Shown here: piece by piece, positions 1 to 64,000 of the stretch
Position numbering within the stretch: position 1 is the first letter of the stretch
How the letters are laid out: the number at the start of each line of letters is the position of its first letter
Assembly: GCA_037893225.1 (NCBI GenBank)
Contig: JAZGUH010000141.1
Location: forward strand, 310,001-374,000
Direction: 5' to 3'
Source of the DNA: Hippasteria phrygiana
Taxonomy: Eukaryota > Echinodermata > Asteroidea > Valvatida > Goniasteridae
DNA length: 64,000 nucleotides
Program-made: the position numbers and the translations under genes
The notes under the pieces: generated by a model
Databases searched by the model: none
What the model saw: the letters and a program-made list of their open reading frames with translations, nothing else
What the model was told of the DNA's origin: nothing

Positions 1-75
1 TTGAGACTGCTGAAGTGTTATGGTCTGAGAGCAGTAATGATTGGAATTTTTTCTACCCCCAGAGGTTTTTTTATG

Positions 76-350
76 GAAGTTTGCCCTGAACAAGGCTAAA
101 AGCCACTCAAGGTATGGAGCTACAAAAAGAAAAAGAATCAAAGATACAAGAGGTAAGAATTAAGATTCCTCTTGAAGCAGGAAATATTGTAAGATGAAGG
201 GAAACGTGCACCAGGCAAAGAATTCCATAGAGAAACAGAACGAGGGGAAAGCTATTGGCAATAGCTTGTTCTACATGTAGGTACAGCTAGAGTTTATTGG
301 TGGGAACAGGCAGAAAGCTGAGTTTCACGCTCAAACACCCTAAGTGGAGT
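76..350 (+). repeat. Dispersed repeat family R1, copy 1
   Basis: This stretch aligns by eye with 18446-18705 in the same orientation. Shared blocks include GAACAAGGCTAAAAG, CCTCTTGAAGCAGGAAA, GATGAAGGGAAAC and GCACCAGGCAAAGAATTC. Substitutions and small indels separate the copies, so it is an old interspersed repeat. I see no terminal repeats, poly-A tail or coding potential that would assign a class. Confidence 0.7.
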
Positions 351-1766
351 TAGGTTGTTAAAGGGATGCTCTCAAGAGTGTCTGTAACTATCCTGGATTA
401 TAATCTTGCCAATTGAGTGACTGTCATTCACTTTTCTTTTGTAATAATGGAATGCTAAAAGCAACACATGGACTTTCAAGGTCCCAAATAACTACCTAAA
501 ACACACAGGTGGAGGTAAATGTGTGGTTATGCATTCTGAAATCATGAAAATGAATTAAACTTCTGCAAACTGCTAACTGAAATATACAAAGCTTGCCTAA
601 CCTTCCAAAATTAAGCAAGTTCTTTCTCAAAGGCATGATTCTGAAATCATGTTATAGCTTTGTCTAATTCACGGCAGGCTTCTGCGTGGCATGTACATTT
701 GTATGCATGTCGCAAAGACAAACAATTAAAAATATAAATACACGTCTGGAGTTCCCTGTGTGCTATTTACCTACATTTCCAGAGAAAAAAACCAAAACAA
801 AACCAAAACAAAAAGCATGGCAACGTGTCAGAGGCAATGTACAAAAAGACTTTCACAGTCTCGACCACTGGGGGAAAATACAGAAATGGGGCTAGCCAAA
901 CAGACAAATGTTGGAGTGTTTACATAACAGGATAAGTGGTTATTGTTCATCAAGTGGGAACATCAAGTGTAGTTTGGGTGCACATGATACCTTTCTCACC
1001 TTTTACAGAAGCGCCATGCATAAATTCCAGCCCTAGTCAAATATGTGTCCCCCCCCCCAGTATTGTTTGTTAAGTCACTTTTCCTTCAATCTCTAAAACC
1101 AATAAATCTTTGTCTCTGTTGCATACACCGAACCACTTGACACTAACAATAACTTACAATTTCAACAGTACAGACCATTTGTCCAACAAAACCGAAACTT
1201 ATTCTCAATGAGTTTGACACCTTTTTGCCTGCTGTCCAAATGATCCGACAGCATATTGTTTCCATGACGACTTTCTCACAAAGAGATCTTATATGAGTGA
1301 ATGTCCAACTACGAGAGCGAGAGAGCGAGAGAGATCTGTATGCTGTTCATATAACACTGAACAAAAACCCTTCAAAATCAAGATGGTTTGATATTTCTTC
1401 CGCCAGAGTAATTTCCAATAAATTGACACCATCATCCTAGCTTGAAGTGATCAAATTGCATTGTTAATTTGTTATATATCCGTCTTGGATACTGTATTTT
1501 GATTAGCCTAGAACGATCACGTGTCCGGTCTATAAAAACGACTGGCACACTCCAAGCATGATATCACATCAGCGCAGCCAGCTAGCTATATCATTGGTAC
1601 TCACGCAATTTTCACCTACACTGTTGACGATAGTCAACTATAGTTGGAGCAGCGGACTAGTAGACGATCAGCTGTTTTGATCGCGTGATTTGTTTTAGTT
1701 AATTTCCACTGAGCAAGGCAAGTTGAACTGAAAAAAACTGGGTTTGGCGATATAGCAAAACAATTA
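351..1766. other. Intergenic or intronic, no gene supported
   Basis: No exon with good splice sites and consistent phase is convincing here. A short (GAGAGC)n run lies near 1314-1335 and a C9 tract near 1051. A minus-strand open stretch at about 1155-1229, ending at a GTAAGT donor, could be a third exon of gene B because its phase fits the 4340 donor, but its acceptor is weak and it is not called. Confidence 0.4.
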
Positions 1767-1872
1767 TTGACTGCTGTGATGTGGGATATGACATTTTTAA
1801 CACCCTCGGGGACGCATAGCACCCGCGTCCCTCGGGTGTTAAAAATGTCATATCCCACATCACAGCAGTCAA
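1767..1872. repeat. Long palindrome (foldback MITE-like)
   Basis: The left arm starts TTGACTGCTGTGATGTGGGA and the right arm is its reverse complement, giving arms of roughly 45 bp around a short GC-rich loop near 1815-1828. The inner part of the arms (TTAACACCC plus a GGGACGC block) pairs with a few mismatches. Such a sequence would extrude a hairpin and resembles foldback or MITE insertions. No convincing target-site duplication was found. Confidence 0.75.
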
Positions 1873-2867
1873 GAATCAACTACATGTTATAAGCTACTGA
1901 TTACATCATGGACATGTTCCAAGTTAGTTCTCAATGGAGAAGACTTTGATCATCAGCTTCCTGTTCACTGTACTTTGTTGAACCCAGAACCCATTGTATT
2001 TCTTTTCCTGTTTGAGCATTCTCTGTCTTCAGCCCAAATATCCGGAACAAGCTCCCAGCAGACATCAGAGAAAACAGTTCATTCCACACATTAAGGACAT
2101 TCCTGAAAGCTCACGTTTCAGGAGCCTTATCGTCAATCAGTCTCCTTAAGCATACTTTTTGGGTAATACTGCCATTTTTAAAGTGAAATTTCCTAGTTTA
2201 AACTACACCAATTCAGTGGTTGTGTTTTACTACATTTTACCATTTCTTTTCTGGAGTAACTTAGCCCATGAAACTTTGGTTTTGTAAATGATGACTTGAT
2301 ATTAGAGATAATCTTTGAGAACATGCCATGTGAATGACTAGGTTACATGTACAGGTCCATGTAACACCAAGTTCATTAGCTTGCAACCGTGGCCAGATTT
2401 AACATGCGGTGCACGGTGACTTTGTGCATCTCAGAGATTTTTGCCCAATATTCATACCAACATGCTCAAAATACACATTAATTAAAGTTATTTGTCGAAA
2501 TTTGATTGTTATTTTATCTGCCGCTAGAGGGTTGTTTTACGTATGACATCATTCTGCCTATCAGAGCAAAGGTCACAACTATTACTTACACAAACAGTTA
2601 TGTCATAAATACCACCACTTTCAAATTCTGACTGACATTGTTAACAATGGAAATAAAACAAACCCTTGTGTAACCATGACCTTTATGCACTAACTATGTG
2701 CCATTTAATAGTTTGTCACCTGAAATAACAATTAAGGTCATAACTTTTATGAGTGATTTTTTAGCAAGCTTCAAACATTATGAGTATTTGGTTTCAATGG
2801 CTTGTAATTTGACATCCATTACATCATCATGACATCACTCTTTGGCACACAACTATGCTACAGGGTC
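1873..2867. other. Non-coding, nothing recognised
   Basis: AT-rich unique-looking DNA. No open frame with coding character, no tandem array and no terminal repeats are visible. Confidence 0.4.
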
Positions 2868-2870
2868 TAT

Positions 2871-4018
2871 AGGCCTTTTCACACTATGTACGTTCGACCC
2901 GTGTTGAAATCTACACGGGTCCGACCCGTGTAGACTTCTTCAAATTTCAACACGGGTCAATTACGCTGCCTTTTCACACTACTCAACGCAGCGCCAGCAT
3001 TTTTGCTACACGTGTAATGTTTCGACCCGTGTATTGTGCGATCGTTTCGCACTACACACACAGCCGGCCGTTCAACACGGGTCGAATCGGAAAAAAATCT
3101 AGTCGTTCTGTCGAGCTGGCTTTGGATAGAGCTGTCAGCCCAAATAGCCAACGTAGCATTCACCTCCTCCTCACTCCATGTCGGTCTTTTGTCTGATTTG
3201 GGGCCCATTTTCTCGGGACATATCGGAGTAACAAGAATCTTGTGAAAGTAGCACGCACCATGTTTCATTCCTCTATGCATGCACAATAAGCCAGTTCGGT
3301 ATCTCAATTGCGCGTGTGCGCATCGCACAGCTTTTCTTTCGGGCTAAACATTTCATCGTATGCGTGCAAAAGGATAGCGGGTACCAGCACATTTAAAGAG
3401 ATTGGCGTGTTCTGAAGTAACATTTTTCCAAAAACGTTTGGACAGCGAAGTGTTTTCAGGGGTCTTGTGTGTCCAAACTTTTGTTCGAACAAAAGTTTCC
3501 ATCGTTTTTTCGATTGCACGAAAAATTGCTCAGAATGCATATATTTGGTTACCACCTCCCCCATAGACTTGTGTGTATTTATCTGCCACATTTGGTATGA
3601 GAGAAAAATCGTCAAATCTTGATACACAGTTGGAATACCGAACTGGCTCATTGAAATGACGTGTGTTACATGTAGGGCCTATGCGTGCATGCACAATGCC
3701 GCAGGTCAGAGGTTATTTGTTCGTTCGTTGCTAAATACACGTGGTGCTAGTGCACACACTCGCACTCCGATCCGCGGTTACACGAGTCAAACTAAACCTG
3801 GAGACGTTCACACTACGACTTTCAACACGGGTCCAACTTCTCTACACGGGTCGAGAGCTCTCAACCCACTTCCCGAGAAGGGTTGAGTTTCAACCCGGGT
3901 TGAGCGCTCTACACGGGTCAGTGCCGTGTTGAGATGTTGCAGTGTGAAAAGGTCAGTCTAGTTAACACGGGTCGGACCCGGGTCCAACACCGAGATTTTT
4001 CGTAGTGTGAAAAGGCCT
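2871..4018. mobile_element. PIF/Harbinger-like DNA element
   Basis: The ends are perfect 16-bp inverted repeats, AGGCCTTTTCACACTA at 2871-2886 and its complement at 4003-4018. They are flanked by the 3-bp direct repeat TAT (2868-2870 and 4019-4021). Three-bp target duplications and GGCC..TTTCACAC-type termini suit PIF/Harbinger. The interior carries a minus-strand Myb/SANT-like remnant, which is the accessory protein typical of this superfamily. Both subterminal zones are packed with the word ACACGGGTC in both orientations. No transposase (DDE) gene is visible, so this 1.15 kb copy is non-autonomous or internally deleted. Confidence 0.7.
3091..3208 (-). pseudogene. Remnant of Harbinger Myb/SANT-like protein
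   Basis: Reading minus from an ATG at 3208, about 39 codons begin MGPKSDKRPTWSEEEVNATL and continue with IWADSSIQSQLDRTTR. The WSEEEV..L..IW....IQ.QLD pattern matches the first helix and following region of the Myb/SANT-like (Myb_DNA-bind_4) domain of PIF/Harbinger accessory proteins. Only the N-terminal part of the domain is left; downstream the frame drifts into non-homologous sequence. It lies inside the 2871-4018 element, which supports the assignment. In intact elements this protein binds the ends and helps the transposase. This one is surely not functional. Confidence 0.6.
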
Positions 4019-4355
4019 TATGTCTTTGCCAAGTTTGAATAAGTTTCCCAGGTTGTTTAAAGGCTGAAGTGTCCCAGACAAAATTTGTGTACAAAATCCT
4101 GTGCAAGCTAAAGGCTTTTCCGACTCTAGTAGTTTAGTCGGGAAAAGCCAAAAATTTACTCAAAAAAAAAAAATGAGCAACCATATCAGCATTGCCACCC
4201 TGAACCTATGTGAAACACATGTTCTACAATCAGCCCCAAACCAAAAGTATTTCCAGATCTAATCTCACAATGGGGGGTTAATTCAGCCAAACCAAACACA
4301 TCACTGCCTTTCCTTGAATATTCCCTAAGTGAGTATCACCTTTTGAACAATCTAC

Positions 4356-4476
4356 CTCCATGATCTTATCCACTGTTTCTGCCCAGCAGATAGTTCCTAC
4401 TAAAAGGCCCGCAACAGCGGATACATTTCTCCAATACTCTGATGGGATGCCCAAATTGCGGTTCCAGATAGTGACA
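4356..4476 (-). CDS. Gene B, exon 2 (hydrophobic protein, unknown)
   Basis: Minus-strand exon. The acceptor is a pyrimidine-rich tract ending GAAG just above 4476, and the donor is GAG|GTAGAT at 4356. An alternative donor, AAAAG|GTGATA, would end the exon at 4340. The exon opens with one base of a split codon and then gives 40 clean codons, including VTIWNRNLGIPSEYWRNVSA and a membrane-like AGLLVGTICWA segment. Exon 1 ends with two bases of a codon, so the phases match exactly. If no donor is used, the frame runs to a TAA at about 4279. I do not recognise the protein. The mixed polar and hydrophobic composition looks coding, but no homology search was possible. Confidence 0.45.
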
Positions 4477-5802
4477 CTTCAAAGAAGAATGAAGTCTGTG
4501 TTACTGAATCCGTCCCTTGAAAACTGCCGCCTTAACAGCCAGGGGAGGGTGGTGGTAAAGGCAAAACTAAATAAAAATATGTTTACCATCCCCACCAGCT
4601 CTCCTTTTTCGAGGCCGTTTTTTGTTTGTTGCTTTTCTCCAAAATAATCCATGAAAATTGCAAGAGAAAGAGAGGATATATCTTCCATTACATGTTTTAA
4701 ATAAAAAAAAAAATAAAAAAGGGGGGTGGCCATCATGGAAATGACTGCCTGGCAGGATCTAAAAATAGAAGTGAAAAAGAGGACAACCCCTTCCCGCTTT
4801 TGAAAAAGAAATGATGCTCAACATATTTTTTTATATATATATTTTGCAAAAGCATGTGAAATCTAGACTCAATGGTATGGTAAGATCTCGATCATTTAAG
4901 AGAATTGAAGCCAAGAATCACAACCTCCGGGTTATCCGAAGAGGTTGCAAGAAAAAACCCTTGATTAGCTTGGTCAATGATCTGTCCACTGGGATTCCAA
5001 GGCAACAATAATTAGACATGGATTGACTTGGTGTGAACAGAAGAAAAGCTACTACATGTAGGCTTGGGCATGTCTAACATTTTTGGACTTCCACTCAAAC
5101 CGGGAATCAGGATTCCATTCAGACTCAACTCCATATATCATGCACAAAATATGCATCCGTGGTTCGTTCTTTGGTTCTACACATGAAACAGGCTGTTATT
5201 GTTGTGCCACTTGCGGCAGGGTTTCAGTCTTCTAGAATTAGACCAACTTTTTGTTTTGAGGTTGGTAGGTCATCAAAAGCACCTGGCATTGGTGGGATTT
5301 GACCCTAGGGCAGCAGAATATGAATGGCCCACTGGCCGCATTTGTGGAAAGCAGAAAAACTATGTGATATTGATTTCAACCATGAAACAACTGGGTGTGT
5401 GAGGTGCCTCGTGTGGTCTTTTTAGGTAATTGGCAATCTTTAAATCCTTTTTTCCTTTTGTTGTAGCCGGTGAAGTTCAGAATCATTGGGTAGTGCCTGG
5501 AATCTGCTTCAAGTTCAAGGAACTGGGAATTGGCTACTTCAAGGAGTCAAGTCCTTAAAAATGGAATTGTGATATTATAGTCAAATACAATGTAGAGTCG
5601 ACCCCCGCACAAAGTAGCCCAAGGCTACAAGTCGCCTAACACGTTTTGTTTGTTAGACCCTTGGTACAAGGTCCTTGTCACCATTTTTTTTATTCACAAT
5701 TCATCAAATTTGATGATGATTCCAACACGTAATTGGAAACAGCACATGCATGCATCAAAACAACATTGGATTCAACATAATAACAGAAAAGTTGGTACTT
5801 AC
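4477..5802 (-). other. Intron 1 of gene B (inferred)
   Basis: This 1.3 kb interval between the two gene B exons is flanked by GTAAGT (minus strand, below 5803) and a pyrimidine-rich AG acceptor (above 4476). It is AT-rich with no repeat or second gene recognised. Confidence 0.4.
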
Positions 5803-5882
5803 AAACTATTGAAGAAAGTGACGCACAGTGTGAGTAAATATTCACCGGTAGATGACGATGATTCAGCATCCAGAATAGGCAT
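5803..5882 (-). CDS. Gene B, exon 1 (start codon exon)
   Basis: Minus-strand ATG at 5882 with G at -3, followed by 26 codons (MPILDAESSSSTGEYLLTLC then VTFFNS) and two further bases before a strong donor GTAAGTA. The two leftover bases plus the first base of the 4476 exon complete a Phe codon, and the reading continues without interruption. The open frame extends upstream of the ATG, but no AG acceptor precedes it, which favours a first exon. The protein starts with a short acidic-serine stretch and then a hydrophobic segment, so a membrane protein is likely. Family unknown. Confidence 0.4.
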
Positions 5883-6396
5883 TGCCAGAGGAATCACAAA
5901 AGAAAACAAACATTAATTGCATTAGGTTATTTACATGTACATGTACAAAAGACCAGCAATTAAATAAAATCAGGGTCTCAAAAAACTGATTCACCTTTGA
6001 AAAAAATAATTTTAGCAATTTAATTGCTAAATGTCGAGTTAAAACAAACGGTTCTTCTCAGAACCACACAACTCAAGAGAGTTTCACATGGTGTTACCGC
6101 AAACCTTCCATATTCATTTAATTTTGCATTTGATCATTGTTGAGCTTATCACATCTATAATAAAATTTTGGATTAAAAAAAACAACAACTTACCCCCTGT
6201 GAGAAGGAAAATCCAATTTGAACCACAAGAGATGATGCAGGCCACGGCAGGGATGATGATGCCACATTCAGTGTAGGATAGAAGGCAACAAAAGAGAACA
6301 GCAGAGAACAACGGGAGACAAATGAAAAAAAGGAATGAATAGAGAGAAAACACTAAATAATTAAATCAAAACACTTGACCCAATCAAACTCTGCAG

Positions 6397-7182
6397 CCGA
6401 TTTCACGACACTGTGAAACTTACACCATGGTGTAGGATTTACACCACATAAACTTTGCGCACCTGCACAATGTCCTTGCCGTCCATTTCAAGAAACACTG
6501 CATACATGCGTTCGTTCTCCCAAACAAACGTGGACGTATAACAAAGGGAACAATATCATCCGTGATTCCCAAAATACGTCCGCGATTGAGATCGTGTACA
6601 AAACCTATGGGAGTCTTCTGAAAAAGTTGAAGTACAAACAAAAGAGGGAACAATAGGACGTCCGCGTTTGGAGGTCGATACACATTTAACTGTACTTGTG
6701 CAATGTTACCATTTTGTGTACATAACTTACGAGGCTGAATGCCTTTTTGAGTATAAGATTAGAAATTAACAGAACGGTCATGAAATAGCAGTGGTGGCGC
6801 CATATTGAAACTTTTCATGGCCTTTGTTCCAAATATTTGTGACAACCTTCAGAAACATCTCAGAGTTAAACCTGCAGTAGATGATCATTTCATTCTGCTT
6901 AGAAATAATCCGGAGAACTTAATAAATATCTTGAGCGATGAACAGCCCTACAATGCTCACACTCAATGAGTTAAGTCATCATCCTGGGGTTTGTACGGTC
7001 CAACTTACGACACCTAAAACCCGTAAGTTACAAAATAATTTCTGACACAAGTCAACGACTTATGCATTGTGTAACTTTCGTGGCATCAATTTTAATAATG
7101 TAATAAATGATGTTGTGCAACTTAGGCAATAAAATGTGGCCTATGAGGAGTTACACAAATGTGCAAGGTTTCATGAAATCGG
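6397..7182. mobile_element. MITE-like inverted-repeat element
   Basis: The ends CCGATTTCACGA (6397-6408) and TCATGAAATCGG (7171-7182) are inverted with one mismatch. Beyond them, TTACAC-containing blocks are loosely shared (near 6420 and 7150). Inside is a further inverted pair near 6510-6550 and 6640-6680 (CCAAAC..GGACGT and its complement with GGGAACAAT). No coding sequence is visible. The target duplication is unclear, so the class is not assigned. Confidence 0.45.
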
Positions 7183-7477
7183 TCGCCGATCTAACCTTTA
7201 CACCTCCCAGATTCTTCAAAATTCATCCGGAGATTTTGGAAGATTCTGGAAGATTTTGAAGGATTCAAAAGAGTAAATCCCGGACATTATATCACATAAC
7301 CTCAGCCCACTTTTTTGACAGGATGGTGTATAGGATCATCTTCACAAGAATTTCAAATACCGTGATAAAAATGTAAGCATATATACATGTAACTACTTGA
7401 TAACACTGTGACCCTCTCTGTAGCCTATCGAGGAATGTCTCCCAAATTTGACTTTTTGGGATTGACATGCCAGAATA

Positions 7478-7612
7478 AAGAGGGAGAGCAAATTGGCAGA
7501 CTGCCAACATACATGTAGGGCAAGATAGTTCAGTTGGTACAGCACTGGTACGGTATTCCGGAGGCAGCAGGTATGAATCCTGCTCCTGCCAGTTTTCTTT
7601 AATCACTTTGAA
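7478..7612 (+). mobile_element. tRNA-derived SINE, family S1, copy 1
   Basis: The tRNA-like region has an A box in GATAGTTCAGTTGGTACAGC and a decayed B box in GGTATGAATCC, about 40 bp apart, followed by the shared tail CTGCCAGTTTTCTTT..TCACTTTG. The head (AAATTGG..AGACTGCCAAC) is shared with copies near 57900 and 36080. The same core recurs at 12434-12556 (minus), 12562-14770 (split), 36105-36215 and 57910-58020. No real tRNA gene is implied, because the cloverleaf is decayed and the tail is fixed. Confidence 0.75.
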
Positions 7613-8812
7613 AATTTAATCAAAATTACCTAGTCAGTTTTCCTTGTGGTTTATGATGGTATGATTTGTTTTTATGTATGCATGACTTCATGTGATGATC
7701 ACTCGAAACTTGTCTTGGGGAACATTCCTCATTATGCGCTCCAGAGGGTCACATTTTAAAAATTATATGAATAATCCTCAACGTTAAATCATGTGTATAT
7801 TATCATATAAATGCAACAGATGTAGGCATATGGACATTTTTTTAAAGAGTCATATAAAAGCATATATCATACTCCTCTCTTTTTAAAATTGAATATGTCA
7901 CCAAAAAGACTGAATAATGAAATCAACCCATGCACTGACAAATTCTTTTTTGTGCAAAAATTTGAAAAGAGAATTATTTTTATGACTACGTGTGACACTG
8001 GGATTTTTTCCTGACATGTATTATTAGTAGCTATCGATCCATAACGGGAGGTATTCCCTTCGAGTATTCCGCTGGCTTTTTTTCCTATCTCACTCATTTT
8101 CTTCTCTTTCTTCTCTATCATTTCTTTTTTCTCTTTCCTTTTTTTTTTTGGGGGGGGGGGATCATGAGAGGTTTGAACGCACCCAACCCGCACCCAACCC
8201 CCACCTCTTACCCCACCTCCTACCCCCACCCCTTTCACTACACCACTGTACAATTATGTACACACAAACCTGACAGTAGCGTCCATTAAGTACATGTGTA
8301 TAATAATGGTTTACATGTACAGTTAATCGTAATTGCTTGATTACTGCTCCTGATTGACGAACCCCTAGGTAAAAAGTGCTGTTCACCTTTGCCGGTTGCC
8401 CAATTAAAGAAACCGCACCCCTATAAATGTACTTTCATAAGCCAAATACATCCACCCCACTCCAGCTGGGTTAGTTCACACATTCAGCCCCCAGGAATGA
8501 AAAAAAGTACAAGCAGAAGCCATGTTTACAAACATAATTTTTTTTGGGGGGGGGGGGGTGGAATTACAAGAACAATTGCTTAGAGTTGCTGCCAAGCCTT
8601 GTCCCAAGGTACCGTGACTGGTCCGTGACTGTTCATGGCGTGTGGATTAGCACCTGGTGCTACAAAGCCACCTTAGTACGCTCTCTGAGGCTTCCTGCCT
8701 CACTTCACATGTAGTATACGTGTACTTCCCTGTCCATACTACTCTAACTTCTTATATCATTAATCCATGCATGTGCTCTCATAACCCACAGTCAGTCTTC
8801 AACCCTGCATAC
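7613..8812. other. Non-coding with T/G homopolymers
   Basis: It contains a T-rich then G-rich junction at about 8120-8160, a C-rich block (CCCACCCC-like) at 8170-8232 and a second T8-G11 junction at 8538-8559. No gene or terminal repeat was found. Confidence 0.4.
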
Positions 8813-8814
8813 TA

Positions 8815-10671
8815 CAGTCGACTCATTAATAAGAGCTTGGTTAACACGAGAACTCAGTTAAGACGAGAATTTTCGTTGGTCCCGACCGAATTGTGCACAT
8901 TCCTACGGGAGAAAATTTCATTAATACGAGCTCTGGTTACGCGAGAACTCGGCTAAGACGAGCATTTTTTTGCGGCCCGATTGAGCGCAAATACATGTAT
9001 TGTTATCTATTTTCCACGAACGTTTTAGAAAACAACCTGTCAATCAGCGAATCCATTCAATTTGAATAGTGATTGTAATTAATGTTGGTTAATTCTGCAC
9101 TGCGGTTTTCACTCCACGTACACATCACCTGTTTGTGTCTCATGCCGCTATGATAATGCTCGCTAATCCTGCAATGCGGTTTTCACTCCACGTAGACATC
9201 GGCTGTTTGTGTCTCGAACGTGCTGCTAGAGGGGGCTATTAAAAGGTGGACAATAGGGCCGAGTTCGGGCGGTCTGTTCTTAACACAAGTTCCCTGTTCT
9301 TGCGCCCGAACGGCGGGAACGCGACCCGCGAACATTGCACTCGCAACAAGATCACACACCACCTACCAGTCGGGGTTTACAAGAACATGACGTAATTTGA
9401 CGCGACGTAGAAGACGACCAAAGATGGCGGATGATTTGACGAAGCATGAAAGTCGGCGTAATGTTGCCTAAAATTCCCTTCCAAACGTCTTGAAAAATAA
9501 AGCTTTTTCTGAACAAACTAGGGGAAAATGCAGTCTAAATATTGTGCTTCCGTTAAATTATTTTGCGTCTGAAATTCAGGTTTTTGAAACGAATACTTGA
9601 ATAACGTACGTGGGCGCAGCCATTACATTTTGCGTGGTTACCAGCGATAGATGGCGCTCTTGGCTATCGGACGTTCTTTGGCGTTCGAGCTGCCGGAACA
9701 CGAACGAAGACAAGTTTTTCTTGAGCAAACAAGAACAACTCGCCCGAACTCAGCCTAGGCGTTTGTGGTTCCCGTGCCGCTATAGAGGGGTTTGTTTAAG
9801 GCGGCTTTCATGCCGCCGAAACTTATTGAATTGCGTAAACTAACCCCAAAGTGCGAAAACAGCGCACTTGCTTTCATTCCCCTTCCAGCAAGCCAGAAAA
9901 AAAAAAAAACCATGCCAAGGCAATCACAAAAAGCAGAATGTTTGGCGCCCTCTTTTGTTCAGTAATATCAATCCTTTTTGTAACTCAAAATATTTAATTT
10001 ACCTCAATGATTATAAATTAATTTTAGAGCTTATTAATCCCTCGACAGTCGCACCCCAACATTCCGACAAATTTTACCGTAAAAACTAGTCATTAATGAA
10101 GACCCCCACGATCGAGAAATGCCCTCTGTTGTCCACAAAAATGCACTGGTTTCCTCCCTTGTTATGCCTTATGCTCGTTTCCGTGATGGTAACCAGCTAA
10201 CAAGAGCCCCATCAAGATTTATGTGCGTGATTGAAATACTTACGTGCATGTAGCCGATGCAGTGGTTTTGCAGTGATTTAGGCAGCTCAAATCGCCTGGT
10301 CGGCGAACTGCAGCACTCTTGTTCTTGTGCTCAGGTGTTGTTTTATTAAATATTACTACTTGTTTGATTAAATATTACTGCTTGTTTTATGAAATATTAC
10401 TGCTTGGTTTATTAAATATTACTGCTTATTTTATTAAATATTACTGCTTGTTTTATTAAAAATCTGCTTGCAACATTTTCATAACCAATATAAAGCAATA
10501 CAATTTTATCGACACGATGTGCGAGGCGTTTACATTGTGTTTGGAACCTATCCAGACGTCACATTTATACACAATAAAGGGGAAAACCTGCAATCCGGAT
10601 AGGACGAGAGCCTGGATAATACGAGATATTGGCATAAGTCCGGAGGACCTCGTATTAACGAGAGTCGACTG
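8815..10671. mobile_element. pogo/Tigger-like Tc1-mariner element, non-autonomous
   Basis: The left end is CAGTCGACTC preceded by TA (8813-8814). The right end is GAGTCGACTG followed by TA (10672-10673). The right terminal region reads, in reverse, CAGTCGACTCTCGTTAATAC, and the left terminal region carries diverged copies of the same word (TTAATACGAG, TTAAGACGAG, GTTACGCGAG). CAGT-starting ends with TA duplication and TTAATACGAG-like repeats are typical of pogo/Tigger. No DDE transposase frame survives in the 1.86 kb. A 22-bp tandem array lies near the right end. Confidence 0.7.
10335..10466. repeat. 22-bp tandem repeat, six units
   Basis: The unit is close to TTTTATTAAATATTACTGCTTG, repeated six times with single-base variants; the last copy is degenerate. 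It sits inside the pogo-like element. Confidence 0.8.
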
Positions 10672-10673
10672 TA

Positions 10674-12433
10674 TTTGCTTAAGCCAATGGGGTGTGCAGC
10701 TATGTCCCCTCACTTGACTGGGTGCAACTGATCTGTGTACATAACCCTGAAGTCGTTCCTCCAACAAAAACATCATTGCCTGACTACAGACAGTGGCTTC
10801 TTTTCAAGTCTTTCCTGACCCCCGCTGGTTTCTTTGTGAGTTTGACTTTGGAGCGGTGATGACAAAACCTCTAGTCTTACACGATTCCAAATCAAGCGCG
10901 ATAAGTAGTTTTCAGATCATCTGAGCGCAACGTTAAATCCCGCTAGGAGGTCATTCTTATCCCTGTGTTGTGTTGACGGCTTTGCAATGTTTAGTTTACA
11001 ACTTGATGTGATTTATCTTTTTCCTTTTTTTTTGCAATATGAACAGCAAAAAAAAATAATTAAAAAATGGCTCATACAACAAGAACCATAACTGATCAAC
11101 ACTGAACTGTTTTCCTTCTGAAATCATTCTCACATCAATGATTGAATCACTTGGTTTGTAATAGGTTTATAAACAATGAGCTGTGGTAGTAAATGAATAC
11201 TAGTTTTCTCTACTACACAAAACCCAGAGCTACATGTATAGTGGTTTTCTCACAGGCGAATTCAGATTCCAGAATTTATGAAGAGCTAGTAACAGACTTG
11301 GGGTTGACTTGCACACAGTCAAGTAAAGAGATAGCAGAACTGTTAACAGCGATTCTGTTGACAATATCTACGCAGACACTCTGACTTCCTACAACAAGAA
11401 ATAACCCACAGATTTCTTCTCCAAGCCACTCCCAGCAGTTTGCCGGCTGAAAATTAAACTATTCGAGCTGCTTTGAACCTCTCACAACATGTGCGTGTTT
11501 CAGCACGAGAACTGAAAAAAAAGAAATTCATCATAATGTCCGTTTGTGAAGGGCTGTCTGACATCCCGATTCTGACATGGTACATACGGTCACGGAAAAG
11601 CGGTCACGGTTTCCTGTCCATGTACTGAAATGGTTTTTTCTCCCCTCCTGTGACAAGATGGATGTCACTCGCGGGACAAGAAATTTTCCAACGTTTATGG
11701 AAAACAGGGAGACTGGCACTTTACTCGGGCAACCATGTAGCTATCGTGTTTGAATGCAGATACATGTAATGTAAGTGTGTTCAACATATTGGTTGCTTTT
11801 ATAAAATGCTAAATGTTTATAATAGATTTTTGCTTTAAGAAACAAATTTCAAAATAAAAAAAATCAAATAAAATTCAAATACTGTCATGTTTACAACACA
11901 GTGCACCACCAAGCAGTTGCGCCGGAGAGATAATTTTGAACCGCACGGTTGACACGTTACCCATACCACCTTGTTGATGCACGAGTATTTCTCAGGATAT
12001 TTCAAGGAAAATACAATGTACATGTACATGTAATATTGAAGAGTATTTAGAAGCCTGGTAAATGCAACAAACTAGCAGCTGTCAAAAATGTCACACTACT
12101 TGAAGGTTCATGCGTATCACAGCACCAGTTAATGTGCGCTTCGTACAAAATGACATTCTTTAGATGGACATGACCTTTTAAAACATGCACAGTGCGAACA
12201 ATGGCCTTTCTGTAGTCAACTCTTGGTGGCCCTCCCTGTACTGCAAATCACATCTATTGAAATTTGATCAAACATAACCCCTCGGATATGCTTCTTGGAA
12301 TACACATGTAAAAAACGGAAAACCAAAAATAAACATTCATTAACCCTAACCCTGCTAAAACCAACAAAATCCAACAATTCGTCAAACAATCCACAAGGGA
12401 AACTGACAAGGTAAATTTGAACAAATTTTCAAG
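10674..12433. other. Non-coding, no gene supported
   Basis: AT-rich DNA. It contains one ACATGTACATGTA site near 12014. From about 12240 to 12433 it resembles the 3' extension of the neighbouring minus SINE, with GTTGGATTTTGTTGG-like and GCAGGGTTAGGGTT words in reverse. No exon was supported. Confidence 0.35.
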
Positions 12434-12556
12434 GTGAACAAAGAAAACTGGCAGGAGCGGGATTTGAACCTGCGACATCCGCAATACCGTACCGGCGCTC
12501 TTCCAACTAAGCTCTCTTGCCCTATGTTGGCGGTCTCCTAAATTGTCAGTATCTTT
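12434..12556 (-). mobile_element. tRNA-derived SINE S1, copy 2 (minus)
   Basis: Read on the minus strand: head GACAATTTAGGAGACCGCC, ATAGGGCAAGAGAGCTTAG (A box region), GTACGGTATTGCGGATGTCG, B box GGTTCAAATCC and tail CTGCCAGTTTTCTTTGTTCA. It abuts copy 3 head to head, with only about 15 bp between the two heads. Confidence 0.8.
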
Positions 12557-12561
12557 GTTCG

Positions 12562-12605
12562 GGTGGGCGCTGACAATTTGGGAGACCACCAACATAGTGC
12601 AAGAT
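12562..12605 (+). mobile_element. SINE S1 copy 3, left part (split by hAT)
   Basis: Head GACAATTTGGGAGACCACC then AACATAGTGCAAGAT. The remainder continues at 14671 after the hAT insertion. The uninterrupted order is visible at 36080-36120, where ACATAGTGCAAGATGGCTCA is contiguous. Confidence 0.8.
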
Positions 12606-12691
12606 TAGGGCTGTGCGTTCACGGGTAATTTTGGATCCGGGTACCCGAACGCCACACTGGTTCGGTTCTCGGGTACCCGGAAGTGGACCGT

Positions 12692-12768
12692 TAAAAAAAA
12701 CAAAAAAACAAAAACAAACAAACAAACAAACAAACAAACAAACAAACAAAAAAACAAAAAAAACAAAT
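12692..12768. repeat. (AAAC)n microsatellite
   Basis: About 77 bp of A-rich sequence with a core of roughly nine AAAC units. Any frame it opens is not a gene. Confidence 0.9.
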
Positions 12769-14010
12769 AAACACTGTCTAATCATAGAGCAAGGTTTGTA
12801 ATGTCCTTGTGTGCACCGTGCAGCCGCTAAAAGGCCCCCACAAAAATAGTTTTGCTTCCGGTTACCCGTTCTAATTTTACGGCTGCGACCCTAAAATTTG
12901 TATCGGCAAGTAACAAAAAAACATAAAAAAATCAATAAAAAAAATAATCCTGTTGTATTTTCCGTCTTCACAAAACGCCTCTCAATAACATATTTCCGTC
13001 AAAAACGCTTGTAATTTGTTTGCCTACTTACATTCGCTATTTTTTTAAAAGAAACCTCCGTTGTTTTTACAAGTTCCCTTCGCGATTACAAGTTCCTTTC
13101 GGTGCGTGATTTCCTATCACCGTGATGAAAACACGCGTGTCATGCTCAATGCAGCAATGCTGTACTGGTTCCCGCCGCGCCGCCCACTAAGTGCCAAAGA
13201 AGGCATGATGGAAATGCGGCAACCAGTCTATGCATGCACTGCATGCCGCACACGTGAACTGCACACAGGGGCCGGGGAGCGAGTGCCGTGTGCTGATTGG
13301 ACGGCACGTGTGCGAGGTGGATCACTGAACTGCGTGATTGGTCTACTATGGCTCTTCATATGGACTTATTGGTTGTTCGGCGCCGGCCAGATATCACAAC
13401 GTTCGTAATAGCCTGTGATTGGGCGACTGCACGGAGCGTGCCACTACATGTATCTTCTTGGTAAAAAAAGAGGTAAAGCCTTGTCCAAAGCGATTTTATA
13501 CTGGGGCGGTTCTTCTGTCGCAGGGACAGCGAAAAATATCCAGCACAAGAACAAAAATGGGGGGTCATGTAGTGTAACCGCCTTATTAAGGCAAAGTTAC
13601 GATCTTGGCTTTGTGTTTATTACTGATTTCAATTATTTCAGGGACACCAGGACCTTTGAAGTTGAACATTAATTATGTTAAATTTGACCTATTATATAAG
13701 ACATTCTCCATTGAAGACGTTTTCACATCTGCAGTCATTACCTGTCGTCCAGTCTCTATAAAAATATCGTTTAGAAGGTTCAGATATTTAAAAAGACCTC
13801 GAGTACGGTTATTTACAGGAGGCGCCGGGGTGTCGCGCCGGCCTTTGCTTGTGCAGTCAAGCGTAACATACACAATAATCCAACAATGGATTGAAATTGC
13901 ACAAATAGCGGCAAATGGCGTCATCCGGCCTGGTGGTACTGTTTTTTGTTTTTTGCTCCATTTTGGCGTCTTCCGTACGCAAGGGGTTAAATATTAAATC
14001 ATCCACAGAG

Positions 14011-14078
14011 TACGAGTTAACCTGGCATGCCTGGGTACGAGTTAACCTGGGTACGAGTTGACTCGGGTACGAGTTGAC
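14011..14078. repeat. Short tandem array of GGTACGAGTTRAC
   Basis: Four imperfect units (TACGAGTTAACC twice, then TACGAGTTGAC twice) inside the hAT element, followed by ACATGTACATGTACATG. Confidence 0.75.
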
Positions 14079-14670
14079 AGGGCACATGTACATGTACATG
14101 TAGTCGGACACCAAAATAATCACACACCATAAAACAGATTTAATACTCCAAGCAAAGCCTCCTCCAAGCAAAGCCTTTTATTGTTTTTGTTTTAACGTAT
14201 ACCCGTAGGCCTAATACGGAGAGCGCTTCCCATTCCCGCTGCCCCAGTGTCTGAGCAACGTTCACTCTCTCAAGATCAATATTACTCCCGCCCGCTCTTT
14301 GATCATACCGCGGAGCTAGTTTAGCCCCAGCGTAAACCGCAGTTCACTTCCATTGACAGACTATAATAAGCAACAAGATAGCTATAGATAAATACAAACA
14401 GCGTTGGCCGACCACATTATTGATACTTTCCATTCACTGCATTTTTGTTGACGCATTGTTTTCAAAACACCGCCGGACGGTTCGGGTCTTTCGAGTCGGA
14501 ACAGAGTTTGAAATAGATCGAATTCTCTGTATTTATTTATTTATTTTTGGTATGAAACCTTACATTGAATTTTTCACTGTAAGTTTCGGGTACCCGAACC
14601 GGAAAAATGGAACCGGATATTGACGCCGGCATTCGGGTATCCGGGTACCCGGATACCCGGAACAGGCCTA

Positions 14671-14770
14671 TGCAAGATAGCTCAGTTGGTAGAGCACCGG
14701 TATGGTATTCCGGAGGTCGCAGGTTCATATCCCGCTCCTGCCAGTTTTCTTTGTTCACTTTGAAAATCTA
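14671..14770 (+). mobile_element. SINE S1 copy 3, right part
   Basis: Begins with the second TGCAAGAT and continues AGCTCAGTTGGTAGAGCACC (A box), GGTATGGTATTCCGGAGGTC, B box GGTTCATATCC and tail CTGCCAGTTTTCTTTGTTC. It completes the element begun at 12562. Confidence 0.85.
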
Positions 14771-14772
14771 AC

Positions 14773-14870
14773 AATGGTAAAAAGCTGTTGTAATTTGTTG
14801 GATTTGGCAATCAACACAAACTACATTACATGTTGTACATATTGTTGTATTCAGCAGGGTAGCAGCTATG
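14773..14870 (+). repeat. Dispersed repeat R2, copy 1
   Basis: AATGGTAAAAAGCTGTTGTAA and ATTGTTGTATTCAGCAGGGT at the end are shared with 50094-50192 and its duplicate 53562-53660. Here it follows the SINE tail directly and may be part of a longer SINE or LINE-like 3' end. Confidence 0.7.
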
Positions 14871-14879
14871 ATGCTTTTT

Positions 14880-17782
14880 GTCGTATTTAGCAGGGCCATA
14901 TGGAAAACACTAATGAGGGTTAGGCTTAATGACAGGAAAACAGTCCCGACTCAAATTGAAATGTTCACTTACCGTAACAAAATCCTGAATTTCCAAGACA
15001 ATTTTTGATGATGGTAGAAGGAACACGAATGTGAAGACATGTCCACCCAAGATGCATACAGTAGTGGAAATAAGAAAAGAAACAGAGCAAATAGTGTGAG
15101 AATAGGATATAATGTGCAAACATGTAGGATAATTCAAATTTCCAAATTCCAAAATACTGTTTTCATATTTTTGCCAGAAATCAAAATAGGAAAAAAAACA
15201 CTATAAATATGCAGATACAGAGACACAGATATTATACAGATATTAATAGATTTGTTGTTGTATTAATTGAGACTTGGGACAGAACAAATGGGGTGTGATA
15301 AAAACAAACAAAAAAGACAAATTTAACATGGCTTCCTGATGTGCAGAGCTATGAAGACTTGTGTTTCTTTGAACCTGAAATTTAAGCGCCATTCTAAAAA
15401 TGCCTGAGGCTGCAACCCTCCCAAGTTCCCCCACTGTAAAACCATTCCTGGCAATGTCAGTGTTGGTACATATTCTTTTACGGACAGCTTGCCTATGGGA
15501 TACTGTGTACAAAATTGATTGCAAACTGTCCCACAATGCAGCTCAGCATAACACTTTTCCGGGCTACCTGTTAAAGGGTCTACGGTTCGAATCCAGCCAT
15601 GGCATGATTCTCTGTCTGTCTGGTGTTAGCATGAGCTGGGAGAAAGCCTTTATACTGACGTGCCCCCCTATCCCCAGGGAGAAAAGCAAATATCCCCAGT
15701 CTTTAAATACCGTGGCAACCGGAGATAAGCATTCCCTGTCTGGTGGGCCAACAGGGATGTGGGGAGACAGATGTTACTTTTTACATTACATACTGGGCCG
15801 TTTAAATCATAATTGAGATTTATGATTTTGATATGAATGGAGACGGATTTGGCCACTTACTGGAGGGGAGGGGGAGGGGGGGGGGGGGCTGGGCCTGTCT
15901 TTTAACAGCCGAGGCAAGAGCTGAACACTGGCAGCCATGATTGGGTTTGGCAGGAGTGACCTTTCCTTCCCAAAAAAGTTGCAGCCAGAAAAAAAATTAA
16001 AAATTAAAAAATGAAGCAAATTTTTATGATGGTTCACAGGCCCCCTCGTCAAGATGTCCTTAGGACCCAGCATCCAAAAATGATTAATTGTTGACCAAAA
16101 ATAATGCAATTAATCCACCAGGTGACAAGTTTGGGCGGTCCCCACACTAAGTCAAGATGGTGCCTGAACATGACAAAAAACAGGGGAGGAGAGAGAGGAG
16201 GGGGAGGAGTGGAGAGGGGGGAGGGGAGGGGAGGGGGAGGGCGAGGGAGGAGGGAGGAGGGAGTTTAGGGAAGGGGTGGGCACTTGTTTAGGTGAGTACA
16301 TGTATATGTATAGACTTGACCTGCAATCCTGGACAAAACTCGTTGGGACACCCCCCACCCCCAATCATTGTTGGTTCGGTGTGGTTAAAAGTCGACGATT
16401 GAGGAAACTCGTGCGCAGAAAAACATTTGATTGGCGCCAAGTCCCTAACAACGGACATCAACACTGACCGGGGGAAGGGGGTGGTGGTGGTCTGAGTTTT
16501 GTCCAGGATTGTAGACCTATGTGATGCAATTTTGTATAATGTGATGATTTATTTTAAATACTGCCTTTGAGTCAGTGGGGGGGGGGGGGGGGGGTATGAA
16601 CATGGAACCCTCAGTAATAATGGTCAAGAGCACCTGAGAATGGGTACTGACTACTGAGTTTTCATCATTTCTGATGCATGTTTGTATCACTGCCTCACAC
16701 ACACACAAAAAACTACTGTAAATTTGAAAAGCTGCAGAATAAAGAATTTGTTTATTTCACAAATAAATAATTTCTTTGGGCTGTGCATCCCTTAGAAACA
16801 GTGCGAACTCCCCTTTTAAAACACACCAACTCCACTCACTTATCAAGCTTGTTCACTGTACAAACATTTATGCATGATTTTGAATAATTTTAATTGTTTA
16901 TAACATTTAGTGTAAAAACTGCCCGAATACCTATTTAAATATATTAAAATGTACGACTAAGTGATCAGGACAGAAGAGGAAATTTTACAATGCATCAGTT
17001 TCATTATTTTCTTTTTTTCTCCAATTTTTAGTAGAATGATAGGAAGTGAAACTGAGAAAAATAGCTAATCCAAGGAAATGTTACATGCTTTTTACGAAGG
17101 GAATCTGTTTTTCATTGTTTACGTTCGTTGCAATCACCACCCAAATAAAGAACCTAATATAAAGAACACACTCGATGAAATGCACACACACAAATTTAAA
17201 GTACACAGAGATTCTGCCTGCTACATGTTGCCTAGCGTCACGTTTCTCACGCCCCACGAAGGACTGTTTGTTTCAGGGAAGAAGATCCCCACCCCTTCAA
17301 CAGAAACATGTCGAACAACACAATCAGTTGGTACCCACACCATCAACGATTTGACTGACAGGCATCGGGTGGGTTACTGATAAGGCTTCACCCCCTGATA
17401 AGTATAATTAATAATCTTTTGATAATGCCAAATGTCACATCCAAGATAAGTCCGTGATAGCGCACACTCATAACCTCCCGGCCTTGATCGTTGCCATCTA
17501 CATACATGTATGCTTCGATTCCATCGATTTCCATACATAAAAGATAGTCAGAATACGGAAACAAATATTGCGGTAATGAAAGTAGGCATGCAGTATGCCA
17601 TCTCAGTTTTGTACAGACTATGAATAATTTTTCTGATTAGTGTGCGAGTGTGTAAAAGTGCAGCTCAACTCTGTCTCTTCAATTTATTACAAACATTTCA
17701 GGAGGTTGTCTTTGAACGACTAAAAGGTGAAAGATCACCCACAAAGGAAATACAACAGTGTGGTGTTAACTCAATTGTACAA
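14880..17782. other. Non-coding, scattered low-complexity DNA
   Basis: No gene is called. A possible third SINE type is marked by a B box GGTTCGAATCC at 15584-15594 with a weak A-box-like AGCTCAGCAT near 15540. G tracts lie near 15872 and 16575. A minus-strand open hydrophobic stretch ends at a GTAAGT donor at 14973 but has a weak acceptor. Confidence 0.35.
16182..16263. repeat. Purine-only (GGA/GGGA) tract
   Basis: Nearly all purines on the plus strand over about 80 bp, with many GGGG and GAGG words. It could form triplex or G-quadruplex structure. The apparent proline-serine frame on the other strand is an artefact. Confidence 0.85.
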
Positions 17783-17786
17783 TTAA

Positions 17787-18146
17787 AGCTGCGTTCGCAT
17801 TGGACTTTGTAAAAAGTTACCGTGCGTAATTGTTAACATTCCACTGTGGTTATTCTTCCGTGCGTCTGCACTTGGATTACAATGCTCGCGGAAAGTCCTT
17901 GGCATGTAAACTATGCAGTGTTCGAAATGCACGTTTTACATTTTAGTGACGTAAAACTGGCCACGTAACTCTTCCGCTGCACAGTTGGTCCTGTAAAAGT
18001 TCCCGCTGCGGAGGGATAAACGGACAACCGACGATCGACACTTGAAAATTTGGACAGTTTACCGACTGTCCGCACTGGACTTAATTTGGTAAAGTTGACA
18101 GCAGTCTCCGTACGATTTACCAAAAAAAGTCCAATGCAGACACGGC
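17787..18146. mobile_element. TTAA-flanked MITE (piggyBac-like)
   Basis: TTAA lies at both edges (17783-17786 and 18147-18150). The ends after TTAA are GCTGCGTTCGCATTGGAC and, reversed, GCCGTGTCTGCATTGGAC. A related internal inverted pair, CGCACTGGAC, lies near 18070. TTAA duplication suggests piggyBac or a similar TTAA-specific superfamily. There is no coding region. The right end is homologous to 25119-25203. Confidence 0.6.
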
Positions 18147-18445
18147 TTAAGTGTGGCATGTAAGTACAGTTGTGGCAAAAAGTTTACATATACCGTAGTC
18201 CTAGACAAATTCCCAATTCATCCCAAATGATTATACATGCATGAGGAAGGACTCAAAACATGATTTGATTGATATACTGAGAATTTAAATACAATAATTG
18301 CAAGAAATGGAACAACTCCATGAACAATTGAAAGAACAATTTATTATTCTAAAATACTTTCTGTCCAAGTGTACCGGTATGTAAACTTTTGACAACTGCA
18401 CATGTGCTGTACATTGTAGCTTAATTTATGCAAGTTTTATTCACG

Positions 18446-18705
18446 CAAGTTTGCTCCGAACAAGGCTAAAAGGCACTCAAGGTACGGAGGATACAAAAAG
18501 AAAAGAAGAATCACAGATGCAGAAGGCAGGAATTGAGGTTCCTCTTGAAGCAGGAAAGATCGTGAGATGAAGGGAAACATGCACCAGGCAAAGAATTCTA
18601 TAGAGATACAAAACAAGGGACTACATGTAGCTATAGGTAAGAAATTGCTGAGAACAAGCAGAGAGCCGAGTTTCACTTCAATTTTAGGTTCAAACACCGG
18701 GCTAG
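18446..18705 (+). repeat. Dispersed repeat family R1, copy 2
   Basis: Same family and orientation as 76-350, with diverged blocks in the same order. Confidence 0.7.
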
Positions 18706-20372
18706 CTGGTTCCTTAATTCTATCAAAATGTACAAAAATACCTCTGTCAGTCAACTTAAGCCCTACAAATTAACGAACTTACTGCAGGCCACTTATATTT
18801 AAAATAGCCAAAATGCCTTTGATTACAGTACCACAGATATTATGAGTAAACAGCATCGTAATTAACTGGGTAGTTTGTGGTAAAATGTCACTTCCTTCAG
18901 AGCCTACAGCTCATATTAAAATAAATAAATAGAGCAGGCAAACCTATATGCCTTCCAATAGTTTTACAATTAGCACTAGTCAGGAAACCCAGAATTACCC
19001 TAGGACTGCAGACACAACCGCAACATGTGTTCCACAAGCCTTATCACCATCAAAGACAGGCCCTATGTACCCCACAACAGCCCGACTTTACAACTCAGTC
19101 AAGGCAGCCCTAAGGGGCCGCGGTTTCCCCCCTGCTAAGCCACCACTTATATTGATCCAGTTTGCATTGCAACAAGAGCTTCCCCTATCCCTCTCCCCAG
19201 CTTAATTTCCTGTCACACAAAGACAAGGAAGATCATACATTTTGCGTGACTTGGTCATTAAAGGGGGGGGGGGGGGGAATGGTTCATTGTCCCTGTCTCA
19301 TGGTGCGCTGAATTTCTCTCCTCTCAAACCGCCGTTTCCGTAGATTGGCTTAGGATGCTGAAACAACCTAAGAGGAAGATTCCTTCAGAGCATGCCGCAT
19401 TGCACTGGCAGCCTGTGTGTGTCCATCCCCCCCCCCACCCCCTGGTAATACACTGTGACATCACGCAGTCCAGTGCTACCAGTGTACCTTGGTTCATTTA
19501 TCAGTCCATCAGGTCGACTCACCGGCCATATCTTCTCCTCACTGAGTGACACATACTCTAGGGGACAATACCCCCATGCCTGATCACACATCCTCCATCG
19601 ATTCTCTTGCCCAGGGTGTCAGGCTTCTTTTCAGCCAATCAAAAGCCGTTTTCACTTCTGATTTTTCCTTAAGTTAAAGCGGATCTCTGGCCCTTTTCCT
19701 TTTCCTTCAAAAAAATGAGTTGGTCATGAAGTACAAAAACACAAAATGTACAATGAATGCACAATTTGTTGAATTGGACACAATTAGAAATTGTGGGTTC
19801 ATCATTTTGATTTTCTTGGGTATTTCAAATTATATTGTACAAGAAAGATAAAAGCACATCAATTGATATCTGTGCCATTCTTACAAGACACCAGTCGGAA
19901 GTCGCATTCCTCCATTTTGAGCTACTGGCAAAAATCCATTAAGGGTCGAAATTTTCGATTTTAAATGCTAGTTTATGTGAACTTAAATCATACCGTGTTT
20001 TCATTTTTTAAATTTTAGTACAATAACATATTTTTTAAAGATTTTAGTAAGGTAACTCGATGATAATCACCGGAATTTATGTCATCTAATAAAACTAAAA
20101 TTATCATAAATTTTTTAATACTGCTCCGATTTTAACAATTCTTTCAACATTTTAAAGCTTATGATGTGGTCTTTCCAATGGTATATAAATCTAGAAAATA
20201 TTTTTTTGCGATGAGAGAATGTTGTCTATTGAGAGCGCCACATATTAAAAAGTTAGGTTTGAATGTGCTCCAAGTAGTAACTAGAAATCAATGTGAAGAT
20301 GGAATGTAAATTAGAACAGAGATTTTCTCTTTTGCCCTTTCCCGACGTAATATATGAAGCGCTGTATACACT
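18706..20372. other. Non-coding, no gene supported
   Basis: Contains a G15 tract near 19263 and a C-rich run near 19430. No exon or terminal repeat was found. Confidence 0.35.
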
Positions 20373-20555
20373 CAGTGCTTTCCGAGAGCCTGTGTGAAAA
20401 AAATCACAGCCTACTGGGGCGGGACTCGAACCCACGACTTCCTGCTTACTAGTGCAGACGTCAATAACCACTCGAACACCGAGCTTGCCGGGGTCGGCTG
20501 GCCGATTCGAATCCAATGCAGCAGCGGGTACTGCGTAATCAATGTGAAGATGAAA
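20373..20555 (-). mobile_element. tRNA-derived SINE, family S2, copy 1 (minus)
   Basis: Read on minus: AGCTCGGTGTTCGAGTGGTT (A box region), GTCTGCACTAGTAAGCAGGA, then B box GGTTCGAGTCCCGCCCC. It continues into a hairpin-like tail (GCTGTGA..TCACACAGGC). The same layout occurs at 22214-22393. It is a tRNA-like promoter inside a SINE rather than a tRNA gene. Confidence 0.65.
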
Positions 20556-22213
20556 TACAAATCTCAATATATAATATCCACAGGTTTATGTCACACTAGA
20601 CAAATCTCGGGTTTATTTGGGTTGGAAACAAGCAACATGTCACAATTTTCAACCCTGCATTAACCCTGATGTTGGTTTTAACCTGGGTTGAACTCAACCG
20701 TGGTCCAGACTAGGATTGAGATTCTCGCCCCAGGTTGAAAAACCCTGGGTTGAACTCTAAACAAGTTAGGGTTCCCAATACTTTATTAAACCAAAATTCC
20801 CTGAGTTTTCCCTGATATTTCCCCCGAGAAATTTCCAAAATTCCAAGAGAAATATTTTCACTTTAACGAGGTTGCTGCGCAGTCAACAGGTGGTTGCAGC
20901 AAAGACTATGAATCAGAGATTCAGAGGTACATGGAGCAGATCCAATAGTTATTATCTGGAGAAGTGTGTAATATTCACACTGCATAGGCACCATAGCCAA
21001 TAAATGGACAAAACTTGCACCCTTCCGGGTCATTGTCAAATTTCCTGAGTTTTCGCCAATTGTTTCCATTTTTCCCAAATTCTCAGATTTTTCCCGGATT
21101 GGTACAGTTAATGTATTTCATGGGTTAACAAGGAATTACGGCTTGTGCGCATGCATACATCCTAAACTGAGAATTCTGTGCCTACAAGGTTACCACAGAT
21201 TTTCTTTGCTAGCTCGGTAAACACCGAATTGTAGGACATCAACAAAGAATTCAGCATTATGGAGTCCATAAAACTGATCATGAGTTAGACATACAATAGG
21301 TCACTCCACATTTATAAGTGAAATTTTTACAGCAAGGATTTCATAATGAAGGATACATGTACTTCAAGACTATTATTTCTCCTGTTGAGGACTGTCATTA
21401 CCAGAAGTCTTTACAAAACATGAGGGCTCAGCACTGGGTTATTGGGTTCAAGCATTAACTTAACAAGGTCTGTGGTTCCGGAGGAAAATCCCCCACGGAG
21501 GATATCCTAGCCTGGCACAGGTTTCATTAATTCGGCCGCAGTCCCTGATCAACGTTTGGCCAATAATGCCTATTTGTCCAGGCAAACCGTACACCAGCAT
21601 TCAGCCAACAATTTCACCAAGCCAGGAGCAACTGTAGGCAAACACTGCACCCTCCGTCTCCAAACTCTAGCCACCCGGTTTATTAAATTTCAACCGATTT
21701 TGAATTTCAAACACCCTGAAACCCTTGGGTTGGTCGCTGATCTTCTGCAATTTCCTCCGCTTTATTCCACAAGATTGACTGCAAAGTCCCAAGAAATTTT
21801 TATAAATTTGTCTTTCACAAAACTCTTTCTGGAACAGTAAGTTGTAAAAATCTCAAGGGATGTTTGATATTTGCTCGGGATGATGGGATTGGGGATTGAT
21901 GTGTCTTATATGCTCAAATGATTTGTACTAGTCGTCATCGTCCGAGCAAAGACAATTTTCCTCGCACCGTGACATCGAGTAAAGCTCCCAGAGATCTTGT
22001 GTTTGCCCATGACTGGGGCGAGGGGGTAAGGTAGGGATGGTATTTGTTCGGGGAATCAATAAAGAGCTCCAGTTCTTCCTGAATGCAGCATGGGAATACC
22101 GGCAACCACCCTACGGTCATATCTATATCAAGGCAAATATTTGGGATTAGATTGCTTGATTTCTGTTAGAAGACATTTTTGACTTTCCTAACGTGGTGCT
22201 AAACACTATTTTC
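20556..22213. other. Non-coding, CTGGGTTGAAC-rich at left
   Basis: At 20640-20770 the words AACCTGGGTTGAAC, CCAGGTTGAA and CCTGGGTTGAAC recur in both orientations, perhaps a decayed subterminal array of a MITE. The rest is unremarkable. Confidence 0.35.
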
Positions 22214-22393
22214 TAAGTGTTTTTTGAGAGCCTGTGAGAAAAATTCACAGGCTTACTCGGGCTGAATGTGAACCCATGACATCCAACTTCCTAGTGCAGA
22301 TAGATGTCTAACAACTTGACCAACGATCTTGCTGGGGTTGATTGGCTGATTTGAATCCAATCGGAGCGGGTAACCACACAATCAAGATGGAAT
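22214..22393 (-). mobile_element. tRNA-derived SINE, family S2, copy 2 (minus)
   Basis: A diverged copy of 20373-20555: GAGAGCCTGTGAGAAAAATT, CACAGGCTTACTCGGGCTGA, AGTGCAGATAGATGTCTAAC and the outer block TTGAATCCAATCGGAGCGGG correspond in order. The B box is more degraded than in copy 1. Confidence 0.65.
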
Positions 22394-22444
22394 TTATTGT
22401 GGTGGCAGAGGGAGTTCTTCAAAAGAATACTGGAATATTGGAAC

Positions 22445-22499
22445 TGGGGGAGGGGGTGGGGGTGGGTGTGGGGGTGGGGGTGGGGGTGGGAGGAAGGGG
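22445..22499. repeat. G-rich (GGGGGT)n tract
   Basis: Repeated runs of three to five G separated by single T over about 55 bp. Strong G-quadruplex potential on the plus strand. Confidence 0.85.
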
Positions 22500-25118
22500 A
22501 CAGGGGGAAGGTTACCCATTCTTCTGGCACAAAGATGACACACTAATCAACGGTTGTGTCCAAAGACTTCTGGAGAGTATCTTTACCTCTGTTGAATGTT
22601 CTGTAGTCATATCAGGATTTGTATAATACATTGTACCTGTGAGCAGTAAGTAGGCAGTCGCTTAAATCATTTCAGTGGGTCATGAAATGTTGGCCAAAGC
22701 TCTGAATGGTGGTTGGCAATGACTGCTTTTAGATGAGCAGATATTTGTTTGCATTTAATAATAAAAATGCACAATGACGAAAACTTCTATGTTTCTGAAA
22801 CTGCAGGTTTATCGTTAGCAAACTGGTCCCAGAGACAAAAGGAAATGCCAAATTGATGTCCCAATCCAGCAAATTATAGCTTTTAATTAAGTGCAACTGT
22901 ACAATGTACAATGTATGTTCAATGTTTTTTTGTTAAGCACAAAACTTCATCTGTGTTGGTATTTTGATCCAATTCATTGCTTAAACGTTTGAGCACACCA
23001 ACATGTTCCATTACCAGAATGTTTTGTTTGCGAACTTCCGTCTTCATCAACAGTATGAAGACCAGAGTTCTGATCGAAAGTTTAAAGTAGTCTGTTCAGA
23101 ATTTGCCTGATATTGTATAGGACATGAAATTACTTGAACTGTGCTTTTTATTCATACATGCATTAAACAACACAAATAAATTTATCGATCGATATTATGG
23201 ACCGCCCTATCAACATTTTTTTTCACATGCGCCCATTGTATCAAGATCATTACGGGTATGTATACATTTAACGTTCTGATAACAAGAAACCAAACTGCAT
23301 CCTGCATTTTTGCAGCAATTATTTTATACATTTAAGAAGGGGTTTAGGACGGGAACAATAAACCTCCGTCCACAAAAATGCGCAGTAACTTTTCCATTAA
23401 AATAACATCAGAGTTGTATACATAAAAGGTATTTGAATATTCAGTTGACGATTGAAAATTTGAATATTCGGTACATTCGGAATAGCCCTACTTCATTCAC
23501 ATGAATTCCACAATTTCACAAATGTTAATTGTAAGTGCGCTTTTGGGTCCATATATCCTTTTTCGGTTCACTGCATTATACATGTACATGTAGCCCTATG
23601 GGTGACTTATACATGTAGGTCCAACACCAAAAGAGACGGAAAATGCTGTTATTGGAGAGTCGGCATTATCCAGAATTCTCCTAATATGATGACAAATTCT
23701 ACGGTGACGAGCCGAACCAAACTCTACGCAAAGCGTGAAACGCCAACAAAAATATGTGTAATAGGAAACAATGTACCTGGAGTTTGACACTTTTCAGGAC
23801 AGCGGGGAAGACACAGGAGGCCAAAAGAAATTGGGACTAATGACATTAAAGACATACTCCCCAAGGGGCGAGAGGGTTGGTTACTGCCAGCAAGTGATAA
23901 GGGGAGAGAGTGTGGGGGACTTAATCCGAAGCAGAGTCAGCCAGTCTGCATTTCACACGAGCAGCTTCCGGGGCACTTTCAAAACAATTACCAGTCTGTG
24001 ACATAACTCATCATACAGAGAAAGCACTGCAGCTTTGATGAATGTGCTGACAGTCCTAAGTTATAGCATATGGAGAACTAGCGCGCATTTGCTGACTGAC
24101 CTTCACTGAACAGTGTTTAACTCGAGGAAATCACATTACATTTGAGCCCTCTGAGCAAACTTTCCACTGTGTACGGAAAGTGCCTTTGTCAAACGTGTTA
24201 CCTCACACATTTTTGTTGAAAAAATTTCTAACAACTAAATTTTGACGATTCCTATGGAGGTCAAGTCACATTTTGGCTATTTTTCAGCGGGGTCAGCCAC
24301 CGAATCAAATGGCAAGCTCGCACAGAATTACCTTGGAAGGATTCAGAAACTAGATAGAATTAGCTTTCAATCCATGTAACAGTCGTTTTGATTGGATCAG
24401 AAGAAAAAGGGGCACTTTTCATGTCAATTTACGAATCGCGTTTCAACTAGCTCGGTGAAGGCTTATTCATAGTCTGGTCTACAGACTATGCAATAAACTA
24501 TGGAGCGATGCATATTGTATATAGGTTTAGAACGGGACCAGAACCACACTTGTCAATGATCCACATGAGATCATACCATATGACTGAAAGGCGTGGCGTA
24601 TTGTAGGTTTGGGTCAACGCAGAGCTCCTTCCGAGAAAGTTGAAACAGTAATTCATTAACTTTCATACTTTTGTTTAGTTCTGACATAATACTTTAATGT
24701 GGTGTTTCATACATAGAAGAGATTGAATTAAAAGAACTTCTGAAAGGACCATATTGACCCGATTGACCCAAATTACGCGTGCCTTTTCATTTTTTAGGAC
24801 CAATCAAACTTCCGAATGTATCAATAATAAAATATGCCATGATTGCGACCAAAAGAGGAGCAACGCACTGGAATTTGGAAACTTGCCACGTGCACCGCAA
24901 CGCGGTGAAACAATGCAAAGCACATGCGTGGTGTCCCAGTGTAGCATGACCTCGCGCTCGGGCCGGATGTACGCTTTCCTGAGCCGCTTTTACCGACTCG
25001 CACTGTCTGCACTTATCGTCTCGGGAAAAGTTACCTGGTCAGTTTTCCTGGGCAGCAGTTGCCCGGTAGAAGTAACCGCTGGACTCAGGAAAAGTAAATG
25101 AGAGGAAAATGTCCCAGG
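22500..25118. other. Non-coding, no gene supported
   Basis: Contains a short hairpin CATAGTCTGGTCTACAGACTATG-like block near 24468-24490 and an ACATGTACATGTA site near 23580. An 18-nt in-phase minus micro-exon candidate near 24335 is too short to call. Confidence 0.35.
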
Positions 25119-25203
25119 CTGCCCGCACTGGACTTAAAATGGGAAAGTACCCATCGTCTCGGTAAGTTTTACCAAAATAAGTCCAGTGCAGACAGGTCTT
25201 TAC
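25119..25203. repeat. Right end of a relative of the 17787 MITE
   Basis: GCCCGCACTGGACTTAAAAT, GGTAAGTTTTACC and AGTCCAGTGCAGACAGGTC match the right 85 bp of 17787-18146 in order. The left end of this copy could not be located; upstream sequence around 24990-25030 has related words (CACTGTCTGCACTTATCG). Confidence 0.55.
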
Positions 25204-25411
25204 ATTATGACAAAGATATTTTTACGTTTAGTGACAGATTTCTACAAAAAACTCCAACAACCTGACTATTCAATAGTGGATTATAGTTGTATTTCCCCAT
25301 CACATAAAATGGTAGAGTCCACCCACACGTATTTGTTGTGCGCTGTATGTAACGATGTCCACTGTACATGTACGTGTGGGCAGAGGGATTATTTTAGAGG
25401 GATTTGTGCAC

Positions 25412-25620
25412 AAAAGGGGAGTTCATCCTATGACGTCAAATTGTTTGCTGCCCGCAGCGACGACTTTTGGCATCAGCGGGCTAGATACTTGTTAAAATTA
25501 AAATACAAATAGCTCTCAAAAGTCACTTTGTTTGGTATTTCATGGCAGAAATAATTTGCTGTTTAATTTTACAATACGCAATCTACATAAAAATGAAAAA
25601 TGACGCAAACTTCTCTCACC
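25412..25620 (+). repeat. Dispersed repeat R3, copy 1
   Basis: AAAAGGGGAGTT, GTTTGCTGCCCGCAGCGACG, TTTCATGGCAGAAATAATTT and ACAATACGCAATCTACATAA recur in order at 29764-29935. There the repeat lies inside a TIR element. Confidence 0.75.
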
Positions 25621-26309
25621 ACTGAACTTCCTCTTTAAATGCTTACTAACCATCTGGATTATTCCCAATGGATTATAAGATTACCCCCTGAAAAGCCTGT
25701 GTGGAGCCTGTGAACTTGTGAAGTAATCCGGTAATTTGCTTAACAGAGTATTTCCCCAAACAGGTCTACTGTATACCCGAAAAGGAATAATTTATTATGC
25801 AACCACTCAGTGGTGTGGACTATCCTGATTAATGAAAATAAACTCATGAACAATCAATTACATGTAGCTCATGAATATGTAATTATTGTTGCGCAAGAAG
25901 CATGCTAGTGAATAGTTTGTCCGGAAGTTAACTCAGCTGATTGTGCTGAGGTTTAGTGCTGTATGTGGGTTGTTGGCATCGGATATTGATCCCAGAACAG
26001 AAACTTCGCATCAGGTCTGCGTTCTTTTTGCCTCTCTACGCACACATCTTTAAATAAGTTTAGAATTTCTTCAACACCAGAATGCCATGAATGCAGTTCT
26101 TGCAAGAGCTTTAATACTGAGAAGTTCAACCATCTCAGGTTTTAAATTAAATAACTTTTCAAATCACTTCAATGATTCCTTGCCTTTTTAAAAAACTAAC
26201 TGTAAAAGTTTCTCATGTGAACATTATTTTTAAAAGACAAATATCAGTCAAAGAAATCGAGAACTGAGCACAATTACACAAACACATTACCTTGAAAGGA
26301 TTTGTCCTA

Positions 26310-26590
26310 CAATTTCTATGGTTGGGAAGATTAGTAAAAAGTAGAATATATTAATGTCCACGACCATCCCATGGAAACGTACCATTTGACGGAAAATCAT
26401 TGATGAAAATTTCGCATGTTTCTGATTTCCATGGGATTTCCAATCGTCTGACTTTTCCCAAACCAAACTGACATCCCTGATATGATTTTTGTCAATGATT
26501 TTCAAACAAATGGTGCATTTTCAAAGGATGGTCATGTGCATTATTATATTCTATTTTTTGATGATCTTTCCGACAATAGTAATTTTAGAA
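26310..26590. mobile_element. Imperfect inverted-repeat (MITE-like) element
   Basis: The left arm (26310-26400) and right arm (26497-26590) are reverse complements with about 20-25% mismatch. Matched blocks include CGACCATCCCATGGAAACGT with its partner, and TAGAATATA. The centre is about 95 bp. It lies just downstream of the gene A exon at 26670 in the gene's direction. The hydrophobic frame read through the arms is an artefact. Confidence 0.55.
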
Positions 26591-26669
26591 GGAATGCTTT
26601 TTGTAGCCCAATTGAGCTACAAAAAGTTAAAAAGTCTGTGTCCCTTTACACATGAAAAATGGTATTTAC

Positions 26670-26771
26670 CCTTTTGCCCGCTAGCTTGATGTCTTGCTTG
26701 AGTAGATTTGACAAAGCCGCTAGGTTGGCCTTCGCTGATTCCATCATCCATTGATGCTCTAGAGGGTCCAG
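26670..26771 (-). CDS. Gene A exon (102 bp, phase 0-0)
   Basis: Minus-strand exon with acceptor TTGATTTCTAG|CTG and donor AGG|GTAAAT. Its 34 codons read LDPLEHQWMMESAKANLAAL then SNLLKQDIKLAGKR, a helix-forming, lysine-rich stretch with coiled-coil character and no low complexity. It begins and ends in phase 0, like the other gene A exons. As the most 3' exon of the gene found here, it implies that the rest of the gene continues to the left, where I could not find further convincing exons. The protein is not recognised. Confidence rests on splice sites, phase agreement and amino-acid composition together. Confidence 0.6.
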
Positions 26772-29132
26772 CTAGAAATCAAGTCAGTCAAAATCAAGTC
26801 ATTTCACTTCACGTTTGAAGATCAGATTTTGGCCGATTAACCAACCCTGTTTTGGCTCCATCTCGCATATGTGAGCATAAGGAAGGAACTGCATTTAATT
26901 CTGAAGTGTATTTAAAGGCTGTCATGTCTGTGGCTGCCAGTATGGTGCATCATCTTTTAATTACTCATGTCCAAATTTTCTTTCAAGAAAACATTGCTCA
27001 CATATCTCATTTTGATGTGATATCAGATTTCCAGGAATGGTCTATAACAGGGCTGTATTCGAGTTCTGATCCGAGTCCGATGCCAAAACAGTGCATTCAA
27101 AACTCAAACAATCAGCTAAAATCTGGATTTGACTAGAGGCCTTACTCCAACGTACATGTACACTTGAATACTGGATTCTCAAATACTTTTAAAAACTTGT
27201 TATGGTCTTAAACTCATGCCTTGAATCGGCGAGCCCAGACTCAGCAGAGTCTGAGCGTGATTCTAAGACCATTATGATAGTACTTCAGCATCCAGCTTCA
27301 AGTCTACATTCGTGCCCTGGCAAGTCCAAATTCCAGCTCGTTGTTTGAGTTTTTTTTACTCTCAGTGGACCCAAGTCCTGTTTTGTCATCAGACACGGCT
27401 TGGGACTCGACTACAGCCCTGGTCTATAATTAGAATTGGTTACATTTCTCAAAGTAGCAAGATCAACATCATTGCATTGTCTGGTAAAAAGGGAAGAGAG
27501 GTTTTCTGTCTTTTGATTGATGGGCATTATGAAAGTTTGACAACAAATTATTGTAAAAACTTATATGTAAAATAAGATTTCAGAATGAAAATCAGACAAA
27601 TGACATAATGCTAATTACTTCTAACACTTGAGCATAAACAAAGGGACTCTTTGATGTTAAACATATATATATATATCATTGAGAAATTATTATAACTGAG
27701 CTTTTTCTTTGTGCAAAATTTAATGTATATTGGTTAATGATAGCATCAAATTAGTCTTTTGTTTTTAGATGAAACAAGAAAGAATAATATGGGGCACTGT
27801 TATGAAAGTTATGGAAACGACTGTCAAACATTTCGGTAAATGGAAAAAATGCACAGCATCAACACAAAAATGGCAAAATTATTAAAATGACCCATCACCC
27901 CTGAAAGAACTGTACCAATAGCAATAAATTCAAAAATGTAAACAAAAATCTTGATGCTATTTTGATACCATGGAATGAACAAGTTCCAATAAACATGGAA
28001 AACAATGTAATTTTAAGGATTTTGTAACGAAAGATTTGAACAACTTAGCATGAAAAATCCAGAATGATTTAACGTATACAACAAAATGCACGCACCAAAT
28101 TTGCACCCAAAAAATTGTCACTGTCCACATGTATATTGTACATAACTCTGAGCGGATCAACTATCCAGAATAAGTAGACATGTGTCCAGTTCACTCACTC
28201 AACCTTCGAGATACATGTACATATGTGTATCCACCACAGTTCACACCCAAGGAAATGTATGTACTCTTGTCTGGTCCTTATTTTATGTAGATCATGCACA
28301 AAAGCAGATGGGGTTTGTGGGGAAAAAAATTGGGTAAAAAAAAAGCATGCTGAAGGTTAAAAACAGATGATTTAACAAACATGCAATGGCCACAGCTTAA
28401 AGTTAGAAGTAATCTTAAGCTATCTGGTTTAATTAAAGGTTTGGAGAAATCAACATACAAAGAAGTTACAAATGGTTCCGAAACATGAATATATAACAAA
28501 TAAAGATGTTGATGTACATGTACTTTTGTGTTTTGTACATGTATTTATTTTAAAAAGACTTTGGACAGAAAAAAATCATGGGCATGCCCCGCCCACAAAA
28601 ATCCTCCTTTTTTTGCTGTAACAGTAAAAAACTTGGCTTGCCACACCCCTCATGTCTCGGGAAGTGTACAAAACACACGGTTGACATGTTTAAGTGGGTT
28701 AGGCTATACGAGAGAGGACTTGGGACAATGGGGAATTAGGGATAACAATGACACCAAGGGTTTGGGCCGAGTCCTCGGGAGAATTTCATGTACAAACCTT
28801 ATGGGAGCTGTTTGGAAACAAATGGGAACTAAAGAAGGGTTCCATTCATGGTCCTCAGTAGTATAGGAAAACGCACATGTTTGTGTGTACAGGGGTATGT
28901 TATGAAATGTGTTTTTTACCGACAGTGATGTCACAGCCAAAAGGTTTTTTAAATGTAGTGTACACGATTGGTAATCCTCAATTTGTTTTACTGAATTATT
29001 ATGAAATACCTTACTAGACTGTACATGTACATGTAAGTTAATAGTAGTCTCAATCATCCTGTGAAATGATGGCACCAGGTGTGCTGTCGTCAAGAAACGT
29101 GGAAATTTATATCGTTTTCCAAAACTGCCCTG
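26772..29132 (-). other. Gene A intron (part), no other feature
   Basis: AT-rich. It contains (AT)n near 27663-27678 and ACATGTACATG sites near 28512 and 29023. No exon with good splice sites was found. Confidence 0.35.
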
Positions 29133-29256
29133 TAGCCGTTAGTCAAGGCACGCGTGGCTACCAGGACAAGTGGCGCGGCCTGGACATGATAGCGCCATGG
29201 CATATCCGGGGCGCGTCACGCGCCCAGATAGCCACGTGCGCCTTGACTAAAGGCTA
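29133..29256. repeat. Foldback element with 28-bp arms
   Basis: The left arm at 29133-29160 and right arm at 29229-29256 are inverted repeats with 25 of 28 paired (core TAGTCAAGGC). The GC-rich centre (GGCGCGGCC..GGGGCGCG) contrasts with the AT-rich surroundings. Confidence 0.75.
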
Positions 29257-29680
29257 TTATCCGCCCGACGGTTGAAAATGAGCGCCGTTTTTCTCTCGTT
29301 TTTTCCGTCATCCAACAACGCAAAGCTTTGAAAGGGACATTGGAATGATATTTCCTATAACATACTAACCCCCAAATCCGCCCATTTCTGAAAATTGCAA
29401 CAATGACCAATCATGTACACTGCCTTTAAGTCTTACTAAAACACGGAATTACATACATGTACATGTACGCATTTAAATTTTTGTTGGATTTGTTTTGGAG
29501 TCTTCCCTCTGTGAATGTTGGCCCCCAACCATTCCTACCCTCTCCCCAGTGCTCAAATGGCGGAACTTTCTACAACCTTTTCCAAAACTGGTTTTGGCAA
29601 AGTCCGATTTATTTGTGTGGCTACAATGTAGCTCACCCTAACACGTACATGTATCTCTGGACAATATCCTTCATTTCTAG

Positions 29681-30135
29681 GAACTGGGGCCAATTTCATA
29701 GAGCATGCAAACAAATCTGCTGTCATAACATGAACTCCCCTTTTGTGTCTACCACTAGGCATGAAAAGGGGAGTTGGGTTTCTGTTTGCTGCCCGCAGCG
29801 ACGACTTTTAGACAAATGGCACAAGCGAGCCCCCAAAGGTCACTTTTTGTTATTTCATGGCAGAAATAATTTGCTGTTTTATTTTACAATACGCAATCTA
29901 CATAAAACTACAAAATGACGCAGACTTCTCTCAGCAATCAACTAAACACAAAAAAACCTTGCTTAGTAAAATCAGGTTACCAGCCAAAACTCCATGTGAT
30001 GTATATTGCTTGTGGCTGGAAATTTAGCTGCTATTTGCTTAGCATGGCAATAACATGGGGTTTGGGCTGGTAACCCGATTTTACTAAACAAGGTTTTGTT
30101 GTGCTTAAGCAGCTCTATGAAATTGGCCCCAGTTC
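29681..30135. mobile_element. 455-bp TIR element with internal hairpin
   Basis: Perfect 24-bp terminal inverted repeats (29681-29704 and 30112-30135), core GGGGCCAATTTCATAGAGC. Inside, R3 copy 2 (29764-29935) is followed by a second inverted pair (29950-29995 against 30057-30098; words CCTTG..TTAGTAAAATC and GGTTACCAGCC). No coding sequence. Superfamily not determined. Confidence 0.8.
29764..29935 (+). repeat. Dispersed repeat R3, copy 2
   Basis: Homologous to 25412-25620 in the same orientation, here lying wholly inside the 29681-30135 element. Confidence 0.75.
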
Positions 30136-31670
30136 AGAATGACTTGATACCATGGTAACACACTTTGCATGCAAAGCCACAACACAACAGGGATGGAGCT
30201 GGTGGCAAAACATGGTGGGCGGAGTCAGCTGCTGCAGGGTGGGTGGGTGGGGGGAGTTTACCTGGTGCCAATGCACTACGGTATCTGTACTACATGAGGT
30301 GCTGGCCTCGCTGCTAATAGATTGCATTGTACCACTGGACTGCAGTCCAGGCTTGTGTGGCAGCAAGGAGAGAAACAAATCATTAGATTATACTCTGCCA
30401 GTAATAACCCAAAATATTCTCAGAAGATATCTATTTTCCAGCTCTACACTTTCCTGGGAGAGCTCAGTGGACTTTTGGATATACACAGAATATGACACAG
30501 ATACATGTACATTCCTGAAAAGTAATCAGTCAATGGCTGTATGCATTGTGAATTAAAAAAGTTTCCCTGCAAATTTTAATGATTTTTGCATAGTGTAAGA
30601 TGTCTGTAACCTCCAGGCATGAAATTGTAATCTTCTTTTTTCAGTATAAAATCCATCAAAGTGGTCGACTCCTCAAAATATTGGAATCTTGATTCCGAAC
30701 CTCGAAGTCAATTAGAGTGGACTCCTGTCTTGAGTCGCCCATAGTCCGTTTCACATGAGCGCTGGAAACACACATCTGCGATGATTGTCGCCGGGTGTCT
30801 AATGCCCAAAAGGATGCCTACAATTTCATCGCAGGCTTTGTCACGATACAACAGTCCGGTAGCAAACGTCCCTCGTTTTGCAATGTTTGCATGCATGGGT
30901 CAAAGGCTACACATGTATCACTGGTACGGTATCGCTACTATAGTACAGCTTCATTTGAAAAAAAAACCTTGAGTCCCTGAGAAATTTGGATCTGCTGGAC
31001 CTAAAGTAAAATATCCAGGTCTTCCATTTAAAACAGAAAACATTTAGAGGAAAGACTCGCAATGTAAAGAAAAACAAGATTTAGTTTTGAGGAAAGAAAA
31101 ACCTGACAAACCTGTTTAAAATTTGCCATAAATGAAAATTGTGTCAGGCCCCAATGTTTTATGAATATGCATTGCAGTCATGCTCAAGGCCTCATTCCAC
31201 AATTTGGTTTTCTGAACATTTTATAGAGGTTTATGATTTTAAAAAACTGAACGTATTCCTAATTAGTTGGAGTTCAAGTACCCTTGATTTGATCAGCCCT
31301 CCTGGAGTACATGAAGTAGCAGACATGAGTTATTCACACCCTGGTTCCCAAACATGACTGCCTCATATGACTCACACAATGATTACCAACACATGTGCCT
31401 CACACTCTCCACCAAGAAACTGCCAGTGACTCCTTGGAGAGCCAACAACTTTTAACTAAGATCCCCAACCACCTCGACTTGTCTCTCTGATTTCAAACTC
31501 CCAGTCCAAACAGGCCAACCCCAACACGTGTTTCGGCACTTTCTGACAAATGACGAGCACCTGTGACTTTCCACACGTCCGAGGAGTCAACGTGCCACGT
31601 TTGACGTGGAGAGCTTGATTAGAATTGAAATCACGTACCAAGGGCTAGTATGGAAAGAAGGGTTTGGAGA

Positions 31671-31693
31671 GGGGGGGGGGGGGGGGGGGGGGG
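31671..31693. repeat. Poly-G, 23 bases
   Basis: Uninterrupted G run on plus. The exact length is unreliable in sequencing. Confidence 0.9.
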
Positions 31694-32239
31694 TCCAAGT
31701 CAGTAGGTCGAATCTACATGTAATAAGGGGACAAGTTGTAATCAGGAACCGGCAGAGCATGACGTTTTACCGAGAACAGATCGTGGGAGACACTGGAGCA
31801 AGGGAGGCCCAAGGTGGCACGGACTGGCACGATTGCACAACCTCAGACGTGTGAAAGTGCCATCCACGATACGGTCACGCATGACTTTCCCTCCATGACT
31901 GTTGGGGGATGGTGATGACAGCCGTTTCATTACAGGGCCAGAAATATGGAAGGGATCGCGGTATGAATACTTAAGGAGTTTCCATGGGAATGCAGTGTTC
32001 GTTCTTCTTTTTTTTCCTGAATCCCAGTTGAAAAAAAATGATTTTAGAAAAGAATCAGGTCAGCAGTGGCCCTTTGCAAACGTATACTTAAAAAGAGTGG
32101 ATCATCAGTTAAAGTTCCCAGCCCAATTTTGTGGAGCTGTTTAGCAGAAAATGTTGCTTAAAAAATTGACTTGCTTAGCAAAATTCAGCCAAGAACTTGC
32201 CAGTAACCTGTTAACCCCTGGCATTCGGCTGTTATTGAT

Positions 32240-32267
32240 GGGGGGGGGGGGGGGGGGGGGGGGGGGG
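32240..32267. repeat. Poly-G, 28 bases
   Basis: Uninterrupted G run on plus, flanked by unrelated unique sequence. Confidence 0.9.
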
Positions 32268-33249
32268 CTGGTACGCCAAGATCGGCCAAGCATACATGTA
32301 AATGTAAACAATAGGCACCACCCTGAATAGAGTGGTCCTATTCATCTCACTTGGAGCCCCCTTTCATGTAAATGAAACCTTTGTTTGAAAAAGCTCCACC
32401 TATTCATTACACTCCCATTCAAAAACAATACAGTTCAAAAATTAATGGATTGAGTATGTGCAGGAATGCGCCTATAGACATCAACCGACCAGGTGGTCTT
32501 TTCTAAACCGCGGCTGTGGCCGTATTCAAGAGATTTATTACATCCAATCTATGCTTAGCTAAATTCTGTACTTCAAAGATCGATGGAATTAGCCACAGGT
32601 CTAGAATTAACTCATTTATTAATTAAAAGGCTGTGCTCACTGCTCATTGTCAGAACCAATAAAATCTTTAACGTCTTCAGACTTCTCATTTCTGAAAACC
32701 ACCTTTTTCTAAGATTTCATTTAGGGCAGTTCACAATTCAGTGCGCCAACAAGCAAATGATTTAAAAATGCCTTTTTCCAACACGGCAGTAACTTGTTCA
32801 TCTGCAAGATTTTTTAGTTAAGTACCATTTGAAAAGCATTAAAAAAACCTTGTAAAATCAATCCTTAACCCTTTACAAAAAAAATTCCAATAAAATAATA
32901 GCTGTCACCTGGTGTAAAATGACACATTCTGTTTTAATGAACATCACCGTTTTTCCTACGACTGACTGCATGTACAACCTTTTTGTATTGTGAATAACCC
33001 CAATTTAAAAACTGAAAAGATTCCAATCTTTCAAGCGACAGTTTATGTACATCTGCTGATACATCCTCAAGCCTGCCTCCACCTACATAGCCTGCCTCCA
33101 CCTACATACCAGTAATTCTAAAAGAATTTTTCAACAACGAGCCACACAATTGAAGAGAAAACTCGGAATTAATGTAACCAAATAAAACAAAACTACAGAG
33201 TTACATACAATGGTTAAAACTCTACAACTGTACAATCTCCATAACTCAC

Positions 33250-33312
33250 CGAGATGAGAGGGGGTGGCTCGTCGTCTTTCAACAAGTTCAGCGCATCATT
33301 ATTCCCGTTTGT
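33250..33312 (-). CDS. Gene A exon (63 bp, phase 0-0)
   Basis: Minus-strand exon with acceptor CTATTTTCAG|ACA and donor TCG|GTGAGT, both close to consensus. Its 21 codons read TNGNNDALNLLKDDEPPPLI then S, a polar, acidic and proline-containing linker. It starts and ends in phase 0, as required to join the exon at 45354-45533 upstream and 26670-26771 downstream. The intron to the upstream exon is 12 kb and holds the Ty3/gypsy element. A 21-bp micro-exon candidate (minus, GTGATC..ACC before GTAAGTAAG near 33705-33725) could precede it but is too weak to call. Confidence 0.6.
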
Positions 33313-35800
33313 CTGAAAATAGCGAAACCAAACAAAATTGTATGCATCCACACCCCAATAAATATCAATAAAATTAAATAATAACATCACAATAACAACA
33401 TATATTCCAGCTCTGCCATTCTGGGTGGAAGTGAACCGCTTTTGGAGGTTGAAATTGCCCATTTTGTGCACCTCATGCGTACAAAAACCACATTAAAACA
33501 AATCTATTCGTATTTTGACTTCAAAATGTTGGCAACTATCCAACAAAAAGTAGTGTTGAATGCTTTTTGATGATATTCCTTCTGTGTGTGTACAAAATGT
33601 ACATTCAGCTCAAGAGAAGGGATGTGGAGGATGTGGAGGAAGCTTGGTGGAAAGCCCCCACACCCTCCCCCTACATGTATCTCTGAGAACATTTGCTTAC
33701 TTACGGTACAATTTCCTTTGATCACCTACAATATGTACAATGTACGTACACGTTGTATTATTTGCAGCTGATGCCTATAATAATGTTACTTGGCTCTCTC
33801 CCCAACACTTTCATAAAACCTTAGCTAACATTTTGTAAAATGCTTTTTGCACAAAATACAATTAAAATAATGCTAGGTGTTGGAGTTTGTCGCAAAGGTT
33901 CTCCAAAATAGCTGAGCAATTCTAGCGCCTGTGTAACTGACCAAAAGAACAACTGATGGAAGGGCCGGCCGACCGACCCACCGACTGAGCAATCAATTCA
34001 TTTTTTTATTTTTTTATTTTTCAAATATTGTTTTGCATTCCATTCTCAATAAAGCTAAATAAGAGAGGACATCCAGTCAAATAACTAGCCCAAAACAGGG
34101 AGGCAGCAGACAGCTCGACAGACAAACAGATGACAACAACATCCCATTTATGTCCTTTTCAGTCAACACCTGATTCATCTTTTCCAATGAACCTACATGT
34201 CGTAATGCACTTTCAATCCCTCTCCACCCCATTGTTAATGTCACCATGCATACACAGACTACCTGATCATCCTCCTTGGTTATTAAATAAAAGACCCCTC
34301 CTCAACCACAACAAGAGAATTCCGGCTAATTACAGAACACCAAATCCTTTGGCACAAGATAATGATGATCAAACACAGGAACAAGGCAATACCGAATGCT
34401 ACCTCCGCCAATCCCCCCCGGATGAAGGAACCCCATTTAGTATTTATAAGATTTCACACTATGTTGGATAAGGGAGAAACCCGGACGAGCTAGCCGATGC
34501 ACCCTGACATCTGTCTAACAGAATTGGGATGCAAACTCCCATCTTTCTCTCTCTCTCTTTTTTAAGCAGCGTCTGGGAAAACATGTCTCAAGCAATTACA
34601 TCAATAATTACAACATTTTCTGCTGTTCTAAGCCCTGGGATTATTTTCTTAATTTGGTTTTTATTCTTTCTAATCTATCACAATGGCCGGGAGTTTTTTC
34701 TTTTAAGACAGAGAGTGACTGGCAACAGCTGCGTGCTGAATACATCAAAGATTTATGTCCACACAAAAATGAGCGTCGTAAATATTTCATGGTGCTGTTG
34801 ACGCTGACAGAATAACCGCTTCATTGTGGGGCAATTCACTTTGTGGCGCCCTCGTTTGCTATCAGCGCTCCGGGGTAACTAGCACCTCAGCTTAAAGATA
34901 GAGGGCCGTACTCAGGGGTGAGATTGGCTGAAAAAGAAAAATCCACAAAATCTGCACTGTTTGGGGGTCACCGAGGACCCCAGAGCAACGTAGGGCCTGT
35001 GGTTTGTATTTACCTAAAGGCACCCCTTAAAATACCCGTTTCTATTGGTCTATATCCACTTTTACAGGTAAAAACACCTTTACGGTAACACCTTAGGAAT
35101 TCCAGATTTCAAAAGAGATTCTTCAAAAACTCTGAAATCAGTAAAAATCCTGACCAAAAAATCCTGAATTCGGAGAAAATCCTGACAAATCTCACCCCTG
35201 CGTACATGTACTTCACAGGAACAAGATATTCCAGATTCTTCAAAGAACATGTTTTTAAATTTCAGTCCAGACTATCAAAAAATAAAATAAACCTGTAACA
35301 CAGTTCTGTTCAACAATAAACAATTATTATTACTATTATCCAGTAGTAAGCTCACAATCAATCAATGACAATGGTACAATGCACATTTAACGACTGTTTG
35401 TTCCTATTCCTTTCCACATACACTACCTGATTCTTTATAATGAACTTACATTTCGTATTGATTGTGTCAATTTTCCTGCATTCAGAGCAAAGAGCAAAGT
35501 GCGAAAGGTGAATCCATGGGTTGGGAAATTGTAATTGTGACTATAGGCCCTTTTTACCTACATGACCAGGCAGTGCTCCATGTAGAAAAGCAGTTTCAAT
35601 TAAGGGATTTAGGTTTTTTATTTTCCTAACATTCCTTGATTTTTCTTTGGCAAATGTTAACATTTTTTCTATATTGTCTTTTGAGGATTTTTCTGTTTTC
35701 AAAGGGAAAATTAAATCAAGAACCTGTCTTTTGCTCCTGCGCTTCAAAGTGAAAAAAGAAAACTGGCAGGAGCTTCCCAGATTGTATCGTAAAATGGGGC
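33313..35800 (-). other. Gene A intron, unremarkable
   Basis: No repeat of known type apart from a minus SINE-tail fragment at about 35741-35775 (CTCCTGCCAGTTTTCTTTTT read on minus). Confidence 0.35.
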
Positions 35801-36215
35801 GTGATCCCTGGCTATACGGCATTCTGGGTTTATGACTTCTGACTAGCTGTTGTATTCAGTAAACTAACACAAAATATGTAGAGCCACATTCCTGTTTTCT
35901 GATTGGCTATTTGGAATAATACTTTCACAGTTGATTAGGTCTTTGTAAATAAGTTGTATATAACTAGGCGTAAGAGAAAGAATAAAATTGTTGCAGTCGT
36001 TTCGGGGTTCATGTGCCGTGATTCGTCTCTGCGTCCCTGACTACCTTGCAAGACTAGCGCCCCCTGAACAGAGATACTGACAAGTTGGGAGACCGTTAAC
36101 ATAGTGCAAGATGGCTCAGTTAATAGGGCAAGATGGCTCAGTTAGTAGAGCACCGGTACGGTATTCCAGAGGTCGCAGGTTCAAATCCCACTCCAGCCAG
36201 TTTTCTTTGTTCACT
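35801..36215 (+). mobile_element. tRNA-derived SINE S1, copy 4 (interrupted)
   Basis: The head GTGATCCCTGGCTATACGGC matches 57838-57858. The middle CCCCCTGAACAGAGATAC, ACAAGTTGGGAGACCG and GTGCAAGATGGCTCAGTTAG, B box GGTTCAAATCC and tail CCAGTTTTCTTTGTTCACTT follow. A 17-bp partial duplication of GGCAAGATGGCTCAGTTA is present at the A box. A 204-bp LTR-like insert interrupts it at 35848-36051. Confidence 0.75.
35848..36051 (+). mobile_element. Short solo-LTR-like insertion in the SINE
   Basis: The 204-bp insert lies between two copies of GACTAGC (35841-35847 and 36052-36058). The uninterrupted arrangement is seen at 57878-57900. It begins TGTTGTATTCAG and contains a CCAAT-type GATTGGCTA (about 35901), TATATAA (35957) and AATAAA (35981-35986) in the order expected of an LTR. 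The right end does not show a clean CA, and a 7-bp duplication is longer than the usual 4-6, so the exact boundaries are uncertain. Confidence 0.55.
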
Positions 36216-36344
36216 TTATTACAAATTATGACGAATTACCTTTAAATTTGTTAATTTTTAATTTTGGTTGGTAGAATCCACTTCACAAGCACCACCACTT
36301 CACTAGTGGTACCTCCTTTACTTTTTTAAAACATTTTTTCAGTA

Positions 36345-37465
36345 ACGACCTTATTGTAATTTACTAACTTATGCATCGCTCCCACATGTTTATTTAACAA
36401 GTATAATCACTGGAGACATTGTACGTGTGTATTTCAAACAAACGAACTCTTCATTATCATAAACTTTGGAAGTCAGACACTTGTAGTTCGTGAATATCAT
36501 GGTTATTTGATTAGGACATAGTAAATGATTTTCTGCATACTCAGTTTACTTTATTTTAGTTAAAATTCATATATTGTAATAATCTTACTGTTAATGGACT
36601 TCCATTAAGCAGCCATTATAATTATCTGTTTGACGTGAACTACATGTTGTAATTGTCAACTGCTGTTGCCATGTGCGGGAATAGGCTACTGCCTGCCCTG
36701 ACTGTTACAGGTAACGTTTGACACAATTTTGAACGGATTTTAATTATATAATTTCACATTTTATTTGCCAAATTGCAGCTTAGAGGCCTTTCTTATTTTG
36801 ACCGCAAATATTTATAGATCCATTCAGTGATAATTTTAAGAATGATAAGGAAGTGTAAAAGGTGAATTTTGGACTCTAAAAATGGAGCGTCCTGTAGAGA
36901 AATAAGGTCAGAGAGAAACGTGCATTTATGTCGATTACAGAGTATGACCATGACTTGTGCTAAACGATACTGCATGGAGGAATATGGGATTTCTAAGTCT
37001 ACAAACACTATAATTTATGTATGCGTTTCTGTTTAGTGGGCCTATAATTCGTGATCTCAACCATAAAGTGTATGAAGTTTTGTAGATTGGGCGATTGTGT
37101 AATAAATTCGTAATCAAGGGCGGACTTATGTTTGGGTTGGGTGTGCTGCATTCGTCGGCGTGCGCTAAAGGTCGCCTACTAGTTTGAGGTTTTTTCTGCC
37201 TTTGAGTATTTGTGCCCAATCGCCCTTTTATATCCTAATGCCATATATTATTTCAATTTGATAACTTTATGTTACAATATAAACTAAAGTACCTGTATAA
37301 CTGTTTATATACGACTGCCTGCCCTGACTGTTACAGGTTCGTCACTGAATAAACAACTTGAGAGCCAGAATTGTTTCAGTCAACCAATCTGTCCTGAACC
37401 TGTGTGCCAGAGTCCCCCCTTCCCGAGTTCAACCCAGAGGCCATGCTCCCTCCCCCCTCCTCACA
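36345..37465 (+). repeat. 5' LTR, truncated at its 5' end
   Basis: 1121 bp matching 44062-45182. It starts at ACGACC instead of the TG seen at 44005, so the first 57 bp of U3 are absent and no target duplication is found. A TATA-like TTTTATATCC lies near 37225 and an AATAAA near 37347, marking probable promoter and polyadenylation regions. It ends in CACA. A 25-bp word starting ACTGCCTGCCCTGACTG occurs twice (36688-36712 and 37314-37338). Confidence 0.85.
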
Positions 37466-37466
37466 A

Positions 37467-37482
37467 GCGTAGTCGGCAGGAT
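37467..37482 (+). other. Primer binding site for tRNA-Ser
   Basis: GCGTAGTCGGCAGGAT begins one base after the LTR. It is complementary to the 3' acceptor and T-arm end of the common animal tRNA-Ser (..ATCCTGCCGACTACG-C), as I recall that sequence. The two outermost bases expected to pair with the terminal CA of CCA do not match (AA precedes where TG is expected). Drosophila 17.6 and 297 are also reported to use tRNA-Ser. Confidence 0.75.
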
Positions 37483-37690
37483 GGATGGAGTTGAGTCAAC
37501 AATGAGCACCAGACAAGACTGAGGTCTAGCCCAGATCCCAAGATTAAATATCGTCGTAGATCATGTATCCTTATTTTTGGTGTAATAACATTTTGTGATC
37601 TGATTGTGTTATTGTTTTCTGCTCTAAGTAACAATCATACGGCCAATGTGAGTGTTCATAATACGTTTATAAAGTGATTTTACAAGTCAA

Positions 37691-38215
37691 GTGTTAATAG
37701 TTCTTTGTGTATTGCCAACTGCAGAAATTTACACGAGTATATCTAAGCGTTCTTTATCATTTGACTATTAAAATTGTTGGTGATTACATTTTATCCTCAA
37801 AGATATTTGCCATATTTTAGAGTGGAAGACCAGCCAGCTGAAATTTGTGTGGAATATATTTGCCCTCCTTAAGTTTTAAATCTTTGAGTTAAGATAAAAG
37901 ATTAAGACAAAGTTGACATTTTGGCAGTTGTTGTTCGACTATAGAGGTAAAATTAAAGTTGTACTTCATAAGTGTTAATATTGCCGAACAGCCGAAGCTT
38001 ACATGTGCTAAATATATATACCCAAGTGCTCTTTTTCATTTGACCTTTTTCATTAAAACCTGGTTATCTTTAAAGGTGCTTGTCATATTTTAGAGAGGAA
38101 GGCCAGTCAGGTTTGCTATAGTGTGCCGACATTTTTGTGTAAGACTAATTTTGCATCGCTTAAAGGTGTTCAATCTGCTCGTTAAGATAAAATGTATGAC
38201 TAAAGAGGTACATTT
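37691..38215 (+). repeat. Diverged tandem duplication in the leader
   Basis: Two units of about 280 bp: GTGTTAATA at 37691 and 37972, CATATTTTAGAG at 37811 and 38084, GTTAAGATAAAA at 37888 and 38181. Spacing varies from 273 to 293, so indels have accumulated. It lies between the primer site and gag in the untranslated leader. Confidence 0.7.
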
Positions 38216-38299
38216 AATTGTTTTGTTATAAGGGACTGTTGAGTTATAAAGTAAGCACAAGTAAATATATAAGTGCATACAGTGACATACAAGTTCATA

Positions 38300-39619
38300 A
38301 TGGTAAAATACGTCAAGGTAAAGGGCAGAGATGTCGTACACCAGTTCCCCTTGAAGGCTGATGATGGGCCGCTAGCATTGGAAGTCCTTCGAACAGAGCA
38401 CCCGACTGCACATGGATTATTGTTCAGCAGAGAAGATGATAGTCAGGTAGTTGTTCCCGCTCAAGACGGACTCATTGGCCCACCTCTAGATGGATGGGGA
38501 GAGTATGAGTACACGGTATTAACGCCAGCACCTAACCCTACCGCGGCACAACCTACGGTGACAGACAAACTACTAGAGATACTGGCCACACCTCGTACCC
38601 AGCTGGTGATGTCCCCCGAACGAAAAATCACTCCGTTCGATGGCAAGCCTAATGATGTCCAAGATTTTGTAACCTCCATTAAGGATGCATATCAGCGATA
38701 TTCCATACCGGCTGTACAGAGGGGTGCATTCCTCGTTGATTACTTACGTGGGGTGCCCAAGTCAGAGGTCAAGGCTCTACTAGCAGGTGGGCAGACAGTA
38801 GAAGAGGTGCTCACATTCCTCAAGAACTCGTACGGTGAGAAGTTGGCAGTTGGGGAACTTCAACGACTGTTCCTAGAGCGAAAGCAACGCCAGGGCGAAG
38901 GAGTTAGAGACTTTGCTGTAGACTTAGAGAGACGGTTTATGCGGCTCACCAGACGTGATGAGAAGCTCTATTCATCCCCCAACGCAGCACTGACGGAGCA
39001 GTTCATAGAAGGACTGAGTGATACATACATGCGCAATACATGTAGAGACCTATATGAAGGAGGGGCAATGACATCCTTTCAAGACCTGCGAGAGTATGTG
39101 CTTAAACGGGAGGGACAAGAAGATGCCCGGTATAGAGCCGTCGCCAACAACTCGTCGGCCCAACAAGCCGCCATGCAGTTGGGAAACGGAAATACAACCT
39201 CTACAGTGGACCTCCTCCATGCTTTCAAGGAGATGACGGACAGAGTGGTGAAAGCTGTCCAGGATGTTGTTAGGCCACCAAACTACCGCCCACAAGAACC
39301 TTTCCGGTACCAGAATGACAGACCTTCACCAGATGTTGGCGTACCTTATCCGCAGCAGTGTCCGCAACAGTTTCCCAACCCCCCTGATGTTCCACAAAGG
39401 TTCAGCCAGTCAGGATACAGAGGACCGTGCTATGCATGTGGCTTCATGGGTCACTTTGCCAGGAATTGTCCCTACAGAGGTACAACCAACGATAGATATC
39501 GTGGCAGGGGATTCGTACCTGGAACATCAGCACCCAGATATCAGCAACAACGTTCCGAAGAGAGAGCGCAGCAAAGCCGTCAGCCACCCCAGGAGTTAAA
39601 CGGCCAGCCTCTGCTGTAG
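38300..39619 (+). CDS. gag: Gag polyprotein of the Ty3/gypsy element
   Basis: 439 codons from ATG 38300, chosen over an upstream in-frame GTG because it is the first ATG and has A at -3 and G at +4. Gag forms the virus-like particle and packages the RNA. Around residues 100-250 is the helical capsid region (FDGKPNDVQDFVTSIKDAY, with FLERKQRQGEGVRDFAVDLE further on), as in the retrotransposon gag family. A single CCHC zinc knuckle, CYACGFMGHFARNC, lies near residues 377-390 with a basic RG-rich tail, the nucleocapsid. The stop TAG at 39617 lies 15 nt after the slippery heptamer. No internal stop or frameshift is present, so the gene appears intact. Confidence 0.93.
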   Translation: MVKYVKVKGRDVVHQFPLKADDGPLALEVLRTEHPTAHGLLFSREDDSQVVVPAQDGLIGPPLDGWGEYEYTVLTPAPNPTAAQPTVTDKLLEILATPRTQLVMSPERKITPFDGKPNDVQDFVTSIKDAYQRYSIPAVQRGAFLVDYLRGVPKSEVKALLAGGQTVEEVLTFLKNSYGEKLAVGELQRLFLERKQRQGEGVRDFAVDLERRFMRLTRRDEKLYSSPNAALTEQFIEGLSDTYMRNTCRDLYEGGAMTSFQDLREYVLKREGQEDARYRAVANNSSAQQAAMQLGNGNTTSTVDLLHAFKEMTDRVVKAVQDVVRPPNYRPQEPFRYQNDRPSPDVGVPYPQQCPQQFPNPPDVPQRFSQSGYRGPCYACGFMGHFARNCPYRGTTNDRYRGRGFVPGTSAPRYQQQRSEERAQQSRQPPQELNGQPLL

Positions 39620-39654
39620 TGAGCCATACAGCGGGGGTTGGTACAGTTGGCTCA
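39595..39654 (+). promoter_or_regulatory. -1 ribosomal frameshift signal with H-type pseudoknot
   Basis: The slippery heptamer GTTAAAC (39595-39601) is split G TTA AAC in gag phase, and slipping back one base gives GTT AAA in pol phase. After a 6-nt spacer, stem 1 pairs 39608-39618 with 39627-39637 (11 bp, two of them G-U). The loop bases TGAGCCA (39620-39626) pair perfectly with TGGCTCA (39648-39654) as stem 2. Loop 1 is one base and the last loop ten bases. The layout is that of known coronavirus/arterivirus-type -1 signals; GUUAAAC is the arterivirus heptamer. The gag stop codon lies inside stem 1. Confidence 0.85.
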
Positions 39655-42600
39655 ACCACCAAAGTAGACCAGAAGTTTTTGGCAAAAACAGTCGGTGAAT
39701 GTTACTCTGTAACTGTAATGTTCTCTGGTGTGACGGTCCCATGTCTACTAGACCCAGGTTCTCAAGTGACGACAGTTGGGGAAAAGTATTTTCACCACTA
39801 TCTCGCTCCCAGCGGCTTTGAACTTAAGCCAATCCCTGAACTATTCACTCTTGTCTCGGCAAATGGTGCCAAGATGCCTTACATTGGGTACTTTGAGACG
39901 GACATCCACGCCATTGGACAGACTATCAATTCTAGAGTGGTGTTGGTTCTTCGAGAGGAATTCCAAGCCCCACTGGCGAAAGGAGGTGTACAGGGTATTC
40001 TTGGCATGAATGTACTCCAGCAATGTTGGGAAGATCTAATGAGCACAAGCCACAGGTCACATCTGAAGAAGATTCCTTGGCCAACCCAAGACCCTATCTG
40101 GCAGAGAGCATTAAATGCAGTGGGGGAGACTTTGCAGTTTGGTGGCAACACTGGGAGAGTCGGACAAGCATACTTGGGAGGACAAGCAGTTGTTTTATCA
40201 GCCCGCCAAGCGGTCGTGGTACATGCAAGAGGAAGCAAAGGCCCTGGAGAAGGAGTATATGAAGCTTTTCTGGAGCCAGCTGTGTGTGGGGGAACCCCTG
40301 CAGGAGTCGCCGTTCCCCCATGTCTTGTCAAGGTGGAGTCAGGCAGCTTCAAGGTCACGATGTATAACGAGACCAATGCTGACATCGTTGTCCCAAAGTC
40401 CGCTGAGCTTGGCACCCTCTACGTGGGATCATTATTTAGCGGAGACAGTACCGACCAAAGCGAGACCGGGCAATCGCTGACAGCAGCCATGAACACAATC
40501 ACAACAAGTGGAGAGACAGGCCAACCGGAAACCCCTGTACCAGTAGACATAGGTGTTCAGGTTACTCCGGGAGAAACGGCAAAGGTAGTTGACCTGCTGA
40601 AGAAACACCAGGATGTTTTCTCACGACATGCTCAAGACTTGGGGTATACAGAGACCATCGTTCATCGCATTGATACGGGGGACAACCATCCGATTCGTCA
40701 GCGTCATCGCCCACTTCCACCCTCTCAGTACAGAGCTGTGCGAGAACACATCAGTAGTTTACTGAAGGAGGGCGTCATACAAGAAAGTGCAAGTCCCTGG
40801 GCTTCACCGGTAGTGGTTGTCCAAAAGAAGGATGGCAGTGTACGCCTATGTATAGATTACCGCCAGCTGAACAAGCTGACACATCGAGATTCGTTCCCTC
40901 TCCCTCGAATAGAGGAGTCTCTACAAGCCCTTGGAGGTGCGAAGTATTTTAGCGTGTTGGATCTTACGAGTGGATACTATCAAGTAGCAGTACACCCGGA
41001 TGATGTGCAAAAAACGGCCTTCAGTGTGCCCTTTGGGTTGTTTGAATATACCCGACTGCCCTTTGGCCTTTCGAATGCACCTGCAACATTCCAACGCCTA
41101 ATGCAGAGATGCCTGGGTGACCAGTGTTTTGATAATGTGCTAATCTACCTCGATGACATAATTGTGTACTCCCCAGATCTGGATACCCACTTGGTCCATC
41201 TTGACAGAGTGTTCAACAGGCTTCGCACCCATGGTCTAAAGCTAAAGCCAGAGAAATGCCATCTTCTGCAGCCAGAGGTTCAGTACCTTGGTCACCGGGT
41301 GTCCAACATTGGGGTGGCAGTGGATCCGGAAAAGGTCAAGGTGGTGCAAGAATGGCCAGAGCCTACATGCGTCAGAGATGTTCGAGCTTTCCTTGGGTTC
41401 ACAGGCTTCTTCCGACGTTTCATACAGGGTTATGCCAGTATCGCTGGTCCATTGTTCCAGTATCTGAAGGGCAATCAGAAGAAGCAGAAGGGTACCCGAC
41501 CTGCGAACACCCCCATTGTCCTGGACGAGGCAGGAAAGACAGCCTTTCACACGCTTATTGGTCACCTTACCTCTGCACCCATTCTCTCCTATGCTGACTT
41601 CTCTAGGCCATTCCGGCTTGAAACTGATGCTAGTGCAACAGGGCTTGGAGCCGTTCTGTTTCAGGAAGATGATAAGGGAAGACGCCATGTCATCGCTTAT
41701 GCTTCACGGACACTGCATCCGACAGAGAGAAGTGGGCGCTACAGTGCTTTTAAGTTGGAATTGTTGGCAGTCAAGTGGGCTGTAACAGAAGTCTTCAAGG
41801 ACTATCTCCTTGGAAACAAGTGTCATGTCGTAACTGATCACCATCCACTGCTTTTCGTAGATAAGGCAAATCTGAGATGCATTGAGATGAAGTGGATGCA
41901 GCAACTTAGCTCGTACGACTACGAACTAAGCTACAGGCCAGGAAGAAGTAACCAGGCCCCAGATGCCTTGTCTCGACGGAACGCAGGTGTCAATGCAGTC
42001 AAACCAGAGGATGCCTCCCCTCCTCCAGCTGTAGTGGCAACGTCCTCCGAGGTTGGGGCTTGTCTCGATGGCCACTCGCCTGGAATTGAACTTCCAGTTG
42101 CCTTTGTCCATTGCATTAAAGCTTGTCAGGTTGGGGGCATCCGTTGCCTTCCGGGTTACACGGCAGAACAGTTGGAGAAGTTACAACAAGAAGACCCTAC
42201 CATAGCACAGGTCGTGTGTTATGTGCGACGGGGAGAGAAGCCAGGCAAGATGGAACGAGATAAGCTTGATAGAAAGGTCCTGGCCATGCTTCGAGACTGG
42301 AAGCGTCTTTTCATCAAAGACGGATTGCTCTGTCGGAAGGCTGTTTCCCCAAATGACCAGCAGCATATTTTCCAGTTAGTGACTCCAGGGACCATACAAG
42401 AGGAGGTTGTGAGGAGATTCCACGATGATGCGGGTCACTTCGGCCCCAAACGTACCTGGCGTCTCATATGGAAGCAATTCTACTGGCGCAACATGGAAGA
42501 ATGTGTCAAGGAATGGTGTAGCAGGTGCCAGCGCTGTGCCGTTAGCAAACCTCCTGTGCACCAGACTAGACCACCATTTTCTGCCCTGTCGGCTTCTGCA

Positions 42601-43755
42601 CCCATGGAGACCATTGCTATGGACTTTACGGTTCTAGAGGGATCTAAGGATGGCTTCGAGAATGTCTTAATTGTCACCGACGTATTCACCAAATATGCAT
42701 GGGCAATTCCTACAAAGGATCAGAAAGCGGTTACTGTCGCAAGGTGTCTGGTTAAACATGTGTTTCTACCTTATGGTTGCCCCCTTCGCCTACATTCAGA
42801 CTGTGGTCGTAACTTTGAGTCACGACTAGTCCAGGAGCTCTGCGACATGTACGGAGTCCAAAAAAGCAAGACTACCCCATACCACCCAGCGGGAAACGGG
42901 CAATGCGAAAGGTTCAATCGGACATTACACAACATGCTAGCAGCCCTCCCTGACCAGAAGAAGCGACGATGGACGGAGTACTTACCTGGATTGGTGTTCG
43001 CATATAACAACACTCAACATTCGACGACAGGGGTCGACCCCTTTTTCTTGATGTTCGGAAGAAACGGCCGCTTCCCACAGAGTTTGGATTTAGGCGGGGA
43101 AGCCCCAAGGGGGAAGGCCGGCCACCCACAGTCATATGCCGTCCGGCATCAGAAGGCGCTCAAGGTGGCAAGGAGTGTGGCTATCAAGAATTCACAGCTG
43201 GCCGCTACAGCCCGTCAAGCACTTCGAGCACGTTGTGTGTTTGAGAAACCCTTAGGGGTCGGTCAGTATGTCCTTATTAGGCGGCATGCACGTCAAGGCC
43301 GATGTAAACTCCAGGACCATTGGGAGGTGGAACCTTATATGGTGATTAAACAACCATATGATGGCCAGCCTGTGTATGTGGTTCGCAACCGGTCGGGAAG
43401 TGAGAAGGTAGTCCACCGCTCACATATTAAACATTGCCCGTGGCTACCCGAGGGGCAACTGGAGGAGTCTCCTTCAGACGTATCGAGTGACGACTCACAA
43501 AGCTCATCCTCTCCAAGGGCCTATGTCCTCCGACCATGTGTCCAGCCTTTCAATGCAGCAATTCTTGATGGACCTGAGCTGACCATGAAAGCTCATACTA
43601 AGTCAGACGAACCCAAGTTAGAGGTTTTAGAGGAAGAGGATGTTGTGCCAGACCGTATTCCGAGGCCAGACCAGAACAGGGAAGATGGGTCTTCGTCTCC
43701 GAGGTATCCGGTTCGGTCCACTCGCGGCAAGCAGCCGTGCCGTTTTACCTCGTAA
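39601..43755 (+). CDS. pol: Pol polyprotein: PR-RT-RNaseH-IN
   Basis: Frame open from 39496, translated after a -1 shift at 39595. Residue numbers here count from the GTG codon at 39619. Retropepsin: active-site motif reads LLDPGSQVTTV with Asp45, where family members have D-T/S-G. Reverse transcriptase: about 385-570, catalytic YLDDIIVYS at 510. RNase H: from about 660, ETDAS with Asp670. Integrase: HHCC zinc finger His935, His940, Cys967, Cys970; catalytic Asp1002, Asp1061, Glu1097 with exact D-35-E spacing. A GPY/F-like module near 1205-1275 follows. No chromodomain is seen. The tail is serine-rich and ends in a basic RSTRGK stretch. No stop or shift interrupts 1378 codons. Confidence 0.95.
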   Translation, partial: RPASAVVSHTAGVGTVGSTTKVDQKFLAKTVGECYSVTVMFSGVTVPCLLDPGSQVTTVGEKYFHHYLAPSGFELKPIPELFTLVSANGAKMPYIGYFETDIHAIGQTINSRVVLVLREEFQAPLAKGGVQGILGMNVLQQCWEDLMSTSHRSHLKKIPWPTQDPIWQRALNAVGETLQFGGNTGRVGQAYLGGQAVVLSARQAVVVHARGSKGPGEGVYEAFLEPAVCGGTPAGVAVPPCLVKVESGSFKVTMYNETNADIVVPKSAELGTLYVGSLFSGDSTDQSETGQSLTAAMNTITTSGETGQPETPVPVDIGVQVTPGETAKVVDLLKKHQDVFSRHAQDLGYTETIVHRIDTGDNHPIRQRHRPLPPSQYRAVREHISSLLKEGVIQESASPWASPVVVVQKKDGSVRLCIDYRQLNKLTHRDSFPLPRIEESLQALGGAKYFSVLDLTSGYYQVAVHPDDVQKTAFSVPFGLFEYTRLPFGLSNAPATFQRLMQRCLGDQCFDNVLIYLDDIIVYSPDLDTHLVHLDRVFNRLRTHGLKLKPEKCHLLQPEVQYLGHRVSNIGVAVDPEKVKVVQEWPEPTCVRDVRAFLGFTGFFRRFIQGYASIAGPLFQYLKGNQKKQKGTRPANTPIVLDEAGKTAFHTLIGHLTSAPILSYADFSRPFRLETDASATGLGAVLFQEDDKGRRHVIAYASRTLHPTERSGRYSAFKLELLAVKWAVTEVFKDYLLGNKCHVVTDHHPLLFVDKANLRCIEMKWMQQLSSYDYELSYRPGRSNQAPDALSRRNAGVNAVKPEDASPPPAVVATSSEVGACLDGHSPGIELPVAFVHCIKACQVGGIRCLPGYTAEQLEKLQQEDPTIAQVVCYVRRGEKPGKMERDKLDRKVLAMLRDWKRLFIKDGLLCRKAVSPNDQQHIFQLVTPGTIQEEVVRRFHDDAGHFGPKRTWRLIWKQFYWRNMEECVKEWCSRCQRCAVSKPPVHQTRPPFSALSASAPMETIAMDFTVLEGSKDGFENVLIVTDVFTKYAWAIPTKDQKAVTVARCLVKHVFLPYGCPLRLHSDCGRNFESRLVQELCDMYGVQKSKTTPYHPAGNGQCERFNRTLHNMLAALPDQKKRRWTEYLPGLVFAYNNTQHSTTGVDPFFLMFGRNGRFPQSLDLGGEAPRGKAGHPQSYAVRHQKALKVARSVAIKNSQLAATARQALRARCVFEKPLGVGQYVLIRRHARQGRCKLQDHWEVEPYMVIKQPYDGQPVYVVRNRSGSEKVVHRSHIKHCPWLPEGQLEESPSDVSSDDSQSSSSPRAYVLRPCVQPFNAAILDGPELTMKAHTKSDEPKLEVLEEEDVVPDRIPRPDQNREDGSSSPRYPVRSTRGKQPCRFTS

Positions 43756-43990
43756 CCCTGTTGTTACTTCAAGTAATTGTTGTGTTTAACCTGTTTGAGT
43801 TTGTAGTTTAGCCTTGCTCAAGTTGTTGTGAATGCTGTGCATTCCCCTCCAAAAAATATAGCGCTCTCAGGTTTATTGGTCAGGGTATTCTCTGTAATGT
43901 CAGTCAAGCATGCAGGTTCTGTTCGAGTCAATCTTTTCCAGTCATCAGTATCTTGTATGTATTCCCGAGTCTTCGAGGACGATGACTCCT

Positions 43991-44003
43991 AGGCGGGGAA
44001 GAG
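43991..44003 (+). other. Polypurine tract
   Basis: AGGCGGGGAAGAG, purine-rich except for one C, lies one base before TGTAGAGG, the inferred 3' LTR start. It primes plus-strand DNA in this element class. Its position is the main argument that the LTR begins at 44005 and not at 44062, where the upstream sequence is AT-rich. Confidence 0.75.
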
Positions 44004-44004
44004 T

Positions 44005-45182
44005 TGTAGAGGATGTCTAATTCCCCCATTGTTTAATCATTAATTTATTGTATTTAAGTAGACGACCTTATTGTAATTTACTAACTTATGCATCGCTCCC
44101 ACATGTTTATTTAACAAGTATAATCACTGGAGACATTGTACGTGTGTATTTCAAACAAACGAACTCTTCATTATCATAAACTTTGGAAGTCAGACACTTG
44201 TAGTTCGTGAATATCATGGTTATTTGATTAGGACATAGTAAATGATTTTCTGCATACTCAGTTTACTTTATTTTAGTTAAAATTCATATATTGTAATAAT
44301 CTTACTGTTAATGGACTTCCATTAAGCAGCCATTATAATTATCTGTTTGACGTGAACTACATGTTGTAATTGTCAACTGCTGTTGCCATGTGCGGGAATA
44401 GGCTACTGCCTGCCCTGACTGTTACAGGTAACGTTTGACACAATTTTGAACGGATTTTAATTATATAATTTCACATTTTATTTGCCAAATTGCAGCTTAG
44501 AGGCCTTTCTTATTTTGACCGCAAATATTTATAGATCCATTCAGTGATAATTTTAAGAATGATAAGGAAGTGTAAAAGGTGAATTTTGGACTCTAAAAAT
44601 GGAGCGTCCTGTAGAGAAATAAGGTCAGAGAGAAACGTGCATTTATGTCGATTACAGAGTATGACCATGACTTGTGCTAAACGATACTGCATGGAGGAAT
44701 ATGGGATTTCTAAGTCTACAAACACTATAATTTATGTATGCGTTTCTGTTTAGTGGGCCTATAATTCGTGATCTCAACCATAAAGTGTATGAAGTTTTGT
44801 AGATTGGGCGATTGTGTAATAAATTCGTAATCAAGGGCGGACTTATGTTTGGGTTGGGTGTGCTGCATTCGTCGGCGTGCGCTAAAGGTCGCCTACTAGT
44901 TTGAGGTTTTTTCTGCCTTTGAGTATTTGTGCCCAATCGCCCTTTTATATCCTAATGCCATATATTATTTCAATTTGATAACTTTATGTTACAATATAAA
45001 CTAAAGTACCTGTATAACTGTTTATATACGACTGCCTGCCCTGACTGTTACAGGTTCGTCACTGAATAAACAACTTGAGAGCCAGAATTGTTTCAGTCAA
45101 CCAATCTGTCCTGAACCTGTGTGCCAGAGTCCCCCCTTCCCGAGTTCAACCCAGAGGCCATGCTCCCTCCCCCCTCCTCACA
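44005..45182 (+). repeat. 3' LTR, complete (1178 bp)
   Basis: Starts TGTAGAGGA and ends TCCTCACA. These ends are imperfect inverted repeats, as expected of TG..CA LTR termini. Positions 44062-45182 repeat the 5' LTR with no visible change. The first 57 bp have no counterpart at the 5' end. It ends 172 bp from a gene A exon (45354). Confidence 0.85.
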
Positions 45183-45353
45183 CTAAAATAATGAAATGGT
45201 GTATGTCATGTCAATGTCAAATACATCAAAATCAAGTACATCAATATCAAGTACATCAGTATCAAATGTCATCATTACAGTGCCCACACTTGTTCAAAAA
45301 TATAGCTTATTCTCATTGGGGTCTTCTAAGAGGAACATTATTTCACGTCTTAC

Positions 45354-45533
45354 CTCAGCCTCTGTTTCTGAGCTGGTCACTTCTTCAGAAGGTTTCTTGG
45401 CCGTCTTAACGGGGGACTTGTATCTCTCTACTTCCTCTTTCTGCGATTGGACCTCCTGGTCAAAGATGTCTGCAAAGCTCTTGACACTCTTAATCTGCCT
45501 TTTCTGGTCAATGATCCGTTCTCCTTCTTTGGT
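45354..45533 (-). CDS. Gene A exon (180 bp, phase 0-0)
   Basis: Minus-strand exon with acceptor CCATCATAG|ACC and donor GAG|GTAAGA. Sixty codons read TKEGERIIDQKRQIKSVKSF, then ADIFDQEVQSQKEEVERYKS, then a Lys/Glu/Ser tail ending SSETEAE. The charge pattern suggests a coiled coil followed by a disordered linker. Both edges are phase 0. It is separated from the next exon upstream by a 349-bp intron. No family recognised; a cytoplasmic scaffold or the cytosolic part of a larger protein is possible. Confidence 0.75.
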
Positions 45534-45882
45534 CTATGATGGGAAGTTTGCAAACCCTATGTTGATTAACAAGAGCACTGGCCGTTTCTTGCTTTAAAAC
45601 ACAATATTAACCCTAACAGTCCCAAATCCTCCAATTTTAATATGATTCTGCATGCACCCTAGGGGTGTTGGGTTAAGCTATGTACATGTAGCACATCCAG
45701 GTAAGAAGCACATGCAAATAGGTATTTACCAACGTGAGTTATTTGCCCATACTTCTTTACACTCATTTGCCAAGCCAGCTTTAAACATCAAATCTAAGGG
45801 CCCTCCCCTCAGCTTGGAACCCTCTATTAGGCAGGTATCCTTTACACACAATGACCTTTCAAGTCTTTTACTGGCTACTTAC
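45534..45882 (-). other. Short intron of gene A
   Basis: 349 bp from the GTAAGT donor (minus, below 45883) to the CATAG acceptor (above 45533). No repeat in it. Confidence 0.6.
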
Positions 45883-46149
45883 ACTAATCACATCTTCTTG
45901 CTCCTTGGGGCCTGTATATTCTTCCTCCTTGTCTTCTAGAGATGGCCCTGTCACCATGGCAACTGCCTCATCCTCCGTTGCACTTCTCCTTAGTTGTTTA
46001 GACCGTCGGGTGGGGGGCACTGGCGTGGGTTCGGAGGTTTCTGGGGGCTCAGAGGAGGCTTTGTCCTTGAAGACAACGAGCCTGGGCAGCTCCACAAAGT
46101 CCCCATAATTGATATCCTTTTTCTTCTTCAGGACCACAACTTTATCATC
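45883..46149 (-). CDS. Gene A exon (267 bp, phase 0-0)
   Basis: The clearest host exon. Minus-strand acceptor CTTCTATTTTCAG|GAT and donor AGT|GTAAGT, both strong. Its 89 codons open DDKVVVLKKKKDINYGDFVE, go on LPRLVVFKDK and then become acidic, proline- and serine-rich (about residues 31-50), with a basic TRRSKQLRRS patch and an acidic end. The first third looks like a folded beta-type segment and the rest disordered. Phase 0 at both ends fits exons 58732-58794 upstream and 45354-45533 downstream. Not recognised as a named family. Confidence 0.8.
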
Positions 46150-46196
46150 CTGAAAATAGAAGGATTTTTTTTAGTAGCTAGAACCACATACATGTA

Positions 46197-48322
46197 CCGT
46201 AATTTCCGGAATATAGGCCGCGCGTGGTATAAGCCGCAGCAAGCAAAAATCTGCAAATTAAGATTTAAAGTTGGCGTATTAACCGCACCGGCGTATTAGC
46301 CGCGGCACTGACGACGTCCAACCACAAAAGTCGTGCTGTTTGCTGAAGCGCTAGTATGTAAAAATAGTGTAAGCAGCGCGCGAACGAGTGTCACTAGGCT
46401 CCGTGCACAACTACCCCCTCATCTCAGCGGAAAGAAAAGGCGAGTTGGGGGATCAATATCGACGCCGTCTTACCCGACTTCAATTTAAGTGTCTGGTTCC
46501 CGTGATGATATTCTTATTGAAAACGCAATTATCGAGAGTCGGCAAACAGACAAAGCAATCCCACTGGTATACGAGTATCAAATGAATGAGGAGCGCGGTG
46601 CGTAATACCAGCGACGTACTGCCCATGGAAGTGCAGTTGCTATTTGGACAGCACCCTCATTCGACGCGCACGGAGCCCAATAAACTTTCATAAGTCCTCG
46701 AAATTACCAATTTTGGCGGGCTGGATGAGTGTCCTGGCCGTGGGCCGCGCGGCATGTTCTTGTTCTTTTTTTTGGGGATGGGGCGCGGGGGGGGGATAAA
46801 AAAGAAAATGACAACTTTAACCACTAATCTGAGCTCAACAGTCACCAATTGACCAGTGAAATAATAAACAACATGGATTACACAACGATAAAACAGACAA
46901 AAACGAACAGACGCACCACACGATTTGTGAGGTGTGAACGGTACTTACGGTACATTTGCAACAATGAAAACTGAGCTTACGGCTTGCGTATTTCCTATTT
47001 TAACCACTTAGAAATTAAAGAGTAAGGAATGCGTAGCACTGTTCAATACGTTGCTTTAATATCTTCAGCACACCCATCGATCAATATTAATAAAAATTTA
47101 TTCATCTTAATAATAACATTGAGTTTGTCGCGGTTTTTCTTTTGCTAGTCAATTTTATCACATTGCTAATCAAATGACAATATGATTAGCATAATTTGCT
47201 AATCATCTTTTTTTCTTATTTCCATCACTGCCTGAACTTGTTGTCATGGAGGAAACACGGCCCGTGCCGGGCATACCGCGCAACGGCATGAGTGGTTTCA
47301 CCGTGCGTTGCCGCCATCTTCACCAGCCACGTTGCGTTCACGCCCCGCACGGGCCATTCGGAGAAATCACGGTGCGCTTTATCGCTGGCAGAAAAAGCGT
47401 CATTGTCGATCTCCTTTTCTAAGTCACACAGTAAAAATGAGTTTGGTTCCGTGGGGCAAAAATGAGTTTTATCATGATTCATGTCATTCTTGCACTAATA
47501 ATAGCCGACTTGTCAAGTTCAATTTGTCTGGAACGTTTTAATTAATTAAGCGATGCGAGGCATAATTTTCGAATAAATCGCAAACAGAAAGCGCTTCGGT
47601 TTTCACTTGTCCGAGTCATCAATGCATGTACATCGCATAGCGCAGCACACATGCACTTTGCACGATCGTTTGCACGAGGGGAGTTCGTTGTGTTAAGTTG
47701 AACAGGCAACACTACTCCCTCTGGACCATCGCTAAACCGCACACATGGCTTAGCCGGCTTTGGGGGGTTCAGGTTACTGTAGTATGAGCTACCTGGCTAA
47801 AGCTAGCCGCGGATTCGGCCACGGATTCAGAGCTTGTTTTTAGGCTGTGATTGGTTCCTGCCCCAGTGAGAAAGAAGAAAAATAATGCACGGACGGAACC
47901 AGTCTGCTTGGGGAATCAAGGTTTTGTGAAGGTTTTTACATGGGGCGCACGGGCCGTGCTAGCTGGCGCGATCGCTCATCACGCGCACGGGCAATTACCA
48001 ACGCGATCGAAAAGCGCCGTTTTGTATAGGATCCAGCAACGGTTTAGTACTGAAAAATTGAGGGCTTGGTTCGGCAAGAAGGGCACAACGGCTAAAGTAT
48101 TAATGGGGCACAGCACAACTGGTGAATAGTGCATTTGTACAAGGGGCATCACGGCAACTAAATGGGCATCGACGGCACTGGCCGCCGTGAATTTCGAACC
48201 CTGTGTGACTGATTATATTCTTCAAATGTTGCCGTATAAGCCGCCCGGAGTATAAGCCGCATGGACATTTTTCAGCGTGAGAATCAACGTATAAGCCGCG
48301 GCCTATATTCCGGAAATTACGG
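46197..48322. mobile_element. 2.1 kb TIR element with TA flanks
   Basis: Perfect 26-bp terminal inverted repeats (28 bp counting the flanking TA), outer part CCGTAATTTCCGGAATATAG, with TA on each side (46195-46196, 48323-48324). The word GTATAAGCCGC and variants recur four or more times beside both ends. No transposase frame; the interior is GC-richer than its surroundings. TA duplication is compatible with Tc1/mariner-type or other TA-specific superfamilies. The copy sits in the gene A intron just upstream of the 46149 exon. Confidence 0.8.
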
Positions 48323-48334
48323 TATGTAGATAGC

Positions 48335-48339
<5 letters not shown>

Positions 48340-48365
<26 letters not shown>

Positions 48366-48367
48366 GG
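48340..48367. repeat. Poly-G, 28 bases
   Basis: G run starting 16 bases after the TIR element's right end. Confidence 0.9.
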
Positions 48368-49262
48368 TGAGTTGGTCTTACCAATGGTGGAAGTTACCTT
48401 GCCTTGGTCTATAGGTCTGAAAATTAGGTTAATTTCTTTGGTAATGATTGGAGATTCATCCCCTATTGAGATCTGGGTCTAGGAAAACTAAGGGTGGTTG
48501 GGCTGGCAACCTACATGTACATGTACAATGTAAAATGTGGCCAACCCCATCACATATGTTGTAGGCCTTTACCTACTGTACACGTAGAGTGGCTTTTAGC
48601 CTTGTATCTATAGACAAATTCCAAATTGACGAAAATACACCAATCTGCGCACTTCCTGGTTTGTAAAAGAGGCTCTCAGTGCTAAGTAAACAGCTGACTA
48701 TGCTAAACATGCGCTGCACTGCCATTTATGGTGTAATTCATTCATGCATGAATGAATTTGTTGAATAGCACTGGTTTTGTTTAGCATTGACAACCAGGGC
48801 TAATGTGAAATTCTTTTATTGGGAAACTTTTAATTTGATTTCTTGAATACGACTACAGTATTCTATCACAGAAGGGATGGATTTTCTGGTGCTGTTCAGC
48901 TCAATTTTGGCACATACATCATGCTACACTGTACGAGTATCTTATAAGTGGTTTTGAGCTCATTTTTGCTTATCAAGTAAATCTGCTAAGCCAAATTTTT
49001 TACACAGCAGCTCCGTGAGATTTCTCCCATGAGACCATAAAGCATACCTACTTTAAGTAGGCTTGTAAGTCATGTAAATTGGCAATATCATTCTTTCCAA
49101 TGGTTTCTATTTTCTAATGTTCAGACGATCTTAAAAGAGCCACAATAAGGTACAGTAGAATACCACTATGAATTGACATCATGGGACCCACACAAAAAGT
49201 GTTCACTATAGCGGTCTTCCATTACATTGAATATGTACCTTGTTTTCAAAGCACACTGCTTC
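48368..49262 (-). other. Gene A intron, unremarkable
   Basis: Two ACATGTACATG sites near 48510. No exon or terminal repeat supported. Confidence 0.35.
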
Positions 49263-49692
49263 AATCCAACCAAATCCTGCAACATTGAAATGGTAAGCCA
49301 TCAGACTTAACCAAATCCAAAACAAAGGGGGGGGGGGGAACAAATGTCTCTGTTCAGAAAAAAAGAGTCCATGCCCACTGTTAGACCCCACAGCTTTGGG
49401 TTTGAATTAAACCAAGTTTGATGGAACTTTTCTAATATTAAAGGTTGCATCTTCACAGCCCTGATGTGATTTCAAACCAGGAAGTGCCCGACATACTAAC
49501 TCGGCTTACAACCTACAAATTAAACATTTGTTCAGGACTGATGGGATTCCTCCTAGCCTTGTCTCAAACAATCCAGCGTTAAAGTCGACAGGTTGAGGCT
49601 GGCACCAACCAGGATTGTCCCCGGACAAATTCAGTAATCCAGAAGGGCTTTTAAACTACATCAACTTGTCAGGGCTTATTATAGACTCTTAC

Positions 49693-49727
49693 CACATTCT
49701 GTACATCTGTGTCTGTACTGTCCATGG
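49693..49727 (-). CDS. Gene A candidate alternative first exon
   Basis: Minus strand: TTGCACTTCAG|CC ATG GAC, eleven codons MDSTDTDVQNV, then donor GTG|GTAAGA. Read from the ATG it ends in phase 0 and joins the 46149 exon (DDKVVV..) in frame. As an internal exon it would be 35 bp and break the frame, so it makes sense only as a start exon or a UTR-plus-start exon. The ATG has G at -3 and +4. It lies in the duplicated unit and so exists twice. Short exons like this arise by chance, hence the modest confidence. Confidence 0.35.
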
Positions 49728-50093
49728 CTGAAGTGCAACACCAGTAAATCCACAGAAATAAGAAATTGGTTTTCCAACCACGATTGTCAATTTTCTTCCA
49801 CCGAGACTGTACTCAATGCAGCATATACATTTAGACAATTCAACTGACAAGACTTCCTGTTAAAGTATATAATATGAAAAAAATGACCTATAGCCGGAAA
49901 CAAAGAATGGGTTTTGTTTCCTCCCAACTATGCTATTAGGTTCAAGGGTCATCCACAAAGAATTCTTTTTAGGCAATGGGAAAAAAAGGATTCTTTTTTA
50001 AACATCGAATGCTTTGGAAATTGAGCATGCATACATGTAAACTGGAAGACCAAAGAATCTTTTTTAGTGGTTTTTAGTTCCTGGTTTGTTAAT

Positions 50094-50192
50094 GGTAAAA
50101 AGCTGTTGTAATTTCTAGGATTAGTCAAAACAAACTACAATGTACATGTACACGGCGTGTTGGATATTGTTGTATTCAGCAGGGTAGCAGCT
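50094..50192 (+). repeat. Dispersed repeat R2, copy 2
   Basis: Matches 14773-14870: AATGGTAAAAAGCTGTTGTAA, then ATTGTTGTATTCAGCAGGGT, with a diverged middle. A third copy at 53562-53660 is due to the tandem duplication. Confidence 0.7.
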
Positions 50193-51674
50193 AAATATAC
50201 CAGTTTGATTTTTTCATAATTATAAGGGTGAAAGTTAAATACACCTGATGGATTTTGTCACATTTCGGAGGGTGGAAGCAGACTTCTAATAAAATTTCAG
50301 GTGGTTATTCACGAATAACCATGAATCACAGCCATGCACATCACATGCATGCATCATTTGCCGAGTTCTGTGATCGGTCAATTATACGTAAAGGGGGCGG
50401 GGCTTAAAACTTCTACCTTCAGGCTCTGAATAAAAACTTCAATTAAAATCCTCCCTCTCTCAGTGCCAGAATGGAGCCAACTACCCTACCTACATGTACA
50501 TGTATCAAAACCTATCGAGTGACAAGTTGTAACACACAAGCTGTTGGAGAGGAAGGGCTTAGGTTTTTTGATAAGTTATGATAGTTATAACAGTAGGAGG
50601 GTTAAATGGATTTCCGGCTAAAAGGAAATTTGTTACTTTTTGTTATCTTTCTTTCTTTTTTTCACCAGAAAGCTTATAACTCATGTAATGCTAACAAATT
50701 TGCAATTCAATTAATCTTTTCTTTTTCGGGAAATAAACATTCTTTTATTCAGGGTGATCCGATCCACCACAGAAACAGGGACAAAACAGCTTGAATGGAT
50801 TAAGCCAATTAACACAGACGTAAGGCTGTTCGATATCCATTTATTTTGATACCAAATTATCGGCAAAAAAATATCACGATATTCGATATTATCGTAATGA
50901 CGTCACTTTTCCCTTACCGGAAGAATGGAGGAATACAAAAAAAAAACATGATGGAAGTCACCACGGCATCATAAGATCGGGACTACCGGGATCGGGCCCG
51001 CCGGGATTGAGCTCAGATCCGCTAAAATTTAATATCGGGGCCGGCCACCGAGATCGCGAATCGGGCTGGGGCTGGCAAGTTCGGGGCCAGAATCGACAAG
51101 ATCGGGGGCCAAAAATAATTCCGGGCCGGCTGTTGGGGCCGGCACACGGCAGGAACGGGGGCCCGGGTTGACAAGGCTTCCCTCCGCTCGTTTCTATTTC
51201 AGCATTGTTGATTAGTAACAGATGATAATATCATGGACGATCACATGCGAGCTGTCAAAAAACGATCGTGTCGTATATTTTGTGAAGACGACATGACCGT
51301 TGCACAATGTAGAATGGATGCGCGGCACGTGTTTTAATCTTTTCTCAAGACGCAGTTCGCTACACGTAACTACATGTACACGTACGTGTGCCTTGTACAC
51401 TGGGGAAAGACGGTGGCATTCAGTGCGGTTGCTTGCACTTGACATACGCACGGCACGGAGGGGTAAATCGCGCGGAGCGGAGATGTCATGTCGGGGTTTA
51501 GAAAACGGTCAAAGAAGCACTAAGTGCATGTATGTATTTGTTTTATTCCTCCATGGTACATCATGATACATTATATACTATTCTACCGTCCAATAATTGG
51601 AAATAACTGGAATTTCGAGCAAGGTAAACTGACAAATCCACACTTAATGCGGCTAAAAGGAACATATTATACAA

Positions 51675-51835
51675 ATAATGAATGTTTATGAGTGTGATGG
51701 TAAGAATAATTTCATGAGGTGACAGATGGCATGTTCTATTCCACGAGGCGAAGCCGAGTGGAATAGAACATGCCATCTGTCACCGAATGAAATTATTCTT
51801 TCCATCGCACGAATGTGAAACATTCATTATTTGTT
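51675..51835. mobile_element. Foldback element nested in hAT (unit 1)
   Basis: Two arms of about 70 bp pair almost perfectly around a loop GAGGCGAAGCCGA (51744-51756). The insert is flanked by the 8-bp direct repeat TTATACAA (51667-51674 and 51836-51843). The arms include GTGACAGATGGCATGTTCTA and its complement. An 8-bp duplication points to mobilisation by hAT machinery. Confidence 0.8.
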
Positions 51836-52214
51836 TTATACAACGCCTAAATAAATTCTCGTCATCTGATTGGTAACTTGTAAACTGGTGCTTACATAAA
51901 TGTAAGAAACATGTAGTAACACTGATAGCTGGGGGAACACTTTCAATGCATTTTATTCAAGTTAAAAACTGTTCAGAATTGTAAAAAACTGTTTCACAAA
52001 TTCAGAACTTCCAGTAACCAATTACTGTCTCGAAAAGTCTCAAACAGTTAAAAATGTTCAGAAGAATTATTCACTTCAGATGCAGAATGTCATCTAAAAA
52101 TATCCGTTCCGAAGTGTTGAAGATCAAACTGTTCAGAATTGTTAAAAAGCTGTTTCACAAATTCAGAACTTTCAGTAACCAATTAATGCACTTTCATATC
52201 CAATTTATGGAAGT

Positions 52215-52544
52215 TTACAACTGTACTAGTCCAGAAAAGTAAAAAATGCGGATTGCATGCATGGATTTCTTTGTGTACAACGTGCCGTTTTCCTTTCTCA
52301 GTCCCGCATAAAACCGGGACAACAAATTGTCGAGTTCCGAATTAGTTAAAGCTTCAATTGTTGTTCCTGCGTGTCTAGCAAATTCATCTAATCGTTTCAC
52401 TGCATATTTGATTTGTCTCTTTGTATTTGGAGCGTCAGCATTGCTTACAAGTTCCAATATTTCGTCGTCTGTTAGAACAAACCGCGGCAGTTCGGGTAAC
52501 TTGGCCGCCATGTTGTGTGAATGACAGCGCTGTTGTAGCGCCAC
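52215..52544 (-). pseudogene. DUF3504/Crypton-type recombinase fragment (unit 1)
   Basis: Minus frame of 109 codons, with LPELPRFVLTDDEILELVSN then NTKRQIKYAVKRLDEFARHA, NSELDNLLSRFYAGLRKENG and TLYTKKSMHAIR. This is the N-terminal SAM-like part seen in ZMYM2/QRICH1/KCTD1-type proteins and Crypton tyrosine recombinases (NTKRQ..W.., L..LL..FY.ELR...G..Y...S). The catalytic domain is absent; after MHAIR the frame runs into non-homologous sequence and stops. It lies within a hAT element, so it is probably a captured fragment. The frame is identical in unit 2. Confidence 0.65.
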
Positions 52545-53160
52545 CTAGTGACCGTGAAATTAGAAAAGTTTTTTGGTTCTATCAATGCGCGCGCACCATG
52601 TGATAGACCCATGTGATAGAACGTATTGGGCGGGGCGGGGCGGGTTCACGTCGTGTGATGGGTCGAATAATTCAATGCACGTGATCGACTCTCCACCAAT
52701 CGGATGGCGGGGATTTATTCAGGTGTTGTATAATCCAACCAAATCCTGCAACATTGAAATGGTAAGCCATCAGACTTAACCAAATCCAAAACAAAGGGGG
52801 GGGGGGAACAAATGTCTCTGTTCAGAAAAAAAGAGTCCATGCCCACTGTTAGACCCCACAGCTTTGGGTTTGAATTAAACCAAGTTTGATGGAACTTTTC
52901 TAATATTAAAGGTTGCATCTTCACAGCCCTGATGTGATTTCAAACCAGGAAGTGCCCGACATACTAACTCGGCTTACAACCTACAAATTAAACATTTGTT
53001 CAGGACTGATGGGATTCCTCCTAGCCTTGTCTCAAACAATCCAGCGTTAAAGTCGACAGGTTGAGGCTGGCACCAACCAGGATTGTCCCCGGACAAATTC
53101 AGTAATCCAGAAGGGCTTTTAAACTACATCAACTTGTCAGGGCTTATTATAGACTCTTAC

Positions 53161-53195
53161 CACATTCTGTACATCTGTGTCTGTACTGTCCATGG
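53161..53195 (-). CDS. Second copy of candidate first exon
   Basis: Identical to 49693-49727 (offset 3468), including splice sites and ATG. See that entry for reading and doubts. Confidence 0.33.
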
Positions 53196-53561
53196 CTGAA
53201 GTGCAACACCAGTAAATCCACAGAAATAAGAAATTGGTTTTCCAACCACGATTGTCAATTTTCTTCCACCGAGACTGTACTCAATGCAGCATATACATTT
53301 AGACAATTCAACTGACAAGACTTCCTGTTAAAGTATATAATATGAAAAAAATGACCTATAGCCGGAAACAAAGAATGGGTTTTGTTTCCTCCCAACTATG
53401 CTATTAGGTTCAAGGGTCATCCACAAAGAATTCTTTTTAGGCAATGGGAAAAAAAGGATTCTTTTTTAAACATCGAATGCTTTGGAAATTGAGCATGCAT
53501 ACATGTAAACTGGAAGACCAAAGAATCTTTTTTAGTGGTTTTTAGTTCCTGGTTTGTTAAT

Positions 53562-53660
53562 GGTAAAAAGCTGTTGTAATTTCTAGGATTAGTCAAAACA
53601 AACTACAATGTACATGTACACGGCGTGTTGGATATTGTTGTATTCAGCAGGGTAGCAGCT
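53562..53660 (+). repeat. Dispersed repeat R2, copy 3
   Basis: Copy of 50094-50192 made by the tandem duplication. Confidence 0.7.
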
Positions 53661-55142
53661 AAATATACCAGTTTGATTTTTTCATAATTATAAGGGTGAA
53701 AGTTAAATACACCTGATGGATTTTGTCACATTTCGGAGGGTGGAAGCAGACTTCTAATAAAATTTCAGGTGGTTATTCACGAATAACCATGAATCACAGC
53801 CATGCACATCACATGCATGCATCATTTGCCGAGTTCTGTGATCGGTCAATTATACGTAAAGGGGGCGGGGCTTAAAACTTCTACCTTCAGGCTCTGAATA
53901 AAAACTTCAATTAAAATCCTCCCTCTCTCAGTGCCAGAATGGAGCCAACTACCCTACCTACATGTACATGTATCAAAACCTATCGAGTGACAAGTTGTAA
54001 CACACAAGCTGTTGGAGAGGAAGGGCTTAGGTTTTTTGATAAGTTATGATAGTTATAACAGTAGGAGGGTTAAATGGATTTCCGGCTAAAAGGAAATTTG
54101 TTACTTTTTGTTATCTTTCTTTCTTTTTTTCACCAGAAAGCTTATAACTCATGTAATGCTAACAAATTTGCAATTCAATTAATCTTTTCTTTTTCGGGAA
54201 ATAAACATTCTTTTATTCAGGGTGATCCGATCCACCACAGAAACAGGGACAAAACAGCTTGAATGGATTAAGCCAATTAACACAGACGTAAGGCTGTTCG
54301 ATATCCATTTATTTTGATACCAAATTATCGGCAAAAAAATATCACGATATTCGATATTATCGTAATGACGTCACTTTTCCCTTACCGGAAGAATGGAGGA
54401 ATACAAAAAAAAAACATGATGGAAGTCACCACGGCATCATAAGATCGGGACTACCGGGATCGGGCCCGCCGGGATTGAGCTCAGATCCGCTAAAATTTAA
54501 TATCGGGGCCGGCCACCGAGATCGCGAATCGGGCTGGGGCTGGCAAGTTCGGGGCCAGAATCGACAAGATCGGGGGCCAAAAATAATTCCGGGCCGGCTG
54601 TTGGGGCCGGCACACGGCAGGAACGGGGGCCCGGGTTGACAAGGCTTCCCTCCGCTCGTTTCTATTTCAGCATTGTTGATTAGTAACAGATGATAATATC
54701 ATGGACGATCACATGCGAGCTGTCAAAAAACGATCGTGTCGTATATTTTGTGAAGACGACATGACCGTTGCACAATGTAGAATGGATGCGCGGCACGTGT
54801 TTTAATCTTTTCTCAAGACGCAGTTCGCTACACGTAACTACATGTACACGTACGTGTGCCTTGTACACTGGGGAAAGACGGTGGCATTCAGTGCGGTTGC
54901 TTGCACTTGACATACGCACGGCACGGAGGGGTAAATCGCGCGGAGCGGAGATGTCATGTCGGGGTTTAGAAAACGGTCAAAGAAGCACTAAGTGCATGTA
55001 TGTATTTGTTTTATTCCTCCATGGTACATCATGATACATTATATACTATTCTACCGTCCAATAATTGGAAATAACTGGAATTTCGAGCAAGGTAAACTGA
55101 CAAATCCACACTTAATGCGGCTAAAAGGAACATATTATACAA

Positions 55143-55303
55143 ATAATGAATGTTTATGAGTGTGATGGTAAGAATAATTTCATGAGGTGACAGATGGCAT
55201 GTTCTATTCCACGAGGCGAAGCCGAGTGGAATAGAACATGCCATCTGTCACCGAATGAAATTATTCTTTCCATCGCACGAATGTGAAACATTCATTATTT
55301 GTT
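55143..55303. mobile_element. Foldback element nested in hAT (unit 2)
   Basis: Copy of 51675-51835 with the same TTATACAA flanks (offset 3468). Confidence 0.8.
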
Positions 55304-55682
55304 TTATACAACGCCTAAATAAATTCTCGTCATCTGATTGGTAACTTGTAAACTGGTGCTTACATAAATGTAAGAAACATGTAGTAACACTGATAGCTGG
55401 GGGAACACTTTCAATGCATTTTATTCAAGTTAAAAACTGTTCAGAATTGTAAAAAACTGTTTCACAAATTCAGAACTTCCAGTAACCAATTACTGTCTCG
55501 AAAAGTCTCAAACAGTTAAAAATGTTCAGAAGAATTATTCACTTCAGATGCAGAATGTCATCTAAAAATATCCGTTCCGAAGTGTTGAAGATCAAACTGT
55601 TCAGAATTGTTAAAAAGCTGTTTCACAAATTCAGAACTTTCAGTAACCAATTAATGCACTTTCATATCCAATTTATGGAAGT

Positions 55683-56012
55683 TTACAACTGTACTAGTCC
55701 AGAAAAGTAAAAAATGCGGATTGCATGCATGGATTTCTTTGTGTACAACGTGCCGTTTTCCTTTCTCAGTCCCGCATAAAACCGGGACAACAAATTGTCG
55801 AGTTCCGAATTAGTTAAAGCTTCAATTGTTGTTCCTGCGTGTCTAGCAAATTCATCTAATCGTTTCACTGCATATTTGATTTGTCTCTTTGTATTTGGAG
55901 CGTCAGCATTGCTTACAAGTTCCAATATTTCGTCGTCTGTTAGAACAAACCGCGGCAGTTCGGGTAACTTGGCCGCCATGTTGTGTGAATGACAGCGCTG
56001 TTGTAGCGCCAC
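55683..56012 (-). pseudogene. DUF3504/Crypton-type recombinase fragment (unit 2)
   Basis: Identical to 52215-52544. Here it sits in the complete hAT element. Confidence 0.65.
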
Positions 56013-56337
56013 CTAGTGACCGTGAAATTAGAAAAGTTTTTTGGTTCTATCAATGCGCGCGCACCATGTGATAGACCCATGTGATAGAACGTATTGGGCG
56101 GGGCGGGGCGGGTTCACGTCGTGTGATGGGTCGAATAATTCAATGCACGTGATCGACTCTCCACCAATCGGATGGCGGGGATTTATTCAGGTGTTGTATA
56201 AATCGCGATATTCTTCGGTATATATCGAATTCCCCGATATTCTGGTTAATTTTTTAAGGGGCCGATACGATTTTCGATATGAAAGCAATATCGAAATTCT
56301 GGGAAATATCGTCATATCGAACAGGCTGACACAGACG

Positions 56338-57837
56338 CAAGGGTTTGCTTTTCAGGCCTGTCTATTAAGTCTGTCAAACAGTTTGCTGAATTGTGTCATA
56401 CATTTTGGAGTATGTACATGTAGCACTGATACACATCTGTTCCTTCTATATTTCAAACCTACTGAGAATGAAAACCCATTTCTCCTGAACAGATGAAGCT
56501 GTCACATTTGTTGATGTTGTGGGAGAAATAAAGCAGATCATCACCCACTGTACTGGCCTACATGTAGTTCCATGACACCAAGATGTCTGATTTTGATAAG
56601 TCCATCAAGAACTGTGACAATGCCGAGCCCCCAGTGGCGAATTGACAAGGGGAAAGGGATGTATGAAACACACTTTATGTCTCAATTTCATATAATTTGA
56701 AGCATGGTATTCATCACTCACCCGACCTTCCATAAATTGCATACAGGGGGGTGGTATCCTGCCCTGTCACACCCAATCATAAAAGCCATTCATCTTCAAA
56801 GCCCCCAAAATAGTCTGAGCATACCCCCCTCAATCAGAGGCGTCTCATGGACACCATCCAGGGGGGTAAGTTAGTGAGGACTTCCTGCCAGGCCCCCCCT
56901 CTCCCCTGGTGTATTTGGGATCCCAGCCTGGGTACTAATGACAGGTGACACTAGGGATGAAGTAATGTGTCCAATTCACCCATCCCCAAATGGCACCTTT
57001 GAAGGCCGGGCCCCCATGTAACATGAGTCACACTGGTTTTTGACAGGCTGCTGATATAACTGCCTCTAGAGAAATCAACTTTAAGACTTTCTTACTTGCT
57101 TTTGACTATCATGTTGATGAACTTGTCACTATCTGTCAGCACATATTGCGATTTTATTAAATTTAAAACGTGAGTATTACGATTAATTTTGACCTGTAGA
57201 CATTTGCATTTTTGCAGGCTTTGAAAGAACAAATTTCACTTTTAAACATGATGCCTCACTTGGTTTTTATACATCTTTATTGGAGCTACAGCTAAATTAG
57301 ACAAATTAACCAAACATGGGACATGGCATACCGGAACTTCCGAATCGAAGTTCCAGTTTTGCTTTTTTCTCAAACTGTAAAATGCCTTCACCGATAATTC
57401 ATTTCATGGCAGTGTGAAAGCCACAAACATTTATGAAATGTCCAAAACCATGAAAACTTACCATACCGATGTCGGCACAATGGTCCCTAACACAAACAGT
57501 CAATGCAAAGCCCAGTTTGAAACCTCCATTATCACTAGATACACATACATGTACATATACAAGTTTGTCTGAGAAGGAGGCCAGAAATAGCAACAGACAT
57601 TTCTCATTGAGGGAAATCCCCTTTTGCACGTGCGCATGCGCATACTTGCACACGTGCATCTGATATCAGCCATGGTTTTGACTGGCCAACATTTGTGGAT
57701 CTTTCCAATCACGTGACAGCGCTGTGCACTTTCCCACGATCTATCATTGTGCATCAGTTGATTGAACAAACAAATCGAGCTGCACAGATTTTGCACCATC
57801 TACCAATCGCTCAGGGAAGTTATTACAGTTGAGGTTA
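56338..57837 (-). other. Gene A intron, unremarkable
   Basis: Two minus-strand exon-like stretches, near 56718-56760 and 57460-57535, have donors but poor acceptors or incompatible phase and are not called. Confidence 0.35.
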
Positions 57838-58020
57838 TGATCCCTGGCTATATGGCAAGTGAGTTTATGACTTCCAACTATTAACCCCCTGAAAAGAGAT
57901 ACCAGACAAATTGGGAGATTGCCAACAGAGAACAAGAGAGTTGAGTTGGAAGAGCACTGGTATGATCATTCAGTAGTTGCAGGTTCAAATCCAACTCCTG
58001 CCAGTTACATTTATTCACTC
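57838..58020 (+). mobile_element. tRNA-derived SINE S1, copy 5
   Basis: TGATCCCTGGCTATATGGCA head, CCCCTGAAAAGAGATACCAG, AAATTGGGAGATTGCCAAC, A-box region GAGTTGAGTTGGAAGAGCAC, B box GGTTCAAATCC, tail CTGCCAG. This copy is uninterrupted in the segment where copy 4 holds the LTR-like insert. Confidence 0.75.
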
Positions 58021-58043
58021 TGAGCAACATTTTTTTGAGCTAA

Positions 58044-58110
58044 CAGAGAAATTAAAAAGAGTAGGACTTGAACCTGCAACCTCCGGAAAATCATACCAAC
58101 TTACATGTAT
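58044..58110 (-). mobile_element. SINE S1 fragment (minus)
   Basis: Read on minus: TTGGTATGATTTTCCGGAGG then TTGCAGGTTCAAGTCCTAC, that is, the tRNA-like 3' half with B box. It runs into the minisatellite. Confidence 0.55.
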
Positions 58111-58131
58111 CTTGCCAGCAGAGTTGTATTC

Positions 58132-58353
58132 AAGTCAAACCCCAAGTCAAACCCCTAGTCAAACCCCTAGTCAAACCCCTTGTCAAACCCCTAGTCAAAC
58201 CCCTAGTCAAACCCCTAGTCAAACCCCTAGTCAAACCCCTAGTCAAACCCCTAGTCAAACCCCTAGTCAAACCCCTAGTCAAACCCCTAGTCAAACCCCT
58301 AGTCAAACCCCTAGCCAAACCCCTAGCCAAACCCCTAGCCAAACCCCTAGCCA
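58132..58353. repeat. 12-bp minisatellite, about 18 units
   Basis: Unit AGTCAAACCCCT. One early unit has TTG for TAG, and the last four units have AGCC instead of AGTC. The 12-bp period keeps every frame open (SQTP repeats and others), so these frames are artefacts. Confidence 0.95.
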
Positions 58354-58731
58354 AGTCACAAGCCAGCTCCCAAGATACAGGAGATGAACAATGACAAGAA
58401 AATGCTTTTCTTACAGTTCATTTGAATAGCTTGTGACTTGGCTGGAGACTAGACTTGCCTTGTGATCAATGTGATGTGTGACTACATAATTGGAACTCTG
58501 CTTGACCTTGTCCCAATTTTGTCAATCTTTGACTGGGGCACTAGCTAGAACACATTTTCGGTATTTATAACCAGGGATCACACCTAATTTACACCATACA
58601 ACCTGGGATGTTGCAATATGGGGATCAATTAATGGGATCCAACTGCTAACCACACAATGTCATATAAAACAAATTCAAACTGTCAGTTTCATTGCAATTT
58701 ATTTGAGAGTAAAAATAACATTAAATCTCAC
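58354..58731 (-). other. Intronic, nothing recognised
   Basis: Short unique interval between the minisatellite and the gene A exon. Confidence 0.4.
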
Positions 58732-58794
58732 CTTTTCATCTTTCTTGACCACCGCTACTTCATTCATGAAATCTTTGAACTTTTTACGATTTTC
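58732..58794 (-). CDS. Gene A exon (63 bp), most 5' exon found
   Basis: Minus-strand exon with donor AAG|GTGAGA at 58732. The acceptor tract is CAATCTTTTTCACAGAG; using the second AG gives 63 bp in phase 0-0 (21 codons, ENRKKFKDFMNEVAVVKKDE then K), while using CAG gives 65 bp. The other two frames contain stops. Joined to the 46149 exon it gives a run of charged residues (..KKDEK|DDKVVV..), consistent in style. Its Lys/Glu-rich helix resembles the other gene A exons. The gene's upstream part is beyond this point and was not found in 59-64 kb. Confidence 0.6.
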
Positions 58795-58796
58795 CT

Positions 58797-59376
58797 CTGT
58801 GAAAAAGATTGAAAAAAAATCCTGTGACAAACCTGTATTTACAAACGTTTTTTTAACATATCCCTAATGGTTCCCAGGACTACCCTTGTAAATCCAATAG
58901 AGTCCAACACAGTCCAACATGCCAAGTCGCTGGGTACCTAAAAATAAACAAGGTGATCCGCGGATCACATGTGTGGCCTTTTTTGTGGGGGTCACTGTAT
59001 CTAAGCTTCAACTTTCTAAGCTTCAAATCCCGGTCCCGGACGCCCTGGACAACCACGCCAGGCCACTGGGCAACCGGAGTTTCCCGTGCTAGAGCCCGCC
59101 AGATCACCAACTGTATTGCACATGTTTTTCAGAGAATTAAACTCAATAATCATAGACCAGAACACAAAGTTACACAGATCAGCAGGTACAAGCAAAAAAA
59201 CATTTGTTTGGCTTATACGCCCTACTCACGCTTAGAAAATGATGGAGAGACTTGGAACTAGTCTATGATTGACTACGATGTGCTAAACTGGTTCCCGCCG
59301 CACGCTATGAAAAAACAAACGCATGCATAATAGAGGCCGAAACCAGTCTGCACACGCACGCACGCAGTCACGCACA
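58797..59376. other. Non-coding, nothing recognised
   Basis: No exon or repeat supported, apart from a CACGCACGCACG-type run at 59350-59375. Confidence 0.35.
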
Positions 59377-59969
59377 TACAGTCGTACTTCCCCAATACGT
59401 CCGAGGACAATGCTTTGTGTTTCCTATTGTTCCTTTAATATAACCAACCCCCATAGACTAAGCACGTATCCTTACGTTCGAGGACCGATTTCAACAAAAG
59501 ACTACGTTCGAGGACTGAAAGGTTTCTTTGTGTTTCCTTTCTTCTCTTGTCCTCGGAGATATATACAGTGCACGTACACAGGTACATGTATTTAACGTTC
59601 AGTGGGCATGTAATTATTCGCGTGCTACGACAAGCTGTGGTATCGAGGTTGAAAAGTTTTGATATATTTTTCTTTTGGCCAGGCACTAGATTCGGATATT
59701 GTGTGGAAAAAGCAAACGCTGTATTTCTTTGTCAATTTTATAGTAAAAACACTGTATTCTGCTTGGCTATATGCCACAACTAGAAGTGAAAATGAAACGT
59801 TTTCTGATTTCATCTAAATATGGTGGCGCTGGGTCTGCCAACAGGTTAAGGTTTGGCCGCACAGAACTACATACGTGTACCAATTTCAATCATCGGGCTA
59901 CATTTTTTTCTCAGTGTGGTAGTACGGTGGACAACCAGTTGAAATAAAAATTGTCAAGCTCTGGAGAGC

Positions 59970-60520
59970 AATTTTACATTTTCAGACTATTTTACCACTT
60001 GACCCGGAATGACCCTTCACATTGATATGTGACCTTTAACATTAACATCACAATGTTTCCATGGGGGTTTTCGAAACGCTGGCTTCGGCTTGGCTTCGGC
60101 TTAGTCTCCGATTTCTGAATATCTGAGAAGCAAACAAAATGTAAGTATTCTAATTTTTACTTTCATAATCAACCGAATGAATGTTCCTGAAGCAGAACAT
60201 GTACCAAAATTTAGAATATTTTCATTTGGTTTGCTTCTCAGTTATTTAGAAGTCGGAGACGAAGCCGAAGCCAAGCCGAAGCCAGCGTTTCGAAAACCCC
60301 CCATGTTGCACCTTTGGCTCAAGTTTGATTGCAATTGGACCAACTTTTTTAAGCCTATTTTATAACTTGACCTCAAATGACCTTTGATCTCAGTATGTGA
60401 CCTTTCACATCACCATCATATGATAGTTAACCATTAACATAATGCACCTATGACCCAACTTCAATTGCAATTGGACTTCAACTATTTTTTACCACCAATG
60501 ACCCTTGACCTTGATGCAAT
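59970..60520. repeat. Diverged TGACCTTT-rich tandem repeats
   Basis: Three loosely repeated blocks (about 59970-60057, 60330-60420, 60465-60520) share GCAATTGGAC or GCAATTTT, TTTTACCAC, TTGACC..AATGACC and ATATGTGACCTTT. A MITE (60062-60302) has inserted between the first and second. Confidence 0.5.
60062..60302. mobile_element. MITE with ~80-bp inverted arms
   Basis: The arms 60062-60142 and 60223-60302 are near-perfect inverted repeats (GGTTTTCGAAACGCTGGCTT at the outer end). CCATG occurs on both outer sides, but since CCATGG is itself palindromic the target duplication is uncertain. About 80 bp of AT-rich centre, no coding. Confidence 0.75.
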
Positions 60521-60695
60521 ATACTGGGAAGAAAGCTTGTGTTTTCTGTGTTAGATGTTCTTGGCACAGTGTATGGTCACTCAAAGTGGTGTATACATTG
60601 TACATGTTGAGTTCTGCCTCGTTTTGGGTCATACTTATCATTGCCGTCAACACACCATCAATTTCCTTATGTTCCATGCAAAGATATTTTATATC

Positions 60696-61530
60696 TTAGG
60701 CAATGAGAATGAAAGTATGAGTTTACTGTCCGAGACATTTTGAAAAGTGATGAGGCTTTTTTCATTATTCATTATTTTTCAATTTCCCGCCTTTGAACGC
60801 CCGCCACTGAGTCACGTGACCAAGTATGGAACGATCGGCTGCTTGGTCATCATCACATGGGATCATTGCCAGCTTTGAATGCAATCATCAGATATCTTAA
60901 ATGCATGCCATCGTTTTATACTTTTATATCTGCAGGCTTTATCAAAACATTCTTCAAGTATTTATTCGAGTATTTACTTCAGACTTGTCATTTTAATGCT
61001 AGATTGAGATTGATTGAAAATACCGCATTTGTTCAATAAATCAAGAAATCGAGTACGGGCATCCGGGTTAGAAAACGATTTCTATTGGCCGATATTTGTG
61101 CGCGTAGTGTCCATCGACCAATCAGAGCGTGCGGTCTCGCAGAACAGCAGCTGGACTGGTTCCTCGTCTCTATCGCTATGCTACGCTACGCAATTGTATT
61201 GCGGAGCCTTACGCAAAGACGAGAACTTCAGCCTAGTACTATCGCCATACATTTCGCTGCTGTCGGATGATGGCATGAATATGGTTTGGTTGTGCGGGAT
61301 TTCGTGAAGTTGCCGGTCAGAAAAATCACCACAACCAAATTGAAGGATGCAAATAAAGCGTTTTTCGATTGCAAAAGCATGTTTGGAATTCTGGATGGAC
61401 AGTTGGGATAAATTGTATGATTTTAAATGGAAATAATGAAATATTTTGAAATAATAACAATTTTTGGCGGGGGCTCTGACGGCATGCGGGCGGTGGACGG
61501 TAAACTCATACTTTCATTCTCATGGCCTAA
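60696..61530. mobile_element. Inverted-repeat element, ~35-bp arms
   Basis: 60696-60730 (AATGAGAATGAAAGTATGAG, TTTACTGTCC) and 61495-61530 are reverse complements with two or three mismatches. The 760-bp interior has no recognisable gene. Confidence 0.6.
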
Positions 61531-61601
61531 CTCATGACAGATATTTAGCATAAAATCAATTAATATTTTGACTGATTCACAGTGCCATAGCATAGGTAAG
61601 G

Positions 61602-62074
61602 ACATTAATAAGGGTCATGCTAATTAGCGTCAACAAGCGTCAACAAAGCGTCAACAACTTATAAAAGCACTGTTAAGCTTAAACATGTTATTCACAATAT
61701 TTAGTGGGCTCCTATGAATATTTAAAAGTATCATTAGTATTTAAAAGTATCTTAAAATGTGTGATTTTTAAGCGAAAAAGTACGACATCAACGGTGCTTT
61801 TTCCCGGCAGCCATCTTGTTTTTCTGGGACATGGTGCAATCGCGCATGCGCAAAAGAGAAAACAAAGATGGCGGCGCCTATTCATCGTAATTTTGTCGTC
61901 ACGAGAATTCGCCCAATTTCTTACATAATACGAGATGCGAGAGTTTGTTGATTACAAGTATAGCTTTTGTGAAGCTTAAATGTGAATTTTGAGCTTGTTG
62001 ACGCTTTGTTGACGCTGATCGATTTTTGTTACGCTTGTCATGCTTGTAAATAGCATGACCGCATTAATAAATGT
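61602..62074. mobile_element. 473-bp MITE with GCGTCAACAA repeats
   Basis: The ends ACATTAATAAGGGTCATGCT and, reversed, ACATTTATTAATGCGGTCAT are inverted repeats. Inside each arm GCGTCAACAA is repeated, three times on the left (61626-61655) and twice inverted on the right. The centre carries YY1 and NRF1 motifs. Confidence 0.7.
61811..61875. promoter_or_regulatory. YY1-NRF1-YY1 motif cluster
   Basis: CCATCTTG (61811), GCGCATGCGC (61842-61851) and AAGATGGCGGC (61865-61875) occur within 65 bp, the two YY1-type sites facing outward in inverse orientation. These are consensus sites for YY1 and NRF1, frequent at TATA-less metazoan promoters. No transcript start can be shown. Confidence 0.4.
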
Positions 62075-62332
62075 GTGAGAGCACTGTTGATTTGGTGACT
62101 CATTTTCTGAATAGGAAATTGTGATTAAAAATTGGATTTTTTTGCACATTTTTACAGCTTTATTTTAATTCAAATATCAGAATTTTTGAAATCATGATTG
62201 CCATCTGTCTTTTATTCATTGAAATAAGGCATGAATAAAGAAAAACATTTTGAGAAAATGTGAGTTTTAAGCATTTCTGTCATAATCTGCACTCCAATTT
62301 GTGTACAAAATAATCACACTTTACTCTGCATT

Positions 62333-62392
62333 AGGCCGAATAAAAAAACAAAACATGTTTCACGTCCGGATTTTCAAAAAGAAAGGCGGAAG
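62333..62392 (+). repeat. Repeat R4, left copy
   Basis: AACATGTTTCACGTCC preceded by an AGGCCGAATAAA block; inverted counterpart at 63604-63660 (GGACGTGAAACATGTT). The pair crosses the right edge of the 59379-63036 element, so the two copies are probably separate insertions. Confidence 0.55.
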
Positions 62393-63282
62393 AGGGGCTT
62401 TCTATTTTATATTTTCAAGATGGCTGTCATTTAAAAACGATTCTGGCAACCGTTGGTGTTTCCCTGTTCAAAGACGCATTAAAAATGAAAGAGACATGTT
62501 GGACAAGAGAACTGAACATATTTAAAGTGTTTTTTAGTATGTTTGTAGCACCATATCAGGACTTCAAATTACTGCCTCAAATTACTGCTATTAGCCTCTA
62601 TATTTTCATCTTGCTCTTATGTTACAATTTGGTCAGTGTTTACCCGCAAATTTAATTGAGCAGAAATTGTATATTTCTTAAGATTTATTATCATGGAATA
62701 CTGCCTCGGTGGATTCGGAAAAGGCAACGAGGAAATAGAAACAGCCTGTCATTGTATTGCATGCGTTCTTGTCTATAATCTTATAGCTGTCATTGCATCA
62801 GCAAACAGCCGTCGTATAGCGATCCCCGAGGGGGTGTACGTGCACTGTATATATCTCCGAGGACAAGAGAAGAAAGGAAACACAAAGAAACCTTTCAGTC
62901 CTCGAACGTAGAGTCTTTTGTTGAAATCAGTCCTCGAACGTAAGGATACGTGCTTAGTCTATGGGGTTTGGTTATATCAAGGGAACAAAAGGAAACACAA
63001 AGCTTTGTCCTCGGACGTATTAGGGAAGTACGACTGTGTGCGCGCGCAGTGCATACCGCACCGGCCACATGGTAATCGGAAACCACCGTAAGCTTCAAAT
63101 GGTAAATTGTTGTGGTCTGGCCCTCCTTGTTTTGGTCGGGCACCAAGAATCACTGCGCCATTGCTTTGTACACAGCTGGTTTGTGCATGCACTGAGTTGC
63201 ACAAAAAATTCAATTTTGAGGGGATGACAAGCTGCATGAATTACTACTCTGCCGGCAAGGTGAGTGTTTGGTTGATATATTC

Positions 63283-64000
63283 AGGGAAACGGAAGATATC
63301 GGCAATAGCAAAACCGACCCTTGCGAACCCAATAGAAGTGTTTCCAGCTCTAAACGGCGAATCTCACATGTCATGAGCCTAGAGCTGGAATTTTCAAGCT
63401 ATGCGTTTTGAAGGATTCGGGTTAGTCTCACAAAGACATGTTTAGAGATCGCATGGTCGACTACGTGATGTGGAAAGTGACCGACAAAGTCTACACTGAA
63501 AACTTCCGACTCGCAAGTATTTTTTTTCCGATTGACTGATTGACATTTTTGTCTTTTTATACATAATTTTTCTGTGGTAAAAATTTTTAAAAATAATCGA
63601 GGCGGCCTCCAAAAAGAAAGCGGGCGGGGACGTGAAACATGTTTTTTATTTCGCCTTAAAGTACACATTTCAGGGACCAAAAATCCCTGCCTTAAATCAA
63701 TTTTTGTTTGCTTTGCAAAATCTGATGCAATCCGAACTTGAATCAAATCGTTTCTTATGACTTGCTCTTCAAAACTACATCAAAACCAAATGTACAAAAT
63801 TTATTTGAAAAATGTAGTCTCCCTAGCATAGGTTTGTGTAGGCATGACATGGTTTGTTTGGCCCATAGGCCTACCCACAATAGCTTGAAAATTCCAGCTC
63901 TAGGCTCATGACATGTGAGACTCGCCATATAATAGCTGGAAGGAATTATATAGGGTTCGTTAGGGTCGGTTTAGATCTTGCCGATATCTTCCGTTTGCCT
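63283..64000. mobile_element. Inverted-repeat element reaching the window end
   Basis: The left arm 63283-63403 and right arm 63880-64000 are inverted repeats. Matched words are AAACGGAAGATATCGGCAA, CTCACATGTCATGAGCCTAG and AGCTGGAATTTTCAAGCTAT, with mismatches in the middle. The right terminus may lie beyond 64000. Centre of 476 bp, no coding. Confidence 0.75.
63604..63660 (-). repeat. Repeat R4, right copy (inverted)
   Basis: Reverse complement of the 62333-62392 block. It lies inside the 63283-64000 element. Confidence 0.55.

Follow-up and report, generated by a model that had tools for sequence, protein, structure and literature searches.

A putative -1 frameshift pseudoknot at the gag-pol junction of a starfish Ty3/gypsy element and its relatives

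In a 2003 survey of animal LTR retroelements, pol lies in the -1 frame in 28 of 51 elements, many of them with classical slippery heptamers, according to the accessible portion of PMC5009743, which also describes -1 shifts stimulated by a pseudoknot in PEG10 and PNMA3, genes derived from Ty3/gypsy elements, and a GUU first triplet in equine arteritis virus (EAV). The device is thus known and its presence in a Ty3/gypsy element expected, and not the oddity that a first-pass annotation of the DNA studied here had implied. What is added is covariation across a clade; for the surveyed elements, the same portion of PMC5009743 does not describe a covariation-supported pseudoknot across a metavirus clade. 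Among the known systems, PEG10 (Edr; Rfam RF01090) shares with the junction reported here a Ty3/gypsy origin, an H-type pseudoknot at the gag-protease junction and the heptamer GGGAAAC, found in two of the families discussed below (E and K), and in the Rfam consensus the distance from slip codon to gag stop is seven codons, as it is here, the stop being a UAG with CUG before it. PEG10 differs in its spacer, which is 5 nt rather than 6 in the part of PMC2800197 available, in its bulged stem 1 and in the sequences of its stems. PNMA3 (Ma3) likewise combines a classical heptamer with a classical H-type pseudoknot in the accessible text of PMC5009743, and the modelled Gag of the element described here best matches a PNMA2 capsid, although PNMA3 is a domesticated gene without pol domains and the likeness is one of described layout. 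Similar dimensions are seen in the arteriviruses, EAV having GUUAAAC, a spacer of 5 and stems of 10 and 7, and LDV a spacer of 6 and stems of 11 and 8, in the available sections of PMC3835772. Arterivirus loops are longer, however (L2 of 58 nt in EAV, 17 in LDV), the genes are unrelated, and there is no sign of descent.

The window, a 64,000-nucleotide stretch of the genome of the starfish Hippasteria phrygiana (contig JAZGUH010000141.1), holds an element in which LTR-like repeats flank gag and pol; by Pfam, gag has a CCHC knuckle and the domains of pol run RT, RNase H, integrase (Table 1). This is the arrangement expected of Ty3/gypsy elements (Metaviridae), and the RT of the element clusters with other Gypsy-type proteins. 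LTRs usually end in TG...CA, whereas the repeat here starts ACGACC and finishes CTCACA, and no target site duplication was found at the element (window 36335-45192), the flanks CAGTA and CTAAA being different. With LTR ends that are atypical, the family assignment rests on the proteins. The complete identity of the two LTRs indicates a recent insertion.

Table 1. Features of the element and of its predicted frameshift signal (window coordinates)
Feature	Position	Strand	Remarks
5' LTR, 1121 bp	36345..37465	+	1121/1121 positions identical to 44062-45182
gag	38300..39619	+	ATG aligned with starts of relatives; stop UAG 39617-39619; stop-to-stop frame 38273-39619; CCHC
pol open frame, stop to stop	39496..43755	+	-1 relative to gag; RT, RNase H, integrase domains
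Slippery heptamer G UUA AAC	39595..39601	+	read G TTA AAC in gag frame; relatives have UUUAAAC, GGGAAAC, GGAAAAC
Spacer GGCCAG, 6 nt	39602..39607	+	6 nt in 21/23 close places
Stem 1, 5' arm	39608..39618	+	11 pairs with 39627-39637
Loop 1, 1 nt	39619..39619	+	final base of gag stop UAG
Stem 2, 5' arm	39620..39626	+	7/7 Watson-Crick with 39648-39654
Stem 1, 3' arm	39627..39637	+	11 pairs with 39608-39618
Loop, 10 nt, stem 1 to stem 2 3' arm	39638..39647	+	
Stem 2, 3' arm	39648..39654	+	7/7 Watson-Crick with 39620-39626
3' LTR, 1121 bp	44062..45182	+	1121/1121 positions identical to 36345-37465

The segment 39595-39654 can, with high confidence, be regarded as the programmed -1 ribosomal frameshift signal of this recently moved element, as judged from its sequence and that of its relatives. 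The slip site, spacer, stems and loops proposed by the first-pass annotation were all recovered where it had placed them, as was the overlap of gag with a pol frame open from 39496, and its central proposal of a strong H-type recoding signal, needed to reach pol in an invertebrate Ty3/gypsy element, appears sound. The heptamer is of the X XXY YYZ type, G UUA AAC being a known variant of that class (EAV), and its phase joins the two frames. Complementarity between the loop of stem 1 and downstream sequence would give an H-type fold, with stem 2 fully paired in the window element (family A) and predicted to keep an unbroken run of at least five pairs in each of the ten families (in one family including a G-U); a downstream structure is thus found after a 6-nt spacer, with covariation in ten families. 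Two G-U pairs occur among the 11 pairs of stem 1 (39610-39635 and 39612-39633). Only in part is the gag stop buried in stem 1, as had been suggested, since two bases of the UAG pair within the stem and the third forms loop 1; a second gag-frame stop, UGA at 39620-39622, lies inside stem 2. On the established mechanism, most ribosomes would end Gag at the UAG, and a minority, delayed by the pseudoknot, would slip back one base on the heptamer and continue into pol, Gag-Pol thereby being made as a set fraction of Gag. What the sequences themselves show is the frame layout, the heptamer in phase, the complementarity of the arms and, in relatives, paired changes and the exchange of classical heptamers; it is from the mechanism that we infer knot formation, ribosome pausing, tandem slippage and the product ratio.

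The signal stands out from its surroundings. When the slippery heptamers on both strands of the window were ranked by summed stacking, without loop terms, GTTAAAC at 39595 came first of 1271, its sum of -37.8 lying well below the -22.8 of the runner-up. If the spacer is kept at 6, four of 127,800 start positions score equally, and all four (39599-39602) represent the same knot in neighbouring registers. None of 200 dinucleotide shuffles reached the knot score. The fixed layout is passed by 897 of 127,880 window positions and by one of 58 heptamers, that one being the signal at 39595.

A DNA search of the 944 Mb assembly with 39496-39760 as query returned 23 places, eight at 93-100% identity and 15 at 72-76%. 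At each of them the heptamer is GTTAAAC or GGGAAAC, and the arms of stem 1 and the stem 2 arm TGAGCCA are present. Both gag and pol remain open in some copies of families A, B, C and E, and in these the gag stop follows the slip codon at a distance of 7 gag codons and pol is open for 1376-1396 codons. Copies that keep gag and pol intact but lose pairing had been named in advance as what would speak against the knot, and the open copies mostly argue in its favour, with the reservation that those of families B and E each carry a single mismatch in stem 1 and that of family C has 5 of 7 stem 2 pairs. Where the signal is damaged, pol is broken, as in L013 and L019, where stem 2 is mispaired (L019 also has a spacer of 8) and pol is open for just 19 and 9 codons, respectively, in L021, with a spacer of 13 and 36 open codons, and in L006, with one extra stem 1 mismatch and 222. 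Broken frames are not peculiar to damaged knots, however, because L005, L007 and L008 have an unchanged knot and a broken pol (223, 95 and 515 codons); the comparison agrees with the knot but does not prove it.

The genome contains many related families, of which ten (A, B, C, E, F, G, H, I, J and K) were hand-picked as representatives among rows already above the pairing threshold; they have the layout 6-11-1-7-11-10-7 in common. Standard pairs occupy 91% of their cells, a figure helped by that prior threshold, compared with 33-43% when one arm is slid. The compensatory changes that had been proposed as a check in related elements were found, with two-sided changes at 7 of 18 pairs (five in stem 1, two in stem 2) and at 0-3 in the slid versions. 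In shuffles of the ten families, which ignore their relatedness, neither the percentage paired nor the 15 two-sided cells were reached in any of 5000, and the 7 two-sided pairs were reached in 11 of 5000; extra pair types are no more numerous than in the shuffles, of which 1478 of 5000 reach the observed number. Families A, B, C, F, G and H have GTTAAAC as their heptamer, I has TTTAAAC, E and K have GGGAAAC, and J has GGAAAAC, so that one classical heptamer is exchanged for another with phase and spacing kept; L079, L084 and L085 have GGTAAAC, which is not a classical heptamer. Relative to the slip codon, the gag stop lies 7 codons away in A-I and 20-31 codons away in L078, L080, L082, L083 and L086; in J and K it comes immediately behind the two slip codons. 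The predicted knot is kept while the position of the gag stop shifts among families.

Synonymous positions around the junction also show unusual conservation. Among sites with the same amino acid, the fraction keeping the same codon is 0.67 in the first 20 codons of pol (18 columns, four families), some of which double as the end of Gag, against 0.42 elsewhere in the first 330 columns (permutation p 0.0027), and it is highest, at 0.78, in codons 7-19, which lie mostly beyond the gag stop. Gag tails are highly variable, but all seven sequences that extend to the C-terminus finish Leu-Asn-x-x-Pro-x-x (P0003 has an additional Ser, and P0007 is cut short). This tail is the footprint of the predicted slip site, spacer and stem 1.

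Stimulation of the slip by stem 1 alone, as a long hairpin, with the stem 2 match a by-product of the encoded Ser-His and Gly-Ser, is the alternative that best survives these observations, and it is quite improbable. Folded without pseudoknots, the region forms a single hairpin in which stem 1 is extended to 16 bp, at -29.8 kcal/mol (z -3.2), and energy alone gives no preference for the knot over this hairpin. Stem 2 is also the less well supported helix across the ten families, being paired in 87% of cells compared with 94% for stem 1, with two-sided changes at two pairs of one cell each, and the open family C retains just 5 of its pairs. Against the hairpin, a stem 2 A-U becomes G-C in family G, both sides changing together, the outer stem 2 pair is flipped in family K, the stem 2 arms of more distant families are very different and still complementary, and extension of stem 1 past 11 bp uses loop bases that vary between families.

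Production of pol by other means, namely read-through, splicing or a fresh start inside pol, is very improbable. A Met codon at 39718, 33 nt upstream of the protease motif, could serve for a fresh start, but neither this nor splicing would explain the conserved heptamer class, the spacing and the paired stems. Stop read-through is rejected because it gives the wrong frame; a ribosome reading through the UAG would remain in the gag frame and meet the UGA immediately.

The 171 residues downstream of 39619, used as a protein query, gave at least 151 matches (150 of 556 candidates were scored), down to about 29-37% identity, and the same knot layout is found in families whose proteins are 42-69% identical after the junction. 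Among 51 further genome places (L053 and L057-L106), 33 have the fixed layout, ten a knot of other proportions, and eight none that could be demonstrated. A fixed-layout pass means at least 8 of 11 stem 1 and 4 of 7 stem 2 pairs, and because L097 and L098 pass with stem 2 at just 4 of 7, stem 2 is unproven in these two. The pseudoknot scorer, which tolerates no mismatch within a stem, found nothing in L030, L078 and L082, where stem 1 is interrupted, or in L097, where the piece stops inside the knot. H-type knots of other proportions occur in L090, L091, L092, L093, L101, L103, L096, L105, L099 and L104, L105 having a changed heptamer and the junction segments of L099 and L104 being identical to that of L092. 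No knot could be demonstrated in L075, L081, L085, L087, L088, L100, L102 and L106, which have indels, cut-off pieces or changed heptamers. In L090-L096, L101 and L103, a UAG or UAA stands straight after the slip codons, stem 1 is shorter and the inner loops are larger; from their predicted folds, these places are a second build of the same device. Compared with L084, L085 has an extra G after the knot, with gag and pol in one open frame (the pol frame is open 831 nt upstream).

For both Gag and Pol, the best named relatives come from another starfish, Patiria miniata. Two Patiria records have their first 329 residues in common, after which one finishes in the gag frame and the second, which is a gene model, continues in the pol frame. 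Merged, the two records, which may be different copies, fit just 6 nucleotide strings, in each of which GTTAAAC is followed by CGCAAT and then by CCTCCGCTGT. As far as two protein records tell, this relative would keep GTTAAAC and the beginning of stem 1. An RT tree of 123 rows places families A, B, C, E, G and H in one group with P0009, P0010 (Patiria) and P0011 (100/99); next to join are six rows that include another Patiria protein (95/88), and then ten rows that include fish proteins (92/89). The latter include P0033 and P0039, single proteins that combine PNMA, zinc-knuckle and RT domains, a layout that seems to need no frameshift, so that recoding would have been gained or lost nearby. 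A search of a viral contig collection gave two pattern matches, neither of which was confirmed.

With the same layout in family after family and knots of other proportions farther out, the signal was very likely inherited within one metavirus clade rather than recently acquired, as a reading of the aligned junctions. Acquisition from, or recent convergence on, a coronavirus or arterivirus type of signal, which the first-pass annotation had raised with its phrase "possibly convergent or acquired", is scarcely credible, and nidovirus acquisition is rejected despite the EAV- and LDV-like dimensions (PMC3835772, available sections), because the layout recurs at the same place throughout the clade and, per two protein records, in starfish, knots are also found in more distant families, and the four Rfam matches with E up to 5 at 39500-39720 do not include the coronavirus frameshift element.

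A more far-reaching proposal is that the clade keeps an ancestral gag-pol knot that was the source of the PNMA3/PNMA5 and perhaps the PEG10 signals, one deuterostome metavirus pseudoknot having been captured with gag, and not several inventions. This is a tentative idea and on balance unlikely. In its favour are the PNMA-like capsid, a slip-to-stop distance equal to that of the PEG10 model, and a sub-threshold match to RF01090 that spans the full model and starts exactly at 39595 (14.9 bits, E 2.7, below the cut-off of 45 bits). Family E scores higher (20.6 bits, E 0.12), still below the gathering cut-off of 45, and the GGGAAAC heptamer itself contributes part of the score. At E up to 10, RF01090 matches L022 (family E) and none of L001, L009 and L016; family K and eight distant loci yield no match. 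Against the proposal are E values no better than 0.12-2.7, the unmatched family K, and the neighbouring fish elements with gag and pol in one frame. In the accessible text of a 2024 study (PMC11011659), the PEG10 ancestor almost certainly had a frameshift, but the element chosen as its proxy has none. In titles and abstract openings of the open-licence literature, no description of the knot in this clade was found. Its spread through the families shows that a metavirus clade with a PNMA-like Gag can keep a recoding signal of the pseudoknot type as a lasting trait, and where the PNMA3 and PEG10 signals came from thereby becomes a question that sequences can test. The junctions also offer a clean natural data set for -1 frameshifting, with one layout in ten families, heptamer exchange, stems that both show paired changes, and decayed copies as a contrast.

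Two regions of Gag resemble known domains. The capsid region (~38660-39050) is PNMA-like, the PNMA2 capsid being the top structural match (E 4.7e-6) to a Gag model of mean pLDDT 66; Pfam PNMA is matched by 5 of 8 Gag relatives, and the window scores 19.8, below the cut-off of 25. The Gag N-terminus (38300-38560) resembles the N-terminal oligomerisation domain of TDP-43, with Pfam TDP-43_N at E 2.1e-6 in the window and present in 7 of 8 Gag relatives (best E 1.5e-11). Comparison with the solved TDP-43 domain gives a profile E of 3.9e-7 and a Foldseek E of 2.8e-5, with an rmsd of 2.2 and a target TM-score of 0.83. No earlier report of a TDP-43-like Gag N-terminus was found in titles or abstract openings of the literature. 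In pol, the protease motif at 39751 reads Asp-Pro-Gly-Ser, where Asp-Thr/Ser-Gly is expected. The DPGS form is also present in families B, C and E and in P0009-P0012, and DTGS is found in P0013-P0015, P0018 and P0020.
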